From: Bacteroidia bacterium | Lineage (GTDB): Bacteria > Bacteroidota > Ignavibacteria > SZUA-365 | Reading direction: 5' to 3' | Assembly: GCA_027493955.1 (NCBI GenBank) | Contig: JAOSJT010000001.1 | Coordinates: forward strand, 697,131 to 761,130 | Length of the DNA stretch: 64,000 bases | Shown here: positions 1 through 64,000 of the stretch, piece by piece | Numbering within the stretch: the stretch's first letter is position 1 | Layout of the letters: each line of letters begins with the position of its first letter | Translations under genes and position numbers: made by a program | Notes under the pieces: generated by a model | The model's input: only the letters and a program-made list of their open reading frames with translations | Databases searched by the model: none | What the model was told of the DNA's origin: nothing

Positions 1-2
1 CC

Positions 3-1043
3 GGCAAAACGCTCACCTTCCTGAACTCCGCTCCGCTGACCAGCATGCTCGGAAACGGCGAAGTCGTCGGTACTGTGTACCGTACCCTCCAGACGGCGGG
101 GAAGTACACCTTCAATGGTCAATACGCCACCCTGATGATCCCGACTCTCTCCGGCGACGAAGACTACAGCTTCACGTTCATGAAAATGGCACCGGATCAG
201 CAGGCCATCAGCCGTTGCTATGACATTCGTCGCATCGGCTCGAACCTTACACCGGCTTCCGGGACGTACACGCTCGGCTTACAGTACAAAGACACCGAGC
301 TGAACGGAAACGATGAAAACACCTTGTTGCTCTGCTATGGTACCTACGGGAGCGCGGGAGAGGATCAGTTCCTGAAACTCTCCACAAGTAATGTGAACAA
401 CTCCGCGAATATCGTGACCTATGTGTACGACGGGACAATGAGTCTCAATCAGCGCTATACCCTCGCCGATGTGAATGCGCCGCTCCCGGTTGAACTGGTG
501 TCGTTCAGTGGAAGGCGTAAGTCCCATGGCGTGGAGCTGCGCTGGGCGACCGCAACAGAGCTCAACAACTACGGCTTCGACGTCGAGCGTTCATTCGCCC
601 GTGATAAGGGATACACGAGCATTGGCTTTGTGGAAGGCAAGGGCAGCAGCTTCACGCGTTCGGAATACCGCTTCACCGATGCGTCCGCGCCCGGGAAAAC
701 GCTGTATTACAGACTGCGGCAAATTGACCGCGACGGCGGCGAGAGCTATGGTCCCGTTGTCGAAATCAGCGGTGACGCACCGGTGTTCGAACTGTCGAAT
801 TATCCCAATCCGTTCAATCCGACGACCACCATCAGTTTTGTGAGCATGGAGGATGGTGAAGCCATTATTACCGTGGTCAACAGTCTCGGTGAAACTGTCG
901 CGCAACCCTTTGCCTCGCCGGTCCTTCGCGGAGAGCGTGTATCCGTTCCGTTCGACGCCGCCGCATTGCCGGGTGGAGTGTATTTCTATCACCTGACCAT
1001 CGGCTCAACCGTGAGCAGCGGCAAAATGCTTCTTGTGAAATAG
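3..1043 (+). CDS. C-terminal part of a secreted T9SS cargo protein
   Basis: The reading frame is open from the first bases of the window, so the gene begins upstream; 346 residues are visible. The middle holds the 'LPVELVSFSGRR ... LRWATATELNNYGF' type sequence that commonly precedes the sorting domain in Ignavibacteria-type secreted proteins. The last ~85 residues are a T9SS type A sorting domain: 'YPNPFNPTTTISF', then 'SLGETVAQ', then 'LPGGVYFYHLTIG', ending 'GKMLLVK'. By family knowledge this domain takes the protein through the type IX pore, is cleaved, and leaves it on the surface or released. The passenger function cannot be told from what is visible. The nearest gene is convergent. Confidence 0.85.
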   Translation, partial: GKTLTFLNSAPLTSMLGNGEVVGTVYRTLQTAGKYTFNGQYATLMIPTLSGDEDYSFTFMKMAPDQQAISRCYDIRRIGSNLTPASGTYTLGLQYKDTELNGNDENTLLLCYGTYGSAGEDQFLKLSTSNVNNSANIVTYVYDGTMSLNQRYTLADVNAPLPVELVSFSGRRKSHGVELRWATATELNNYGFDVERSFARDKGYTSIGFVEGKGSSFTRSEYRFTDASAPGKTLYYRLRQIDRDGGESYGPVVEISGDAPVFELSNYPNPFNPTTTISFVSMEDGEAIITVVNSLGETVAQPFASPVLRGERVSVPFDAAALPGGVYFYHLTIGSTVSSGKMLLVK

Positions 1044-1109
1044 ACCGCGGATCGGGCGAACCGCTCTGTCAGGACGTCATTCCACCCTGGCAACAGTGCG
1101 TTTCTCGCT

Positions 1110-2144
1110 TCACAAGTCCGACAACATTTCCTCTACTTCTTCGATGCGCCGGGTAATACGCTCGGCGCCATCGTTTGTAAAGGGCTTGAGTGTCAGGCCT
1201 TTGCGTGCCAGCACCCATGAGGCTTCCTTTCGCGCGGTGGCCGTATCGTTAAGCTTCGCGCTCATCAACGCAATTTTGGCGCGTGCCTGAATTTCGATGT
1301 AGCGTCGCTCGCTGACCTCTCCGTCAATGGAGCGCAAGATACGCCGGTATGCTTCACGTGCGAGAGACCAGTTTTCCTTTCCTTCGGCGGCTGAAGCCAA
1401 CCCCCAGAGAAAGAGGCGGTTGTTCGGGTAGCGCTTGAGAATATTTTGGGCCGCATGAATCGCATCGTCCCAGCGCTCCTCTTCGATAAATATCCAGATG
1501 AGTGAATTGGTCGCCTGAGCGGCTGTGTACTCGGCGCGGCGCTCGGCCTGACGCAAGGCCGCTATACCCTCTGCACGTTCGTCGTCCAACAGAGGCGTCC
1601 AGGTGAGGAAGCGCATGTTCCGGCTCTTCCAGTATTTGTATGTCCCGAGACCTGTCAGCGCATCGAAGGCCTCCGGATGTTTCGCGAGACATTTTTCGAA
1701 ATACCCTGTAGCGCGCAGGCCGTGGGAGAGTCCGGCAAGCCAATTCTCGCCATCACGGAAATTGTAATAGGCGATGTAGCTGCGAGCCATGCCCAGATAG
1801 TACAGGCCCTCGGCTTCGGTGGCGGAGGCATGCGTCATGTCGTCTGCGAGTTTTTCCGTCTTTTCCAGCAGGGCGAGGTACTCCTTGCCGCGGACGGGCG
1901 TTTCGAAATCGAGCGACATCACCTGCATCAGAATGGCCTTGTTCATGACGCCGGCCGGATGCTGAGGAAACTTGCGGACCGCTTCGTCGAATTTTGCCAT
2001 AGCGGCCCGGTATTCCTGTTTTCCGGAACGATCAATACCCTCGACGATCAGATCGTGGAGAGCGGTATCCGGTATGCGTTGTGCTGTAGCCGAGGCGAAA
2101 ACGAGGAAGAACACTGTGAGGTGTCGCATGCCCAGATTTGTCAT
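1110..2144 (-). CDS. Exported tetratricopeptide-repeat protein
   Basis: 344 residues starting with a signal peptide (hydrophobic 'LTVFFLVFASATAQ', likely cut after TAQ), followed by helical repeats of TPR type, for example 'YFEKCLAKHPEAFDALTGLG' and 'AAQNILKRYPNNRLFLWGLA'. It is probably periplasmic and mediates protein contacts; no enzyme motif is seen. The start ATG overlaps the uvrC stop codon (ATGA, 4 bp) and an AAGGA lies about 10 bases upstream inside uvrC, which favours this start over the ATG five codons later at 2129. It is therefore probably translationally coupled to uvrC, although a functional link to DNA repair is unlikely. Confidence 0.75.
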   Translation of the reverse strand: MTNLGMRHLTVFFLVFASATAQRIPDTALHDLIVEGIDRSGKQEYRAAMAKFDEAVRKFPQHPAGVMNKAILMQVMSLDFETPVRGKEYLALLEKTEKLADDMTHASATEAEGLYYLGMARSYIAYYNFRDGENWLAGLSHGLRATGYFEKCLAKHPEAFDALTGLGTYKYWKSRNMRFLTWTPLLDDERAEGIAALRQAERRAEYTAAQATNSLIWIFIEEERWDDAIHAAQNILKRYPNNRLFLWGLASAAEGKENWSLAREAYRRILRSIDGEVSERRYIEIQARAKIALMSAKLNDTATARKEASWVLARKGLTLKPFTNDGAERITRRIEEVEEMLSDL

Positions 2145-4057
2145 TCAGAGTCCTTTTCAGATTGATCGGAAGCGGGGGAGGTGTCCTCACCGGGATCATC
2201 GCCGTTGATGGTCGTATCGGCATCCGCCCCGTCGAAGTACACGCGAATACGTTTCGCCGCCGCCCAGCCCACATGTTCCGCAAGTTGCTCCGGCGATGCC
2301 TCCTGAACGCTTCGTACGGACCCGAAGGCAGTAAGCAGCGCGGTGGCACGTTTAGGCCCCACGCCGTCGATCTGCTCCAGCTCCGTTTGCAGTGTGGATT
2401 TGTCCCGCTTGCTTCGATGGTAGGTGATGGCAAAGCGATGGGCTTCATCACGGACGCGCTGCAGAAGGTGAAGACCAGGCGAGGTTTTCGCGATATTCAT
2501 AGGAAGACTTTCGCCGGGTACGAACACTTCCTCCAGGCGCTTTGCGAGACCGATGACGGGGACGTGTTCCAGCCCGAGCTCAGTCAGCACCTCGACAGCG
2601 GAGGAGAGCTGTCCTTTGCCGCCATCGATGACGATCAGGTCCGGAAGGGGGGTGTCTTCACTCAACGAGCGCTCATACCGGCGCCGCACCACCTCGCGCA
2701 TGCTCGCGAAGTCGTCCACGCCCTCCACTGTCCTGATGCTGAATTTTCTGTACTCGCTTTTGCGCGCTTTCCCGTCCAAAAAACACACCATGGACGCAAC
2801 GGTCTCGTCGCCCTGAAAATGCGAGATATCAAAACACTCGATGCGGCGCGGCGGTGCGGGGAGGCGCAGGTCGCGCTGCAGCGCCTCCAGCGTTTTTGGC
2901 AGGGTGTTCGAGGACTTCATCTTCTGCAGGAGAATTTCATCGAGCAGGAAGGTCGCATTTGCAGTGCACATGCCGAGGAGTTTCAGCTTATCGCCGGCCT
3001 TCGGCACCGTGAAGGAAACACGCATCTGTGCCCGATCTTCAAGCCAGCTGCGCAGGGCTGCTTCGGAATCCAACGGGAGTGGCAGAACGATCTCCGGTGG
3101 AATGTCCTGCGTTGCGGTGTAGTAGCGATGCAGCAGGTGCTCGAGTATGTCTTCTTCCTCTTCGACCTCTGCGCCGGTAAGGGTGAAATGCTGTTTCCCG
3201 ACGATGTTTCCGTCGCGGACACGGAACACCACTCCCACCGCATCGCTGTCTCTGCGCGCAAGCGCTACGATGTCTCTGTCCTTGAAATCCGCTGCGGCAA
3301 CTTTCTGCTTGTCCTGCCAGATTTGCAGCGCCTGCACACGGTTGCGGAGGTCCGCCGCCTTCTCGAATTCCAGGCGCGCGGCGCAGGCGTGCATCTCCTC
3401 TTCGAGAATGTGTCGCAAGGTACGCGTTTTGCCCTTCAGGAGCTGTTCGACCTGTGCGATCATCGCACGATACTCCGCCTGCGACACAAAATCTTCACAG
3501 GGTCCCTGACATTTTTTAATATGGTAATCCAGACAAACGGTGACCTTGCGCCGCGCGATCACTTCGGCATCGAGCGCATAATCGCAACTGCGTATGGGAA
3601 AAATGCCTCGAATGGTACGGAGCATCAGATGCATGGACCGCACATCGGTGTAGGGACCGTAGTAGCGGGAGCCGTCGCGTATGATGCGGCGCGTCGGAAA
3701 AACGCGCGGATAGGGCTCGTTCGTCACGACGATGTACGGATAACTCTTGTCGTCTTTGAGGCGGATGTTATACCGCGGCGTGTGCTCCTTGATCAGGTTG
3801 TTTTCGAGCAGCAGCGCTTCGACTTCGGAGTCGGTGACGATGAGTTCCAGATCGGCGATCTTGGATACGAGCACCTCACGCTTGAGATCGTAGCCGCCTC
3901 GCTCCTGAAAATAGGATCGTACACGGGTTCGGAGATTCTTCGCTTTCCCGACATAGATAATGGTTCCTTCCGCATTCCGGAATTGATACACTCCTGGTGA
4001 ACCGGGCAGGGTGTCGAGTTTTCGTTTCAGAATGTCGGATTGTTCTTGAGCTTCCAT
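2141..4057 (-). CDS. uvrC: UvrABC excinuclease subunit C
   Basis: 638 residues, normal for UvrC. In nucleotide excision repair UvrC makes the incisions on both sides of a lesion marked by UvrA/UvrB. The domain order is complete: N-terminal GIY-YIG endonuclease (residues ~14-95, 'SPGVYQFRNAEG...IIYVGKAKNLRTRV', 3' incision); Cys-rich region with 'CLDYHIKKCQGPC'; UVR motif 'FEKAADLRNRVQAL' that contacts UvrB; RNase H-like endonuclease with 'ECFDISHFQG' and 'LIVIDGGKGQLSSA' (5' incision); and C-terminal helix-hairpin-helix 'IDGVGPKRATALLTAFGS'. The tail after the HhH is acidic and probably disordered. The next gene overlaps its stop by 4 bp. Confidence 0.97.
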   Translation of the reverse strand: MEAQEQSDILKRKLDTLPGSPGVYQFRNAEGTIIYVGKAKNLRTRVRSYFQERGGYDLKREVLVSKIADLELIVTDSEVEALLLENNLIKEHTPRYNIRLKDDKSYPYIVVTNEPYPRVFPTRRIIRDGSRYYGPYTDVRSMHLMLRTIRGIFPIRSCDYALDAEVIARRKVTVCLDYHIKKCQGPCEDFVSQAEYRAMIAQVEQLLKGKTRTLRHILEEEMHACAARLEFEKAADLRNRVQALQIWQDKQKVAAADFKDRDIVALARRDSDAVGVVFRVRDGNIVGKQHFTLTGAEVEEEEDILEHLLHRYYTATQDIPPEIVLPLPLDSEAALRSWLEDRAQMRVSFTVPKAGDKLKLLGMCTANATFLLDEILLQKMKSSNTLPKTLEALQRDLRLPAPPRRIECFDISHFQGDETVASMVCFLDGKARKSEYRKFSIRTVEGVDDFASMREVVRRRYERSLSEDTPLPDLIVIDGGKGQLSSAVEVLTELGLEHVPVIGLAKRLEEVFVPGESLPMNIAKTSPGLHLLQRVRDEAHRFAITYHRSKRDKSTLQTELEQIDGVGPKRATALLTAFGSVRSVQEASPEQLAEHVGWAAAKRIRVYFDGADADTTINGDDPGEDTSPASDQSEKDSE

Positions 4058-4142
4058 CTACCAGGGCCTTGGCGGGTGGTTCAGCGCGGAGCGAAACGGC
4101 GCCGCGATTCGCGGAACTCGCGGCGCCGTACGGATCGCCGAA

Positions 4143-4547
4143 TCAGGATGCGGGTTGACAGATCTCCACCAGCACACCGCCGGCGGATTTGGGATGAATG
4201 AACGCGACGAGAAAATTATCCGCTCCCATGCGCGGTTCTTCGTCAATGAGTTTCACACCGGCCTCCTTCAGGCGGCGCAATTCCGCGTGAATATCATCCA
4301 CCTCGAACGCCATGTGATGGATACCCTCACCACGCTTTTCGATGAATTTCGTGATGGGAGAATCCTCGGCGATGCCCGCCGTAAGTTCGATATTCGTGTC
4401 GTCCACGTGGAAGCTGCTGACATCCACTTTCTGCGCTTCGACGCGCTCGATGTGCGAAGGAGTCATTCCCAGTAAGGTCTCGAAGGTCTTCTGCGCGTCG
4501 GCGATTTCTTTGACCGCTATGCCGATATGCGCGATGCGTTTGATCAT
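4143..4547 (-). CDS. mce: Methylmalonyl-CoA epimerase (VOC/glyoxalase fold)
   Basis: 134 residues, typical for the family. The enzyme interconverts (2R)- and (2S)-methylmalonyl-CoA between propionyl-CoA carboxylase and methylmalonyl-CoA mutase. Visible family features: 'RIAHIGIAVKEI' at the N-terminus with the first metal-ligand His, 'EGIHHMAFEVDDI' with the second His, and 'GGVLVEICQP' with the C-terminal Glu ligand. The frame stays open upstream through a heptanucleotide repeat, but the conserved fold starts at the ATG at 4547, which I take as the start. No clear Shine-Dalgarno is visible. Neither mutase nor carboxylase genes lie in the window, so the gene stands apart from its pathway. Confidence 0.92.
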   Translation of the reverse strand: MIKRIAHIGIAVKEIADAQKTFETLLGMTPSHIERVEAQKVDVSSFHVDDTNIELTAGIAEDSPITKFIEKRGEGIHHMAFEVDDIHAELRRLKEAGVKLIDEEPRMGADNFLVAFIHPKSAGGVLVEICQPAS

Positions 4548-4640
4548 GGTTGAACCGTATTCTTGTGACAAATGGTGTCGCTGCTGCGACCATGAAAAGT
4601 ACCGAAATCGTGAACGAGGAAAAAGCGGAGAGCAGACACT

Positions 4641-4766
4641 AGAGAGCGGAGAGCAGAGAGCAGAGAGCGGAGAGCAGAGAGCAGAGAGCAGAGAGCAGAG
4701 AGCAGAGAGCAGAGAGCAGAGAGCAGAGAGCAGAGAGCAGAGAGCAGAGAGCGGAGAGCAGAGAGC
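4641..4766. repeat. Heptanucleotide tandem repeat (AGAGAGC)x18
   Basis: Exactly 18 consecutive 7-bp units, mostly AGAGAGC with occasional GGAGAGC, with degenerate copies continuing to ~4625. It lies ~95 bp upstream of the epimerase start on the strand that would be its leader. The array fills most of the non-coding stretch 4548-4965; the remainder holds the terminator near 4914-4942 and nothing else I recognise. Seven-base units change frame with every unit gained or lost, so the array is unlikely to be coding. Confidence 0.95.
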
Positions 4767-4913
4767 ATGTCCGTGGGAGATGGCGCGATGCGAAAAGGAG
4801 CCTGGAAGCGGTGACAGTGCGCTGTGCTCATACATTCGGATAGCACGACCATGCGCTCCGCTCTCGCTCTCAGCTTCCGCTCAGAAGCGCACGCGTCCGT
4901 CACACACAGAAAT

Positions 4914-4942
4914 AAAAAAAAACCGGACCATGCGGTCCGGTT
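4914..4942 (-). terminator. Rho-independent terminator
   Basis: Perfect 9-bp inverted repeat AACCGGACC / GGTCCGGTT with a 4-base loop, followed on the minus strand by a run of T (A-run at 4914-4922 on the plus strand). It lies 24 bp past the stop of the gene ending at 4966 and would end the three-gene envelope operon read leftwards. Confidence 0.9.
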
Positions 4943-4965
4943 CAATACACAGTGGCGGCAATGCT

Positions 4966-5916
4966 CTAGAGGAATTTGTTGCAGCGCTGAATCATGCGCA
5001 TTGCGGGGGCGCGAAGCGATTCGATGTCGGTGAGACTGAGTACGCGTTCGAACTGTTCCCGCGCGTCGCGGTAGCGCTTGAGCCCGAAATAGGTTTCGCC
5101 CATCCAGTATACGCCACGCACCTGCAACAGTGCATCGGGGGCCTGCTCGCTTATTTCCTGGAAGAGACTGAGCGCCGTGCTGTAGCGGCGTTCTTCAAAA
5201 TTATTCCGCGCGATCTGGAATTTCTGTAACCAGGCTTCCAGCATCGGATTGCCTACGGAGACCGGCGGCGGCGGGGGCGGAGGCGCCTGAACTGCCGGCG
5301 GGGGAGGAGAGGCACCACGACGCAATTGTTCACCATAATTGGTGAGCGGGTTATTCGTCGGCGCGACCATCACAAAGCGGAAATTTTCCGGCGAGAGATA
5401 TTTGAGCACGAAGCCGTGGAAGGGGAAGTTGTACAGTTCGCCTTCCTCGTTGATCACATACTCGCCCTCGTTGCCGAAGAACTGCGTTCGCGCAGTCGTC
5501 AACCGCCAGCGGTGTCCGTCGAACAGGTATTGATTGTCCAGCGGGAGATCGGAGGTGCCGATAATGCCCATCTCGATAACCGCATACGAGCTGGGATTCA
5601 ATATGAGATAGTACGTGGAATTCTGCGGCGGAATGTAGACGACGGGAGAGGTGCCCTTCTGGAAGATGTACGGGACGTTCGCTCTGTCAAGGATGTTGCG
5701 TGCTTCACCCCACTGCATGCCGAGCGAGACACCGTAGATGGCCATGTTCAGACTGGTCATACCATCGGGAATCTGCATGAGCGACTGTCGTGCAATGTCC
5801 ATCACGGGAGTGTTCTGCGCCGAGCAGCGATCTCCTCCGGAGCCGGAAACCTGCAGCAGTGCAACGATGAGCGCTACTTTGAGGAAATCCAGCGGGATAT
5901 TCATTCGAGATGTCAT
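4966..5916 (-). CDS. Exported protein with C-terminal TPR (YbgF/CpoB-like) region
   Basis: 316 residues. A signal peptide ('LKVALIVALLQVSG') is followed by ~170 residues of unrecognised, probably beta-rich sequence, then a proline-rich hinge (residues ~205-220, mostly PPPPP), then a C-terminal TPR pair with 'FEERRYSTALSLFQEI' and 'YWMGETYFGLKRYRDAREQFERV', resembling the end of YbgF/CpoB-type periplasmic proteins. GGAGG lies 6 bases before the ATG at 5916 and decides the start. It is the last gene of a minus-strand group of three exported proteins and is followed by a strong terminator. The proline hinge suggests two domains separated in the periplasm; the function is unknown. Confidence 0.75.
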   Translation of the reverse strand: MTSRMNIPLDFLKVALIVALLQVSGSGGDRCSAQNTPVMDIARQSLMQIPDGMTSLNMAIYGVSLGMQWGEARNILDRANVPYIFQKGTSPVVYIPPQNSTYYLILNPSSYAVIEMGIIGTSDLPLDNQYLFDGHRWRLTTARTQFFGNEGEYVINEEGELYNFPFHGFVLKYLSPENFRFVMVAPTNNPLTNYGEQLRRGASPPPPAVQAPPPPPPPVSVGNPMLEAWLQKFQIARNNFEERRYSTALSLFQEISEQAPDALLQVRGVYWMGETYFGLKRYRDAREQFERVLSLTDIESLRAPAMRMIQRCNKFL

Positions 5917-5968
5917 ACGGGCCTCCGGATGTTGATGAGGTGCATGCCTGAAATGTGGGCCGGCTCGA

Positions 5969-6379
5969 TCAGAGCAATCTGTCGCGCAGTTCTACTTTCA
6001 GATCTGCAACGCGCGGAATGTCAATACCGGGTTCCTTGTACCCAATGATGTAATCCTCATCCACTTTGATGCGTACGGTTTTTCTTCCGTAGGTGAATTT
6101 GACAGAGATACGTGTGCGCACCTCCACGCCCTGCGATTCGACGGTCTCGTGCAGCCACTCGGATTTCATATAGCCGTCGTCTTTCGCAAGTGTCTCGAAT
6201 TGATAGCCCCGTGTCAGCAGACCATCGACCACCACCATCCAGGCGTCGTTGTAGTCCAGACTTTGACGGACTTCGTAGGTGATCCAATTGTCGTTGTCTT
6301 CGCTGACGATCGGCTGACATCCGAAGAGCACGGGAAGACTCAGCAGGACGAGCAGTGATGCGATAGCAGTGCGTTTCAT
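5969..6379 (-). CDS. Small predicted lipoprotein, function unknown
   Basis: 136 residues. The start at 6379 is set by AAGGAG a few bases upstream and by the lipoprotein signal that follows: 'MKRTAIASLLVLLSLPVLFGC', with the LFGC lipobox and acylated Cys21. The mature part (~115 residues) contains 'EVRQSLDYNDAWMVVVDGL' and 'TRISVKFTYGRKTVRIKVD', an alpha/beta pattern without a motif I can name. It lies between two other exported proteins with gaps of ~50-60 bp, so the three are probably one operon. It is likely anchored in the inner or outer membrane. Confidence 0.7.
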   Translation of the reverse strand: MKRTAIASLLVLLSLPVLFGCQPIVSEDNDNWITYEVRQSLDYNDAWMVVVDGLLTRGYQFETLAKDDGYMKSEWLHETVESQGVEVRTRISVKFTYGRKTVRIKVDEDYIIGYKEPGIDIPRVADLKVELRDRLL

Positions 6380-6438
6380 GTGCAGACTCCTTGAAGTGTT
6401 GGTCTCGTTCGGTCTGAGGGTGGTCACCGGTTTCTTGC

Positions 6439-6957
6439 TCACCGGCCTGCTAGGCAGCGGTCGAGCAGCTGCAGCAGTTCTTTGTACAATGCTTGCAGCG
6501 ACGGACGGCTTGCTTCCTTCGCGGCTGTGCGGTTTCCTTCGGTATAACTGAAATCTCTTTCACCTGATCCCGGAATGGCCTTCATGGCGTCGTCGTTGCG
6601 GCCACGCAGTGTGGTGATATATCCGGGAGACAGGCAGTACAGATGACTGAGCGAATCAATAACCGCGGTGTTGACACTATGGTAGTCGTGTGCTGTCGGA
6701 TTGGCCGGGAGATTCGGCCACGGATGCGTAGCCTTGGAACGCTGTTTCTCCCATGCGGTGGCTGTATGCTTCTCCTGCTGCCGATAGGAGTCGATCGAAC
6801 GCGGTGTGCTTGCGGGTGGCGTGTGATACTGTCCGCTCTTCTCTGCGCGATTCCACGACGCTTCGACCGTCCCTTCGCGCGCCTGCGCGAGCGACAGCCG
6901 CGGCAACAGCAGCAGTGATACGACAAACAGAGCGATAAATGCGGTAATCCTTTTCAT
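6439..6957 (-). CDS. Exported protein of unknown function
   Basis: 172 residues from the ATG at 6957, chosen because GAGGT precedes it and the protein then begins with a signal peptide ('MKRITAFIALFVVSLLLLP', cut near SLAQA). The mature part is polar with no recognised domain; near the middle it has 'NTAVIDSLSHLYCLSPGYI' and it ends in a helical stretch rich in Leu. First gene of the three-gene envelope operon running to the terminator at 4914. The upstream stretch to gyrA (6958-7227) shows no gene. Confidence 0.6.
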   Translation of the reverse strand: MKRITAFIALFVVSLLLLPRLSLAQAREGTVEASWNRAEKSGQYHTPPASTPRSIDSYRQQEKHTATAWEKQRSKATHPWPNLPANPTAHDYHSVNTAVIDSLSHLYCLSPGYITTLRGRNDDAMKAIPGSGERDFSYTEGNRTAAKEASRPSLQALYKELLQLLDRCLAGR

Positions 6958-7227
6958 GTACACCTCATGCTGCATACCGTGATCCCGGACGGGGAGCGTC
7001 GGCTGGTGAAAGAGCAGTATGTTTCTCGTTGCGATGGACTCGCTGAAATTGAGCAATTCATGAATACAGGGAACCTAGTCATGAACTGATTAAAAGTCAA
7101 TAGTTCGTTACTAAAAGCTCGTAATGTTCTCGAAGCGAAAGGACGCTGCGTCTTTCTTTCGCGAACGATAAAGGGCCTGTGCTCATGCAATCCTCGAACG
7201 CCTCGGGAGGGGGTGGAGGATTGCGGT

Positions 7228-9693
7228 CTATGGCGCGGGATCAACAGCATCGGCATCGTTGCTGATGTCCTGATCCGCAGTCACGCGCGCGATGTCCGCG
7301 ATGGAATCTCCTTCGCGGAGATTGATGAGACGCACCCCTTGGGTATTCCGGCCCATGACGCGTATGCTGCGCATATGCTGGCGTATCACCTGACCCTTGA
7401 CAGTGATGATGACCAGATCGTCCAGATCGGAGACTTCCTTGAGTCCGATCACGGGGCCTGTTTTCGGTGTCACATTCATTGTGATCACACCTTTCCCGCC
7501 GCGCCGTGTATGCCGGTACTCCGACACTTCACTGCGCTTGCCGTAGCCGTGTTCGCTCACGACGAGAACATTGCTGGTGGGGCGGCAGAGTATCATACCG
7601 ATGACGCGATCGTCGTCGGCGAGACTGATCCCGCGCACACCCGTCGCACCACGGCCCATGTCGCGCACATCCGTTTCGGAAAAACGAATGGCCTGTCCGA
7701 GACGGGTGGCGATGAGCATATCGTTGTTCCCGTCGGTGATTTTCGCTTCGATGAGATTGTCGCCCGCATCGAGGGAGATAGCGATGATGCCGGTGGATCG
7801 CGGATTGCCATAGGCGCTGAGGACGGTCTTCTTCACCGTGCCCTGCTGGGTCACCATCATGATGTACTGGTCGTCGGTGAACTCCTTGACGGTGACGAAG
7901 GCCGCGATGGTTTCGTCCTTCTGCTTGTTGATGCAGTTTATTATGGCTCTGCCACGCGCCACGCGTCCGCCTTCGGGCACTTCAAACACCTTGAGCCAGT
8001 AGCAGCGGCCCTTGTCGGTGAAGAAGAGGATGTAATGATGCGTCGAGGCGATAAACATGTGCTCGACGAAATCGTCCTCGCGTGAGGCGGACCCGGCCAC
8101 GCCCTTGCCGCCGCGGCCTTGCCTGCGGTAGGTGCTGACGGGCGTGCGCTTGATGAAGCCCTGATGGCTGATGGTGATGACCACGTCTTCTTCAGCGATC
8201 ATGTCTTCCAGACGGAAGTCCGCGTAATCATAGATGATTTCGGTGCGGCGGTCGTCGCTGAAGCGGTCCTTCAACACCCGGAGTTCATCACCGATGACCT
8301 GCCAGCGCAATGTTTCGTTTTCCAGAATGCCGCGCAGACGGGTGATCAATTTGATGGTTTCTTTGTACTCGTCTTCGATTTTTTTCCGCTCGAGACCGGT
8401 CAGGCGCTGCAGGCGCATATCGAGAATGGCTTTCGCCTGAATCTCGCTGAGCTTGAAGCGCTTCATGAGGTTTGTGCGGGCGGTTTCGGTGTCTTTGGAT
8501 TTCTTGATCGTCTCGATGACTTCGTCGATGTTGTCGAGCGCGATGATGTACCCTTCGAGAATGTGTGCGCGTTTTTCCGCTTCCGCCAACTCGAATTTGG
8601 TTCGGCGCACGACGACATCGTGACGGAAATCAAGAAAATGACGCATCATCTCCCGGAGGGACAAGACTTTCGGACGTCCGTCAACCAGCGCGAGCATGAT
8701 GGCGCCGAAGGTGACCTGCATTTGTGTGTGCTTGTAGAGATTGTTCAGCACCACCTCGGGATTGCCGTCGCGCTTGATTTCTATGACCATGCGCATACCG
8801 TCACGATCGCTCTCGTCGCGGATGTTCGAGATGCCGTCGATCTTTCCCGCCTTGACCAGTTCAACGATTTTCTCTATCAAATTCGCTTTGTTGACCTGAT
8901 AGGGAAGTTCGCTGACGATGATATTTTCCCGTCCGTTTTTAAGCGTTTCGATATTCGCGCGTCCGCGGACGATAATTTTGCCGCGGCCGGTGAGGTAGGC
9001 GTCCTGCACTCCCTGATAGCCGAAGATGATGCCGCCGGTGGGGAAGTCGGGTGCGAGGACGTGTTTCATGATGTCCTCGGGCGAAATCTGCGGATTGTCT
9101 ATCATGGCGAGCAGGCCGTCTATCACCTCTCCGAGATTATGCGGAGGAATGTTCGTTGCCATACCCACCGCGATACCGCCGGCACCGTTGACGAGCAGGT
9201 TGGGAAGCAGCGCGGGAAGCACTTTCGGTTCCTGCAGGGACTCGTCGAAGTTCGAAGTGAAATCGACGGTATCCTTTTCCAGGTCGCGCAGCAACTCCGC
9301 AGCAATGGGAGCCATGCGTGCCTCGGTATAGCGCATGGCCGCTGCGCTGTCGCCGTCCACGGAACCGTAGTTCCCCTGACCCTGAACCAACGGATAGCGG
9401 AGCGAAAAGTCCTGCACCATGCGCACCATGGCATCGTACACCGCGGAATCCCCGTGCGGATGATACTTGCCCAGCACCTCGCCCACAATACGCGCCGATT
9501 TCTTGTACGCGCGGTTGGGAGCGAGGCCCAGCTCGTTCATTCCGAACAGAATGCGCCGGTGTACCGGTTTGAGACCGTCGCGCACGTCCGGGAGGGCACG
9601 CGAGACGATGACGGACATGGAATAATCGATGTAGGAATTCTTGAGTTCGTCCTCGATGTTGACGCGGACGATTTTATCGGTAGGGGTGGACAT
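7228..9693 (-). CDS. gyrA: DNA gyrase subunit A
   Basis: 821 residues. GyrA is the breakage-reunion subunit of gyrase, which with GyrB introduces negative supercoils using ATP. The N-terminal start '[34 protein letters not shown]' region is canonical. The catalytic tyrosine is in '[11 protein letters not shown]' (residue ~124). The quinolone-resistance region reads '[12 protein letters not shown]', with the Ser and Asp expected in a sensitive enzyme. The C-terminal beta-pinwheel carries the GyrA box as 'QGRGGKG', which separates it from ParC. It stands alone; 260 bp upstream hold no gene I can recognise. Confidence 0.97.
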
Positions 9694-9954
9694 GCAATGG
9701 TACGGTAAGTGTTTTCGCGGAATAAAATATCATTAAAATTTACGGAAAATTTGCCGGAATCGGAAATATTTCCGTACGGTTCATCGCACGAAAGGGGGCG
9801 CCTTCGCACCCGGAACCGAATCCGGTGAAACCATAACCTACGGCAATCCGGGGTTCTCGATCCTCCTGGCGCGCGAGGAAACCGGCTCTCGCTTTTTCTC
9901 CGCAGCAGCGTAGCGAGAAGACGGCTCAACGACGGGGTCGCGCAAGCCGCCTCC

Positions 9955-11331
9955 TCACGGAAGGGGCTGATGGCCGTCCGCAGCGGCACTCCACCTGTGG
10001 GCGAGACGCTCACATTGTCTGCGGAAGCGAACAATGAAGCTTGCTCCCGCCACGCTCAATCCGGCGACAAAACCCAGCCACACTCCTTCGGGCCCGAGTC
10101 CCGCTTCGAAGGCCAACAGATAGCTCGCAGGGACACCGATCAACCAGTACGCGACGATGGCGATGCCGAGCGGCACATTGACGTCGGTCATCCCGCGGAG
10201 TATGCCCAAGCCGACGGCCTGCGTGCCGTCCGAAAGCTGGAACAAGGCCGCGATCACAAGCAGAGAGGCCGCAAGTGTTACCACGGCCTCATCGCTCACA
10301 TACAGCGCGGGGAGCTGCTGGCGCATGAAAACAAAACTGATCGCCGCGAGCGACATGACAGTCCAGGCCATGAGGTACGCTGTGTATCCTGCCCTGCGGA
10401 GGTTCGCTGCATCCTTACGACCGAAAGCATTTCCAACACGAATAGTCGCCGCATTGGAAATACCGAGAATCGCCATATAGCTTATAGCGGCGAGGTTGAT
10501 GGCAATCTGATGTGCGGCCAGGGCTGTGGTACCGATCCAACCCATCATCAGGGCGGAAAAGGAAAACGAGCCGGCTTCAAACAGCCATTGCAGCCCGCTG
10601 GGCAGGCCGAGCCGAAGAATGCGCCGCTGCAGGTCGGCGCTGAATCTGGCGGTACGTGCGAAGACGAGATGCGCGGTGAAGCGCCGGGAACGAAAAAGGT
10701 AGATCAGGATCGCGACCGCCGCAAACAGCTCGACAAGAAAACTCGATAATCCCGCACCCGTCAATCCCATCGCCGGCATTCCCAGCTTGCCGTGAATGAA
10801 AACCCAGTTCCCGCCGACATTGACCAGATTTGCGGCGAGCACAATGTACATCGCGGGCCGGGTGAAAGAGAGTCCTTCGATGAAATTCCGCACAGACATG
10901 AACAGCAGCATGGGGACGAAGGTCAATCCCATCATTCGAAGGTAGGGTGTCGCTTCCCGCACCACATCCTGCGGTTGACCCAGCATATGCAGATACCCGG
11001 CCATCGCCCAGGCCACCCCGACCATACTGATCCCGAACAGCACGTTTTGCTGCACTCCCTGACGAAGTACCCGGCCTGCTTCCTCCGCGTTGCCTTCGCC
11101 ATCCGCTATCGCTGTCAGCGGGGTAATTGCCGAGGCGACACCGGCAGCGAAAACCAGCAACAGCACGAAGACGCTGTGTCCCAGCGATGCGCCCGCCAGC
11201 GGTACGGCGCCCAAAGAGCCCACCATCAGACTGTCCACAACGCCAAGCATGATATGACCCAGTTGCCCGATGGCGACCGGTACTGCCAGGTGCAGGGATT
11301 CGCGAATATGTATGCGCCAGGAGATGGACAT
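9955..11331 (-). CDS. MATE-family multidrug/Na+ antiporter
   Basis: 458 residues, usual length for MATE (NorM/DinF-like) exporters, with about 12 hydrophobic segments in two similar halves. Family features: 'ESLHLAVPVAIGQLGHIMLGVVDSLMVG' type first helix pair, 'PLAGASLGHSVF', and in the second half 'GSFSFSALMMGWIGTTALAAHQI'. These inner-membrane proteins export cationic compounds in exchange for Na+ or H+. The C-terminus is short and basic. It is followed by ~100 bp before the histidine kinase stop, so it could be read through from the signalling locus upstream, but nothing ties it to that locus functionally. Confidence 0.9.
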   Translation of the reverse strand: MSISWRIHIRESLHLAVPVAIGQLGHIMLGVVDSLMVGSLGAVPLAGASLGHSVFVLLLVFAAGVASAITPLTAIADGEGNAEEAGRVLRQGVQQNVLFGISMVGVAWAMAGYLHMLGQPQDVVREATPYLRMMGLTFVPMLLFMSVRNFIEGLSFTRPAMYIVLAANLVNVGGNWVFIHGKLGMPAMGLTGAGLSSFLVELFAAVAILIYLFRSRRFTAHLVFARTARFSADLQRRILRLGLPSGLQWLFEAGSFSFSALMMGWIGTTALAAHQIAINLAAISYMAILGISNAATIRVGNAFGRKDAANLRRAGYTAYLMAWTVMSLAAISFVFMRQQLPALYVSDEAVVTLAASLLVIAALFQLSDGTQAVGLGILRGMTDVNVPLGIAIVAYWLIGVPASYLLAFEAGLGPEGVWLGFVAGLSVAGASFIVRFRRQCERLAHRWSAAADGHQPLP

Positions 11332-11433
11332 TATTCACGTCGTTCGGCTTGGTGACACAGCAACCGTTCCGCCTGTTTGTGCACGGGATAGTGCGGGATC
11401 ACCACGTGATTGTCGGGGCGAGAGGGAATGCGC

Positions 11434-13173
11434 TTATGCAGCATCCGGTCTGCGAACGGGCAAGGTGATGGTAAACGCGGTTCTTCCCGGTACGCTCTCC
11501 ACCGACACGGTTCCGTCGTGTTTCTCGATGATGCGGCGCACGATATCCAGTCCGAGTCCGGAGCCTTCGCCGGCGGTTTTCGTGGTAAAGAACGGCTCGA
11601 ATATTTTTTCCCGAATGTCGTCGGCAATCCCACGGCCTGAATCAGTGATCCGGACGACGATATCCTCACCGAGGAGCTCGGTCTCCACTTCGAGCGTCCC
11701 ATGATTATCCATGGCATGGATGGCGTTGTGGATAAGATTGGTCCACACTTGATTGAGTTCGTCCGGGAAGCATAAAATGGGCGGCACCGGCGAGAAACGC
11801 CTCTGCACCTCGATGCCATGCTTCAGCTGGTTGTGATACAGGGTGAGCACGGTTTCGATACCGTCGGTGATACTGGCGATGGTTGCTGCGCCGCCCGGAT
11901 CGCGGTGGGAATAACTTTTCAACGCGAACACAATTTTGGAAGCCCGGTCCACCGCGGTTTCGATATTCCGGCTGTTGCGTTGCTGCAGCACCAATCGCGC
12001 GGCGACGCGCAAAACATCTATCGTGTTGTCGAGATGGAGGAGAGCGGAGTACCGTCCCAGATTTTCGAACAACCCCATATCGGCGAAATACCCCGCGACG
12101 TCGTCCGCATCCGGGATACCTTCCAGTTCCATCTGCGCGAGGAGGTCGCGTTTGCGTTCGCGCTCTTCACGCGCGGAGAGATGTTCGTTCCTGCTCAGGG
12201 CTTCCTGGACAAGAGCGAAAAACAAGTCTTGTTCGGCGCTGCCGAGGCTGCGCAGTACGACAGGCAAATGCAGGAGCGTGTGCTCCAGCGCCCGCTCAAT
12301 ATTGGAAATCGACGCACGGATGGCACCCAGCGGGGTGTTAATTTCATGCGCGATACCCGCGATGAGCTGACCGAGCGCGGCCATTTTTTCTGATTGGATG
12401 AGCTGCGCCTGCGTAGCCTTGAGATGTTCGAGAGTCCGTGCAAGCTGCCTGCGCTCGGCTTCGAGCAGGCGATTCTTGGTTTGCAGCTCCGAGTTCGCTT
12501 CCTGTACAATCTGCTGTGCGTTGCGCACACTGCCCAGCATTTTACCGAATTCCACAGCGAGATCACCGATTTCATCGTTCGTGGTGCGGTCCACACGCGC
12601 ATCGAGGTCGCCATGGCCGACCTTGATTGCGGCGAGACGGAGCAGCGAGAGCGGACGCACGATAAGGCCCGCCTGCCACACCGCGAATAAGATTCCGAGA
12701 AACAGGGTGATCACCGCAACGCTGATTATCGTCGCCCGCAGTTCGGCGATCTGTTGATTGATGAAGGAGGCACTGCTTCCCACGACGACGGAACCGGTGA
12801 AAACATCCGTCGTGATCCGTTGCTCGGCAAAAATGACGGCTTCGTCATTGTCGGCGCCGGGTTTGTACACAAAATCCGGGGGGGAGGCGGAAAACGTACT
12901 GCCATCCTCGGCGATGAGCGCGATGGCGGAGACATCAAACTCGTCGGCTTGCGGGATCGCGGCCCAATCCTCGTTGTCGAGCGCGATCTTCATCGAGCGT
13001 GCAACACCCTTGGCGAGAGATTGTACTTCCTTGCGATGAGAATTCCGCATCGCTTCCTTCAGCTCGGAGGGGAAATACACTGCCATGAACAGTGAGAGCA
13101 GCGCGATGAAGAGAATCACCGGCAACTGAATTTTATACCGTACCTCGAAGCGCTTTTTTGTTTTGTGTTTCAT
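11434..13173 (-). CDS. Membrane histidine kinase with HAMP domain
   Basis: 579 residues. Order: TM1 (~15-34), periplasmic sensor segment (~35-147), TM2 (~148-168), HAMP (~170-222, 'RPLSLLRLAAIKVGHGDLDARV'), coiled coil (~223-262), HisKA with phospho-acceptor His276 in 'GIAHEINTPLG', then an unusually long ~120-residue helical insertion before the ATPase domain. The HATPase boxes are intact: N 'NQVWTNLIHNAIHAM', G1 'DSGRGIADDIREKIFEPFFTTK' region, G2 'GEGSGLGLDIV'. It is the last gene of a minus-strand cluster that begins with two receiver proteins, its likely phosphorylation partners. The sensor segment looks dCache/CHASE-like in position only; the ligand is unknown. Confidence 0.92.
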   Translation of the reverse strand: MKHKTKKRFEVRYKIQLPVILFIALLSLFMAVYFPSELKEAMRNSHRKEVQSLAKGVARSMKIALDNEDWAAIPQADEFDVSAIALIAEDGSTFSASPPDFVYKPGADNDEAVIFAEQRITTDVFTGSVVVGSSASFINQQIAELRATIISVAVITLFLGILFAVWQAGLIVRPLSLLRLAAIKVGHGDLDARVDRTTNDEIGDLAVEFGKMLGSVRNAQQIVQEANSELQTKNRLLEAERRQLARTLEHLKATQAQLIQSEKMAALGQLIAGIAHEINTPLGAIRASISNIERALEHTLLHLPVVLRSLGSAEQDLFFALVQEALSRNEHLSAREERERKRDLLAQMELEGIPDADDVAGYFADMGLFENLGRYSALLHLDNTIDVLRVAARLVLQQRNSRNIETAVDRASKIVFALKSYSHRDPGGAATIASITDGIETVLTLYHNQLKHGIEVQRRFSPVPPILCFPDELNQVWTNLIHNAIHAMDNHGTLEVETELLGEDIVVRITDSGRGIADDIREKIFEPFFTTKTAGEGSGLGLDIVRRIIEKHDGTVSVESVPGRTAFTITLPVRRPDAA

Positions 13174-13277
13174 GGCTGTGGCGTGCTACCGTGTCGATGA
13201 TCCGTGAATAGCAGTTCGTGGCGGTGTCCATTCCGTCGAGGGCGGTTCGCCCGGCCAGGGTTTGCGCAGGGACGGCG

Positions 13278-14534
13278 TCAAAGGAGCACGCTGACGCCGA
13301 AGAGGATAAAAATGATGCGAAGATCCTGATGAAATTCCATGTTCTCCGCGGCAACGCCGTGTTCACGCTCGTCGTAGAGCACGACCTGGCCCTTGACGGT
13401 GACGGCCCTGCGCAGGCGCCAGGAAAGTCCCGGCAGTGGCAATGAGTAATCCGCATCCACACCGAAGCGATAGTCCCCCCACTGCATCGAGACGTACGGA
13501 TAGATCGCGTCGGTGAGGTCGTACCCGAGAACCCAGTACAGGAACCATTGCTCCATCTTCAAATCGCGTTCACCCGCCTCGTCGAGATCGTAAGCGACGT
13601 TGATCAGCTCTGTTTCGAGTGTCAATCGCGAAACGTGCACAGACAGATCGCCTCCGAGGCGCCAGCGTTTTGCGTCGTCGGGGAGGAGGGAGAGCGTTTC
13701 CAGCGAAATGGAACTCTCGTGCGAAGCATAGCGCCGGAGCATATTGTTCGCGTCGTGGGTGAGCGAAGCGCCAAACTTGATCTGTTCGTCCCGCGACCGT
13801 ACGCCGATGCGTCCCCCGAACAGTTTCAATGCGAAGCTGTTGGGATCCACGCCGCTCAAAAATTCGAACTGCGGATTTTTCTCCGTTTCGATGTCGTGCA
13901 GGGCATCGTACCGGGTGATGTAGGAACTTTCGCTGTTGCCGGCGTAGACGGCATAGTCGGCGAAGACGGGCCCCCATGGGATGCTGCCGTACACCTGCAC
14001 GTAGGCGTGTTCCGGAATGTAGTCCTCGGTCATGAAACGCGTCGAAAGGAGCCGTTCATACACGAGAGGGCGGAAAATGTACGGCTGAAGCGCAAGACGG
14101 TTCTTGATTTCATTGAAATGATTAAATGCGGGGAACAACAGCCCGAGCTTCAGATTGACCTCGTCCCGCAGAGAATAGTTCATCCACGCTTCCTGAATAC
14201 TCAGCGATCCCCACCTCTTCTCGCTGGAATAATTGAGCTGAAATTCGATATCCACGAAAGCGGAAAAAGCGTCGTCAAACTGTTTGGTAAAAAAGAAATC
14301 CAGCTGCTGCAGCGCAAAGGAATTTCGTGACTCACCGAGCGAGGCTGTCGCCGGTATGCCCACCACCGAGCGTTCCAGTTGTGAATTCTGATTGAAAAAA
14401 ATTGCCTGCATGGAACCGAAGGTCTGCATGTCTCCGACGTCCTGTGCGGTGATTGCGACAGGAAACAGGAGTAGCAGCAACGCGTACACGCGGATGCTGT
14501 TGGCACGGGAGGGTATGGTGTGTCGCTGCTTCAT
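13278..14534 (-). CDS. Porin-like outer-membrane beta-barrel (paralogue B)
   Basis: 418 residues. Signal peptide ('YALLLLLFPVAITAQ') then a chain of amphipathic beta strands ending in the hydrophobic C-terminus 'IIFILFGVSVLL', typical of OM barrels. It is clearly paralogous to the protein at 14972-16198: both share 'FGSMQAIFF'/'FGSFQAIFF', 'SFALQQLDFF'/'SFAIQQLDIF', 'FNHFNEIKNRLAL'/'FNHLNEIKNRLAL', 'YIFRP.VYERLLS' and 'FEFLSGVDP'. The pattern recalls phosphate-selective OprO/OprP-type porins, but that assignment is weak. The PstS-like protein lies between the two copies, and all are in one run of genes. Confidence 0.75.
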   Translation of the reverse strand: MKQRHTIPSRANSIRVYALLLLLFPVAITAQDVGDMQTFGSMQAIFFNQNSQLERSVVGIPATASLGESRNSFALQQLDFFFTKQFDDAFSAFVDIEFQLNYSSEKRWGSLSIQEAWMNYSLRDEVNLKLGLLFPAFNHFNEIKNRLALQPYIFRPLVYERLLSTRFMTEDYIPEHAYVQVYGSIPWGPVFADYAVYAGNSESSYITRYDALHDIETEKNPQFEFLSGVDPNSFALKLFGGRIGVRSRDEQIKFGASLTHDANNMLRRYASHESSISLETLSLLPDDAKRWRLGGDLSVHVSRLTLETELINVAYDLDEAGERDLKMEQWFLYWVLGYDLTDAIYPYVSMQWGDYRFGVDADYSLPLPGLSWRLRRAVTVKGQVVLYDEREHGVAAENMEFHQDLRIIFILFGVSVLL

Positions 14535-14543
14535 CTGTCGTGT

Positions 14544-14975
14544 TTACCTGATGCGTGCAACAATGCGGACGTCTTTTCCGCTTTTCAGTGATCGCTCGCT
14601 GACATACCCGATGGCGCCCTCGGTTTCGGCGACGAGATCGATCAGCGCTTCTTCGGTGGGGACAGACCGTGGCGGCCGGGCCTTGCCGGTGAATTGCTTG
14701 CGGAGCCAGATCTTCTTCAATTCTTCCTCGGACATACCGATGAATTCATGGAACGCTTCCTTGGCCCGACCGGATTTGAGCTCGAAGACATTTATGCGCG
14801 TACCGCTCTCCCAGCGCGAGGTGTTCAGGGTGTAAATATCCATGAGTTCTTTGCTGCCGAGATTTTTCGTGCTCACGGAAGAATGCACAATCACGACGGT
14901 TTGCGCGGTCGCATCCATACCCGAAAGGAGAAGCGCGGTGAGCAGCAATGCGAAGGTGAGGTGCGGAATTTTCAT
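14544..14975 (-). CDS. Short PstS-like periplasmic binding-domain protein
   Basis: 143 residues with a signal peptide ('LTFALLLTALLLSGMDATAQ'). The mature part matches the second lobe of PstS-type phosphate-binding proteins: 'VSTKNLGSKELMDIYTL', 'WESGTRINVFEL', 'AFHEFIGMSEEELKKIW', 'LVAETEGAIGYVSE'. It is about half the length of a full PstS, so it is a single-lobe variant and may sense or present a ligand rather than serve an ABC transporter; no permease or ATPase gene lies near. Its ATG overlaps the stop of the upstream porin (4 bp) and it lies 9 bp before the next porin. Confidence 0.75.
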   Translation of the reverse strand: MKIPHLTFALLLTALLLSGMDATAQTVVIVHSSVSTKNLGSKELMDIYTLNTSRWESGTRINVFELKSGRAKEAFHEFIGMSEEELKKIWLRKQFTGKARPPRSVPTEEALIDLVAETEGAIGYVSERSLKSGKDVRIVARIR

Positions 14976-16198
14976 AGCAGCACACTCAGGCCGATAAACA
15001 CAAATTTCAGCACTGCCTTGTCCGAAGGAAAATTTTTGTCATACAACTGTTCATGAACGATGAACTGTCCCTTTGCGGTGACGGAGGGATTGAGCTTCAT
15101 CGAGGCACCGACCGAGAATGTGGTGTGCCGCCAGGATTCGCCGAAGGTCCCGTGTCCGGCCTCGCCGGATGTGTACAGAAAAAGTTGATCCGTGAACCAA
15201 TATCCGAGCATACCATAGACAAAGGAGAGCGACATGTCTATACCGAGACGCTCCGCTTTCTCATAATCGTAAAACACGCCGATGTATTCACCCTCGAATT
15301 GCACGGGACCGATCGATCCGGAAAGATCGGCACCGAGACGATTGCGCGGCGCGTCACCGACGAGGTCCGCCCGCGGGAGGATGATGGATGGCATGTAGCT
15401 CAAGGTGTCACGCAAGTTGTCGTAATCGTGCGTCCACGATATGCCGGCTTTGATCTGCTCGTCGCGCGAACGCATTCCCACCCTGCCGCCGAACAGCTTG
15501 AGTTTCACGTCCGTGGGATCCACACCGCTGAGAAACTCGAAATTCTGATTCCGTTCGCTGACGAGTGCTCCATCGGGGCCCATTCTCGTGATATAGGACG
15601 CCTCGGCGTTGCCGGTGTATACCGCATAGTCAATGAAGGTTTTCGATAATGGGATAGCACCGTGGATTTGCAGAAATGCGTGTTCCGGGATATAGTTTTC
15701 GGAGTTGTACAGCCGGCTCAGCAGACGTTCATACACGCCCGGACGAAAGATATACGGCAGCAGAGCGAGTCGATTTTTGATTTCGTTGAGGTGATTGAAC
15801 GACGGATAGAGCAGTCCGGCTTTGACGGTGAATTCGTCCATGGGTGCATACTGCAACCAGGCTTCCTGCACGCTCATCGATCCCCACCGATGCTCGGATG
15901 AATAATTCAACTGGTACTCGAGATCGATGAAGGCGCTGAACTCGTCGTCGATTTCGCGATGGAGAAAGATGTCGAGCTGTTGGATCGCGAAGGAACTGCG
16001 CTCCTCGGAGAGGGAGAACTTTCCGTAGCGGTTGTTGTCCGTCACGGAGACTCGCGATTTCTGCGTGAAAAAAATTGCCTGAAAGGATCCGAACATCGAG
16101 GTCTCACCATCCTGTGCGGACAGGGGAACGGCGCTGAAGAACAGCAACGCGATCAGCAGACACTCAGGAAACGACGGTCGGACGCTGTAGGAGCCCAT
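14972..16198 (-). CDS. Porin-like outer-membrane beta-barrel (paralogue A)
   Basis: 408 residues from the ATG at 16198, chosen because it gives a clean signal peptide ('PECLLIALLFFSAVPLSAQ') and has GGAGAG upstream. The frame remains open further upstream, but that part lies inside the cyclase gene and is not signal-like. The protein is a predicted OM barrel ending 'LKFVFIGLSVLL' and a paralogue of 13278-14534. The gene starts inside the 3' end of the cyclase gene (35-bp overlap) and ends with a 4-bp overlap into the PstS-like gene, so all are probably co-translated. Confidence 0.78.
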   Translation of the reverse strand: MGSYSVRPSFPECLLIALLFFSAVPLSAQDGETSMFGSFQAIFFTQKSRVSVTDNNRYGKFSLSEERSSFAIQQLDIFLHREIDDEFSAFIDLEYQLNYSSEHRWGSMSVQEAWLQYAPMDEFTVKAGLLYPSFNHLNEIKNRLALLPYIFRPGVYERLLSRLYNSENYIPEHAFLQIHGAIPLSKTFIDYAVYTGNAEASYITRMGPDGALVSERNQNFEFLSGVDPTDVKLKLFGGRVGMRSRDEQIKAGISWTHDYDNLRDTLSYMPSIILPRADLVGDAPRNRLGADLSGSIGPVQFEGEYIGVFYDYEKAERLGIDMSLSFVYGMLGYWFTDQLFLYTSGEAGHGTFGESWRHTTFSVGASMKLNPSVTAKGQFIVHEQLYDKNFPSDKAVLKFVFIGLSVLL

Positions 16199-17732
16199 TG
16201 ATAAAACTCTCCGCATCGGTCGAGAACATGGATGTGAATCGTAAAACATACTCCCCGTCTGCTTCTGTGACAACTTTCGCGTAGACTTCGCTCGTGCGTT
16301 CCTCTGATTCCGTGCGAATGCGGCAGACACGTACATCACTGTAGCGGGGGAGCGCAACCTCGGGTCGAATGCGGGCCCGGTGGACGGAACAGGAAAGAAG
16401 TGCTGCGCTGATACGTTCGTTGGAGAGGGATTTCCCGTCGAGCACCGCAAGTTCCACCTGCACACCTTCGTGCACGGGCGACATTTCGGCGAGTATGGGA
16501 GAAAACGAGGTGGAGTAGGCGCCGCCGATTGCTCTAACCTCCGAGATGCGAAGCGGATGCGGGACGCCCTTGACCGAAATGTCGAAGGTGCTGTCGATGC
16601 GCAGTGCGGCGGTGCAGCGTTGCACCGTTTCGGATGAAATCAGCACCTGCTGACCGGTGCTCAGTGATTCAATGCGCGCCGCGAGATTGGCCGGTGTTCC
16701 GACAATCCCGTATTTCGCGCGTTTCTCCGATCCGATGTTGCCGATCACCACCTCCCCCGATGAAATGCCGATACCCATTTCCATCAAGGGAAGGTGTTCT
16801 TCGAGATGTGCATCGTTAATGTCGCGCATCGCGTTTTGCATTCCGAGGGCACAGGCGACGGCGCATTCGGCATGATCCGGCAGACGCCTGGGAGCTCCGA
16901 ATACCGCCATGACGCCATCACCAAGAAACTCGATAATGATGCCGTTGAACGCTGAAATGATGGCCACCATGCGTTCGAAGTAGCGATTCAGTACCCGGAC
17001 CACGGTCTCTGGAGGATATTGCTGCGTCAGCGTCGTGAAGCCGCGGAGATCGGAGAACAGCACGGAAATGTCGCGTCGCTCGCCACCGAACTGCAACCCT
17101 TCCGGGTCCTCGAGCAGCCGCACCATCACTTCGTCGCTGACGTACCGCCCGAAAATCCGCCGGATGAAATCGTTTCGTACTTCGAGATCCTTGCGCTGTG
17201 TTTCGATGTTGCTCATCTGCCGGTGAATCTCATCCCTTTGCCGGACGACTTCGCGTGTCCTGTCCTGCACGAGGCGCTCGAGATTCTCATTCATTTCGCG
17301 AAGAGCGACGTTCTGTTCTTCGAGTTTTTTGTCCTGATAGTAGCTTCTGATCGCTTCTTTGATGGTAAGCACCAGATCGGTCTCTTCCCAGGGTTTGGCG
17401 ATGTAGCGATACAAATTGGCGTAATTGACGGCGTCTCCCACCGCGCCGGCATCGGCCTGTCCTGTGAGGAGGATGTTGAAGGACTTGGGACTCAAGGCAT
17501 GGATGTGGCGCAACAACTCATTCCCTTTCATGCCGGGCATGATCTGATCGCACACGATCACCGGAATATCGATCTCCTCGCGCAGAAGTGCGCGCGCTAC
17601 TTCGAGCGCTTCGTCACCGCTTTCGATGACTTCGATGCGATAGGTGTCGGAGAAATGGTTGCGAAGCTGATCCCGGAGACTGATGAGAATCATGTCCTCA
17701 TCATCCACGCAGAGTATGACGGGCTTGCTCAC
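16164..17732 (-). CDS. Receiver-class III nucleotide cyclase fusion
   Basis: 522 residues from a GTG at 17732 that overlaps the stop of the upstream receiver gene (GTGA). Order: REC domain (~1-125) with 'ILCVDDED', phospho-acceptor Asp in 'VIVCDQIMPGMKG', and 'YIAKPW'; coiled coil (~130-185); class III adenylate/guanylate cyclase domain (~190-370) with both metal-binding Asp motifs, 'VLFSDLRGFTTL' and 'EFLGDGVMAVFG', plus 'KRAKYGIVGTPANLAARIE'. The last ~130 residues are beta-rich and could be PilZ-like, which I infer only from the strand pattern. It probably converts a phosphorylation signal from the locus kinase into cAMP (or cGMP). Confidence 0.9.
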   Translation of the reverse strand: MSKPVILCVDDEDMILISLRDQLRNHFSDTYRIEVIESGDEALEVARALLREEIDIPVIVCDQIMPGMKGNELLRHIHALSPKSFNILLTGQADAGAVGDAVNYANLYRYIAKPWEETDLVLTIKEAIRSYYQDKKLEEQNVALREMNENLERLVQDRTREVVRQRDEIHRQMSNIETQRKDLEVRNDFIRRIFGRYVSDEVMVRLLEDPEGLQFGGERRDISVLFSDLRGFTTLTQQYPPETVVRVLNRYFERMVAIISAFNGIIIEFLGDGVMAVFGAPRRLPDHAECAVACALGMQNAMRDINDAHLEEHLPLMEMGIGISSGEVVIGNIGSEKRAKYGIVGTPANLAARIESLSTGQQVLISSETVQRCTAALRIDSTFDISVKGVPHPLRISEVRAIGGAYSTSFSPILAEMSPVHEGVQVELAVLDGKSLSNERISAALLSCSVHRARIRPEVALPRYSDVRVCRIRTESEERTSEVYAKVVTEADGEYVLRFTSMFSTDAESFINGLLQRPTVVS

Positions 17733-18121
17733 GACAGCACCATCGCGGCGGAGATCATGTCGATCAACTCCGCTTCGCGCCAGGGTTTCAGGATGCATGC
17801 CCGCATACCACCTTCGAGTTTTGCACGCTCTATCGCGACGTGGTCGGCCTGTCCCGTGAGCATGAACGTCACGATCTCAGGGTGCCGCTGATGGACCTGC
17901 ACGAGAAACTCGTCACCTCTGATGCCAGGCATGAGCCAGTCGGAAACGATGAGAAGAATCGTGACGCCGCCATGGACGAGATCCTCGATCACCTCCCAGG
18001 CCTCGTCGGCATTTTCGGCGATCTCATACCGGAAGCGTTCACCGAAATTGTTCTTCAATTGCGTTCTGAGGCTATCGAGAACAATGACTTCATCGTCGAC
18101 GCATAAAATTGCTTGCTTCAT
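17729..18121 (-). CDS. Stand-alone receiver (CheY-like) response regulator
   Basis: About 130 residues; a single receiver domain with no output domain. 'AILCVDDEVIVLDS' carries the acidic pair, 'LLIVSDWLMPGIRG' the phospho-Asp, 'FMLTGQAD' the Thr, and 'ACILKPWREAELI' the conserved Lys. It closely resembles the N-terminal receiver of the next gene ('LTGQAD', 'KPW'), so one probably arose by duplication of the other. Its stop overlaps the GTG start of the cyclase gene. Starts at 18121, 18127 and 18142 are all possible and none has a good ribosome site; I chose the one aligning with the cyclase receiver. First gene of the signalling locus. Confidence 0.88.
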   Translation of the reverse strand: MKQAILCVDDEVIVLDSLRTQLKNNFGERFRYEIAENADEAWEVIEDLVHGGVTILLIVSDWLMPGIRGDEFLVQVHQRHPEIVTFMLTGQADHVAIERAKLEGGMRACILKPWREAELIDMISAAMVLS

Positions 18122-18399
18122 GGTCATCCATCGTTTCTGCATTCAGGCACAAACGAAAATATACGCAGTCGTGTCGAGAGTGCATAGTCCCGAGCGATCA
18201 TGCGCTTAACGACGATGATGGGAAGCACAAGCGCCAGAGTGCGCCGGAAGCTAGGACGGCGGGTCGGAGAAGGATCTGTGCGATGAAGAGAAACAGCTTT
18301 GCTCGCCGGGGAAGCCGTCAGGAGACGGACAGGAAAGCGCCGGCGAGAGCCACCTTGTGGCTGCTGCCGCAGGCCGTCGGGTTTCTCACTCTCAGCGGA

Positions 18400-19707
18400 T
18401 CAGAAGCGCAGATCCCCCGTGGTACGCTGAACATCGATCAGGGCAACGCGCGCGAGGTAGCGCGCGGTGATATTCGCGGCTTCCGCCCGCACGTACTGCA
18501 ACTGTGCGTCACGAAATTCGAGCGAACTGATGACGCCTGTGTTGTAGCGTTCGAGATGGAGATCCAGGCTGCGACGAGCGGCATCGAGATTGCGTTCCGA
18601 GAGACGTGTGGCTTCCAGGCGCGCATCGAGTGTCAACAACTGTGCGCGGAGATCGGCATCGACACGCAGACGTGCTTCCTCCAGCAGGAGTCGGCGGTTT
18701 TCACGCACGAGTTCGGCGTTCTGCAATTCCGTGCTGTTGCGCAGGCCATTAAAGAGATTCAGCGAGAGGTTCAAGCCCACCGTTGCGTCGGCACTCTGTG
18801 TTGTGATGTCCTGTGAGAAACGTTCGCTGCTCGACGCGACCAGGCGGTCCGAATACCCCCATGTCGCGAACAGGCCGAGTCGCGGTAAGAAACCGGAGCG
18901 GGACGCAGTGACATCCTCCTGCGCAACCGTGAGATTTCCACTTGCAATACGCAACGCGGCATTACGCTCCCGCGCCAGCCGGAAAAGTTCATCCCGTTCC
19001 TTGTCCGTGCCCCGGACGTCTATGACGGACGTGACCTCGCAGGGAGTGTCCGCCGGGCGGCCAAGATTCAGATTCAGTTCCTGACGTGCGATATCCACGG
19101 CTAGTTGTTGTTGCAGCAATTCAAGCGAGTCGCTCGCATAGGCGACTTCAGCGGTGAGCAACGTTGTCAGCGAACCACCAAGCTCGCGGCGTACGCGTTC
19201 CTTTTCCAGACGGACCGCGGAAATCTCCAGGGAACGCCGAAGCACCAGTTCGAGCTGCTGTTGCTGTACGAGGGAAAAATATGCGCGCGCGATGGATGTC
19301 ACCGCTGCCTCGATGCCGGCTCTCGCCTGTTCTTCGCCGAGACGGGCCAGAGCGTGATAGCGGTTGCGGTCGGCGAACATTCGGAAGCCGTCGAACAGCG
19401 TCCAATTGAGAGAGAGTTGTGCCGTCATCGAGCGGGTCTCACTGTCACCGAAACTGAAGGGCGAGTTGGTTTGCTGTCTGCTGTCGAGCAGCGATCCGGA
19501 TGCCGACGCATCCAGTGTCGGCAGGAGTGCGGAGGTTCCGAACGTCGCAGTATTCATCGCGATATCGGCGCTGTTGCGCGCAATGCGGATGCTGTAGTTA
19601 TTCTCCAGGCCTATCGCAACCGCGTCTTCGAGTGTCATGTGTTGTGCCGTAGCGCGGAAGTTGACCGAAGCGACGAGCAGGATCAGAGCAGTCATGAACG
19701 CTTTCAT
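18400..19707 (-). CDS. TolC-family outer-membrane efflux channel
   Basis: 435 residues with a signal peptide ('ALILLVASVNFRATAQ') and the two-fold repeat of the outer-membrane efflux protein family: 'MTLEDAVAIGLENNYSIRIA' near the N-terminus and long alpha-hairpins containing 'LSLNWTLFDGFRMFADRN' and 'LNLSLNLFNGLRNSTELQ'. By family it forms the trimeric barrel-tunnel through the outer membrane for the RND pump encoded just before it. Its ATG overlaps the RND stop by 4 bp, so adaptor, pump and channel are one operon. The following 278 bp to the receiver gene hold no recognisable gene. Confidence 0.92.
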   Translation of the reverse strand: MKAFMTALILLVASVNFRATAQHMTLEDAVAIGLENNYSIRIARNSADIAMNTATFGTSALLPTLDASASGSLLDSRQQTNSPFSFGDSETRSMTAQLSLNWTLFDGFRMFADRNRYHALARLGEEQARAGIEAAVTSIARAYFSLVQQQQLELVLRRSLEISAVRLEKERVRRELGGSLTTLLTAEVAYASDSLELLQQQLAVDIARQELNLNLGRPADTPCEVTSVIDVRGTDKERDELFRLARERNAALRIASGNLTVAQEDVTASRSGFLPRLGLFATWGYSDRLVASSSERFSQDITTQSADATVGLNLSLNLFNGLRNSTELQNAELVRENRRLLLEEARLRVDADLRAQLLTLDARLEATRLSERNLDAARRSLDLHLERYNTGVISSLEFRDAQLQYVRAEAANITARYLARVALIDVQRTTGDLRF

Positions 19708-22700
19708 CGGTGTGCCTCCAGCCTCCGCGATTCCATGACCGCCGGCTCCACCTCTTCCGGAGTAAGATGCTTCCCGAGAATCCGCACATGCCAGATGCTT
19801 CGCAGGCGATTGACCACGAGAAAGGTGGCGGGGACGACCATCAACAGAATAAAAGTACCGAATAACAATCCGTAGGCCACGGAAATCGCCATCGGAATGA
19901 GAAACTGCGCCTGTCGGCTGGTCTCGAGAATGAGCGGAGCGAGTCCGACGGCGGTGGTGAGCGTTGTCAGAAGAATGGGTCGGAGTCGCGCCACCGTTGC
20001 CTTGTGGACGGCCTCGAAAACCGGCATGCCGGCTCGCAGGTTTCTGTTGATCTGATCAATCAGGACAATGCTGTCGTTGATGATAATACCGACCAGTGCG
20101 ATCAACCCGTAGAGCGACAGCGTGTTGAGCTGTACACCATGGATACCATGACCCCACACCGCGCCGAGTATACCGAGCGGGATGATGCTGAACACAATAC
20201 CCGCCTGCGCATAGGAGCGGAATACGAGAACGACAAGAATGAACATCGCCAGCAATGCCACGGAAAATGCGGAGCGCATGGAATTCACGGATTTCTCCTG
20301 GCCGCGGGACTGGCCTTCGAATGAGGCCCGCACACCTTGCACACCCGCAAGTATGGGCGGAAGGATATCTTCGCGAATCTGCCCGAGTATGGGAGGAAGA
20401 TCGGCATTATGGTCGGCGAGATTCGCTTCGATCTTTATCTCGCGCATGTTTTCCAGCCGATTGATCGTTGTGATGCCGCGCTGTATGGAATATTCGGCCA
20501 ACTCCGAGAAGGGATATTCCGCACCATCCGGCGTTCTGATACGCATACGGTCAATGAAACCCAGCGACGACCTGTCCTCCGGACGATAGCGCACCCAGAC
20601 GCGGATTTCGTCGCGGCCCCGCTGTATCCGTTGCACCTCCTGTCCGAAAAAGCCCTGACGCACTTGTGTTGTGACGTCACGCAGGGTCAGGCCCAGAGCG
20701 TATGCTCGCGGTTTGAGTCGCACATCAATTTCCCGTCGTCCTTCCTGATCCGAGTCGGTGACATCCTTGAGCGTGGGTAAATTGTTCAGCTCACCAACAA
20801 GCCGGTTGCGCGCTTTTGACAGCTGTTCGAGATCGGAACCGAGCAAGCTGACGGAGACCGGTTTTCCAAAAAATCCAATCCTGCCGTAGGTCAGTTTTTG
20901 CGCTTCGTGAATCGGACCAACGGCATCGCGCAACATGTTTGCCAGCTGCGGTGTGTCCATATCACGCTCTTCGCTGTCGAGGAGTTGCAGCGTGATCATA
21001 CCAACATGACTGCCATTTTCGCCGAAATCGTTCCTTCCGATGTCACGCTTGATGCCGAGTACGACGTCCTTCCCGTCTTCCCGCTTCGATTTCAACTCTT
21101 TGTTCAATTTCCAGGCTTTGGCCTCGATGAGACGAAGCAGAGAATCCGTATCGGCTTCCTGACGTCCCGGAACCAATGATATGCTTACCGGAAGCGTGTC
21201 ACCATCAATAAAGGGAAAGAAGGTAACGCCGATATGCCCGCCGCGAAGAAGTCCGAGAGTGATGAGGACGGCGGCGACAGGAGTCACAACGGTGAGCCAT
21301 TTGTGCTCGAGCGCGAACCGCAGGGAAGGAGAAAAAAAGCGATGCGTCATCCATTCGATGAAACCATTTATGCGTTTCCGTATGGGAGCATCCTCGCGGT
21401 GGGCGTGAAGACCTTTGGAATGCGCCAGATGCGCCGGGAGAATGAAAAACGATTCGATGAGAGAAAACGCCAGCGTGGCGATCACCACGAGCGCCATATG
21501 CCAGATGAATTTCCCGAGAAAACCTTCCAGGAAAAAGAACGGCGAAAATGCAATAATGGTGGTAAGCACCGACGCCGTCACCGGCGCCACCATTTCTTTC
21601 GTTCCGTCGATGGCCGAAAGCAGAGCGGATTTGCCGCTCTCGTAGTGGGAATAGATGTTCTCGGCGACGACAATGGCATCGTCAACAAGAATACCGACCA
21701 CAACAATCATACCGAACAGCGAGATGACGTTGATGGTTATGCCGACAAAGCCGGCCACGATGAACATGCCCGCGAAGGAAAAGGGAATACCGACCGAAAC
21801 CCAGAAGGAGAGGCGGAGATTCAGGAAAAATCCCAGCGTGATGATGACCAGCGCAAGCCCCATCAGTCCATTGTTGATCAGCAGATCCAGGCGCTGACTC
21901 AGAGCGACGGTACGATCATCCAGGACGTACGATTGAATCTCGCGATGATTGTCGTTGAAGGAAGCAACGAGGCGCTTTGCTGTGCCGGCGATTGCGAGGA
22001 TGTCTTCCTCGCGAGTCTTGTCTATGTTGAGAATGACGGCCGGTTGTCCGTTGTACCAGCTTCGGTCGGGAACATCTTCCCAGCGTTCGTGTATGCCTGC
22101 GATGTCCGCCAGTCGGATCACCTGACCATCCGCTCCACCGCGCACGACCAGATCGGATAATTCCTTCGCGAAATACTTCCTGGCATTGGCGCGGATGAGG
22201 ATTTCCTCATCTTGTGTATCGAACTTCCCGCCCGAAAGGTTTATGTTTTCCGAGGCGACCGCGGAGGCGAGCTCACTGAAACGCATTCCGTACCGCCGCA
22301 AATCCTCCTCCGATACCTCGAGGGAAAATTCGAGCAGCGGTACTCCCTCGATATCCACCTGTGAAATTTCCGGTGTCGCGAGCAGATCATCGCGGAAACG
22401 CTCCGCGTAATACTTCAGATTGTAAAGATCTGTCGCACCGTACAGGACAACGGAAAGTGCGCGGGATCGAAATTTCTGTTCAAAGATGATGGGCTTTTCG
22501 CTGCCGAGCGGAAAGGAATTGATCCGGTCCACCGCGTTCTTAACATCCGCCGTCACCACATCCATATCGGCTTTCGGAAGCACCTCGACAGTGATGAGAC
22601 CGAAGTTTTCCCGTGACACCGAGGTGACACGATCGATGCCTTCCAGACCGTCTATGGCTTCCTCGATTTTCAACACCACGCCTTCTTCGACTTCCTCCGG

Positions 22701-22868
22701 CGATGCCCCGGGAAACACCACCTGCACCGTCAGGAGATCGGGGCGCGTTTCGGGAAAAAAGGAAAACTTGAGGTTGAAAAGGAAGAGTAAACCGAAGATG
22801 ATGATGCCGAACATGAGTACATTCGTCCAGACCGTATGCTGTACGAAGTACGCGATGATACGCATCAT
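19704..22868 (-). CDS. RND-family efflux pump, inner-membrane permease
   Basis: 1054 residues, usual for HAE-type RND permeases (AcrB/SwrC relatives). The N-terminal helix is followed by 'FFPETRPDLLTVQVVFPGASPEEVEEGV', the porter domain start, and TM4 carries the proton-relay acidic pair in 'GILVDDAIVVAENI'. The second half has 'GIIINDSIVLIDQINRN' and the usual 'RLRPILLTTLTTAVGLAPL'. It uses the proton gradient to expel amphipathic compounds. It overlaps its neighbours on both sides by 4 bp (ATGA). The substrate cannot be read from sequence; the lack of RND heavy-metal signatures favours organic substrates. Confidence 0.95.
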   Translation of the reverse strand: MMRIIAYFVQHTVWTNVLMFGIIIFGLLFLFNLKFSFFPETRPDLLTVQVVFPGASPEEVEEGVVLKIEEAIDGLEGIDRVTSVSRENFGLITVEVLPKADMDVVTADVKNAVDRINSFPLGSEKPIIFEQKFRSRALSVVLYGATDLYNLKYYAERFRDDLLATPEISQVDIEGVPLLEFSLEVSEEDLRRYGMRFSELASAVASENINLSGGKFDTQDEEILIRANARKYFAKELSDLVVRGGADGQVIRLADIAGIHERWEDVPDRSWYNGQPAVILNIDKTREEDILAIAGTAKRLVASFNDNHREIQSYVLDDRTVALSQRLDLLINNGLMGLALVIITLGFFLNLRLSFWVSVGIPFSFAGMFIVAGFVGITINVISLFGMIVVVGILVDDAIVVAENIYSHYESGKSALLSAIDGTKEMVAPVTASVLTTIIAFSPFFFLEGFLGKFIWHMALVVIATLAFSLIESFFILPAHLAHSKGLHAHREDAPIRKRINGFIEWMTHRFFSPSLRFALEHKWLTVVTPVAAVLITLGLLRGGHIGVTFFPFIDGDTLPVSISLVPGRQEADTDSLLRLIEAKAWKLNKELKSKREDGKDVVLGIKRDIGRNDFGENGSHVGMITLQLLDSEERDMDTPQLANMLRDAVGPIHEAQKLTYGRIGFFGKPVSVSLLGSDLEQLSKARNRLVGELNNLPTLKDVTDSDQEGRREIDVRLKPRAYALGLTLRDVTTQVRQGFFGQEVQRIQRGRDEIRVWVRYRPEDRSSLGFIDRMRIRTPDGAEYPFSELAEYSIQRGITTINRLENMREIKIEANLADHNADLPPILGQIREDILPPILAGVQGVRASFEGQSRGQEKSVNSMRSAFSVALLAMFILVVLVFRSYAQAGIVFSIIPLGILGAVWGHGIHGVQLNTLSLYGLIALVGIIINDSIVLIDQINRNLRAGMPVFEAVHKATVARLRPILLTTLTTAVGLAPLILETSRQAQFLIPMAISVAYGLLFGTFILLMVVPATFLVVNRLRSIWHVRILGKHLTPEEVEPAVMESRRLEAHR

Positions 22869-24040
22869 TGTCCGCCGGCCTCCTCGCCGGAAAACTTCGC
22901 CTGTACCGGCATGCCCGGAGCGACACCCTGCATCAGTTCCGTGACGAGTGTATCTCCGTCGGAGAGCCCGCGATTGACTAAAACACTTTGAGCGCCGGAA
23001 TTGATCAGATCAACCTCACGTCGCACGAGCGCTCCATCGTGCACAAGGTAGACGTAGCGATTGTCATACACCGCCCGACGCGGTACACGCACAGCGGCCT
23101 CGAGTCCCTTTCCCGGGATGCGGGCGCTTACATACATGCCCTCGATCAATCCGGCGGGAGTAGAGACCGAGACGAATACGGGCACCGTCTGCGTGCGCTT
23201 GTCGACAGATGTTCCTATACGCGCGACCCGACCCGACCAGATGCGATCCTCACCGGAGCGCAGAAACACCTCCGCGTCTGATTTCAGCCAGGGCAATTCG
23301 GACGCCGGGATCGGGAGTTCTATCTCCATATTCTCCAGGCTGATGATCTCGCCCACGGGAGATCCGCTTCTGGTGGAGGAACCGGGTCTGAGAGTGGTGG
23401 AAACAATGCTGCCGTCGAAGGGCGCACGAATGCGGTGCTTCTCCAGCGTGATCTCCAGATTCTTGGTTGTGTAAAATAACTTGTAGACCTGTGCGCGGGT
23501 CAGTAAGAGCTTCACGTTTCTGCTCGCCGGTTCCGGCAGTTCTTCGAGCATGCTGTAGAAGGCGCAGCGATCAAAATAGCGCTGCCAGGTTTCATACTCC
23601 TCCGGGAAATCCACTTTGAGTTCAGGCAACACCGAAGCGAGCGCGTTCAGGAAGTCGCTTTTGGAACTGTTCAGATTCAGCTCTGCCTGTCTGTCGTCTA
23701 TCCGCAACAACACCTGTCCCCGACGAAATCGCTGTGCGGGCTTGAAGGGAACGTCGCCCGTTTCGGCGAGGCCGCTCACTTCGCTGATCAACTGCACAGG
23801 TTGAGAGGACACGACGCGGCCTAACGCCTCGATCTCCACTGCCATGGCAGAAAGGCGAATGACGGTGGCGTCCACCGGCTTGACCATTTTCGCGGGTGGT
23901 CTGCGAGGCGGTTCTTCCTTCATTCCCGCCAACACCTGCATGAGTACGAAACCGGCACCGAGAATGAGAATGGGCAGGGCGTAGTAATAATACTTTCGCC
24001 TTGATGGCGTGGAGGGTGATGGTGTATGATGTTCTGTCAT
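22865..24040 (-). CDS. RND efflux periplasmic adaptor (membrane fusion protein)
   Basis: 391 residues. One N-terminal membrane anchor ('YYYYALPILILGAGFVLMQVLAG'), then the HlyD/MFP pattern: first lipoyl half with 'VEIEALGRVVSSQPVQLISEVSG', helical hairpin in the middle, second lipoyl half 'LEITLEKHRIRAPFDGSIV', and beta-barrel/membrane-proximal parts with 'GMYVSARIPGKGLEAAVRVP'. It bridges the RND pump and the TolC-like channel. It is the first gene of the operon; the 281 bp upstream to the DoxX gene contain no clear gene and presumably hold the promoter. Confidence 0.92.
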   Translation of the reverse strand: MTEHHTPSPSTPSRRKYYYYALPILILGAGFVLMQVLAGMKEEPPRRPPAKMVKPVDATVIRLSAMAVEIEALGRVVSSQPVQLISEVSGLAETGDVPFKPAQRFRRGQVLLRIDDRQAELNLNSSKSDFLNALASVLPELKVDFPEEYETWQRYFDRCAFYSMLEELPEPASRNVKLLLTRAQVYKLFYTTKNLEITLEKHRIRAPFDGSIVSTTLRPGSSTRSGSPVGEIISLENMEIELPIPASELPWLKSDAEVFLRSGEDRIWSGRVARIGTSVDKRTQTVPVFVSVSTPAGLIEGMYVSARIPGKGLEAAVRVPRRAVYDNRYVYLVHDGALVRREVDLINSGAQSVLVNRGLSDGDTLVTELMQGVAPGMPVQAKFSGEEAGGQ

Positions 24041-24321
24041 GGAATAGTCTGAATTTTGGTAATACTAACCAACACCGCTTTTCGTGAATTTGGTTTCACC
24101 GGGTGCGGTGGAGCGGTACGACGGATCGCCCATGGCGGTGATGCGCCACACCCACAGGCGAAGTACAGGGATATGGCGCGAGAGTATTGAAAATGGCCGA
24201 AAATGTCGAAAAAATCGAGCTGCCGCAAGCGGTAACCCGTGCGGGCATGCTCCTCATCGCCTGTGGCGTTTCGGAAGAGTGGGAGACCGTGACGCTCGTG
24301 GCCGCCGGCGCGTCCCGCGGT

Positions 24322-24768
24322 TCAACCCCAGTACCGTCTGGTCAGGGCCCTGTCGACGGAAGCCGTTCCGCTTCCCGCGATCATAATGATGAGGGCGAGT
24401 CCGAACACAAGCAAATGATACTCGAAGCCTTCACCCTCTTTCATTCCGCTCCAGTTCATGAAAAAGCCATACGCGTAATGCACCTTGATGATCGTTCCCA
24501 GCATTATCGCGGCTATCCACAGCGCCATGAATCTCCCTGCCAGACCGATCAGCAGGCTGATGACCCCGATGGTTTCGCCTGCTATCACCGCGATTCCAAG
24601 ATAGTAGGGAATACCTTGAAGCACGAAGTCATCGAGCGCGGGGATGAGGCCTTTCCCGCCGAACATACCGAGAGATTTCTGCAGACCGTGCGGGAGGAGT
24701 ACAACAGCAAGCGTAATGCGTGCGACGAGGCCGGCGGAGTGATCTTCAGTGAAAACGAACTGTGCCAT
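24322..24768 (-). CDS. DoxX-family membrane protein
   Basis: 148 residues with four hydrophobic helices, standard for DoxX. Family pattern 'LVARITLAVVLLPHGLQKSLGMFGG' at the first helix and 'IAVIAGETIGVISLLIGLAGRFMAL' in the middle. DoxX-like proteins lie in the inner membrane and are linked to redox or oxidative-stress functions, but the exact reaction is unsettled. The next upstream gene, an NmrA-type oxidoreductase, is on the same strand 219 bp away and separated by a large palindrome, so co-transcription is uncertain. Confidence 0.85.
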   Translation of the reverse strand: MAQFVFTEDHSAGLVARITLAVVLLPHGLQKSLGMFGGKGLIPALDDFVLQGIPYYLGIAVIAGETIGVISLLIGLAGRFMALWIAAIMLGTIIKVHYAYGFFMNWSGMKEGEGFEYHLLVFGLALIIMIAGSGTASVDRALTRRYWG

Positions 24769-24911
24769 GAGTGTATCCGGTTAATCGTAATGACAGATGG
24801 TTACAAAGGAAATAATCATGTGTAGCCGAAATGGCTCGCGTCGCTCCGTTGGAGCACAAAATTCAGACAGCAATGAGCCCTGGTGCTTTCTGTTCGCGTG
24901 CCCGTATGCGT

Positions 24912-24950
24912 ACGTCGTGCCGCGACGCACCGTCGGCCGCGGCACGACGT
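24912..24950. repeat. Perfect 13-bp inverted repeat, 13-nt loop
   Basis: ACGTCGTGCCGCG at 24912-24924 and its exact complement at 24938-24950. It would form a very stable hairpin between two same-strand genes. No T-run follows on either strand, so it is not a standard terminator; it may be a REP-like element, a processing site or an operator. Confidence 0.85.
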
Positions 24951-24986
24951 GTCCGGAAACCAGGAGCTGCGGAAATGTACAGCGCC

Positions 24987-25874
24987 TCATGTCGCATGAT
25001 ACACAGCCGCAAAGGTCGGCGCAAAGGCCTCGATGGAAGTCGGAGTCGTATTCAATGAATTCCGCGGCTGGTTGACGCATATCAAGCGCTCGTTGATAGC
25101 CCGGGCGAGTTCCGTCATCTCCTTGGCAGCATTGTCGGAATATCCTGTTCGCCGCAAACCTTCCCGCATGTCGTCATAGGTGAACGTCACATACGGCAAA
25201 TCGTCTTTACCGATCAAGGCGCCAAAAACACGTGCCGTTTCATGCAGGGTCGCATCGCGCTCGCCGAGGAGCTCCCGGATCTGGACACCGGTGAAATTTC
25301 TTGCGATCAGCGCCTCCGCGGCCACGGGTGCGATGTCGCGAGTGGCGATCATCGCGAACGGCACATCGCCTTTGATAGCGCCGCCCATCATGCCGCTATG
25401 CTTAATCAGCGGGATGGAGGCCAATAAATTTTCCATGAAATACGTGGGGCGAAGGTGCAGCACGTTGATACCGGGGATGCTGTTGAGGCGCTGCTCCTGA
25501 TCATGTAACCCCTTGACAGGGCCTGTTCCTTCGGCAAGATGTGCACCGTGGCTGCTCAGATGCACAACGTGCGTAATGCCGCTTCCCCTCAGGGCGGTGA
25601 TGACGGAATCACCGACGTAGCGGCTATGATTGCGGACATTCTCCGCGTCATTTCGTTGCGGCGTCATCACGAAGGCGGCACCCGCTCCCTGAAACGCCTG
25701 TTGAAGAAATTCGCTGTCCAAAACATCGCCAATGGCGATATCGGCTCCAAGATCCGCGAGCGGACGTAGGCGCGCTGTATGCCTTCCGATCACCCGGACA
25801 CGCATCCCGTGCTCGAGAAGAATGCGTGCGGTTTGACTTCCCACATTTCCCGATGCGCCCATGAGAACAATCAT
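24987..25874 (-). CDS. NAD(P)-binding NmrA/atypical SDR-family protein
   Basis: 295 residues. The N-terminal Rossmann motif is 'MIVLMGASGNVGSQTARILLE', cut here as GASGNVG, followed by 'RVRVIGRHTARLRPL' (basic residue after beta-2, suggesting NADP(H)) and 'VVHLSSHGAHL'. Members of this family act as quinone or sugar-nucleotide reductases or as redox sensors, and the substrate cannot be told. AAGGAG lies 6 bases before the ATG and supports the start. Upstream (25875-26544) there is no intact gene. Confidence 0.85.
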   Translation of the reverse strand: MIVLMGASGNVGSQTARILLEHGMRVRVIGRHTARLRPLADLGADIAIGDVLDSEFLQQAFQGAGAAFVMTPQRNDAENVRNHSRYVGDSVITALRGSGITHVVHLSSHGAHLAEGTGPVKGLHDQEQRLNSIPGINVLHLRPTYFMENLLASIPLIKHSGMMGGAIKGDVPFAMIATRDIAPVAAEALIARNFTGVQIRELLGERDATLHETARVFGALIGKDDLPYVTFTYDDMREGLRRTGYSDNAAKEMTELARAINERLICVNQPRNSLNTTPTSIEAFAPTFAAVYHAT

Positions 25875-26177
25875 GACAGTCTCCTTTTCGATGTTGGTGA
25901 AGGATGATCTGTAAACGCGTTGGATTTGTGACGTCGTACGTCGGGAAGATACGGTATTTCGTCATCAGCCGAAAGGAATAGTTTTGCGCGCAACTGCGCG
26001 CGTCACATGCATACGAATAGCTGTCGTCACCGAATACCGGGCTAACGAGATGCCGGGTACGATGTATGTATGACGCAATGCGCACCGGGCAACAGGGCTG
26101 CCTTTCTGCCTTGAAGCCGTTCACGATTTGCATGTGCATTATATTTCATGTGTCCTGCACAAATCAGGGAGCATGCC

Positions 26178-26297
26178 GTGAAGAGACTCAAAGAACTCAG
26201 TACCCGCCGCCTACGGGGTTTCGATTATTCCCAACCCGCGAAGCATCTGATCGTGTTCAAGACCAGGGGAATGCCGGGATATTCGGAACAACGATGA
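26178..26297 (+). pseudogene. Remnant of a REP-associated tyrosine transposase (RAYT) N-terminus
   Basis: A short GTG-started frame of 39 codons reads 'RRLRGFDYSQPAKHLIVF', which resembles the N-terminal signature of RAYT/IS200-like transposases (typically R-x-R-L-x-G-Y-D-Y-S-x-P-G-x-Y-F-V-T). It then runs into a stop, and neither the HUH motif nor the catalytic Tyr follows. REP-like palindromes lie just downstream, as expected near RAYT genes. The rest of the gene-free stretch 25875-26544 shows nothing else I recognise. Confidence 0.5.
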
Positions 26298-26322
26298 ACG
26301 GCGTGACCATTCCGCATCTGGT

Positions 26323-26400
26323 CGTGCCGCTGTGGCGATACATGAATCGCCCACTTCCGCTTCGGCTCGTGCTGCTGCGGCGATACATGAATCGCCCACT
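26323..26400. repeat. Two copies of a 45-bp REP-like unit
   Basis: Two direct copies, 45 bp apart, of a segment whose core is the palindrome GGCGATACATGAATCGCC (26334-26351 and 26379-26396; 6-bp arms, 6-nt loop). Surrounding bases (CGTGC.GCTG.) are also conserved. Such palindromes are typical REP sequences associated with RAYT transposases, consistent with the remnant just upstream. Confidence 0.8.
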
Positions 26401-26544
26401 CCAGGGAAAATCCGACATCCTGCATCCGTTGTGTTTTACGTAAAATAAACCGTAATTTTGTCTATCGACCCCGGGATTGATGTCCGAGGCCACAGCCGTT
26501 ACCACCGACGCTGTCCACTCCTCCACAATTTCTGGAAACCGTGT

Positions 26545-27423
26545 ATGAAGCGCTCTCTACTTCTTCTTTCGCTCTTCCTCCTTCTTGTTTCCTCACAAAG
26601 TTTCTCCTCCGGTTGGCCGCGAGCACAGCGCCAGACGTACCTGCATCTGGGATGGAGTGGATTCAGCACCGATACCTATCTCGCGGGTTCGACACCCGTG
26701 ACACTGGAGAATCTGAGCGAAAATTCTTTCGCTTTCTACGGTGAGTATGGTTATTCGGAGAGACTTACCGGAACCGTACGCCTGCCTGGCTATCGGATGC
26801 TCTCTCTGCGCACCAAGGATGGTCTGACCTCGAATGTCCAGGCACCCGGAGATGTCGAAGCCGGGCTGCGCTATGCATGGATACACGATGGATCAACCGT
26901 GTTCAGCACCGGCATTACCGCATCGTTTCCGCTTGGGGAAACGTCGGACAGAATGGGGCTGTGGACCGGTGACGGCGAGTATAATCAGCTGTTCTCTCTC
27001 AATCTGGAACACCGTCTGACAGCGTTCCCCGCTTGCGCAGCACTAGCCCTCGGCTTTAATAATCGAAACGCCGGCTATTCCGATGAGCTTATCCTGGGGG
27101 CCCAAATCGGTGTGCGTACCGTCGGACCGATTTCTCTCAGCATGCTGTTGCTTGCAGTGGAGCCCCTGAAAAACGGTTCGCTCGATTATTTCGGAGGCAA
27201 TTACGGTTTTGCCACAAACAGGCAGCGCTACCTGCAGTATGGACCGGAACTCAGCATCGACCTCATGGATGGCTTCGGTATGAACATCGCCGTGCTCGCG
27301 GTAACCCGCGCGGAAAATGTTGCCTCGGCGGTGACTGTCCGTAGCGGTGTGTATTTCACCCTGGACGGCACCCGGCCTGCCCGGGTCTTGCTTTCGGAAG
27401 GGGATGTCCAGACAGGGCAGTAA
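26545..27423 (+). CDS. Exported, probably outer-membrane beta-barrel protein
   Basis: 292 residues from the ATG at 26545, which starts a clear signal peptide ('MKRSLLLLSLFLLLVSS'). A longer frame from a TTG at 26458 is possible but would bury the signal peptide. The mature protein alternates polar and hydrophobic residues in strand-length blocks ('RLTGTVRLPGYRMLSL', 'STVFSTGITASFPLGET', 'SISLSMLLLAVE'-like) and resembles MetA-pathway/transporter-type OM barrels in pattern only; it has no motif I can name. A strong terminator follows 18 bp after the stop, so it is a single-gene unit. Confidence 0.72.
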   Translation: MKRSLLLLSLFLLLVSSQSFSSGWPRAQRQTYLHLGWSGFSTDTYLAGSTPVTLENLSENSFAFYGEYGYSERLTGTVRLPGYRMLSLRTKDGLTSNVQAPGDVEAGLRYAWIHDGSTVFSTGITASFPLGETSDRMGLWTGDGEYNQLFSLNLEHRLTAFPACAALALGFNNRNAGYSDELILGAQIGVRTVGPISLSMLLLAVEPLKNGSLDYFGGNYGFATNRQRYLQYGPELSIDLMDGFGMNIAVLAVTRAENVASAVTVRSGVYFTLDGTRPARVLLSEGDVQTGQ

Positions 27424-27441
27424 CCGAAGCGTGCGTTGTGC

Positions 27442-27472
27442 ATCCGGCGGCTCCTCCGCCGGATTTTTTTTT
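27442..27472 (+). terminator. Rho-independent terminator
   Basis: Perfect 9-bp stem ATCCGGCGG / CCGCCGGAT with a 5-nt loop followed by nine T residues, 18 bp after the stop of the gene ending at 27423. Confidence 0.93.
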
Positions 27473-27522
27473 GCCCGTGTGTTCCGTATTCTATACGATA
27501 GAGTTCAGTACACACGGTCACT

Positions 27523-28089
27523 ATGAATTACAGGGATCAACAGCCGTCACCACCTCGCCCTTTCCCTCGATCCTACTGGGTGAAAGCGGGATCTCTGCTT
27601 GCAGGATATTATCCGGGTTCGACTGATCCCGGGGAAGAAGCTTCGAAGCTTCAGCGGCTTCTCGAATGCGGCGTATCCAGAATCATCAATCTTGTGGAGA
27701 GATACGAGATAACCCTCGCCGGAGTGGCCGTGGTCGACTACACGGACGCATTGATGGAGCAGGCTTTCGCTACAGACCGGGACGTTTGCATCTGCCGCTT
27801 TCCTGTGCAGGATATGTCCGTGCCCGATCACAAGACTATGAGGGAAATTCTCGATACCATAGACATGGCAATCGCGGAAGGGGAACTGGTGTATGTTCAT
27901 TGCCTGGGTGGTCTCGGTCGCACAGGTACCGTAATCGGTTGCTGGCTCGCCAGACACGCGTACGCGACGGGCGAAGAGGTTTTGGCCACAATCGAGAGTT
28001 TGCGCCGAGATGACGCGAAGCGTTTCAGCGCATCCCCGCAAACCTGGGAGCAATGCGAATTCGTCAAGCGCTGGATCCCCGGGGAATGA
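27523..28089 (+). CDS. Dual-specificity/tyrosine protein phosphatase
   Basis: 188 residues, cytoplasmic. The P-loop signature HCxxxxxR is intact as 'VYVHCLGGLGRTG', with nucleophile Cys127 and Arg133; the general-acid Asp is probably Asp97 in 'FPVQDMSVPD'. This fits the cysteine phosphatase superfamily; an inositol- or RNA-phosphate substrate is also possible for this subgroup. No Shine-Dalgarno is obvious. Its stop overlaps the start of the AddB-like gene (ATGA), so it heads a three-gene operon with a nuclease-helicase pair, an unusual association. Confidence 0.87.
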   Translation: MNYRDQQPSPPRPFPRSYWVKAGSLLAGYYPGSTDPGEEASKLQRLLECGVSRIINLVERYEITLAGVAVVDYTDALMEQAFATDRDVCICRFPVQDMSVPDHKTMREILDTIDMAIAEGELVYVHCLGGLGRTGTVIGCWLARHAYATGEEVLATIESLRRDDAKRFSASPQTWEQCEFVKRWIPGE

Positions 28090-30782
28090 TGTCTGCAACC
28101 ATAGCGCATTGGTCCGATCTTGCCAGCATCGCGGAAAACGGCGGTACGATCATTACCGTGTCGGCCCGACTCGCACACGCGTTAAGCGAACAATACATCC
28201 GCTGGAAACAAGAGTGCGGCGCGAAGGCCTGGGAAACCCCGGACATCATCCCGCTCAATTCCTGGGTGCGTCGTGGAGCGCTCACCGCAGTGCCAGGCAC
28301 CGGCCCTGCGTCGCAGGAGACGATGCTCCCCCTGACGGAGGGTATCGAGACCGCCGTATGGGAGGAAGCTATCGGGGAAGTGACCCATGAAGACGCGCCC
28401 GTCCATGTGCCCGCGCTTGCGGCTATTCTGCGACATGCGTTTTCCGTCGAACAGCAATGGCAACTCACGCCATGGATACATGCGGACAGTACCGAGGATA
28501 CACGTCTCTATATCGCGGTCCGCGATGCGGTGGTGGCACGCTGCCGGGCCTTCGGCACCGCTCCTGCCTCCACGCAATGGAGGAGTATTCTGCATGTGCT
28601 GAAGGAAGGAGCGTTGGCGTTGCCGGCGAATGTGGTCTTTGCCGGATTCGAACGCACTCCGACGGCTGCCCTGCGACAGATCCAGGAACTGCTCGAAGCG
28701 CGAGGTACAGTTCTGTGGCGCTGGAATCCGCGGGGCACCGGCTCGTCGCCGCACTACATGCGCTATGCGACGGGTGAGGAAGAAATCCTCGCGGCGGCCT
28801 CGTGGGCGCGATCGCTGCTCGAACAGGGAGAAGAGGATATAGCTGTCGTATTTCCTCGACTGCAGGATGTGCGCGGCGTGGTGCAGCGTCTCTTTGCGGA
28901 AGTCCTCTCCTGCTCGGCCGGGAAGGAAGACGCTGAAGGAGCGCTGCCGTCGTTCGAGTTATCGTTGGGATCGACGCTGGCAGAGGAACCCCTCGTCCAT
29001 GCGGCGCTTCTGCTCATCGATGCTCTCACATCCACGGTGCGGGCAGAGGAAATGAGCCGCATCCTGCTGTCGCCGTTCGTAATGGGAGATGCGTCACAGC
29101 GGAACGCACGCGCGCTGCTGGACCGGGAACTTCGCCGTGCGCTCCTGTCCGAAGAAGAATGGTCGTCCTTCACGGAACGTCTAGGTCGGGCGTACCAGTC
29201 GGAGAGCGGCGATGCTCTTCTGGACGCGCTGCTCTCGCATGCAATCCCGAATGAGAAACGTCTTCCTTCCGCCTGGGCGGATTTCATGGCGGAGATGTTA
29301 CGGACCTTCGGCTGGCCGGGCGAGCGGTCACTCACAAGCAGAGAATATCAGGCACAACTCCGCTTCCACGAACAACTCGCTTCTCTCGCGGGCTTCGACG
29401 CGCTGTATGGACCGGTGTCCGTGCAGGCCGCGGCCGCACAGCTCCGCAGATTGATTCACTCTATGATCTTCCAACCGCAGTCACACCGGGCGCCGGTGCA
29501 AATCATGGGTGTGTTCGAAGCACTGGGGCAGCGATTCCGGCATTTGCGTATCTGCGATATGACAGAGGAATCCTGGCCGCCGGCCGCGAGACCCGCTGCC
29601 TGTATTCCACTATCCGTACAGAAACGGGCGGGAGTCGCCGATGCTTCCGTCGATATCCACGCCCGTGATATGGAAGCAGTGACGCGTGCCCTGTTCCATG
29701 CCTCGGAGAACGTGATTGTGACGCATGCCATGGCAGCGGATGATCGCGAGTTGCTTCCCTCTCCCTTGCTTGGCGCGGTGGAGGACTGTGACGCGGATGT
29801 TCCGGAGCTGCGGCTCGCCAGACGCGTACACCGGTTGTCTGACAGGAATACCGAGCATGTCACGGATGAACAAGCGCCGCCGCTGTCTGTACCGGCTGCG
29901 ATTGCCGGGGGCTCCCGCGTGTTCACCGATCAGGCGCGCTGTCCGTTCAGAGCTTTTGCCGCGCATCGGCTCGGGATTCGCACCCTTGAAATCCCTGAGC
30001 ATGGCGTGCGGGCCCTGGATCGCGGGATCCTCATTCATGACGTGCTCGGCGCCATCTGGAAATCTCTCGGTGATCAGCGCGCGCTGCTTTCTGCCGATCT
30101 CCCGTCGGTAATCCGCGACGCCGTGGCGTCGGTGTTCCGTCGCACCGGCATCGTGAAGCATGGACGGCTAGCGGACGCTATGGTTCATGCGGAGATGGAA
30201 TGTGTGACGCGGCTCGCCGAGGAAATGCTGCGCGTGGATGCCGCGCGCGAGCTGTTCACCGACGTCGGTGTCGAGCAACCCTGTGAAGCGGACATCGCGG
30301 GATTGAGGATCTCGCTGCGGACGGACCGCGTCGATCGTCTGGAGGACGGCACGTATGCGATCATTGATTACAAGACTTCAAAGAAATCCCATGCCGAATG
30401 GCTGAGCCGGCGTCCCCTCGAACCGCAACTTCCCCTGTATGCGATCACCCTCGGGGAAAAGGTATCCGCCTTGGCATTCGGCACGGTACGACGGTCGGAA
30501 TGTGGCTACACGGGCATCGCGGCGGATCCATCCCGCTTTTCGTCTCTGAAAACACCGGAATCACTTGCCGAAAAGGAAGAGATCCCGACGGAATGGTCCA
30601 CGTTGCTGGCATCGTGGGGTGAGATTCTCGAGTCCTTGGCGCGAGCCTTTCGTGACGGAGATGCGCGTGTTGATCCGCGTGATGGATCGGATACCTGCGC
30701 ACAATGCGATTTTCACGCGTTATGCAGGGTAGACGAGTTCTCCCGTCAGAATCCCATCCAGGAGGGTACGGTTGATGAGTGA
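28086..30782 (+). CDS. AddB/RecB-like PD-(D/E)XK nuclease subunit
   Basis: 898 residues from the ATG at 28086, which overlaps the phosphatase stop. The N-terminal two thirds look like the inactivated helicase fold of AddB-type proteins, for example 'VVFAGFERTPTAALRQIQELL' and 'IMGVFEALGQRFRHLRICDMTEESWP'. The C-terminal ~280 residues are a RecB-family nuclease: 'LRTDRVDRLEDG' then 'AIIDYKTSKKS' (catalytic D and K). Four cysteines, one in 'QARCPFRAF' and three in 'DTCAQCDFHALCR', match the iron-sulfur staple of AddB/Cas4 nucleases. With the next gene it probably processes double-strand ends for recombination. It also resembles the 'probable DNA repair protein' family of TIGR03623 type. Confidence 0.85.
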   Translation: MMSATIAHWSDLASIAENGGTIITVSARLAHALSEQYIRWKQECGAKAWETPDIIPLNSWVRRGALTAVPGTGPASQETMLPLTEGIETAVWEEAIGEVTHEDAPVHVPALAAILRHAFSVEQQWQLTPWIHADSTEDTRLYIAVRDAVVARCRAFGTAPASTQWRSILHVLKEGALALPANVVFAGFERTPTAALRQIQELLEARGTVLWRWNPRGTGSSPHYMRYATGEEEILAAASWARSLLEQGEEDIAVVFPRLQDVRGVVQRLFAEVLSCSAGKEDAEGALPSFELSLGSTLAEEPLVHAALLLIDALTSTVRAEEMSRILLSPFVMGDASQRNARALLDRELRRALLSEEEWSSFTERLGRAYQSESGDALLDALLSHAIPNEKRLPSAWADFMAEMLRTFGWPGERSLTSREYQAQLRFHEQLASLAGFDALYGPVSVQAAAAQLRRLIHSMIFQPQSHRAPVQIMGVFEALGQRFRHLRICDMTEESWPPAARPAACIPLSVQKRAGVADASVDIHARDMEAVTRALFHASENVIVTHAMAADDRELLPSPLLGAVEDCDADVPELRLARRVHRLSDRNTEHVTDEQAPPLSVPAAIAGGSRVFTDQARCPFRAFAAHRLGIRTLEIPEHGVRALDRGILIHDVLGAIWKSLGDQRALLSADLPSVIRDAVASVFRRTGIVKHGRLADAMVHAEMECVTRLAEEMLRVDAARELFTDVGVEQPCEADIAGLRISLRTDRVDRLEDGTYAIIDYKTSKKSHAEWLSRRPLEPQLPLYAITLGEKVSALAFGTVRRSECGYTGIAADPSRFSSLKTPESLAEKEEIPTEWSTLLASWGEILESLARAFRDGDARVDPRDGSDTCAQCDFHALCRVDEFSRQNPIQEGTVDE

Positions 30783-33700
30783 AACCGAACTTCTCAATCT
30801 CGATACGGAAGCGCGACGTGCGGTGCTGGATGTGGCTCGTTCCTTCATCGTACAGGCTCCGGCCGGCGCCGGGAAAACAGAACTGCTCGTGCAACGCTAC
30901 CTGGCCCTGCTTGCGGCCGTGGACGCCCCGGAAGAAATCGTGGCCATCACGTTTACGCGCAAAGCCGCCGCCGAAATGCGCGTTCGCGTTCTGGGCGCAC
31001 TCGCTTCCGTCCATCACGATCCGGAGTCTGTCCCACCGCATCGCCGCGTCACACGAACATTGGCAGACGCCGCTCTGAAAAGGGATGCCGTATTCGGCTG
31101 GAATCTCGAACGACACCCGGCCCGCATGCGCATCATGACCATTGACGCGCTCAATGGGTGGCTGGCGCGTCAGTTGCCCTGGCGATCCGGATTGGGCGGT
31201 CAGATGTCCGTCGGTGATCATCCGGAGGATCTGCATCTCGAGGCGGCGCGACGGGTACTCAACGAGGAGCATCGCGACCCGCGCTTCCGCGAACAGCTCG
31301 AGCGTCTGCTGGTGCACCTTGACAACCGCTACTCCGATATCGAGACCCGGATCGCGTCGCTGCTCGGAGTGCGGGAGCAGTGGCGTAAAGTTCTGGGCGA
31401 CGGCGGCGCGGTTGCGCGTGAAACCCTGGAGGCGGGCTTGCGGCGCATCGTGGAAGAACACCTCGCCGCCCTCGTCTCCGTTATGCCGGCGCAGTGCCAA
31501 CAGCTTCCGCGCTTTGCCGCGCACGCTGCGTCCACACTTGCGGGAGCCGGCGGCATCGCCGATACACATCCCGTTCTGGCTCTGAAGGACATGCAGCTGT
31601 TACCGGATGCGGATATCCGGAACCTTGAGCGGTGGCAGGCGCTGGCCTGGCTCCTGCTTACGGATGCGAATACACTCCGGAGTCCGAAAGGAATTACGAA
31701 GAATCACGGCTTCCTCCCGGGTGAGCCCGTGAAGAAGGAGTTTCAGGACTTTCTTGAAGTGCTCGGAGGCGAAGATGCCTTCTTGCGACTTCTCGCCGCG
31801 ACGCGCACATTGCCGGACGTGTGCTACAGCGATGCGCAATGGGGCATGCTGGAAACCATCATAGGCATTCTGCTGCACGCGGACGATTCACTGCATCGTC
31901 TCTTTGCCGCCCGGGGAACCGTGGATCACACCGAGGTGGCCGCAGCGGCTCTGAACGCTCTGGGTGATGACCTGCATCCTTCCGACCTGGCCATGATGTT
32001 GGAATACCGCATCGGCCATATTCTCATTGACGAATTCCAGGATACCTCGGCGGGACAGTTTGCGCTCCTGGAGCGTCTGACGGAAGCATGGACGCCCGAC
32101 GATGGGCATTCGCTTTTCCTTGTCGGTGATCCCATGCAATCCATCTACCGTTTCCGTGAAGCGGAAGTCGGTCTTTTCCTCCGTACCTGGAAAGAGGGAC
32201 GCATCGGCAGTGTCCCGTTGCAGCGATCGCGTCTTACAAAAAATTTCCGCTCCGCGCCCGGTATCGTGCACTGGGTCAACGAGGTGTTCTCCCGCCTCCT
32301 CCCGCCCGAAGACGACGCGGAGAACGGCGCGGTGTCCTACGCATCGTCCATTCCAGGAGGGATGTCCGATCCGGAAGGACCGCAGCCGGGCGAGGTCGTC
32401 AGCTTTTTTCCATTTTATGATGACGACAGACGCGAGGAAGCGGCCTTCATTGCACGGACTGCTATCGAATACCGGAAGCGCTCTACTGCCGCACCGGGTG
32501 GCGATCCGGCTGTGGCCATACTCGTCCGTGCACGCGCGCATCTCGCACCCATCGCGGCCGCTTTGCGCGAAGCGGGACAGCGTTTCCGAGCCGTCGAAAT
32601 AGAGGCGCTCGCACAAACGCCCATGGTGCGCGATCTTCAGGCGCTGACCTTCGCACTTCTGCATCCCGCCGATGATCTCTCCGCGTATGCCGTACTTCGC
32701 GCTCCCTGGTGCGGGGCCTCGCTCACCGCGCTCACCCGCATTGCGAACGCCCGGGTGAGTACGACCGTATTCGATGCGGTCCACTCCTGCCTTGCGCAAG
32801 GGGAATTCGACGGGACGGATGCGATCGCGCTTACCCGTTGTATGGACGTAGTGCAGAAAGCGACGCAGCGTGTCGGACGCCTTCCTCTGCGCAGTCTGGT
32901 GGAATCGTGCTGGATGGAACTGGGTGGGCCCGCCTGCGCGGACGAGGAAGCGATCGAGACAGCGGAGGCCTTTTTTTCAATACTTGAAAGTTGCGACGAA
33001 GGTGGCGGACTCACGGATTATCGGGAAATGCACAAGCGCCTCGATCAGCTCTACGCGCCGCCCGATCCGTTGGCCGACGCCGATCTGCAGTTGATGACGC
33101 TGCACAAGGCCAAAGGCCTGCAATTCGATACGGTACTGATGCCCCGACTGGATGCGACGTCCCGACCGGCGCAAAACGAACTCATCCTCTGGCAGCATGG
33201 CACGCGCGCGGGTGCGGCGGATTTCCTCCTCGCGCCCGTCGCGGAGCGGGGCGAAGGGCAGGACCCGACTTATACCTGGATCAGGAATTCGAACAAACAG
33301 CGGGACGAGCACGAAAGGCTGCGCCTGCTGTACGTTGGCACGACACGGGCGAAGCAGCGGCTCGTACTGACCGCGAATCTCAAGTCCAAAGAAAAGAATG
33401 GAGAAAGGGTACTCTCCGCGCCCAGAGCAGGCTCATTTCTTTCTGACCTCTGGCCCGTGCTCGAAAGACAATGCCGCGAGGGTTTCGACGTGGCGCTGGC
33501 CTCGCGGCGCAACACTACGGCGTTGAGCACGGGAACGCAACCGCGTACACCGCAGTTGCTCATGCGCTTCGCCGCCACGTGGACTCCGCCGCCATGGCCT
33601 CCCGCCGTACAGCTTCCGCGTCAGGAACGGGCGGCGGCAGTCGCGGAGGAATTACGCTCCTCGCCATTCCGCGCAGGCGAGCAGGCACGTGCTGCCGGCA

Positions 33701-34194
33701 TCATCGTCCACGGGTTGCTCGCTCTGCTGGCTGAGCATGGGACGGCATTCTGGAACGAATCCGGCACAGACCAGCGGCACCGCATCATCACCCGTCAGTT
33801 GGGTGATGTACAGCTTCCCGGCGGAACGCAGGAGAGCATCGCCACGGCCGAGCTGGCGATACACAACACCCTTGCGGATGAACGCGGACAGTGGATACTG
33901 CGGCGATGGCCGGGAGGGAAGCAGGAATGGCGATTGAGCGCGGTCCTCGACGGGATTGTGCGCAATGTGATTATCGACAGAAGCTTTGTGGACGATGACG
34001 GAACGCGCTGGATTATCGACTATAAAACTGCTCTGCACGAAGGTGCCGGGCGCGATGAATTTTTGCATCGGCAAGTCGAAGCGTACACACCACAACTTCG
34101 CCGTTATGCCGAGATTGTCTCCGCGCTGGAGCATCGGCCACAGCGCCTCGGTCTGTACTTTCCTCTGATGTCGGAATGGCGGGAAATTGTGTAA
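30775..34194 (+). CDS. AddA/UvrD-like helicase-nuclease
   Basis: 1139 residues from the ATG at 30775, with AGGAGGG ~10 bases upstream and an 8-bp overlap with the previous gene. It is a superfamily 1A helicase: Walker A 'APAGAGKTELL' (Lys34), motif Ia 'ITFTRKAAAEMRVRV', motif II 'ILIDEFQDTS', motif III 'LVGDPMQSIYRFREAE', motif IV 'LTKNFRS', motif V 'LMTLHKAKGLQFDTV', motif VI 'RLLYVGTTRAKQRL'. The C-terminus has a RecB-type nuclease with 'LDGIVRN' and 'WIIDYKTALHEG'. Together with its partner this has two nuclease domains, as in AddAB. A role in end resection and recombination is inferred; a defence role cannot be excluded. Confidence 0.9.
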   Translation: MSETELLNLDTEARRAVLDVARSFIVQAPAGAGKTELLVQRYLALLAAVDAPEEIVAITFTRKAAAEMRVRVLGALASVHHDPESVPPHRRVTRTLADAALKRDAVFGWNLERHPARMRIMTIDALNGWLARQLPWRSGLGGQMSVGDHPEDLHLEAARRVLNEEHRDPRFREQLERLLVHLDNRYSDIETRIASLLGVREQWRKVLGDGGAVARETLEAGLRRIVEEHLAALVSVMPAQCQQLPRFAAHAASTLAGAGGIADTHPVLALKDMQLLPDADIRNLERWQALAWLLLTDANTLRSPKGITKNHGFLPGEPVKKEFQDFLEVLGGEDAFLRLLAATRTLPDVCYSDAQWGMLETIIGILLHADDSLHRLFAARGTVDHTEVAAAALNALGDDLHPSDLAMMLEYRIGHILIDEFQDTSAGQFALLERLTEAWTPDDGHSLFLVGDPMQSIYRFREAEVGLFLRTWKEGRIGSVPLQRSRLTKNFRSAPGIVHWVNEVFSRLLPPEDDAENGAVSYASSIPGGMSDPEGPQPGEVVSFFPFYDDDRREEAAFIARTAIEYRKRSTAAPGGDPAVAILVRARAHLAPIAAALREAGQRFRAVEIEALAQTPMVRDLQALTFALLHPADDLSAYAVLRAPWCGASLTALTRIANARVSTTVFDAVHSCLAQGEFDGTDAIALTRCMDVVQKATQRVGRLPLRSLVESCWMELGGPACADEEAIETAEAFFSILESCDEGGGLTDYREMHKRLDQLYAPPDPLADADLQLMTLHKAKGLQFDTVLMPRLDATSRPAQNELILWQHGTRAGAADFLLAPVAERGEGQDPTYTWIRNSNKQRDEHERLRLLYVGTTRAKQRLVLTANLKSKEKNGERVLSAPRAGSFLSDLWPVLERQCREGFDVALASRRNTTALSTGTQPRTPQLLMRFAATWTPPPWPPAVQLPRQERAAAVAEELRSSPFRAGEQARAAGIIVHGLLALLAEHGTAFWNESGTDQRHRIITRQLGDVQLPGGTQESIATAELAIHNTLADERGQWILRRWPGGKQEWRLSAVLDGIVRNVIIDRSFVDDDGTRWIIDYKTALHEGAGRDEFLHRQVEAYTPQLRRYAEIVSALEHRPQRLGLYFPLMSEWREIV

Positions 34195-34289
34195 CGGTGC
34201 GGGCAGGGTAGCATTGTCCACGCTGGGCATTCGCCGCGGCGAGGGTCTCTGGTCAACGGAAGAGTGATCGCTGTACCGGCGGAGCGATG

Positions 34290-35284
34290 CTAGCGCGCAA
34301 GCTGCGCCACCTGCACATCGCTGAGATCACGAAATGTGAGGAGGAAGAAGTACGTACCCGGCGCAAGCTTTTCGGCGCTGAAGGTCGTGGTGTGTTTTCC
34401 GGACGGCAAATCCTGATTGACGAGCGTTGTCACCGGTCGTCCATTGGAGTCGAAAACCTGTATTCTGGTCCTGCCTGCGTCCGGAAGAGTGAAACGCAGC
34501 GTCGTGCTCGTAGAGAAGGTTGAAGGGGAGCAGGTGTCGAACAGAATCGTACGCTCGCGCGACGGACCAGTCCTGCTCAACGGTGTTTCCGGCAAAGCGC
34601 CCGCCAAAATCTCCGGTACAAAGTCGGATCCGTCCCACAGGAGAAAATACTGAATGGCATTCTCGGCCATCTCCTCGAGACGCAGATCCTTCGCCGCAGA
34701 CATGAAATCCACCACGGCCCGATCACTGTCGTCGGTCATGATGGGACGAATCACCGCCTGATTCCTGGCAAACCAGTCAATGAAAATCCGTACGGCGCCC
34801 GCTTGCCAAATCTCTATCGCGGAATCCAGCCTCGACTGCAGCAGCGGCAGGCAGGGCCGGAGCGACTGCCTATGCGTTGTGCTTCTCCGAGAAGTCGCTT
34901 GCGCGTCTCGAAATTACCCTCGAGTCGAGACCGAAAATCCAGTGCGCGCTTGAAATCCTTTCCACGACGGGCTTTGGAAAATTCCTGTTCATGGGTCACG
35001 ATGCGATCGAGTAAAACGTGGGATTGTTTCCGCAGGTTCTCGAGCCTCGCGAGATCGACGGATTTCAGTGATGCATCGAACTGCTGCTTGAACGAGGTCA
35101 GCGCCGGCAGAACACTGCGCGAGAGGTAGGTCGCTACATCTTTGCGCAAACTCTGCATCACCTCGTCTGTCCTCTGGGGTCGGCTCCCGTTCTGGGCAAG
35201 AAGGGGAATGCCAAACTCTGCCAGGAAGAGGAGAAAAACGACGGTCAGACTGTAGGAGCTGTGATAGCGGGTACGGGCGTTCAT
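34290..35284 (-). pseudogene. Exported protein with T9SS-like C-terminus, split by an apparent frameshift
   Basis: The 5' part (about 35284 to 34860) encodes a signal peptide ('SLTVVFLLFLAEFGIPLLAQ') and helical sequence ending 'FETRKRLLGEAQRIGSR', then hits a stop at 34814. In another frame, sensible helical sequence starts in the same place ('SRLDSAIEIWQAGAVRIFID') and continues to 34290, ending in a T9SS-type sorting domain ('STTLRFTLPDAGRTRIQVFD', 'LAPGTYFFLLTF'). The switch lies near 34850-34900. One gene broken by an indel, or a sequencing error, explains both halves. It lies downstream of the TonB gene on the same strand. The start is uncertain (35284 or 35311); neither has a good ribosome site. 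Confidence 0.6.
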
Positions 35285-35372
35285 TATTCGTTCGGTGATG
35301 ACCTTAATCACAACAATCTACAGCGAAACGGAAGCATGGAACAAGGCGAATCCGCGTCCCCAGATCCGCAGG

Positions 35373-35420
35373 GTATTGATGAACGTCCTGATGAAGGTAT
35401 TGATGAAGGTGAACTTCATC
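35373..35420. repeat. Three 12-bp direct repeats with a terminal hairpin
   Basis: Units GTATTGATGAAC, GTCCTGATGAAG and GTATTGATGAAG stand in tandem at 35373-35408. The last merges into a perfect 7-bp hairpin GATGAAG / CTTCATC (35402-35420, 5-nt loop). They lie in the gap between the TonB gene and the frameshifted gene. Confidence 0.8.
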
Positions 35421-35457
35421 GCTCGGGATGCACACGTCCCGCGCTCTGCGCCCCCAC

Positions 35458-36309
35458 TCAGCGCAGTTTGAACGTAAACGTCGCCGTGCCCACCTGATCC
35501 GCCTGCTGCGCGGAGGAGGGGAGGACGTTGAATTTCCATGTGCGCATGGCGTCCAGAGCGGCGCGCTCGTACGCCGCCTCGCCTTTCTGTATAACGGTCA
35601 TGCCGTACATAGTGCCGTCGGGACGCACGCGGAAGCGCACGGATACGGTGGCGTCGCGCGTCGAGCCCGGCGGGAAGGCCGGCAAAATACCCGCGATGCG
35701 ATTGCGTGACAGGCCGCCATCCCACTGAATGTTGGCGCTGGAGCGTGGCGTGGCGCTGAGTGTACCGGGATCGGCAGTGATGGAGCGCTCGGTGCCGCTG
35801 CCGGCTCCGGTGACGTTGTCAGAGCTCTGCGATGAAGTGGAAAGTCCCTGCTCACGGGATTCGCGCCGCGTGACATCTCCGGTCACATTCCCGCTCGAAC
35901 GTTCCTGTTTGCCGCCTCCGAAATCAGAGAATTCTACAGGATTCGCACCACCGCGGAGATCGCGCGGCGGAACGGTGGTGGACGGCGCGCTGCGGTCGGC
36001 ACCGGCTTCGCGGGCGACGGTCTGCCGCGACGGCGCCTGACGCGCCGCCGGTTGCGCGACGCTTGATGTCTGTGAACGGCGGGGCGTGGAACTGACCGCG
36101 GTCTGCTGGCGGGGCTGCACGCGCGCTACAGACTCGAACTCGCGCGTGACAGCAGCTGCCGGCTCCGGCTCGACAAGGGTGATTTCCAGTGTCAGCGGCA
36201 GTTTGCGTATGTCGGTAAACACTGCCCAGAAAATCATGATCAACAGCAGTATCGCGTGCAGACCAATGGAAATACCCCAGCTTTTCGCATCAACGCTGTT
36301 CACCGTCAT
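35458..36309 (-). CDS. TonB-family energy-transducing protein
   Basis: 283 residues from the ATG at 36309 (AGGACGG upstream), overlapping exbD by 20 bp. Order: N-terminal cytoplasmic tail, one membrane helix ('GISIGLHAILLLIMIFWAVF'), a ~150-residue periplasmic linker rich in Gln, Ser, Arg and Pro, and a C-terminal TonB domain with 'ATVSVRFRVRPDGTMYGMTV' and 'YERAALDAMRTWKFNVLP'. By family it carries force from ExbB/ExbD to outer-membrane proteins. The barrel encoded at 38633-40351 in the same operon is a natural partner. Confidence 0.9.
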   Translation of the reverse strand: MTVNSVDAKSWGISIGLHAILLLIMIFWAVFTDIRKLPLTLEITLVEPEPAAAVTREFESVARVQPRQQTAVSSTPRRSQTSSVAQPAARQAPSRQTVAREAGADRSAPSTTVPPRDLRGGANPVEFSDFGGGKQERSSGNVTGDVTRRESREQGLSTSSQSSDNVTGAGSGTERSITADPGTLSATPRSSANIQWDGGLSRNRIAGILPAFPPGSTRDATVSVRFRVRPDGTMYGMTVIQKGEAAYERAALDAMRTWKFNVLPSSAQQADQVGTATFTFKLR

Positions 36310-36718
36310 TGCCGTCCTGTAGTTTGGTGGAGACAAAGAATCTCGTCGCTCCGGCTCCCTTGGCCTCGTCCATGACAAAGACCGCCCGCTCGAGGGGAAC
36401 ATCGCGGTCGCTGGACAACACGATCACCTGCTGCTCGGGATCGGTAATGGCGGCACGAAGGGCTTCGCTGAAAGCATCACGCGCTACTTCCTCGTTGTTC
36501 AGAAACATGCGACCGTCATTGAGCAAGGTCACGACTACTTGCTGCTGTTCCGAAGCCGTGGTGTTGCGCGCCTGCGGCAGCGTCACCTTGATTCCTTCGG
36601 TGATGATGAACGAGGAGGTCAGGAGAAAAAAGATCAGCAGAAGCAGCACGATGTCGGTCAGCGAGGAGTAGCTGAACACCGACAAGGGCTTATTCGCGGT
36701 GGACAGTTCGATCTTCAT
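36290..36718 (-). CDS. ExbD/TolR-family transport protein
   Basis: 142 residues: short cytoplasmic start, one membrane helix ('LTDIVLLLLIFFLLTSSFI') with the essential Asp in 'SSLTDIVLLLLIFFLLT', and a periplasmic domain with 'VVVTLLNDGRMFLNNEEV' and 'VIVLSSDRDVPLERAVFVMD'. It works with ExbB in proton-driven energizing of TonB or TolA. It overlaps the ExbB gene by 4 bp and the TonB gene by 20 bp. Confidence 0.92.
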   Translation of the reverse strand: MKIELSTANKPLSVFSYSSLTDIVLLLLIFFLLTSSFIITEGIKVTLPQARNTTASEQQQVVVTLLNDGRMFLNNEEVARDAFSEALRAAITDPEQQVIVLSSDRDVPLERAVFVMDEAKGAGATRFFVSTKLQDGNDGEQR

Positions 36719-37398
36719 CGCGCCTGCCCCTGTGTCTGTGCCTCACGCGCCATCTGCGCACGCTTGGCTGCGATCTGCGCCTTGCGTTGCTCCCCCTGCG
36801 CAATGTCAAGGAAATCATTGCAGCTGTTTTCCGTCTCGAACACGAAACGGGTGACGCGGTTCAAAAGATAATTGTACATGAAATACGCCGGAATACCGAT
36901 GATCAATCCGAACGCGGTTGTCAGCAGCGCTTCCCAGATTCCCGAAGCGAGTATCTGCGGATTGACAACGCCTTCGTTGACTTCGATCACACGAAAAGCC
37001 GAAATCATGCCCGTCACTGTTCCAAGAAACCCCAGCAAAGGAGCGATACCCGCGATGGAAGCGAGTAAACCCAATCCACGTTCGAGTTTGTACACCTCCA
37101 TGCGCGCTGCGCTCTCCACCGCATCCTTGACATCCTGATGCGATCCCTTCATTTTCAGAAGGCCGGCCCGCAAAATCATGGACAGCGGCGTGCTGGCCTG
37201 CGAGCATAAGGAAAGCGCGGCGGAGACATCGCCTTTACTCAGAACGGAGCGGATCTGGAGAATGAACTTGCCGCCATCGCCCTTCACCTTGGACAGGGTG
37301 ATGAGCTTCTGCACGATCAGATACGTTGCAATGAGTGAGGCGGCAAGAATGAACCACATGATGATTCCGCCTTTGAGGAAAAGATCGAACACTGTCAT
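36715..37398 (-). CDS. ExbB/MotA/TolQ-family proton channel protein
   Basis: 227 residues from the ATG at 37398, preferred over the one at 37410 because GGAG lies ~8 bases before it. Three membrane helices: 'GGIIMWFILAASLIATYLIV', 'LLASIAGIAPLLGFLGTVTGMISAF' and 'ALLTTAFGLIIGIPAYFMYNYL', with the family's GLLGTVTGM-like and TTAxGL signatures. The C-terminal tail is long and basic/Gln-rich. It forms the pentameric channel around ExbD. The gene is between the HU-domain gene (35 bp upstream) and exbD. Confidence 0.92.
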   Translation of the reverse strand: MTVFDLFLKGGIIMWFILAASLIATYLIVQKLITLSKVKGDGGKFILQIRSVLSKGDVSAALSLCSQASTPLSMILRAGLLKMKGSHQDVKDAVESAARMEVYKLERGLGLLASIAGIAPLLGFLGTVTGMISAFRVIEVNEGVVNPQILASGIWEALLTTAFGLIIGIPAYFMYNYLLNRVTRFVFETENSCNDFLDIAQGEQRKAQIAAKRAQMAREAQTQGQAR

Positions 37399-37433
37399 CG
37401 GAGTCTCCATTGGTGAGGGATTTCTTCAATTTA

Positions 37434-38408
37434 TCATGTGTGAAACAGGGTTGGCGCTTGCCGGTAATGACCGGTGGATGGGTCGATACCCGGCAGTTCG
37501 TGAACGGGTGCATCGGAATACACCAGGTACAGGATGATCGCCAGGACGCAGAGAGTCACCAGCACCGCGATGATGAGCAGTCCACGGCTGGTCTTTTTCT
37601 CCGGGGGATGAAACAGTTGATCGCGGTTTTTATAAAAACTGTCACCGTCGGAAAAATCCTGATGTTCTGTTTCTTCCGCAAGAACAATATTCGGTACCTC
37701 TGAAACGGCTGCGACGTCTGCGGCCGCTTCCACGGCCTGATGCTGCTTCCCGCCATCGCTCACAGGAACGGTGTCGTGTACGGATGCTGCTTCGTATGCG
37801 AAGCTGCGCGGCTGCTCCGAAGCGCTGCCGTCCGGCCAGTCCGACGGAGTGGCGTAATGGACCGCGTCCTCGCTCTCATCGTCGTATTGCTCGTACGATG
37901 CATCCGAAAAAAATGCCGAATCCTCGTCTTCTCCTGCCTCATCCCGTTCGGCGTACGCCACCTCTTCCGAGGGAGATGGCAGCGGCAACTCCGTTTCGTC
38001 TGCCTCTTCGGCAGCAGAATCGTCGAACGCATCAATTCTGTCGCCGTACCTCCGCAACGAAACCGTCGGCTGTGGTGTCAGGACTTCGGTCACGATTTCC
38101 GCCACATCTACCGGAGTGGTGTTCGTCGTGTGCACCTGGGTGACTGCATGCAACGGTACGACGAAATCCTCTCTGCGCATTCTGACCGTTGTCCCGGTTT
38201 GCCGCGGCAACGGGGAATAATAGCGAATCTGTCCGGATGAGTTGTCCCGGATGTACTCGAAACTGCCCAAGCCCCCCAGGTCCACCACTTCACCTGCACG
38301 AATAAGCGTTTTCGCCGTATCGAAGTAAGCGTGGAGGAAGACGCGAATACTGTGCGCGGGTACCTCCAGGCGTTCGGAAAGCGCCGTCACGAGCTGCTCA
38401 CGATCCAT
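37434..38408 (-). CDS. HU-like domain protein with acidic linker and membrane anchor
   Basis: 324 residues. N-terminal ~90 residues have the HU/IHF fold pattern: 'MDREQLVTALSERLEVPAHSI', then 'VVDLGGLGSFEYI' at the position of the HU 'v.l.gfG.F' turn, and a short arm region. Residues ~120-265 are acidic and probably unstructured. A single membrane helix lies at ~277-297 ('LLIIAVLVTLCVLAIILYLVY'), leaving ~27 residues outside. This puts the HU domain in the cytoplasm, fixed to the inner membrane. Family analogues in Bacteroidota are HU proteins fused to SPOR domains, but no SPOR domain is present here. The gene overlaps the small HU gene by 11 bp and precedes exbB. The role is unknown; linking nucleoid and envelope is a guess. 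Confidence 0.78.
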   Translation of the reverse strand: MDREQLVTALSERLEVPAHSIRVFLHAYFDTAKTLIRAGEVVDLGGLGSFEYIRDNSSGQIRYYSPLPRQTGTTVRMRREDFVVPLHAVTQVHTTNTTPVDVAEIVTEVLTPQPTVSLRRYGDRIDAFDDSAAEEADETELPLPSPSEEVAYAERDEAGEDEDSAFFSDASYEQYDDESEDAVHYATPSDWPDGSASEQPRSFAYEAASVHDTVPVSDGGKQHQAVEAAADVAAVSEVPNIVLAEETEHQDFSDGDSFYKNRDQLFHPPEKKTSRGLLIIAVLVTLCVLAIILYLVYSDAPVHELPGIDPSTGHYRQAPTLFHT

Positions 38409-38631
38409 GGCGTTCCTCCGGCGTATCGGGGAGCAGGGATGTGTGCGGGACGAAACTGCGAATGCCCGCCTCTGTCTTCAGGGTGCCAAGCGTCATCAGT
38501 TCGACGTCTTCACCTTGTCGCAGCATTTCCTCCACCAACACGTCCAGGCCGGCGGTGAAGCGTATCATCTCGTCCGGACTGATGGGCAGCCGTCCTGCGA
38601 GTCGCACTATGATATCAGCGGATCGTGACAT
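38398..38631 (-). CDS. Small HU-like domain protein
   Basis: 77 residues from the ATG at 38631, immediately after the stop of the barrel gene (1 bp gap). A longer upstream frame exists but lies wholly inside that gene. The sequence 'SADIIVRLAGRLPISPDEM', 'FTAGLDVLVEEMLRQGEDVELMTLGTLKTEAGI' region follows the HU helix-helix-beta pattern with 'VELMTLGTLKTE' at the conserved turn; it lacks the long DNA-binding arm. It may pair with the membrane-anchored HU protein encoded next, since HU proteins are dimers. Confidence 0.65.
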   Translation of the reverse strand: MSRSADIIVRLAGRLPISPDEMIRFTAGLDVLVEEMLRQGEDVELMTLGTLKTEAGIRSFVPHTSLLPDTPEERHGS

Positions 38632-38632
38632 G

Positions 38633-40351
38633 TCAGAACCGAACGATGATTCCGCCGATGACGAACAACGGACGCTCCTGGTATCCGCGCCAGCGCTGAT
38701 AGTCATTGTCGAGAAGATTGGAGGCCTGCAAAAATACCCCGACACTGTCGAACAGACGATACTCCGCACCGAAGCCCAACAGCATCGAAGCGGGGACATC
38801 ACCCTCTTGTGTGAATTGGCTCCCTACGAGCTGCGCCGTCGCTTCGACGTTGAGCCCGAAAGGGAAGACATGCGAAAGCAGGGTCCGTAACTCGAGTGAG
38901 GGCAGGTAAGGGATGGAAGCATCGAGTTCGTCGTCATGCGAACTCCGTACAGCCGCGTCCACCTGAATACGCGTCCGTTTGTTGAAACGGTGATGCAGCT
39001 CGAGGTGCAAAGCGAAAATCGAGGACGACGCACCGTAGCGGAGTTGCCATTGCTGTCGCACGGGATCGTCCAACAGATCGAAACGCGGCCAGGACGATGT
39101 GGAGAGATACTCCGCGTAGAGGCGACCGGATGTGGAACGACGATCGTCGAACGCCACCCCGGTACTGAAGCGGAGCGGAATATCCGTATGGCGTACATCG
39201 GATGCCAGCATGAGGAACGGATTGATGCGGCGCATCCCATCGAAGGTGGTCTCCCGCACTTCCGGCTCGAAGGCGAACCAGCTCACGTAATCGTCGTGCA
39301 GCCGCAACGACAGTCGCGCTTCGGGGTAAAGACGCATACTGACAGCCTCTTCACTTCCGCGGAAGAGGTACAGATCGAGTCCTGCATCGAGCCAAAGAGC
39401 ATCCGTAATGCTATGTCTGCCCTCGGCGCCGATTCTGTTGTAGAATGGCGCCGATGCCTCCTTGTCCTTTGGCTTGACATCGCCGAAATGAAACTCTCCG
39501 CGCGTCACAACGGGAATACCGAAGATGCCATGCCGTGTGTGTATGTCGATGCCGGCGCGGAGTTCGGCCTGATCCCAGGTCTCGATGGGGAGCGAGTCGC
39601 GCAGCGAGAGGTGCTCGCGCAAAGTCGTGGAAGCGAAAAACGCCGAGACGTCATGATCGAAGACGGGATTCTTTCTGGAGATCAGGCTGCCACGAAAATG
39701 CATATGGTCCGCGTCGCGCTGAAAATCGAGCAGCGGCAGACTCTGTTGCAGCTTGTCCGCATAGAGTCCGTAGGACGTCCCCTCGTAGCGGAAATCGCCC
39801 TCGATGCGCGAAGAAGCGAAAAAGGGCAGGGAGGTTTTCGGAAGCCAGGTGCCCGCGTTGGCGTGCACATGTCCCTGTTCGTAATCCGCCAGTCGGACGT
39901 GGCCGCGACTTTTTTCCCAGCTCCCGTCAATGGCGACATCGGCATCGGAAAAGCGGTTCGCGTACCAGGCCTGTACGGACGGTGTTTCGAAGCTGCCGTA
40001 GCCGGCCTTGACGCTGAGCACGTTCTGTATGCCTTTCGGCGAAACAAGCGCAAGCGGAAGGCGCGTCGGATGTGTGCTCATGAAGCGCTGCTCACGCTCG
40101 CCGCGTCCGGCGCGGGCAAGCAGACCCCGCTCGTCCGGATCACCTATTACGCCCTTTCTGTCGTCGGTGAAGCTGGCCACGTCGCTCCCGGTTATGACAT
40201 ACTCCGGCAAGTTCAGCGCGGGGAGGGCGTCCCCTGGACGTCGGGTTTCGGGTTTGAAGTCCTTTGGGGGCGGCAAGGGCTTATCCTGGGCGAACAGCAG
40301 CGCACCGGTAAAAAACAATGAAAGCAGTGTTGCGGTCAGAAAGCGCCTCAT
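38633..40351 (-). CDS. Outer-membrane beta-barrel, TonB-dependent-receptor-like, without clear plug
   Basis: 572 residues with signal peptide 'FLTATLLSLFFTGALLFAQ'. After a proline-rich start it has 'LPEYVITGSDVASF', reminiscent of a TonB-box/plug entry, but no full plug domain is evident. The remainder is amphipathic strands, with 'LRYGASSSIFALHLELHHRF' and a C-terminal 'GVFLQASNLLDNDYQRW' and 'PLFVIGGIIVRF', the typical last strands of TonB-dependent receptors. It shares a 4-bp overlap with the TPR gene before it, and ExbBD/TonB genes follow in the operon. The cargo is unknown. Confidence 0.8.
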   Translation of the reverse strand: MRRFLTATLLSLFFTGALLFAQDKPLPPPKDFKPETRRPGDALPALNLPEYVITGSDVASFTDDRKGVIGDPDERGLLARAGRGEREQRFMSTHPTRLPLALVSPKGIQNVLSVKAGYGSFETPSVQAWYANRFSDADVAIDGSWEKSRGHVRLADYEQGHVHANAGTWLPKTSLPFFASSRIEGDFRYEGTSYGLYADKLQQSLPLLDFQRDADHMHFRGSLISRKNPVFDHDVSAFFASTTLREHLSLRDSLPIETWDQAELRAGIDIHTRHGIFGIPVVTRGEFHFGDVKPKDKEASAPFYNRIGAEGRHSITDALWLDAGLDLYLFRGSEEAVSMRLYPEARLSLRLHDDYVSWFAFEPEVRETTFDGMRRINPFLMLASDVRHTDIPLRFSTGVAFDDRRSTSGRLYAEYLSTSSWPRFDLLDDPVRQQWQLRYGASSSIFALHLELHHRFNKRTRIQVDAAVRSSHDDELDASIPYLPSLELRTLLSHVFPFGLNVEATAQLVGSQFTQEGDVPASMLLGFGAEYRLFDSVGVFLQASNLLDNDYQRWRGYQERPLFVIGGIIVRF

Positions 40352-43344
40352 CGCAACGTCTCCAGTTTTCTTGCGGCGGTACGGGCTTCGTCGCTGCCCG
40401 CGAATTCCGCGGTGATGCGCTCGTAGACGCTGCGGGCTTGCGCGTTTTTCCCAAGTTCCTCGTGCAGCATGCCGAGGCGCAGCAACGCACGTGCAGTCCA
40501 GGGCATGGCATCCGGAAATACATAGCCTACGCGCAGCAGAGCTTCTTCCGCCTGTTCGGGGCGCGCAGCTCCTGCCAGGAGTTCGCCTTTGCGGTACTGC
40601 GCTTCCGCGGCCACTGCGTCGCTTCTGCTTGCAGCCACGGCATCCAGCGCCGCCACGGCCTTGTCCAGTGATCCCTCTTCGGCGTCAAGCAGTGCGAGTT
40701 CGATTTCGGAGAGGACGGCGAATTTTTCGCCCGGCTGCGCGGCCTTCGCCGCGGAAAAGTCGGAGCGGGCCTCGACGAATTTTTTCTCGCTGCGGAAACT
40801 CAAGCCGCGCCGGTACAGCGCCCGGGCCTTGTGCGCTCTGCCGCGGGGGTGGGCGAGAATCTCCTCGCAATGCTGCATCGCCGTGCTTCTGTCCTGTAGT
40901 TGCATTGCGGTCTCGGTCAGCTCGAACAACGCTTCCACCGCCTGCTCGCTGGAGCGGTCGATGGCATAGCCCTCTCTGAGTGTCTTTCGCGCTTCCTCCA
41001 GATCTCCGTTTTCGCGATAGACGCGACCGAGCAGGACGTGTGCCTCCTGTCTGTGCGCTCCGTTGGGATATGCCGCGATAAAGCGCTGCAGCAGGGGAAT
41101 CGCCTTTGCCGCGTCGGGTTGTGCCGCAGCGGACCGTACCTCCGCGAACTCCACATTCTCCGCGCCGCTGCCGCTGGGATGGGCGCCGAGCCAATCCGCT
41201 TTGACGCGATCAGCGGCATCGTTCTGTCCGCGCATGCGCAGCGTCTGTGCAAGTCCGTCCAGCGCGTCGCTGACAATGGGCGAGTCGGGATGCTCATCGA
41301 GGACGCGCCGATAGGCCGCCTCCGCATTTGCGTAATCGCCTTTGTTGTAATGGCAGTCGGCTATCGTGTATTTGGTCTGCGCCAGTAACGGGCTCGCGGG
41401 CCAGGTGCTGATGAGCTTATGGAATTCGGTGAGAGCCACATCGTAATCGCGGCTCTGGAAATACATCCAGGCGAGGCTGAACTGCGCCTTGTCCGCGTAT
41501 TCGGAATCCGCATACCGCGCCAGCATGCCTCTCAGGGTGGAAATGGCGCTGGGCGTGTTTCCGAGTCGATGCTCGCAGGATGCGAGCTGCAATAGCGCGT
41601 ATGCGGTCAGGGGATTCGCCGGATACATGCGCGACGTGTACCTGTAGGTTTTCGCGGCGTCTTCAAAGCGCTTGAGCGCGTATTGTGCATCCCCAAGACG
41701 CACGTTGGCGTCCACATCGTGTTTTCCCGCGCGGAATTCTGTTGTGAGCCGCTGGAAGGTGGGCACGGCGGCGGCGAAATTCTGCATTCGGAACTGTGTC
41801 CACCCCAGCCCGTACAGCGCGTCCTGCGTTATCGCGGAATCCCTAGTGCTCTCGAGGGCTTGCATGTACGCCGCTTCGGCCGCCTCGAACTCCTCCGTTT
41901 TGAAATGCGACTCCGCCAGCCAGGTGAGACCCTCCGCCCGATATGCGTGGTCGGGATAGCGTTGCGTGAAATTCTTGAGCACGATAACGGCGGCGGGATA
42001 GCGCGCTGCCTTGTGAAGACTGAAGCCCTGCCGGAACAACGCTTTCGCGACGATGTCAGGATTGGCGTCGGCAATGCTCGCGGCCGAACCGAAGGCCTCG
42101 GCGGCTTCGGAGGCCTGACCCTGTTTCAGGCGTGTTTCGCCCAGCATGTACCAGCTGTCGGACAAGACATCGCTTTGCGGAAAGCCGGTAGCGACCGTGG
42201 AGAAATGCGTCATGGCCCGATCGTAGAGTTTCTCGTTGTAGGCGGCCATTCCGAGTTCGAAATGCGCATTGTCCGTGTAGGCGCCATCGGATTTTCTCGC
42301 AATGATGCCGTCAAATACCATCCTTGCGGCATCGAGCTGTCCATTCAACCGAAGGGCCACTCCCTTGCGAAATGCGGCTGCTTCGGCGATTTCACCGTCC
42401 TTCTGCGAAAGCGCATCGAAGGTGGAGACGGCATCGGAATATTTCTGCTGTTCGATCTGTGTCCAGCCAAGGGCGTACTGCACCTGCTTAGCGCGAGCGT
42501 TGCCGGGGTACGCCTGCAGGAACGACTGGTACAACGATTCCGCTTCGGCATGACGCCCCAATTTGTACTGAGATTCCGCGCGGAGAAACAGCCGCTCGGC
42601 CGCATTGTCCGGATCAGGGCTGTCTGTCAGACTCTCCAGCCAGGCCAGCGATTGCTCGAACTCCTTGCGTTGAAAGAGACAGGCACCCTTTCGCGTGAAG
42701 ACACTGGATCGCAGCGCGCTTTCGGGAAAGAGGTTCAGAAATTCCTCGTATACGGCCAGCGCCTCATCATGGCGCTCCTGCTTTTCGCGCACGAATCCGG
42801 TCGAAAAAAACGCGTAATCGCGAATCCTGCCTTCGGGGTAATGTTCATAGGATATGCGGTAATATCGGAGCGCGTCTTCGTACTGTTCCATGCGAAATGC
42901 GGATTCACCCGCCCAATATGCGGATTCATGCGCAAGATTGCCGCGCGGCCAGCTGCGGACAACGGTGGAGAACTGCTCGAACGCCTTCTGGAAGTTTCCC
43001 TGCCGGTAGTATACCTCTCCTTCACGGAAACCGGCATCGTCCGCCAGCTTGCTGTCCGGATGATCCTTCTGAAAACGGGCGAAGGCCAGAGCCGCATCGC
43101 TGAGCGCGGCGCTTTGATACTGGCTCTCGGCAACGTAGTACTCCGCGTCCACGCGCAAATCGCTGGCGGGGAAATCGGCGACGAACTGACGGAATTTGAT
43201 CAGCGCCATGTGATAACTGCCGTCTTCGAACAGCCCGAGCGCAAAAGCGTAATCCTGTTGCTCGCGAAGCGACGCGGGTTGAGCCGAAACGGTGGTTATG
43301 GAAAGGAGGAAGAGAAAAAACAGTGGGACGAGTGGTCGTGCCAT
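40348..43344 (-). CDS. Large exported TPR protein
   Basis: 998 residues: signal peptide ('PLVPLFFLFLLSITTVSAQ') then about two dozen TPR/Sel1-like helical repeats along the whole length, for example 'YYVAESQYQSAALSDAALAF', 'YALGWTQIEQQKYSDAVSTF' and 'ARYPAAVIVLKNFTQRYPDH'. Many repeats are of the YbgF/BamD type. It is probably a periplasmic or outer-membrane-associated scaffold. It is the first gene of a seven-gene run with 1-35 bp gaps or overlaps that ends with TonB. A long TPR next to a barrel and a Ton system suggests envelope assembly or transport, but the exact job cannot be read. Confidence 0.85.
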   Translation of the reverse strand: MARPLVPLFFLFLLSITTVSAQPASLREQQDYAFALGLFEDGSYHMALIKFRQFVADFPASDLRVDAEYYVAESQYQSAALSDAALAFARFQKDHPDSKLADDAGFREGEVYYRQGNFQKAFEQFSTVVRSWPRGNLAHESAYWAGESAFRMEQYEDALRYYRISYEHYPEGRIRDYAFFSTGFVREKQERHDEALAVYEEFLNLFPESALRSSVFTRKGACLFQRKEFEQSLAWLESLTDSPDPDNAAERLFLRAESQYKLGRHAEAESLYQSFLQAYPGNARAKQVQYALGWTQIEQQKYSDAVSTFDALSQKDGEIAEAAAFRKGVALRLNGQLDAARMVFDGIIARKSDGAYTDNAHFELGMAAYNEKLYDRAMTHFSTVATGFPQSDVLSDSWYMLGETRLKQGQASEAAEAFGSAASIADANPDIVAKALFRQGFSLHKAARYPAAVIVLKNFTQRYPDHAYRAEGLTWLAESHFKTEEFEAAEAAYMQALESTRDSAITQDALYGLGWTQFRMQNFAAAVPTFQRLTTEFRAGKHDVDANVRLGDAQYALKRFEDAAKTYRYTSRMYPANPLTAYALLQLASCEHRLGNTPSAISTLRGMLARYADSEYADKAQFSLAWMYFQSRDYDVALTEFHKLISTWPASPLLAQTKYTIADCHYNKGDYANAEAAYRRVLDEHPDSPIVSDALDGLAQTLRMRGQNDAADRVKADWLGAHPSGSGAENVEFAEVRSAAAQPDAAKAIPLLQRFIAAYPNGAHRQEAHVLLGRVYRENGDLEEARKTLREGYAIDRSSEQAVEALFELTETAMQLQDRSTAMQHCEEILAHPRGRAHKARALYRRGLSFRSEKKFVEARSDFSAAKAAQPGEKFAVLSEIELALLDAEEGSLDKAVAALDAVAASRSDAVAAEAQYRKGELLAGAARPEQAEEALLRVGYVFPDAMPWTARALLRLGMLHEELGKNAQARSVYERITAEFAGSDEARTAARKLETLR

Positions 43345-43379
43345 GACAGGCTCATTTGTGAGCGAAACGGGGCGACTTA

Positions 43380-43404
43380 AAGTGATACTATAGATGGATC
43401 ACTT
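43380..43404. promoter_or_regulatory. Possible operator palindrome in a divergent promoter region
   Basis: AAGTGAT / ATCACTT arms of 7 bp separated by 11 bp, in an AT-rich stretch ~35 bp before the TPR gene start and ~290 bp before the MoxR gene. The rest of the 352-bp gap (43345-43696) holds no gene and presumably both promoters. This is inferred from position and symmetry only. Confidence 0.35.
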
Positions 43405-43696
43405 AACTATGACAAATTATCTATATATCTGCCACGTGTCAAGGGAGTTCGGCATTTGTGGGCTTTTCTTTCCATTCAAGGATTTCCGTGCTCCCGATCT
43501 GCCAAGGAGGAGTCGCGTGGCTGAGCTCAGCCGTCTGCAACCAGGAGCCACTCGCGTACGCACGCGATGCTTTTCGAACAACGCCATACTCGATTATCGC
43601 GCGGCGATTTCACTACCATGGAATGCGAACCATTTTGCGCAATCCGACCCGATATCGTAGCTTGTCAGCAACAGTATCACCCTGCACCGGAAGCCC

Positions 43697-45004
43697 ATGC
43701 CCCATACCCGCGCTCCCTTTCACCTCCAGGAAACGCTGGACCTTTTTCGTGAATCCATCGAGTTCGTCAACCGCCGCATCATCAACCGTACGGCGGTCAT
43801 CGACCAGATATTTTCGGCCCTGCTCATGCGGGAGCACGCCCTGGTGCAAAGCCGCACCGGCGCCGCGAAATCGTTGCTGGTGAATCAGATCTTCGCCACC
43901 TTCGAAGGCGCGGCTGTGTTCAAGGTGCAGGCCTCCAAGGAACAGCAGCCGGACACCTACTTCGGCGCGCTCGATATCGAGGAACTGAAAAAGGGACGAA
44001 TCGTCCATAATACCAGCAATTCCCTCGTCGAGAGTGAATTCGGTTTCATTGACGAGATATTCGATGCAAATGATTACACTCTTCGGGCTCTGCTCACCAC
44101 TCTCAACGAGAGAGCGCTGATTCTCGGCGCGCAGTACGTGCCGGCCAGGGTGCATACCGTCATCGCCGCCACGAACTATCTGCGCGTCAGCGAAATCACC
44201 GAAGCCTTGCTCGATCGCTTCATATTCAAGGCCCTGTTCATTCCCGCAAAGGAGCCCTACACGCAGTACCAGATCGCGCAGCGCTATCTCCTGCATCACG
44301 GACGTCCCACGGCGCCTCGGCGCCTCATCCCGTACGCCTCTCTCGATCGCACCAGTCTGATCATTCGCGGGGAGGATGCCGATCACAATATCCATATTCC
44401 GCTGCATGTGATTTTTTTCGCCAATTCCGTCGTGCGCTACTACGAGACGCAGCGGAACCGCCTCATCCGCGAACGTCCCCACGAACATCCGCACATGCAG
44501 GATTTCTATATCTCGCCGCGCACCTACACCCGAGCGATGGACATGCTTCGCGTGCTTGCATTTCTCCAGGGTCGCATGGAAGTCATCCCTGAAGATGTGT
44601 CCAAGCTCTGGTATCTCTATACTACTGTCGGTATGCGCGACGAGCAGGAGCTGTTCGAGAAATGCTATACCACCATATTCAAGCAATTGAGTTCCGCCCG
44701 CGCCTTCGAGCAAATTCAGAAACTGCTGGAGTTTCAGGAATTCATCGAGATACTGAAAGGCGACCGTAAATTGCTGACACAGCCGATCACGCAGATTGAA
44801 GGCACACCCATGCGGCGCACCCTGCGCGAATGGGCCCGCGACACCCTCGGCGTCAGCGACGCCACCGTCGAACACAACAGGCGTCTCCTCGAATCGTATC
44901 ACAAAGCGCTCGAACCCGTCACGGAAGAAATCGCGGAGTTCAAGAAGCGACAGGAGCGCGACATTATCGAGTTGTTCACGCCCACTCCGCACATCTGGAC
45001 CTGA
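43697..45004 (+). CDS. MoxR-like AAA+ ATPase
   Basis: 435 residues. AAA+ core in the first ~250: Walker A 'VQSRTGAAKSLL' (Lys58; Ser in place of the usual first Gly), Walker B 'FGFIDEIFDAN' (Asp119-Glu120), sensor-1 'HTVIAATNYL', arginine-finger region 'LLDRFIFKALF'. The C-terminal helical part resembles RavA/CoxD-type lids. MoxR ATPases act as chaperones that insert cofactors or remodel complexes and normally pair with a VWA protein; the VWA gene at 45381 on the same strand is the obvious partner, although 376 bp separate them. No signal peptide; cytoplasmic. Confidence 0.88.
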   Translation: MPHTRAPFHLQETLDLFRESIEFVNRRIINRTAVIDQIFSALLMREHALVQSRTGAAKSLLVNQIFATFEGAAVFKVQASKEQQPDTYFGALDIEELKKGRIVHNTSNSLVESEFGFIDEIFDANDYTLRALLTTLNERALILGAQYVPARVHTVIAATNYLRVSEITEALLDRFIFKALFIPAKEPYTQYQIAQRYLLHHGRPTAPRRLIPYASLDRTSLIIRGEDADHNIHIPLHVIFFANSVVRYYETQRNRLIRERPHEHPHMQDFYISPRTYTRAMDMLRVLAFLQGRMEVIPEDVSKLWYLYTTVGMRDEQELFEKCYTTIFKQLSSARAFEQIQKLLEFQEFIEILKGDRKLLTQPITQIEGTPMRRTLREWARDTLGVSDATVEHNRRLLESYHKALEPVTEEIAEFKKRQERDIIELFTPTPHIWT

Positions 45005-45010
45005 CGCGTT

Positions 45011-45374
45011 ACGATTGACGATTGTCGATTGATCCGCCTTTAACGGAACGATGTAGCCGCTTCCGGCGGAAGACGTGAAAAGGTAAAGAGAGTAAAGGGG
45101 AGGAAGTGAAGAGTGAAGAGTGAAGAGTGAAGAGCGAAGAGTGAAGAGCGAAGAGTGAAGAGCGAAGAGTGAAGAGTGAAGAGTGAAGACCCTAAATCGT
45201 CCCGCCTTCGCTCGTATTTTATGACGTCGGTACTATGTACCGATGATGCTTCGGCGGGCAGGCAATCGTGAACGCAGAATTCGCAGAAAAAACAGAACAC
45301 GCAGAAAAGACAGCAACGATGGATGAGCAGTCCCTGTAAATGCGCAAATCCAAAATCGTAAATCGTAAATCGTA
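45011..45374. repeat. Three different heptanucleotide arrays in one intergenic gap
   Basis: The 376-bp gap 45005-45380 contains ACGATTG x3 (45011-45031, third unit TCGATTG), GAAGAGT/GAAGAGC x11 (45108-45184, with a partial unit to ~45188), and AATCGTA x3 (45354-45374). The last array ends only 6 bp before the VWA start codon, where a ribosome site would be expected. Between ~45190 and 45350 there is loosely repetitive GCAGAA-rich sequence and no gene. Confidence 0.9.
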
Positions 45375-45380
45375 CATCTC

Positions 45381-46904
45381 ATGTCTTCGGTCTATAATCA
45401 CTTTTTCGACATCATGGAGGACCTCGGCTTCTTCGAGCATATCTACGAAGAGTTGCCGGAGGATTTTACCGCGGTGTTCGAAATAGCGAGAATTCTGGAG
45501 GATGAGCACAGTCCTCTCACCGAAGCATTGCGGCCGGTGCTGACACTGCGGACACCGGGAGGGAAGCGTAGCGAGGAAAGCGAAGCGGAGCAGCTGCAGG
45601 TGTTCATCACCGACGAAGAGGAATACGAAGCCGGTCTTATCCGCACGCCGCAACATCTGCCGCGCATCTACAATCACCAATGGCTGTTGCCGGAACAGGT
45701 GTTCTATCACCGCCTCGCAAAAAAGGAACTCTGGGTGCCGTATGCCCGCGAACCGCGGTACTACGCGGTGGATCCCGATGCGGACGATTACCGGCCCGAC
45801 GGTCGCAAGCAGAAACTGTATCTCCTCCTCGACACGTCGAGTTCCATGGCCATGCGTAACCGCATCAATCTCGCAAAGGCCGTGGTGTACCATTTTCTCA
45901 AGCACAACATGAAGGAGCTGGGGTATATTCACTTCCGCACCTTCGACACAAAAATCGGCGAGCTGCACGAAGCACGGGACAGTGCCGGTTTCCGGGCGCT
46001 GATCAGTTACGTCATGCGTCTCCACGCGCTGGGCAACGGGACGGCCATGGCGCGTGCCATAACCCAGGCCGTGCGCGATATCAACGAATTGCCGCAACTG
46101 TCGGGCACGGAAATCCTGATTATCACCGACGGTGCCTGCGCGCTCAACGAAGCGGAAATCCGATCCATGCTCGGTGAACGCATCGTCATCAACACCATCA
46201 AAATCGGCAGAACGCAGCTCTACGCCTCGCGCAGCTATATCCATGACCGCCTCTTCGAAGACGACACCGAGCAGCACCGCATTCTCGACCGACTGCAAAA
46301 ACGCCAGTCCGAGCTGCGCTATCAGCTCGAACACGCGCAGAGTGTGCAACTCAGACGTCGCTACGAAGAGTCGCTGCAAGCGCTTCAGACCGAACTGGAC
46401 CGACAGGTCAATGCCATGACCGAAGAAATCACCGTCGGCTACGGGCACGAACTCGAACGGCTGTCGGAATTCTACATCTCTCTCGACGACATGGACCTGC
46501 CCGGTCTGTTCACCTTCCGTCAGGAGCAATTGGATGACGTCCGTGCGCTCTTCGCGGAAATAACAGCCGAACTCGACCTGCACTGCTCCCTCGAACAGCT
46601 GCGCAAACTCGCGCTGCTCATGGATCACCTGAACCTGCTCATCAAGAACACGAGCGATCCGGACCTGAAGAAACAGTTCGAGGAGTTGCAGGAAGAAGTG
46701 AGCCGTCGGCTCACCGGCTGCATCGAAGCCCAGATAGAAAAAAGCGGGGGAGGGGTGTTCCGCGCACTCAGCGCCGCCGATCGCCATGATCTCGAATTCC
46801 TCATTTCGTCGGCCTCGGGGTTGCACCTCGGCCTCTGGCGTGCCTTTATCTGGAAGCTTCTGGGGAGACTGAGAAAGATCGTCGGCGCAGGGAAAAACAC
46901 CTGA
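45381..46904 (+). CDS. VWA-domain protein, partner of MoxR ATPase
   Basis: 507 residues, cytoplasmic. An acidic N-terminal ~140 residues are followed by a von Willebrand factor A domain (~143-265) with an intact MIDAS: 'LLLDTSSSMAMRN' (Asp151), Thr in 'LGNGTAMARAI', and Asp in 'LIITDGACALNE'. After this comes a long charged coiled coil (~285-360) and a helical C-terminus. The layout resembles CoxE/ViaA-like partners of MoxR/RavA ATPases. No Shine-Dalgarno is visible; AATCGTA repeats take its place. Confidence 0.85.
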   Translation: MSSVYNHFFDIMEDLGFFEHIYEELPEDFTAVFEIARILEDEHSPLTEALRPVLTLRTPGGKRSEESEAEQLQVFITDEEEYEAGLIRTPQHLPRIYNHQWLLPEQVFYHRLAKKELWVPYAREPRYYAVDPDADDYRPDGRKQKLYLLLDTSSSMAMRNRINLAKAVVYHFLKHNMKELGYIHFRTFDTKIGELHEARDSAGFRALISYVMRLHALGNGTAMARAITQAVRDINELPQLSGTEILIITDGACALNEAEIRSMLGERIVINTIKIGRTQLYASRSYIHDRLFEDDTEQHRILDRLQKRQSELRYQLEHAQSVQLRRRYEESLQALQTELDRQVNAMTEEITVGYGHELERLSEFYISLDDMDLPGLFTFRQEQLDDVRALFAEITAELDLHCSLEQLRKLALLMDHLNLLIKNTSDPDLKKQFEELQEEVSRRLTGCIEAQIEKSGGGVFRALSAADRHDLEFLISSASGLHLGLWRAFIWKLLGRLRKIVGAGKNT

Positions 46905-47035
46905 TCCGCCCGCGCCGGGACCTGCGCGCACGCGGCACCTCGCCCGGACGCTCTCGCTGTCGCGTCCGCGTTTGAGCCTGCGCTCCCTTTTTCGTACCTT
47001 ACATGACTGTCCGTTTTCTGAAATTACACGCTTGT

Positions 47036-47851
47036 ATGCAATCACTACGTATCCTTTTCATCGGTGACATTGTCGGGACCCCCGGCATGAATGCCGTTCG
47101 TCTTTTCCTTCCGTCGCTCGTGCAAAAGCATGCGGTGCAATTCGTCATCGCAAACGGGGAGAATGCGATGGATGGTAAAAGCATCAGCGAGCAGCAGTAC
47201 AAGGATCTCAGGGAACTCGGTGTGCATGTCGTCACATCCGGAAATCACATCTGGGAAAAGTGGCATATACAGAAGCTCCTGGGAGGTGAGCCCAATCTGC
47301 TGCGCCCGCTGAACTATCCCCGCGAGAATGTCGGTCGCGGATTCTGTATCGTGGATCTCGGGACCGCCGGCTCCGTCGCTGTCCTGAATCTGCAGGGCCG
47401 CACGTTCATGAACGATATAGATTGTCCTTTCAAAACCGCCGATTGGGCGGTGGAGAAATTGCGGGAGCAGACGAAAATCATCATCGTCGATATGCATGCC
47501 GAAGCCACGGCAGAGAAAATCGCCATGGGCTGGCATCTCGACGGACGCGTCAGCGCCGTGCTCGGAACCCATACGCACATTCAGACTGCCGACGCACGCA
47601 TTTTGCCCCAGGGAACGGCGTATCTCACTGATGTCGGCATGACCGGCCCGTACGATTCCGTCGTCGGTATGCGCAAGGACATCGCCCTCCGCCGCTTCAT
47701 CCGTCAAACGCCGCACAAATTCGAAATGGCGGCGGACGACGTGCACCTCTCGGCGGTACTTCTCGATATAGACGCCCTCACGGGCAAAGCACATTCCATC
47801 ACTCCGATGACACTCCCGGAATTCCAACGCAATGCAAACGAAGATCATTGA
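47036..47851 (+). CDS. YmdB-type metallophosphoesterase (TIGR00282 family)
   Basis: 271 residues from the ATG at 47036. Motifs of the YmdB family are all present: 'ILFIGDIVGTPG' (Asp), 'VIANGENAMDGKS' (Glu/Asn), 'VVTSGNHIWEK' (Asn-His), 'IIVDMHAEATAEK' (His), and 'VLGTHTHIQTADARI' (His pair). In Bacillus the homologue hydrolyses 2',3'-cyclic nucleotides and affects biofilm behaviour; here the substrate is inferred. Its end overlaps folD by 20 bp. The 131 bp before it contain no gene. Confidence 0.93.
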   Translation: MQSLRILFIGDIVGTPGMNAVRLFLPSLVQKHAVQFVIANGENAMDGKSISEQQYKDLRELGVHVVTSGNHIWEKWHIQKLLGGEPNLLRPLNYPRENVGRGFCIVDLGTAGSVAVLNLQGRTFMNDIDCPFKTADWAVEKLREQTKIIIVDMHAEATAEKIAMGWHLDGRVSAVLGTHTHIQTADARILPQGTAYLTDVGMTGPYDSVVGMRKDIALRRFIRQTPHKFEMAADDVHLSAVLLDIDALTGKAHSITPMTLPEFQRNANEDH

Positions 47852-48719
47852 CGGATCGGCCATCGCAGCGGCCATCAAGGACGAAGTACGGCAGGACACC
47901 GCGCTGTTGCGGGAAAAATGGGACATCGCGCCCGGTCTGGCGTTTCTGCTGGTTGGCGACAATGCCGCCTCGCGTTCCTATGTCGCTTCAAAGGAAAAAG
48001 CCTGCGATTATTGCGGCTTCCATTCCTCCACCGTGCAGCTGCCGGGCGACGCAACACAACAGCAGGTGCTTGCACAAATCGATACCTGGAACATCGATCC
48101 CGATATTCACGGCATACTCGTACAGCTCCCGCTTCCCGATCATATCGACGAAAACAAAGTGATTGAAGCCGTTGTACCGCGCAAGGACGTGGACGGCTTT
48201 CATCCCGTCAACGTCGGGAAACTCTCCATAGGGCAGGAGTGCTTCGCGCCGTGCACGCCCGCCGGTATTCAGGAGTTGCTTGTCCGTAGCAATATCCCCA
48301 CCGCGGGGAAACATGTCGTGGTTGTGGGGCGGAGCAACATCGTCGGTAAACCCATCGCGGCCATGCTGCTGCAGAAGTCCGCGACGGCAAACGCCGTGGT
48401 GACCGTTGCGCACGCGGCGGCGGGGGACCTCAGCCGCTATACGCGCGATGCGGACATCCTCATCGTGGCGACAGGGCGGGTGAATACCGTAACGGCGGAC
48501 ATGGTGCGCGAAGGCGTCGTGGTGATCGATGTCGGTATCAACCGCGTGGAAGATGCGGGCGCACCGAAAGGGTATCGTATCACGGGCGATGTGGATTTCG
48601 AGGGCGTCGCTCCCAAGGCATCAGCCATCACGCCTGTCCCGGGCGGCGTCGGTCCCATGACCATCGCCATGCTCATGCGCAACACCTTACAAGCCGCGCA
48701 ACGCGCCGCGCGGCAATAG
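47832..48719 (+). CDS. folD: Methylene-THF dehydrogenase / methenyl-THF cyclohydrolase
   Basis: 295 residues, normal for FolD, the bifunctional cytoplasmic enzyme that interconverts 5,10-methylene-, 5,10-methenyl- and 10-formyl-THF. Motifs: catalytic Lys region 'SYVASKEKACDYCG', 'HGILVQLPLPDHID', 'PRKDVDGFHPVNVG' and NADP-binding 'VVGRSNIVGKPIAAM', C-terminal 'TPVPGGVGPMTIAML'. The start overlaps the end of the ymdB-like gene. Confidence 0.97.
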   Translation: MQTKIIDGSAIAAAIKDEVRQDTALLREKWDIAPGLAFLLVGDNAASRSYVASKEKACDYCGFHSSTVQLPGDATQQQVLAQIDTWNIDPDIHGILVQLPLPDHIDENKVIEAVVPRKDVDGFHPVNVGKLSIGQECFAPCTPAGIQELLVRSNIPTAGKHVVVVGRSNIVGKPIAAMLLQKSATANAVVTVAHAAAGDLSRYTRDADILIVATGRVNTVTADMVREGVVVIDVGINRVEDAGAPKGYRITGDVDFEGVAPKASAITPVPGGVGPMTIAMLMRNTLQAAQRAARQ

Positions 48720-48763
48720 TGGCTCTCACGCACATTCGCAACACCAAGGTATAGAGGTTCATC

Positions 48764-49873
48764 ATGATCATCGGAATTCTCAAGGAACGCTTCGTCAACG
48801 AGCAGCGTGTTGCCCTTTCACCATTCGGCGTGGAATCCCTTGTCGCTTCCGGAGCGCAGGTCGTCGTCGAACACGATGCGGGAGCCGAGGCACGCTTCAG
48901 TGACGAACAGTACATCAACGCCGGCGCAGTGATCGCGTACTCCGCGGAAGAAACCGCCGGACGCGCCGACATTCTGCTCAAAGTTATGCCGCCCGAGGAA
49001 ACCGAGTACGATCTCCTCCGGCCTGAGCAGGTGCTTATGTCCTTCCAATTGCTCGGCATGGGAAAAAAGAAATATGTAGAGCATTTGCTCCAGAATCAGG
49101 TGACCGCGGTCGCCTATGAGCTGCTGAAGGCGCATGATGGCAGCTTTCCGATCATGCGGCTCATGAGCGAGATTTCCGGACAGGTGGCGGCCCAGGTGGC
49201 GTCGCGTTTTCTGCGCAGCGACCACGGCGGCCGTGGCGTGCTGCTTGGCGGACTCGCCGGGGTGGCCCCCGCAGCTGTGGTCATTATCGGCGCGGGCGCT
49301 TCGGGTATGTCCGCGGCACAGGCCATGCTCGGCCTCGGCGCGCAGGTCATCCTTCTGGACAACAATCTCGACAGACTGCGGCTTGCCGACCAGTACTTCA
49401 ACAAGCATATCACGACCGTCATGGCGTCGCCGGAAAATCTGCGGCGCGGATGTAAAATCGCCGATGTGCTCGTGGGCGCGATTTCCATTGCCGACGAAGG
49501 CGGACATCACCTCATAACCGAGGATATGGTCAAAACCATGAAGCCCGGAGCGGTCATTCTGGACATTTCCATCAATCAGGGTGGTTGCGTCGAAACCAGC
49601 CGTCCGACCACCATTACCGATCCCATATTCTTCAAGCATGGTGTCATCCATTATGCCGTGCCGAATATGCCGTCGGTCGTCGCGCGTACGTCAACCTACG
49701 CGCTCACGAACGCGCTGCTGCCGTATCTTCAGACCCTGCTCAACGGCTTCGATCCCAAGGCCAAGTACGATCCCTGTGTGCGCTGCGGTGTGATTACCCA
49801 CGCCGGTAAAGGAACGCATGCGACGCTTCAAGACATTTACGGACTCGATGTCGAGCCCTACGAATGCTGCTGA
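48764..49873 (+). CDS. ald: Alanine dehydrogenase
   Basis: 369 residues. It interconverts L-alanine and pyruvate + ammonia with NAD(H). 'MIIGILKERFVNEQRVALSP' gives the N-terminal substrate-domain start with the conserved KE..N..RVAL pattern, 'LLKVMPPEETEYDLL' the next block, and 'VVIIGAGASGMSAAQAM' the Rossmann NAD site. The C-terminal 'CVRCGVITHAGKGTH' is unusual next to the commonest Ald sequences, so a related alanine/ornithine-type dehydrogenase of the same family remains possible. GAGG lies before the ATG. The CoA-transferase gene follows 38 bp later. Confidence 0.88.
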   Translation: MIIGILKERFVNEQRVALSPFGVESLVASGAQVVVEHDAGAEARFSDEQYINAGAVIAYSAEETAGRADILLKVMPPEETEYDLLRPEQVLMSFQLLGMGKKKYVEHLLQNQVTAVAYELLKAHDGSFPIMRLMSEISGQVAAQVASRFLRSDHGGRGVLLGGLAGVAPAAVVIIGAGASGMSAAQAMLGLGAQVILLDNNLDRLRLADQYFNKHITTVMASPENLRRGCKIADVLVGAISIADEGGHHLITEDMVKTMKPGAVILDISINQGGCVETSRPTTITDPIFFKHGVIHYAVPNMPSVVARTSTYALTNALLPYLQTLLNGFDPKAKYDPCVRCGVITHAGKGTHATLQDIYGLDVEPYECC

Positions 49874-49911
49874 TTGCATTCTTATAGAACAGACTGCCGA
49901 GGAACACTTTT

Positions 49912-51225
49912 ATGCAATGGACCACCAGCTATCGCAACAAGCTGAAAACGGCTGAAGAAGCCGTACAAATCATCAAATCCGGTGACGATGTGTACATTCA
50001 TCCGGGCTGCGCCGTACCGGAAACCCTCATCCGCGCCATGGTCGGCAGGGGCAAGGACCTCACCGATGTGACCGTGCACCACATCCTCACCATAGGCGAA
50101 GCCGGGTACGTCTCCGACGACATGCAGGGACACTTCCGCCATAACGCGCTGTTCATCGGGCATAATGTGCGCGAAGCAGTGAATTCGGGCAAAGCCGACG
50201 CCACCCACATCTACCTGCATCAGGTCGCCGAGCTTTTCTACAAGAAAATCATCCCCATCGATGTGGCGCTGATTCATGTGTCTCCTCCCGACGAGCACGG
50301 CTTCTGTTCTTTCGGCGTTGGAGTGGAAATGACCAAGCCGGCTTGCGAGATGGCCAAGGTCATCATCGCGCAGGTCAATCCGAACATGCCCCGCGTGCTC
50401 GGCGACTGCTTCATTCACATCAACAAGTTGGCCCATATCGTCGAGGTGGACGTACCGATCAAGGAAATGCCGCAGGTGGGGGATATCACCGATCCCGAAG
50501 AACTCGAGGTGTACAAACTGCTCGGCGGCCATGTCGCCGAACTGATCGAAGACGAATCCACCCTGCAGATGGGCATCGGCGCGATTCCGGATGCAGTGCT
50601 CGGTTATCTCGAAAACAAACGCGACCTCGGTATTCACACGGAGATGTTTTCCGACGGCGTGATCAAGCTCGTCGAGATGGGTGTGATCAACAACGAGAAG
50701 AAAACACTGCACAAAGGAAAAATGGTCGCCTCCTTCGTGCTCGGAACCAAACTCATCTACGACTTCATCGACAACAATCCGGTGGTAGAATTCCATCCCA
50801 GCCACTACGTGAACGATCCCTTCATCGTGGCGCAGAATCGGAAAATGGTCGCCATCAATTCCGCGCTGCAGGTGGATCTCACCGGACAGGTGTGCGCCGA
50901 TTCCATCGGTCCCCGCCTGTACAGCGGCTTCGGTGGTCAGGTGGACTTCATACGCGGCGCCTCGCGGTCGCAGGGCGGGAAACCCATAATCGCTTTGCCG
51001 GCTACGGCAAGGAACGGCGAATTGAGCCGCATCGTACCGCATCTCATTCCGGGAGCGGGTGTCACCACCAACAGGGCCGATGTGCATTATGTGGTCACCG
51101 AATACGGTATCGCGTCGCTGTTCGGAAAGACGGTGCGTCAGCGCGTGAACGAACTGATTCACATCGCGCATCCCAAATTCCGCGATGAACTCCGCGCGTA
51201 TGCCCGTAAGGTGAACTATATCTGA
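49912..51225 (+). CDS. Acetyl-CoA hydrolase/transferase-family CoA-transferase
   Basis: 437 residues, class of 4-hydroxybutyrate/acetate/succinate CoA-transferases. The catalytic Glu that forms the CoA thioester is in 'GIHTEMFSDGVIKL'; 'LQMGIGAIPDAVLGYL' is the glycine-rich CoA-binding loop, and 'FGGQVDFIRGASRSQGGK' is the family signature. It transfers CoA between acetyl-CoA and a carboxylic acid, and the physiological acid is not readable. GAGG precedes the ATG. It lies after the alanine dehydrogenase gene and could act in fermentative carbon flow; a probable terminator follows. Confidence 0.88.
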   Translation: MQWTTSYRNKLKTAEEAVQIIKSGDDVYIHPGCAVPETLIRAMVGRGKDLTDVTVHHILTIGEAGYVSDDMQGHFRHNALFIGHNVREAVNSGKADATHIYLHQVAELFYKKIIPIDVALIHVSPPDEHGFCSFGVGVEMTKPACEMAKVIIAQVNPNMPRVLGDCFIHINKLAHIVEVDVPIKEMPQVGDITDPEELEVYKLLGGHVAELIEDESTLQMGIGAIPDAVLGYLENKRDLGIHTEMFSDGVIKLVEMGVINNEKKTLHKGKMVASFVLGTKLIYDFIDNNPVVEFHPSHYVNDPFIVAQNRKMVAINSALQVDLTGQVCADSIGPRLYSGFGGQVDFIRGASRSQGGKPIIALPATARNGELSRIVPHLIPGAGVTTNRADVHYVVTEYGIASLFGKTVRQRVNELIHIAHPKFRDELRAYARKVNYI

Positions 51226-51349
51226 CGACGCAGGCTTGCGCCGCCTGCCGGCGACGGGAAGTGTGTTCAACAGCACGGCGGCGTATTTCGCCCGGACCAT
51301 CGGTCCGATGCGCAGGACCCGCCGTCAGGCACGACGTCATTTCGCAGAG

Positions 51350-51391
51350 CGCCGGGACTCGAAGGGGTTCCGGCGTTTGCTGTTGTTTTTT
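51350..51391 (+). terminator. Probable rho-independent terminator
   Basis: CGCCGG / CCGGCG stem (51350-51355 and 51370-51375, 14-nt loop) followed by a T-rich tract to 51391. A second perfect hairpin TCGGCGA / TCGCCGA follows at 51391-51407. They lie between the CoA-transferase gene and the next barrel gene, where a transcript end is expected. Confidence 0.45.
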
Positions 51392-51442
51392 CGGCGATTT
51401 TCGCCGATACTAACACTTTGTGTTCATACTGAAGGGGCAAAA

Positions 51443-52240
51443 ATGAAGCACTCTCTCACAGACAATGCACGAAGTGCATGGAACGGCATGCTGTTCGCCG
51501 TCGTGTTCCTGTTGTTCGCACCTGCTGCACAAGCCCAGTTCTCCTTCGGGAGTGCGCCGCCGCCCGACGTGCTGCATCCCGCACCGTCACAATGGTGGAT
51601 AGGCCCGCAGATCGGCGTGAATCTCAATACACATGAGGGAGAGTATTTCACGGACTTCTGCGAATGCGCTTTCAAGGACGGCAGCGGAACCGGACTTACC
51701 GCAGGCGTTGAAATCGGACACATGCTCGCTCCCTGGCTCGGCGTGGCTCTGAAACTGGTGTACAACGACCTGCAGGCGCAGTACGAGTATCCGATTCGGC
51801 TGCCTACCACGACCGAAGACGATGAAATTATTGATGTCAATTACATGCGTGAGCTGGATGTCCGTCTCGGGTATATCCTGCTTCATCCCGTCGTGCAGAT
51901 CCAGCCTTTGCCCTTCATCTACCTCTTCGCCGGTCCGGCTATCGGCATTCGCACCACCGCGAAACACGACTATACGCTGCGCATCAATGATCCCGGAGTG
52001 GAGTTCCTCTACACAGGTCTCGATGAGCATCTCGTGAAAGAAGACAGCGGCGAAATTCCAAATGCCGAGTCGTTCCGCGCCGATGTCCGCGCGGGTCTGG
52101 GTTTGAACCTCGGCATCGGGCGCGGGCTGCGTCTCGCGCCGGAGGTATCGTATGGCATTCCTCTCACGACCATCGCGGATGACGACGACTGGAAGGCCGC
52201 AGCCATTCACATCACAGCCGTTTTAAAAATTGATCTGTAA
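51443..52240 (+). CDS. Exported outer-membrane beta-barrel protein
   Basis: 265 residues from the ATG at 51443 (GAAGGGG upstream); signal peptide 'GMLFAVVFLLFAPAAQAQ'. The mature protein is of OmpA/OmpW-like beta-barrel character: 'WWIGPQIGVNLNTHEGEYF', 'GLTAGVEIGHMLAPWLGVALKLVY', 'PFIYLFAGPAIGIRT', 'GLGLNLGIGRGLRLAPEVSYG'. It is 7 bp before the PorE-like lipoprotein gene, so both are likely one operon and perhaps one complex. Confidence 0.8.
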   Translation: MKHSLTDNARSAWNGMLFAVVFLLFAPAAQAQFSFGSAPPPDVLHPAPSQWWIGPQIGVNLNTHEGEYFTDFCECAFKDGSGTGLTAGVEIGHMLAPWLGVALKLVYNDLQAQYEYPIRLPTTTEDDEIIDVNYMRELDVRLGYILLHPVVQIQPLPFIYLFAGPAIGIRTTAKHDYTLRINDPGVEFLYTGLDEHLVKEDSGEIPNAESFRADVRAGLGLNLGIGRGLRLAPEVSYGIPLTTIADDDDWKAAAIHITAVLKIDL

Positions 52241-52247
52241 TAAACTC

Positions 52248-53831
52248 ATGAATATCCGATACAGTATCCCGCGTCTCGTTCCCCTCATCTTCGTTGCCGC
52301 GCTGTTCAGCGCCTGCGGAAGTATCGACCCCGCATCGGTGATGAATCACGAGAAAGTCGCAGCCGAAAACCTGGGGGAAGATGTCAACTCCGCGTTCGAC
52401 GACTACGGGATGGTGCTTTTCCGCAACCGTCTCATTTTTACCAGTAAACGCCCGACGGCCGAAGGCTATATCCAGGGCGACGATCTGTGGTTTTCCGATC
52501 GCGAGGGAAAGAGCTGGTCCCACGCGCTGAATTACGGCGGAACCATCAATTCCGTCAACGACGAAGGATCGCTCTACATCGCGCCGGACGGTGAGTATGT
52601 GTACTACGTGCAATGCGAGACGGAAGACGGGCTCGGTGATTGCGACATCTACATGGCGCGCATGGATTACAACGGGAAATGGCAGGATATTCGCAACCTC
52701 GGCGAGAACGTCAACACCAAATACTGGGATTCGCAGCCGTATCTTTCGCCCGACGGCGAGTACCTCTACTTCGCCTCGGACAGAACAGGTGGCTACGGAG
52801 GTACGGACATCTGGCGCAGCAAGCGCTTGCGCAATGGGAAATGGGGAAAGGCGCAGAACCTCGGGCCGCAAATCAACACCGGCGGCGATGAGAAATCACC
52901 GACACTGGCTCCCAACGGCATAGACCTTTTCTTCTCCAGCAACGGACACAACGGCCTCGGCGGAATGGATCTCTTCCGCTCCATTCTCGGCAAAGACGAC
53001 AAATGGTCGCCGCCGGTCAACATCGGGCAGCCGTTCAATTGCCGGAACGACGACATGTTCTTCCGGCTTTCCCCGATGGAGGATACCGTGTTCATCGCCT
53101 CGTCGAGAAGCGGCGGTCTCGGTGCGCTGGATGTATGGGCGGTATGGCCGAATCCTTTCAAGGATACCGCGCGCTACGAGTACTGGGTCCGTGGTGTGGT
53201 GTTTGACACCGTCACCACCATGGGCCTCACGGGCTCGTCGCTGCACGTCAGACCGGAGCAGGGAGCGCCATTCACCGTGCGACCGGACAGGAACGGCCGC
53301 TATCAGTTCAAAACCAAACTCGGGGCCTCCTATGAGGCCACCGCATCGGCCGAAGGATACGAAAACCTGACGCTGCGTTTCTCCGTACCGAAATCGCTGT
53401 ACTACAACGAATACCGCCGCAGCTTCGGTCTCGGGAAACCACAGGGGGCAGAGCAGCAACGCCCGGACGATACGCCATCGCGGGATCTTACCATCACGTA
53501 CTTTGATTTCGATAAAGCCGAAGTCACCTCCGAGTACAAAATGCAGCTTCAGGAATTCTTCGTCGCCACGATCAAGCCGCTGATAGATCAGCGGGTCGAG
53601 TTCAGCGTTCAACTCGACGCGCACACCGACGACAGAGGCACGGAGGATTACAACATTGCGCTTTCGCGAAGGCGGGGAGCGGCCGTGAGTGCTGTTCTCA
53701 AGTCCAGCGGCGTACCCCTGGACGCCATTCGCATCAATGCCTACGGCAAAAGCCGTCCCGTGAATCAGAACGAATCGGACGAAGCCCGATCCCTCAACCG
53801 TCGCGTCGAGCTTCGCATCGAACGCCTGTAG
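52248..53831 (+). CDS. PorE-like lipoprotein: PD40 propeller + CRD + OmpA_C
   Basis: 527 residues from the ATG at 52248. Lipoprotein signal with lipobox 'LFSACG' (Cys23). Residues ~60-300 are a beta-propeller of PD40/TolB type with repeats such as 'DSQPYLSPDGEYLYFASDRTGG' cut to 'YLSPDGEYLYFASDRTGG', and 'PTLAPNGIDLFFSSNG'. A small carboxypeptidase-regulatory-like domain follows (~310-390), then a C-terminal OmpA domain ('ITYFDFDKAEVT', 'LDAHTDDRGTEDYNIALSRRR', 'LNRRVELRIE') that binds peptidoglycan. This order, lacking only a TPR part, is that of PorE, which ties the T9SS machine to the cell wall in Bacteroidota. It also resembles a TolB-Pal fusion. Confidence 0.85.
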   Translation: MNIRYSIPRLVPLIFVAALFSACGSIDPASVMNHEKVAAENLGEDVNSAFDDYGMVLFRNRLIFTSKRPTAEGYIQGDDLWFSDREGKSWSHALNYGGTINSVNDEGSLYIAPDGEYVYYVQCETEDGLGDCDIYMARMDYNGKWQDIRNLGENVNTKYWDSQPYLSPDGEYLYFASDRTGGYGGTDIWRSKRLRNGKWGKAQNLGPQINTGGDEKSPTLAPNGIDLFFSSNGHNGLGGMDLFRSILGKDDKWSPPVNIGQPFNCRNDDMFFRLSPMEDTVFIASSRSGGLGALDVWAVWPNPFKDTARYEYWVRGVVFDTVTTMGLTGSSLHVRPEQGAPFTVRPDRNGRYQFKTKLGASYEATASAEGYENLTLRFSVPKSLYYNEYRRSFGLGKPQGAEQQRPDDTPSRDLTITYFDFDKAEVTSEYKMQLQEFFVATIKPLIDQRVEFSVQLDAHTDDRGTEDYNIALSRRRGAAVSAVLKSSGVPLDAIRINAYGKSRPVNQNESDEARSLNRRVELRIERL

Positions 53832-53904
53832 AGATGTCGCATGCAACGTCTCAATACTTCCGTTGCATGCACCAACTCTCGACGGACGTTGCATGCAACG
53901 TCTC
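53831..53904. repeat. TTGCATGCAA palindromes in three partial copies
   Basis: Centred on GCATGCAA/TTGCATGC: GATGTCGCATGCAACGTC (53834-53851), CCGTTGCATGCACC, and GGACGTTGCATGCAACGTCT (53884-53903), the last nearly a perfect 20-bp palindrome. The first begins at the end of the stop codon of the OmpA-domain gene. These look like a dispersed palindromic repeat rather than a terminator. The remainder of 53832-54108 shows no gene. Confidence 0.75.
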
Positions 53905-54108
53905 TCCATGATGGCCGATGATGGGCGGGTAGGGCAACGATTTTGCTCTTTACTTCGTTGCCGGACATCGCTACATTACGGGCATCCCGGAACGCTCCCG
54001 TCCGCATGCGTAACTTTCATTTTTCTGGCCACGTAACATCGCAGTGCTGTCGGGTGTCATTCCTTTTTGTTCCCGGCGGATACTTTCAGCATACACACGG
54101 CGGGCGCC

Positions 54109-56232
54109 ATGGTTCACAAGCGTATTCATCCTGTCATCGTTCAGGTCCTGCGGCTGGTACCGTTGCTGCTGTTGTGTACCTGCGGCGCGCATGCCCAATA
54201 CAGACTGAAACTTTCCTCGCCCGATTTTACCCGTTACCCGCTTATTGAGCTGCCCTTCGAGATCATTGACAACACTTCCGCTATCGATACGATTCGGGCG
54301 GACGCGATTCGCGTTTTTGAAAACGGCAAAGAAATGCAACCCGTGCAGGTCGAATGCGGTGGATATACGGTGGCCCAGAAAATCCATTTCATGTTTCTGA
54401 TGGATGTGAGCTACAGTATGGCATTCCGTGAGGGCTCGAGCGAAAAAGATCCGGACAGCGTGAAGTGGCGCACCGCCAAGCGCGTGTTCAACGACGCGTA
54501 TCGCTCGCTGCGCGATACCGACGAAGCGGCCCTGGCGAGTTTCGCCGCGGATTTCGATGTCGAACAGTTCTTTACCACCGATAAAAAAGCCCTCACCGAC
54601 GCGACCATGGGCATGGCGTTGCGAAGCGGAACAGCCATTTACGACGCGGTGGTCAATGCCGTCTCGCTGCTCGAGCAGCGCGAAGGCAAACGCGTGATCA
54701 TTCTTCTCACGGATGGTGTGGACAACTGGTCGCAAAGCACCTTGCGCCAGGCCGTGAATATGGCCTGGGGTCGCGGGATTCCGGTGCATGTCATAGGTTT
54801 GGGGTTTTACGTGGATCAGACCGACCCCTTTCGGGTGGACAAGGATACACTGCAGGCCATCGCGGACGGGACGGGCGGGAAAGCCTATTTTACCGCCAAG
54901 TCCGAAGAGCTGGCGGAAATTTTCGAACGCATTATCAAAAGCATTTATACCGTGTCCTGTGTCGCGCGCTACACCTCGCCGGATACGTGCAGCGACGGGG
55001 CCGCACGCGTCGTGTCGGTACAGGCGACGGTGAAGGGAAGCACCCTGATCGAACAGGTGGTGTACACCTTGCCGGATCTGCGCTCACGTTTGCGCCTGCA
55101 CGCTGCGTTTCCTTCCGAAGCCACCCATGAGCAGGTGTACAGTATACCATTGCTCGCCGAGGGAGAAATCCGTCCCGGCCAACAATTGCATGCGGATTTT
55201 ACCTTTCGCTATGACCCGGCGCATCTCGAATTCCGCGGCCTCGATGCAACACCCGCATTGCTGAACCCCGCCGATGTAACGGTGAATGAAAACCCGCCGG
55301 GTGAACTTCACTTCTCGGTGGCCGGAGCGATGCCCGTTTCCGGTCTTCCCTACGGGAGCCCGCAGGCATTGTTCACGATGAACTTTTATGTGCCGCGTCA
55401 TGACACTATCGCCACCACCTCGATGAGCCTCGCGGTGGGGGGGATGTATCAGAACTGTACCATCCTCGGCACGGGCAGCAGCCAGAGCATACGTGTGCAA
55501 GGATGTCCGGCGGAGCTGTCTATTGTGCTGGACACGACGGTCATCGCCCTTCCGGGTTCGGACTTTTACCTGCCTGTGTATTTGAAAACCGATCTTGATC
55601 CCCGTCAGTCCGTTCATACGGTATTCACCATCGTCCACGGACCGGAAATCGAGTATCTCGGGTACTCGCTCAAAGGCACTATCCTGGAGGGCGCCGATAT
55701 TACCCTGACACAGGACGCCGGTCTGCTGTCTTTTGAAGCATACTCCGCGATGCCGGCACTGCGTTCAGGTGTGTTGCTCTATCTGCGTTTGCGTGCCGCC
55801 AAATTGAAAGAGGCGGGAAGAGCGGATTTCACACTGCTCGTCTCCCGTTTCACCCAGCAATCTCTGGAGACTTCGTCGTTTGTCTGCAATCCTCCCATTC
55901 GCATCAGCGGCGCGGATGTATGGATAGACGGTATCTGCGCTCCGCTCGTCCGTCGCAAAGCGATCACCGTGCTTCAAAGTGTGTATCCACAGCCCATTAC
56001 CTCCGCGGACGCCGCTGTCGGGATTGATTTTTCTTCCTATGGTGTTGGAGCTGTTTCACTGCGTGTCGTGGACGCATCCGGAAAAACCGTATCCATCATT
56101 ACGGACGGAATGCTGCCCGACGGCAAGCACAGCGTGTTGTGGCATACGGGTGCTTTGCCTCCCGGCATGTATTTTATCGTCTTGCGGCAAGATGACGCCG
56201 CTGATTCCAGAAAAATCCTCATCCAAAGGTAG
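54109..56232 (+). CDS. Secreted VWA-domain protein with T9SS sorting domain (copy 1)
   Basis: 707 residues from the ATG at 54109 with signal peptide ending 'CTCGAHAQ'. VWA domain at ~90-290 with MIDAS 'LMDVSYSMAF' (Asp99), 'ALRSGTAIYDAV', and 'IILLTDGVDNW'. Then ~330 residues of cohesin- or Ig-like beta sandwiches ('ADFTFRYDPAHLEFRGLD'), and a C-terminal T9SS-like sorting domain ('AVSLRVVDASGKTVSII', 'LPPGMYFIVLRQDD'). The following gene is a full-length paralogue. It is probably surface-exposed or released, and metal-dependent adhesion is a reasonable inference from the VWA domain. Confidence 0.85.
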   Translation: MVHKRIHPVIVQVLRLVPLLLLCTCGAHAQYRLKLSSPDFTRYPLIELPFEIIDNTSAIDTIRADAIRVFENGKEMQPVQVECGGYTVAQKIHFMFLMDVSYSMAFREGSSEKDPDSVKWRTAKRVFNDAYRSLRDTDEAALASFAADFDVEQFFTTDKKALTDATMGMALRSGTAIYDAVVNAVSLLEQREGKRVIILLTDGVDNWSQSTLRQAVNMAWGRGIPVHVIGLGFYVDQTDPFRVDKDTLQAIADGTGGKAYFTAKSEELAEIFERIIKSIYTVSCVARYTSPDTCSDGAARVVSVQATVKGSTLIEQVVYTLPDLRSRLRLHAAFPSEATHEQVYSIPLLAEGEIRPGQQLHADFTFRYDPAHLEFRGLDATPALLNPADVTVNENPPGELHFSVAGAMPVSGLPYGSPQALFTMNFYVPRHDTIATTSMSLAVGGMYQNCTILGTGSSQSIRVQGCPAELSIVLDTTVIALPGSDFYLPVYLKTDLDPRQSVHTVFTIVHGPEIEYLGYSLKGTILEGADITLTQDAGLLSFEAYSAMPALRSGVLLYLRLRAAKLKEAGRADFTLLVSRFTQQSLETSSFVCNPPIRISGADVWIDGICAPLVRRKAITVLQSVYPQPITSADAAVGIDFSSYGVGAVSLRVVDASGKTVSIITDGMLPDGKHSVLWHTGALPPGMYFIVLRQDDAADSRKILIQR

Positions 56233-58284
56233 GTGCGTTTGAATCGCTTTGTACTTTTGCTCTTCGCTGTGTGTATGCTCGCTATCGACGCCGCCGCGCA
56301 GCGGACTCTTTCCATAGACATCACCCAGGTCCGGCTCGACGAATTTCCGCTCATTCGCGTCCACCTGCAAGTGCGAAGGGAGGGTGCGGTGCCTGTGCAG
56401 TTGGCCGAATTGTCGCCCCTTGTCACGGAAAACGGCATCCCGCAAACCATCGAATCCCTTGTCTGTCCGGACGACGGCTCCATACGCCTGTCGCTCGCGA
56501 TTGTGCTGGATCGCTCGGGCAGTATGGCCAGGTTTCCGAACGATCCGAACAGGGTGGATCCGGACAGTGTGAAAATGCGTGATGCCAAACGCGCGATAGC
56601 GGGCTTTCTCGATCTCCTGACCCCGCGCGACGAGGCGGGAATATTCACCTTTACCACTTCGACCGTTTTTCAGACCCACCTCTTCACGGTAGAACAGGAT
56701 TTCACCACCGATATCGACGCGCTCAAGGGATCCCTGGTGCCGATCGTCGCACTGGGCGGAACACGCATGTGGGAGGCGATCATCGACGCGGTGCGTCTTC
56801 TTCGCGTGCGACCCGGTCGCAAAGCGATGATTCTCGTAACGGACGGGAAAAACACGCAGGGAAATAATTTCCGTCAGCAAGCGGTACAGGACGCCGTCAA
56901 TGCCGGGATCCCCGTCTACAGCATCGGGATAGGCGCCGACGTAGACGTGTTTGAGCTCAACGCGCTCGGCACGGCTACCGGTGGACGCTTCTACAACGCT
57001 CCGGGCAGCGATGGACTCAACGCCATTTTTACTCTCATAGCGAACGAGCTTATCACCGACGAATGCGTGCTCAAGTATCGCAGCAGCGCCACTTGCCCCG
57101 ATGCGACGCAACGTCTGGTGGACGTGCAGGTAGGCGGCGGCGGTTTGATTGCCGAGGATGATACGACGTATTCGGCCCCCGACGCCAGAGAGCGCATAGC
57201 CTTCGAGGCGCGTCCGCCAGCCACAATCGCATCGCGCAGTCGCCTTCGGATTCCGGTGTATCCTACTACATCTGTCAACAGCGCGACGGCAGTAACGTAT
57301 TCAATGACAGTACGTTACGATAATACCTTCATGCGTTGGTTGAGCGTGGATGCGACAGGCGGCGTCTCCGAAGGGCTGCCGTTGAACGTGCGGGAGAGCA
57401 GTCCGGGAGTATTGCTTGTGGATATGCCGGGCGGAGTACCCGCACGGCCGGACGGGCCGTTATTCACGCTGGACTTCGACGTGTTGGCCGTTCCCGACGA
57501 TTTCCCCACGACCGTTATCATCAGCGAAGCGCGTTTCGCGACGCTGTGTCCCTTTATTGTGACCGCCTTCCCCGGATCGCTCACGCTGCTGCCTTGCGAG
57601 GAGCGATTCACGATGGGCGAGACGCAGCGCATGGTCGTATTACCCGGCGAAGCTGTGACCGTGCCGATTCGCATGGATCCGCAGCCTACCGTTGGTGACC
57701 GCATTGTCTATCGTGGCGGAATCACCTACGATCCGTCATTACTGCGCTTTGACGGTTTATCGTTGCTTGGCGGTGTGGTGGATGGTTCCGCGCTGGTCAC
57801 AGGTGGAGACGGAACGCTCGACGTCAGTATTGACGGCCTGGCCAGGGCCGGCTCGGATGTGTTCGCTACTTTGCGCTTCACCTCGGCCAGTCTCAAAAAT
57901 GCGGAGCGCACCGTTGTGACCCTTTCATCCAGGGAATTCAGCACCGCGTGCAAGGTAGTGGCGCAATGGAATCCTGTGGAGCTATTCGTGGACGGCATCT
58001 GTCAGCCGCTGGTGCGGAGAAAAGCGGTGGCCCAGTTTAGCAATCATCCCAATCCCGTGTCCGGGCCCACCACGTTTACCTTCACCGTGCCGGAAGAGGG
58101 CGCGGTTCGGCTGTTCATCATCGACAGCTATGGCAGACAGCTGCGGCAACTCTTGCATGCGAAGCTGCCGGCGGGAGAGTACACGCACAGCTTCGACGCC
58201 ACGGATCTTCCGGCCGGCGACTACCTCGGCGTGCTCGAAACCCCCGGTGGTATGCTGACGAGAAAAATCCTGCTGGTGAAATAA
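56233..58284 (+). CDS. Secreted VWA-domain protein with T9SS sorting domain (copy 2)
   Basis: 683 residues from a GTG at 56233, immediately after the stop of copy 1, with AAGGTAGG as ribosome site. Signal peptide 'RFVLLLFAVCMLAIDAAAQ'. VWA domain with MIDAS 'VLDRSGSMARF' (Asp93), 'LGGTRMWEAII' and 'ILVTDGKNTQG'. The rest mirrors copy 1: beta sandwiches ('SMTVRYDNTFMRWLSVD'), the shared 'WIDGICAPLVRRKA'/'FVDGICQPLVRRKA' block, and a T9SS sorting domain ('HPNPVSGPTTFTFTV', 'LPAGDYLGVLET', 'RKILLVK'). The two are tandem duplicates that have diverged. Confidence 0.87.
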   Translation: MRLNRFVLLLFAVCMLAIDAAAQRTLSIDITQVRLDEFPLIRVHLQVRREGAVPVQLAELSPLVTENGIPQTIESLVCPDDGSIRLSLAIVLDRSGSMARFPNDPNRVDPDSVKMRDAKRAIAGFLDLLTPRDEAGIFTFTTSTVFQTHLFTVEQDFTTDIDALKGSLVPIVALGGTRMWEAIIDAVRLLRVRPGRKAMILVTDGKNTQGNNFRQQAVQDAVNAGIPVYSIGIGADVDVFELNALGTATGGRFYNAPGSDGLNAIFTLIANELITDECVLKYRSSATCPDATQRLVDVQVGGGGLIAEDDTTYSAPDARERIAFEARPPATIASRSRLRIPVYPTTSVNSATAVTYSMTVRYDNTFMRWLSVDATGGVSEGLPLNVRESSPGVLLVDMPGGVPARPDGPLFTLDFDVLAVPDDFPTTVIISEARFATLCPFIVTAFPGSLTLLPCEERFTMGETQRMVVLPGEAVTVPIRMDPQPTVGDRIVYRGGITYDPSLLRFDGLSLLGGVVDGSALVTGGDGTLDVSIDGLARAGSDVFATLRFTSASLKNAERTVVTLSSREFSTACKVVAQWNPVELFVDGICQPLVRRKAVAQFSNHPNPVSGPTTFTFTVPEEGAVRLFIIDSYGRQLRQLLHAKLPAGEYTHSFDATDLPAGDYLGVLETPGGMLTRKILLVK

Positions 58285-58529
58285 GTAACCGGCTTGGATA
58301 TCGGAAATCCTGCGGATCCGTACGCGGATGCTGCGGATTGCAGTGTATCGTCGCTGTAAGCTTTTTTCGAAACTGTGCCGAGGGATTGCTCAGGTCGCGC
58401 AATGAAAAGCGCGGCCTGTTTTCCCCGTTCGCATTCCGCGTCTTCCGCTCCGATTTTTCGGGCGGCACCCCTGTATTCTTCCTCCGCCTGAATCCGCGTA
58501 CATATCCCGCGAAAATCCGAGTACCGTTT

Positions 58530-59141
58530 CTACAGTTGCGCCCAGCTTCGTAACGTCTCCTGCAGCACGGTTTCCCCGAGCTGCGGGGTGTCGTACATAC
58601 CCGCGGCATTGCGCTGCCGCAGGGCTTCGTACAGCGACACGGCGGCGGCTACGGAAACGTTCAGACTTTCCACCATGCCCATCATGGGAATGAAGTACAC
58701 CCCGTCCGCGCGTTCACAAGCTTCATCGGACACACCGCGATTCTCGTTGCCCAGGATAATGGCCGTGGGCTGCGTGAAATCAATGCTGTGCAGACCCACC
58801 GCTTCGCGCGTGAGATGCGAGGCGTACACGCGAAACCCCTGAGAGCGCAGCGCGGCGAAACAGGAATCCACATCCGTATGCAACACGGTTTCCAGCCACT
58901 TTTTCGCGCTGGCGGAGCTCTGTTTGCCGTGACGCAGCAGATTGGGCGGCTCTTCCACCGTGTAGAGCAGATGCACGGTGTGGATGCCCGTCGCGTCGGC
59001 GCTGCGGAGAATGGCGCTGACATTGTGCGGATCCCAGACGTTTTCCAGCACGATACTGAGCGTGTTCTGCCTGCGGCGGAGCACTGTTTCCAGACGCTGT
59101 CGCCTGCGGTCGGTGATGGTTTCGAGCGTGTGTTTTCTCAT
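58530..59141 (-). CDS. trmH: TrmH-family tRNA/rRNA 2'-O-ribose methyltransferase
   Basis: 203 residues from the ATG at 59141, where homology starts; the frame upstream runs through the tRNA gene and cannot be coding. SPOUT motifs: 'LENVWDPHNVSAILRSADA' (motif 1, cut here to its core), 'IILGNENRGVSDEA' (motif 2) and 'IPMMGMVESLNVSVAAAVSLYEA' region (motif 3, trefoil knot). The length and sequence fit tRNA (Gm18) methyltransferase. It lies just downstream of a tRNA-Met gene on the same strand, separated by a terminator. Confidence 0.9.
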   Translation of the reverse strand: MRKHTLETITDRRRQRLETVLRRRQNTLSIVLENVWDPHNVSAILRSADATGIHTVHLLYTVEEPPNLLRHGKQSSASAKKWLETVLHTDVDSCFAALRSQGFRVYASHLTREAVGLHSIDFTQPTAIILGNENRGVSDEACERADGVYFIPMMGMVESLNVSVAAAVSLYEALRQRNAAGMYDTPQLGETVLQETLRSWAQL

Positions 59142-59227
59142 GCGGCAGGAAGGGGCTGTGGTACTCGGGGTGTGCTGCGTACGCGGCTTCCCGGATGCGG
59201 CTAGCGCATGCAGGGGCACAGAAAGAA

Positions 59228-59251
59228 AAAAGCCACCGCGAGATGGCTTTT
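59228..59251 (-). terminator. Terminator of the tRNA-Met transcript
   Basis: 8-bp stem AAAAGCCA / TGGCTTTT with an 8-nt loop, with T residues following on the minus strand, placed immediately after the 3' end of the tRNA. It separates the tRNA from trmH. Confidence 0.85.
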
Positions 59252-59252
59252 G

Positions 59253-59325
59253 TAGCGGGTGACGGACTCGAACCGCCGACACGTGGATTATGATTCCACT
59301 GCTCTACCGACTGAGCTAACCCGCC
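59253..59325 (-). tRNA. tRNA-Met (anticodon CAT)
   Basis: 73-nt cloverleaf read on the minus strand: acceptor GGCGGGT pairing with ACCCGCT (first pair G-U), D-arm TAGCTCAGTCGGTAGAGCA, anticodon arm GTGGA-ATCATAA-TCCAC with anticodon CAT at 59290-59292, T-arm with GTTCGAGTC. Discriminator A; CCA is not encoded. It is elongator Met by general form, though a tRNA-Ile2 (lysidine-modified CAT) cannot be excluded without a full set. Confidence 0.93.
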
Positions 59326-59400
59326 GGAGAAAAACAATATACTCCGGAGAGGGGAGAAAGGCAAACACCGGCGCGTTCTCAATTGCGTTACCGCAGCGCA

Positions 59401-60320
59401 TAGGGAATGAAACGCAAAGACGCAGAGGGGCAGAGACGCAGAGGCTTTCTTTAAGGGGCTGGTATCGTGGAGCTCGTCTCGTGACGAAAGGGAAGTGACG
59501 CGGAAGCGTTGGTGATGTGTCTGGGTTCATTCTGAAACGATCGAGATGGATAATACCGCCACCCACATCTTGAGCGAAGGCTCGGCGATTCCTCCCCCCA
59601 TAATTTTCCTCTGCGCCTCTGCTGCTCTGCGCCTCTGCGTTAGGAAATGAAACGCAGAGACGCAGAGGGGCAGAGACGCAGAGGCTTTCTTTAAGGGGCT
59701 GGTATCGTGGCGTTCGTCTCGTTACGAAAGGGAAGTGACGCGGAAGCGTTGGTGATGTGTCTGGGTTCATTCTGAAACGATCGAGATGGATAATACCGCC
59801 ACCCACATCTTGAGCGAAGGCTCGGCGATTCCTCCCCCTATAATTTTCCTCTGCGCCTCTGCTGCTCTGCGCCTCTGCGTTAAATCTCCCTCCGCGCCTC
59901 TGCACCTTTGCGTCTCTGCGTTAGGGAATGAAACGCAAAGACGCCCCTTCGACTACGCTCAGGAGGGGCAGAGACGCAGAGGCTTTTTTTTAGGGGCTGG
60001 TATCGTGGAGCTCGTCTCGTGACGAAACGGAAGTGACGCGGAAGCGTCGGTGATGTGTCTGGGTTCATTCTGAAACGATCGAGATGGATAATACCGCCAC
60101 CCACATCTTGAGCGAAGGCTCGGCGATTCCTCCCCCCATAATTTTTCCTCTGCGCCTCTGCACCTTTGCGTCTCTGCGTTAAATGTCCCTCTGCGCCTCT
60201 GCGTTAAATCTGCCTCCGCGCCTCTGCGTTAAATCTCCCTCCGCGCCTCTGCGCTAGGGAATGCAGCGCAAAGGCGCCCCTTCGACTACGCTCAGGAGGG
60301 GCAAAGCCGCAGAGTGTATC
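59401..60320. repeat. Tandem array of ~240-bp elements with octamer-built inverted arms (cluster A)
   Basis: Three full units and one partial, starting near 59401, 59641, 59922 and 60254. Each has a left arm of about four 8-bp units (CGCAGAGN), a 163-bp core, and a right arm of the complementary octamers; in unit 1 the arms (59411-59444 and 59608-59641) match at 30 of 34 positions. Units 3 and 4 carry the insert CCCTTCGACTACGCTCAGG in the left arm, and unit 3 has extra right-arm octamers. The core is nearly identical in all copies. With the spacer to the TfoX gene it fills the gap 59326-60396; no gene is seen there. Confidence 0.93.
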
Positions 60321-60396
60321 CGTTGGGAAACACAGACGCCAGTACTATTTTTCGACCTGTTCTCAAACGGATTCACTCCAGACAGGAAACGGCACT

Positions 60397-60723
60397 ATGG
60401 CTTCTGACAAGCAATTCGTGGACTTCGTAACCGACCAGATCCGCGGGGCCGGCGAAATCGTTGCAAAAAAGATGTTTGGCGAGTACGGAGTATTCTCCGA
60501 CGGAAAAATATTCGGCTTGATCTGCGACAACAAACTCTTTATCAAAGCCACCGAAGCGGGGAGGAAGTATATCGGGACGGTGGTCGAGGCTCCGCCCTAT
60601 CCCGGCGCGAAACCGAGCTTTCTTATCGGCGAAACTATCGAAGACGCCGCCTGGCTCAGTGAGCTGGTGCGGGTGACGCTGCGGGAATTACCGGCGCCGA
60701 AACCCAAAAAGCGAAAAGCGTAA
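60397..60723 (+). CDS. TfoX N-terminal-domain protein
   Basis: 108 residues. Matches the TfoX/Sxy N-terminal domain: 'VAKKMFGEYGVFSDGKIFGL', cut as 'KMFGEYGVFSDGK', 'DNKLFIKATEAGRKY', and 'EAPPYPGAKPSFLI'. In gamma-proteobacteria TfoX regulates competence genes, but stand-alone N-terminal-domain proteins are widespread and their job is unclear. The C-terminus is a short Lys/Pro-rich tail. It lies between two intergenic repeat clusters and has no operon partner. Confidence 0.88.
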   Translation: MASDKQFVDFVTDQIRGAGEIVAKKMFGEYGVFSDGKIFGLICDNKLFIKATEAGRKYIGTVVEAPPYPGAKPSFLIGETIEDAAWLSELVRVTLRELPAPKPKKRKA

Positions 60724-60801
60724 TACCAGCGGAGTTCCGTACCACCGGAATGACGCTGGATTCGTCCCTCTCAGCAGCGTCACGGTCGCCATACCCGCCG
60801 C

Positions 60802-61232
60802 GATAGATTCTGCGTCTCCGCTTCGCTCCGCATAGAATGACCGTGGGCTGTCACCCTGCGCGAAGCCGAAGGGGCCTGCCCTGAGCGAAGCTGAAGGGGC
60901 CTGCCCTGAGCGAAGTCGCCGTCACCCTGCGCGAAGCGAAGCGAGTCGCAGGGCCTGTCCTGAGCGAAGCCGAAGGGTCCAACGCGGGGAGGGATAGATT
61001 CTGCGACTCCGCTTCGCTCCGCGCAGAATGACCGCAGTGTGTCACCCTGCGAGAAGCCGAAGGTGCCTGCCCTGAGCGAAGCCGAAGGGGCCTGCCCTGA
61101 GCGAAGCCGCCGTCACCCTGCGCGAAGCGAAGCGAGTCGCAGGGTCCAACGCGGGGAGCGATACATTCTGCGACTCCGCTTCACTTCGCGCAGAATGACC
61201 GCAGTTTGTCACCCTGCGAGAAGCCGAAGGGG
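60802..61232. repeat. Composite palindromic repeat cluster (cluster B), three ~170-190-bp units
   Basis: Units begin at 60802, 60993 and 61160 with GATAGATTCTGCG or a variant. Each contains hairpin arms ATTCTGCG / CGCAGAAT, a second pair CCCTGCG / CGCAGGG, and copies of CCTGAGCGAAGCCGAAGGGG. The gap 60724-61589 holds this cluster; the remainder (61233-61589) has no gene or motif I recognise apart from the AT-rich run-up to the next gene. Confidence 0.88.
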
Positions 61233-61589
61233 CCAATGTGGCCTTGCGCGATGTGACCATTGAGAGAGAAGGTACATGCTGCCTTCATGGCTATATGACA
61301 CCTGAGCGTGTTAAAGTATTCCCAATGTAGTGTTTTTTTTTCAGCCTACCTCGCTTTGGGCAGGGTAGGGGTGGGCAAAGATAACTGAAGCATGAGGGCC
61401 GGATAAAGCCACCCGAAACGATGCGAGGCAAATAATCGAAAATGAGAGGCACAATTCACGGAGAAAACGTCCCGGAGGCAGCATCGTGGAGACGTACGGT
61501 ATGACAATGTCTATTGGGGAAATATCCCTCCCTTGACTTCCTCCTTATCCTGCGCTAACATTCCTGTTTCTAACAGAAACGGAGTCCCC

Positions 61590-63059
61590 ATGACTGGCAA
61601 AGGTAACCGAAGCTGCAGGCACGACTGTTGGTACGTGCAAGTGTTCCTCCCGGTGCTGCTCGCAATGCTCTTTCTGCCTGCGATTGTCAGCGCACAGCCC
61701 GTCTTCGTCGGTCTCGGAGGGGAGCATGTCACACATCTTGTTGCGGAGCAATGTGATCCGGGGGAGCGGTGGGTACCGGGCACGGCGAATCTGCTCTATG
61801 CGGCGGTAAAGGGCGGTGCGCTGCATCAGGGCTTTACCTGGGACGACAGCGGCGTGTGGCGGCGGCTGGAGGATATCGCGCCAACGATGGAGGATGTCAC
61901 CGCACTCACGGTGCAGCACTGGGGTGTGGGTCCGCGGGACGGCCTGTTTCTGCTCGCCGCCGTGCGGCATGATGCGGAAGCAACGGAGGCCGGCGTGCTG
62001 TTCAGACGCGCGGTGGATGCCTTCAATCCTGTGGGTGACGCATGGGTGCGGGCCGACAGCGGGATACTCCGCGGCGATACGGCGACGATAGTGTACGCGC
62101 TGGCGGCTTTTTACTATACCGGGCATACGCCGCCGCAAGCGGTGCTGGGCTGGACGGGGCTGCATCCGCTGCGCGGCGGCGCGGGCGGTGTGTTCTGGGA
62201 ACAGGGCGCAATGAATGGTCGCATTGCTCTGGCCATGGACGTCACGCCGAAGTGGTTCGGGCGTCACGCCTGGGCCGCGGGGCAAAGCGCGCAGGGCGTG
62301 GGCGAAGCCGCGTTGTACCGCTCCACCGATCAGGGCGAAAGCTGGCAGGAACGCCGCATCACATACCCCATACCCGCGGCGTGTAGCGCTGTGGCGGCAT
62401 GTCCGGGCAGTCCCGACACCGTAGCGGTGGTGTGCGCCGGCACCTTGTATCTGAGCCGCGATGCCGGTGTGACGCTGGATGAAGCATTCCGACTCTCCGC
62501 TGCGCACGTCACGAGCGTCGTCTTCGATCCGCTGTATCCCACGCATCTGTACGCCGCCACGGATGGCATGCTCGAAGTCTATCGCTCCACCGATCTGGGC
62601 GCTCGCTGGCACAAGCTCGCTCAGCCCTCGCCGCTGCCGTCCGCGCGTGTGACCTGCATGACCATGGCGATGATGGACACGGTACCGATGGGGCGTCCTC
62701 CGCGGCGGGGCTTGTTCCTCGGCACGACGGGTGCGGGCGTGTGGCGCTACGATGTGGATATGATCGTGCAGCACGCGGGGCCGCCGGGTGAACGGCCCGC
62801 GGAGCTGCGCTTACACATGCAGCCGAATCCCGCTACCACAAGCACGGAAATCCGCCTCAGCGGTGCGGCTGCGGGACCTGTCGTCGTCGCGCTGCGGGAT
62901 ATGCTTGGTCGCACGTTGCTGCAACGAACGCTGCATGCCGACAGCGAAGGCCAAGCTCGCGGAATTTTGGACGTGGCAGCTCTGCCGTCCGGCGTGTATG
63001 TTTTGCATGCGCCAGGCGCACCGCATGGTCGCCCGCTGCTGCTCCGCGTGCTGCGCTGA
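61590..63059 (+). CDS. Secreted propeller-like protein with T9SS sorting domain
   Basis: 489 residues from the ATG at 61590, set by GGAG 7 bases upstream and a signal peptide ('FLPVLLAMLFLPAIVSAQ'). The mature protein has BNR/sortilin-type blades: 'LYRSTDQGESWQERRI', 'TLYLSRDAGVTLDEAF', 'LEVYRSTDLGARWHKLA' (Asp-box-like S-x-D-x-G-x-x-W). The end is a T9SS sorting domain ('LHMQPNPATTSTEIRLSG', 'LRDMLGRTLLQ', 'LPSGVYVLHA'). It is probably a surface or released protein; glycan or protein binding is possible but not shown. Confidence 0.85.
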   Translation: MTGKGNRSCRHDCWYVQVFLPVLLAMLFLPAIVSAQPVFVGLGGEHVTHLVAEQCDPGERWVPGTANLLYAAVKGGALHQGFTWDDSGVWRRLEDIAPTMEDVTALTVQHWGVGPRDGLFLLAAVRHDAEATEAGVLFRRAVDAFNPVGDAWVRADSGILRGDTATIVYALAAFYYTGHTPPQAVLGWTGLHPLRGGAGGVFWEQGAMNGRIALAMDVTPKWFGRHAWAAGQSAQGVGEAALYRSTDQGESWQERRITYPIPAACSAVAACPGSPDTVAVVCAGTLYLSRDAGVTLDEAFRLSAAHVTSVVFDPLYPTHLYAATDGMLEVYRSTDLGARWHKLAQPSPLPSARVTCMTMAMMDTVPMGRPPRRGLFLGTTGAGVWRYDVDMIVQHAGPPGERPAELRLHMQPNPATTSTEIRLSGAAAGPVVVALRDMLGRTLLQRTLHADSEGQARGILDVAALPSGVYVLHAPGAPHGRPLLLRVLR

Positions 63060-63099
63060 GAGAGAACAGCGCCCATCCAGGCACTCCGCGCCGCTGCGT

Positions 63100-64000
63100 T
63101 AGGGAATGAAACGCAGAGACGCCCCTTCGACTACGCTCAGGAGGGGCAGAGACGCAGAGGCTTTTTTTAAGGGGCTGGTATCGTGGCGTTCGTCTCGTTA
63201 CGAAAGGGGAGTGACGCGGAAGCGTTGGTAATGTGTCTGGGTTCATTCTGAAACGATCGAGATGGATAATACCGCCACCCACATCTTGAGCGAAGGTTCG
63301 GCGATTCCTCCCCCCATAATTTTTCCTCTGCGCCTCTGCACCTCTGCGCCGCTGCGTTAGGGAATGAAACGCAGAGACGCAGAGGGGCAGAGACGCAGAG
63401 ACTTTCTTTAAGGGGCTGGTATCGTGGCGCTCGTCTCGTTACGAAAGGGGAGTGACGCGGAAGCGTTGGTAATGTGTCTGGGTTCATTCTGAAACGATCG
63501 AGATGGATAATACCGCCACCCACATCTTGAGCGAAGGTTCGGCGATTCCTCCCCCTCTAATTTTCCTCCGCGCCTCTGCACCTCCGCGCCTCTGCGTTAG
63601 GGAATGAAACGCAGAGACGCCCCTTCGACTACGCTCAGGAGGGGCAGAGACGCAGAGGCTTTTTTTAAGGGGCTGGTATCGTGGCGTTCGTCTCGTTACG
63701 AAAGGGAAGTGACGCGGAAGCGTTGGTGATGTGTCTGGGTTCATTCTGAAACGATCGAGATGGATAATACCGCCACCCACATCTTGAGCGAAGGCTCGGC
63801 GATTCCTCCCCCCATAATTTTCCTCCGCGCCTCTGCACCTCTGCGCCTCTGCGTTAGGGAATGAAACGCAGAGACGCCCCTTCGACTACGCTCAGGAGGG
63901 GCAGAGACGCAGAGGCTTTTTTTAAGGGGCTGGTATCGTGGAGTGACGCGGAAGCGTTGGTGATGTGTCTGGGTTCATTCTGAAACGATCGAGATGGATA
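63100..64000. repeat. Tandem array of ~240-258-bp elements (cluster C), running off the window
   Basis: Same element as in cluster A, in the same orientation. Units start near 63100, 63358, 63598 and 63855, the last cut by the window end. Spacings are 258, 240 and 257 bp: units with the CCCTTCGACTACGCTCAGG insert are 17-18 bp longer than the one without. The last unit lacks ~25 bp of the core after GGCTGGTATCGTGG. No gene is seen in 63060-64000. Confidence 0.93.

Follow-up and report, generated by a model that had tools for sequence, protein, structure and literature searches.

Intergenic heptanucleotide arrays in an Ignavibacteria genome: seven-base preference, purine-first pairs and a possible foldback origin

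Why should one gap between two bacterial genes hold three tandem arrays, each with a unit of seven bases? The question is raised by positions 45005..45380 of the window, the 64,000-nucleotide stretch of DNA analyzed here. An initial, sequence-only reading of this DNA had reported three unrelated heptamer arrays in the gap and one further array at a distance, and had suggested a common mechanism favouring seven-base units, such as a polymerase or repair step. In the portions of the literature cited here, the seven-base preference of bacterial tandem repeats is noticed but not explained. No literature joining Ignavibacteria, tandem repeats and intergenic DNA was found.

The gap and its arrays

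The 376-bp gap separates two co-directional open reading frames on the forward strand: 43697..45004, which encodes a MoxR-type AAA+ ATPase of 435 residues (Pfam bpMoxR, 1.1e-28, above cut-off), and 45381..46904, which encodes a VWA-domain protein of 507 residues (Pfam VWA_CoxE, 1.2e-6, above cut-off). The gap is mosaic in build, made up of dispersed pieces as well as heptamer arrays. TRF recovered all four arrays that had been reported. Within the gap, these are ACGATTG, of family II (ACGATTN and variants), with 3.1 copies at 45011..45032 on the forward strand (score 37); GAAGAGT, of family I (TRF unit AGTGAAG), with 12.1 copies at 45105..45189 on the forward strand (score 149); and AATCGTA, of inverted family II (TRF unit GTAAATC), with 6.0 copies at 45336..45378 on the reverse strand (score 49). 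The fourth, AGCAGAG of family IV, lies outside the gap at 4624..4767 on the forward strand, with 20.6 copies and a score of 239.

The three arrays of the gap are not unrelated. ACGATTG and TACGATT, the reverse complement of AATCGTA, have 6 of 7 bases in common, so the first and third arrays are inverted copies of one family and face each other. By itself, the score of the ACGATTG array is near noise, as the window holds three more period-7 TRF rows with scores of 30-31. The array is nevertheless credible as a member of family II: trimers of ACGATTN with at most one mismatch matched the genome 129 times, overlaps counted, against 0 matches for the control read backwards. The GAAGAGT array has no complementary partner in the gap, and its T and C variants alternate across six units, as from a 14-base duplication. 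Two other pieces complete the mosaic. Element B is a dispersed piece of ~80 bp at 45193..45272 (forward strand) with ends CCCGCC...GGCGGG and AATCG-type units at both edges. Degenerate CAGAA-type units were detected by TRF at 45284..45313 (forward strand), and a blastn search with 45265-45345 found similar DNA at four other loci (L128, L129, L146 and L147).

Family II arrays of the gap stand 6 bases past the stop codon and 7 bases ahead of the start codon, and the AATCGTA array as delimited by TRF ends 2 bases upstream of the VWA start codon. Such placement would suit arrays that function as binding sites, or as RNA or DNA hairpins, in regulating the flanking genes through termination, translation control or phase variation; excerpts of PMC4679880 describe a proposal of translational regulation for the TAACTGA arrays of Beggiatoaceae, and the purine-first arms described below could form hairpins. 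We nonetheless regard a regulatory role as improbable. The predicted RNA fold of the gap was no better than that of shuffled sequences (z = -0.22), no Rfam match was found up to an E-value of 1 within 44800-45600, and no promoter- or terminator-like site was found within 44900-45450. Moreover, array pairs occur alike in convergent, co-directional and divergent gaps, and the same junctions in relatives mostly lack arrays.

Preference for seven-base units in the genome

The genome (G000) is a single contig of 5.24 Mb. Period preference was evaluated in a sample of 864 kb (16%), comprising the window and 40 stretches of 20 kb, using a TRF score of at least 40. The excess of period seven that the sequence-only reading had anticipated was borne out in this sample: TRF array counts were 31 for period 7, 13 for period 8, one for period 5 and none for period 6. 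By our own gene calling, all 31 period-7 and all 13 period-8 arrays were intergenic, although intergenic DNA by the same calling makes up ~16.5% of the sample. At the level of two units, 7 of 94 motif clusters fell inside called genes. An earlier sample of 464 kb had yielded 24, 10 and 0 arrays of periods 7, 8 and 6, respectively, and one Markov control yielded none at these periods.

Exact tracts, defined as exact runs of at least 12 at a given lag, behaved similarly. Their counts in the 864-kb sample were 44, 2 and 0 for lags 7, 8 and 6, all intergenic; one Markov control of intergenic DNA contained 1 at lag 7. Counted as distinct 1.5-kb bins, the numbers were 19, 2 and 0, which differs from equal shares of lags 6, 7 and 8 with p ~8e-8. 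Further intergenic tracts were found at lags of 14, 21 and 28 (22, 13 and 11, respectively). The genome displays two hallmarks of long heptanucleotide SSRs, namely an excess over neighbouring unit lengths and a mostly noncoding placement.

Linking units that differ by one mismatch reduced the 44 lag-7 tracts to 5 unit classes, which indicates that much of the heptamer excess is the dispersal of a few families. Pooling G000 with two other array-rich genomes, G001 (same family, other genus) and G027 (another family of the class), gave 15 heptamer classes versus 4 hexamer and 4 octamer classes (p = 0.0017); 15 is an upper figure for independent classes because GAAGAGT-like classes recur across genomes. 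These data bear on the simplest explanation, that intergenic seeds grow into arrays by local slippage of a polymerase with a seven-base contact, without dispersal. Persistence of the excess after collapse to classes (15 versus 4 and 4) is in its favour, as is the fact that G000 and G001 agree in unit length though most of their units differ. Conversely, it does not account for the recurrence of a few unit classes at many loci, nor for octamers ranking second with 13 arrays. Together with the junction and pairing data below, this leaves purely local slippage with a modest chance of being correct.

Families in other genomes

Array load is patchy among the relatives. GAAGAGT trimers with up to two mismatches matched G000 114 times, overlaps counted, against 0 for the backwards control, and were present in 7 of 41 genomes: in addition to G000, G027 had 137, G007 had 13, G001 had 9, and three others had 5, 1 and 1. 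Two genomes belonging to different families are rich in GAAGAGT, which most of the nearer relatives lack. ACGATTN trimers were present in 5 of the 41 genomes, with at most 2 matches outside G000. AGGAGAC trimers were present in 8: G001 had 277 matches and G019 had 45, no other genome exceeded 4, and G000 had none. Such patchiness permits a comparison of gene content. In G016 and G017, the backwards-read GAAGAGT control matched 19 and 11 times; another purine-rich heptamer (TGAGAAG, up to two mismatches over three units) seems to be arrayed there.

The preference for seven extends to some of these genomes. In 552 kb of G001, TRF returned 16, 5 and 1 arrays of periods 7, 8 and 6, and exact tracts numbered 20, 6 and 1. 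Its units mostly differ from those of G000 (AGGAGAC, TGGTAGA, AACTCCC and others), which points to length rather than to one sequence. In 337 kb of G027, the corresponding counts were 12, 0 and 2 for TRF and 9, 0 and 3 for exact tracts. By contrast, 200 kb of G003, of the same family as G000, contained no period-7 arrays. In loci of 80 relatives (1.12 Mb), TRF arrays of periods 7 and 8 numbered 6 and 4, and exact tracts were 2 at lag 7 versus 9 at lag 8. The latter counts and the absence from G003 indicate that the group as a whole does not share the preference. The seven-base excess itself holds in the samples of G000, G001 and G027; independence of the arrays does not. Long octamer arrays were also seen in relatives, at 1627-1970 of L097 (CTCCGTCA, 43 copies) and at 10817-10940 of L031 (CCTCACGC, 15.5 copies). 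One gap of the locus L138 (7198-8476) combined a pentamer run (ACTGT) with heptamer arrays GCAGAGA and TGCTCTC.

The distribution of candidate enzymes was compared with that of the arrays, and no mobilizing enzyme tied to the arrays was found. Templated synthesis, in which a reverse transcriptase copies a heptamer template, would explain a fixed unit length and few unit families, but it can hardly be correct: RVT_1 had no match in G000, G001 or G027, the array-rich genomes sampled, and this absence largely refutes an enzyme of the RVT_1 type. RVT_1 was present in 12 of the 41 genomes, and most of these had no match to the searched array patterns; the two occur together in G007 and G032. Mobilization of REP-like elements by a Y1/RAYT transposase is very unlikely. 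Element B and other pieces of the gap are short, dispersed and palindrome-like, and G000 has one Y1 match, yet Y1 counts do not track array load: G001 has five matches, and G003, whose 200-kb sample contained no heptamer array, has three.

The same junctions in relatives

The adjacent moxR-VWA pair was present in 13 of the 17 relatives' loci examined. In 12 of these 13, the junction was shorter than the 376 bases of G000, and in L031-L034 it was only 1, 1, 2 and 4 bases. Three further array gaps were checked in 11 genomes of the same family; the four compared gaps were picked, not random, being that of the window and three with conserved-looking flanking genes. The accA-thioesterase junction, with the pair present in 9 of 11 loci, measured -10 to 12 bases versus 254 in G000, the DUF480-aminotransferase (hemL-like) junction -14 to 75 bases in 6 of 11 versus 137, and the HD_4-deacylase junction 11 to 129 bases in 11 of 11 versus 231. 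The remaining loci had no adjacent pair in the locus. Inspection by eye of the printed junctions of these three gaps in the relatives revealed no heptamer arrays.

Since the relatives' junctions are mostly shorter and array-free at all four gaps, the arrays came with inserted DNA. Local slippage alone cannot fill junctions which, in the closest relatives, are 1-4 bases long and thus cannot seed three arrays and element B. In this respect a mechanism of the polymerase type, as first suggested, is insufficient. The idea of a polymerase is sound, yet it is not new, heptamer dominance and polymerase contact having been published earlier.

Two loci count against an origin by insertion of foldback elements, as they hold other heptamers in the moxR-VWA junction. 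That of L035 is 134 bases long and contains TAATCTG-type heptamers; that of L049, a distant relative, is ~405 bases long, exceeding that of G000, and contains GTCAGTG and GTCATTA heptamers (9329-9362). No target-site duplication was seen; the relatives with tight junctions are ~75% identical in the MoxR protein, too diverged for ends to be mapped to the base. Repeats may have dropped out of the relatives' sequences, most of which are draft assemblies.

Facing pairs

In many gaps, an array is followed further on by its complement. A motif-free search for such pairs covered the 864-kb sample and 60 stretches chosen for holding arrays or element B. Under a strict rule requiring exact tracts in both arms, only 2 periodic pairs were found in G000 and 1 in G001, and the definition of an array was then relaxed. 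Using the relaxed rule, G000 had 16 inverted array pairs: 13 had the purine-rich array first, 1 had the pyrimidine-rich array first and 2 were of mixed composition. The single pyrimidine-first pair lies between tandem copies at 63.3 kb of the window. In G001, all 8 pairs were purine-first, and G027 had one pair, of mixed composition. In 90 loci of other relatives, no pair was found among 23 arrays.

Non-periodic inverted repeats served as the control. Their purine-first to pyrimidine-first ratio was 20:10 in G000 (44 undecided) and 30:30 in G001 (66 undecided), the G000 loci being restricted to intergenic DNA, here as in the search for array pairs, and those of G001 not, as no genes were called there. 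With array pairs counted under the relaxed rule and the control made under the strict rule, Fisher's test gave p = 0.0003 for the pooled data, 0.007 for G001 alone and 0.076 for G000 alone. The pooled test used 21:1 for all pairs, or 20:0 after removal of one tandem duplicate and the between-copies pair. Outside the motif-chosen stretches, the pairs of G000 were 7:1 (p = 0.07). The purine-first pairs are partly non-independent: three of those in G001 carry AGGAGAC and two carry TGGTAGA, and two in the window are tandem copies. Purine-first pairing is not predicted by local slippage.

A motif-defined set of 13 pairs was purine-first throughout; it includes one octamer pair (398419) and omits the tandem octamer blocks of the window (6 '+-', 5 '-+'). 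Four of these pairs lie in convergent gaps, 8 in co-directional gaps and 1 in a divergent gap. Selection at start codons was considered as a cause of the purine-first order and rejected, because the 4 pairs in convergent gaps have no start codon beside them. The suggestion had come from family I, whose arrays ran against the direction of the gene in all 7 cases that lay no more than 40 bases from a start codon. Family II pairs showed no preference for order (3:2). In the window, the orders of CGCAGAG-type octamers in tandem blocks alternate, 6 versus 5, because the copies stand side by side.

Other repeats were noted in the window. Tandem blocks of ~240 and 257 bp with inverted octamer arrays (ACGCAGAG / CCTCTGCG) occupy 59401-59882 and 63084-63941. 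Two arrays at 60854-60915 and 61045-61109 have a palindrome-like unit of 25 bp (CCCTGAGCGAAGCCGAAGGGGCCTG). A 45-bp unit occurs twice at 26310-26400, and a 26-bp unit 2.6 times at 53839-53906.

Element B

A search of the genome with 45185-45285 returned 26 matches, including element B itself; tandem copies follow one another at a step of 62 bp. Among 27 copies in the sampled DNA, an AATCG-type unit, with one mismatch allowed, stood at the left edge in 17 and at the right edge in 22, so element B mostly sits among family II heptamers. Junctions within tandem runs lacked such units. The purine-first array pairs and the ends of element B look like possible terminal inverted repeats. REP/MITE-type elements are short, noncoding, dispersed palindromes. 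Element B is like them in being short, noncoding, dispersed and palindrome-like, but differs in the tandem heptamers at its edges.

A candidate mechanism

We lean towards an account, somewhat better than even in our judgment, in which small intergenic elements of palindromic or foldback build spread through the genome, and the heptamer arrays in their arms lengthen or shorten by entire units. The account draws on the dominance of period 7 in the sample, the strictly intergenic placement of the 31 arrays, the dispersed families, the tighter junctions of relatives, the purine-first order, the edges of element B and growth in whole units. The comparison at four gaps shows array-carrying DNA to have entered sites where relatives mostly have much tighter junctions. 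The elements would be palindromic or foldback, often with a purine-rich array first and the complementary pyrimidine-rich array second, or else with heptamers on either side of a palindrome-ended piece, of which element B is an example; each build is partly shown by the data above. Once placed, arrays may grow or shrink through slippage or template switching in whole seven-base units, as the alternating variants and the tracts at lags 14, 21 and 28 suggest. A copying enzyme with a slip step of ~7, a published idea, would be the simplest reason for the unit length. The arrays are presumably kept between genes since selection removes insertions inside genes.

The gap that raised the question counts against the foldback reading in one respect. 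Its sole inverted pair is that of family II, of mixed composition, and no purine-first pair is present there.

A bolder version has a small chance of holding. Copying with a seven-base step and a fixed strand polarity might itself build the foldbacks: a purine-rich array would be extended, and the new strand would fold back and be copied, yielding purine-first pairs. The letters would turn over while step and polarity are kept, giving the same architecture across the genera of one family. In G000 and G001, two genera of one family, unit length and purine-first pairing are kept and the sequence is mostly free. Any mechanism must account for this conservation of length and polarity versus freedom of sequence, and facing purine-first pairs with mostly different letters in another genus are a clue to the origin of the repeats.

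Comparison with known systems

The following comparisons are based on excerpts of the cited papers. According to PMC4679880 and PMC4692102, Mrazek et al. 2007 found that in most genomes heptanucleotides outnumber every other unit class and, as cited in PMC4679880, invoked slippage, with 7 nt as perhaps the length contacting the polymerase. A later survey from the Mrazek group (PMC4060949) described 4-11-nt repeats as generally normal to weakly over-represented. The arrays of G000 share with the heptanucleotide SSRs their dominant unit length and intergenic placement. They differ in that the nearest named relatives of the host are Bacteroidetes/Ignavibacteria MAGs, and in that dispersed families have been inserted between genes, in many cases as purine-first pairs.

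The GGGAATC heptamers of Xanthomonas (Rehm et al. 2015, PMC4692102) are 89% and 93% intergenic in two Xanthomonas, which had 70 and 75 cases of two convergently oriented arrays; for the Nostoc heptamer GGGGA(C/T)T, the same paper describes few paired arrays. The arrays of G000 resemble those of Xanthomonas in being dispersed, intergenic and in facing pairs, and AATCGGG units also occur in G000. Convergent paired arrays of the Xanthomonas type were found in the searched stretches of the genome, the facing pair of the window gap being that of family II. Unlike the Xanthomonas and Nostoc heptamers in these excerpts, G000 has several families, and element B lies between heptamers. The GGG runs of the Xanthomonas type, with which a G-rich unit could form a quadruplex, are absent from the window units GAAGAGT, ACGATTG, AATCGTA and AGCAGAG, and GGG occurs in unit variants elsewhere (AAGGGTG, AAAGGGT and AATCGGG).

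Kaasalainen et al. 2015 (PMC4476775) describe complementary 7-nt repeats on the two sides of the P6b stem in the Nostoc tRNA-Leu intron, where the letters have been replaced and the structure kept. The class I motif of that intron, TDNGATT, fits TACGATT of G000. The Nostoc repeats described there lie inside a group I intron, whereas the arrays of G000 lie between genes.

Finally, TAACTGA direct repeats (MacGregor 2015, PMC4679880) occur in Beggiatoaceae, Cyanobacteria and five Bacteroidetes, mostly near start codons. Like the arrays of G000, they are intergenic and patchy across genomes, and at some loci the gap of a close relative is shorter and lacks them. TAACTGA, as described there, is a single heptamer in direct repeats; G000, in contrast, has several families, with inverted pairs, in all types of gap.
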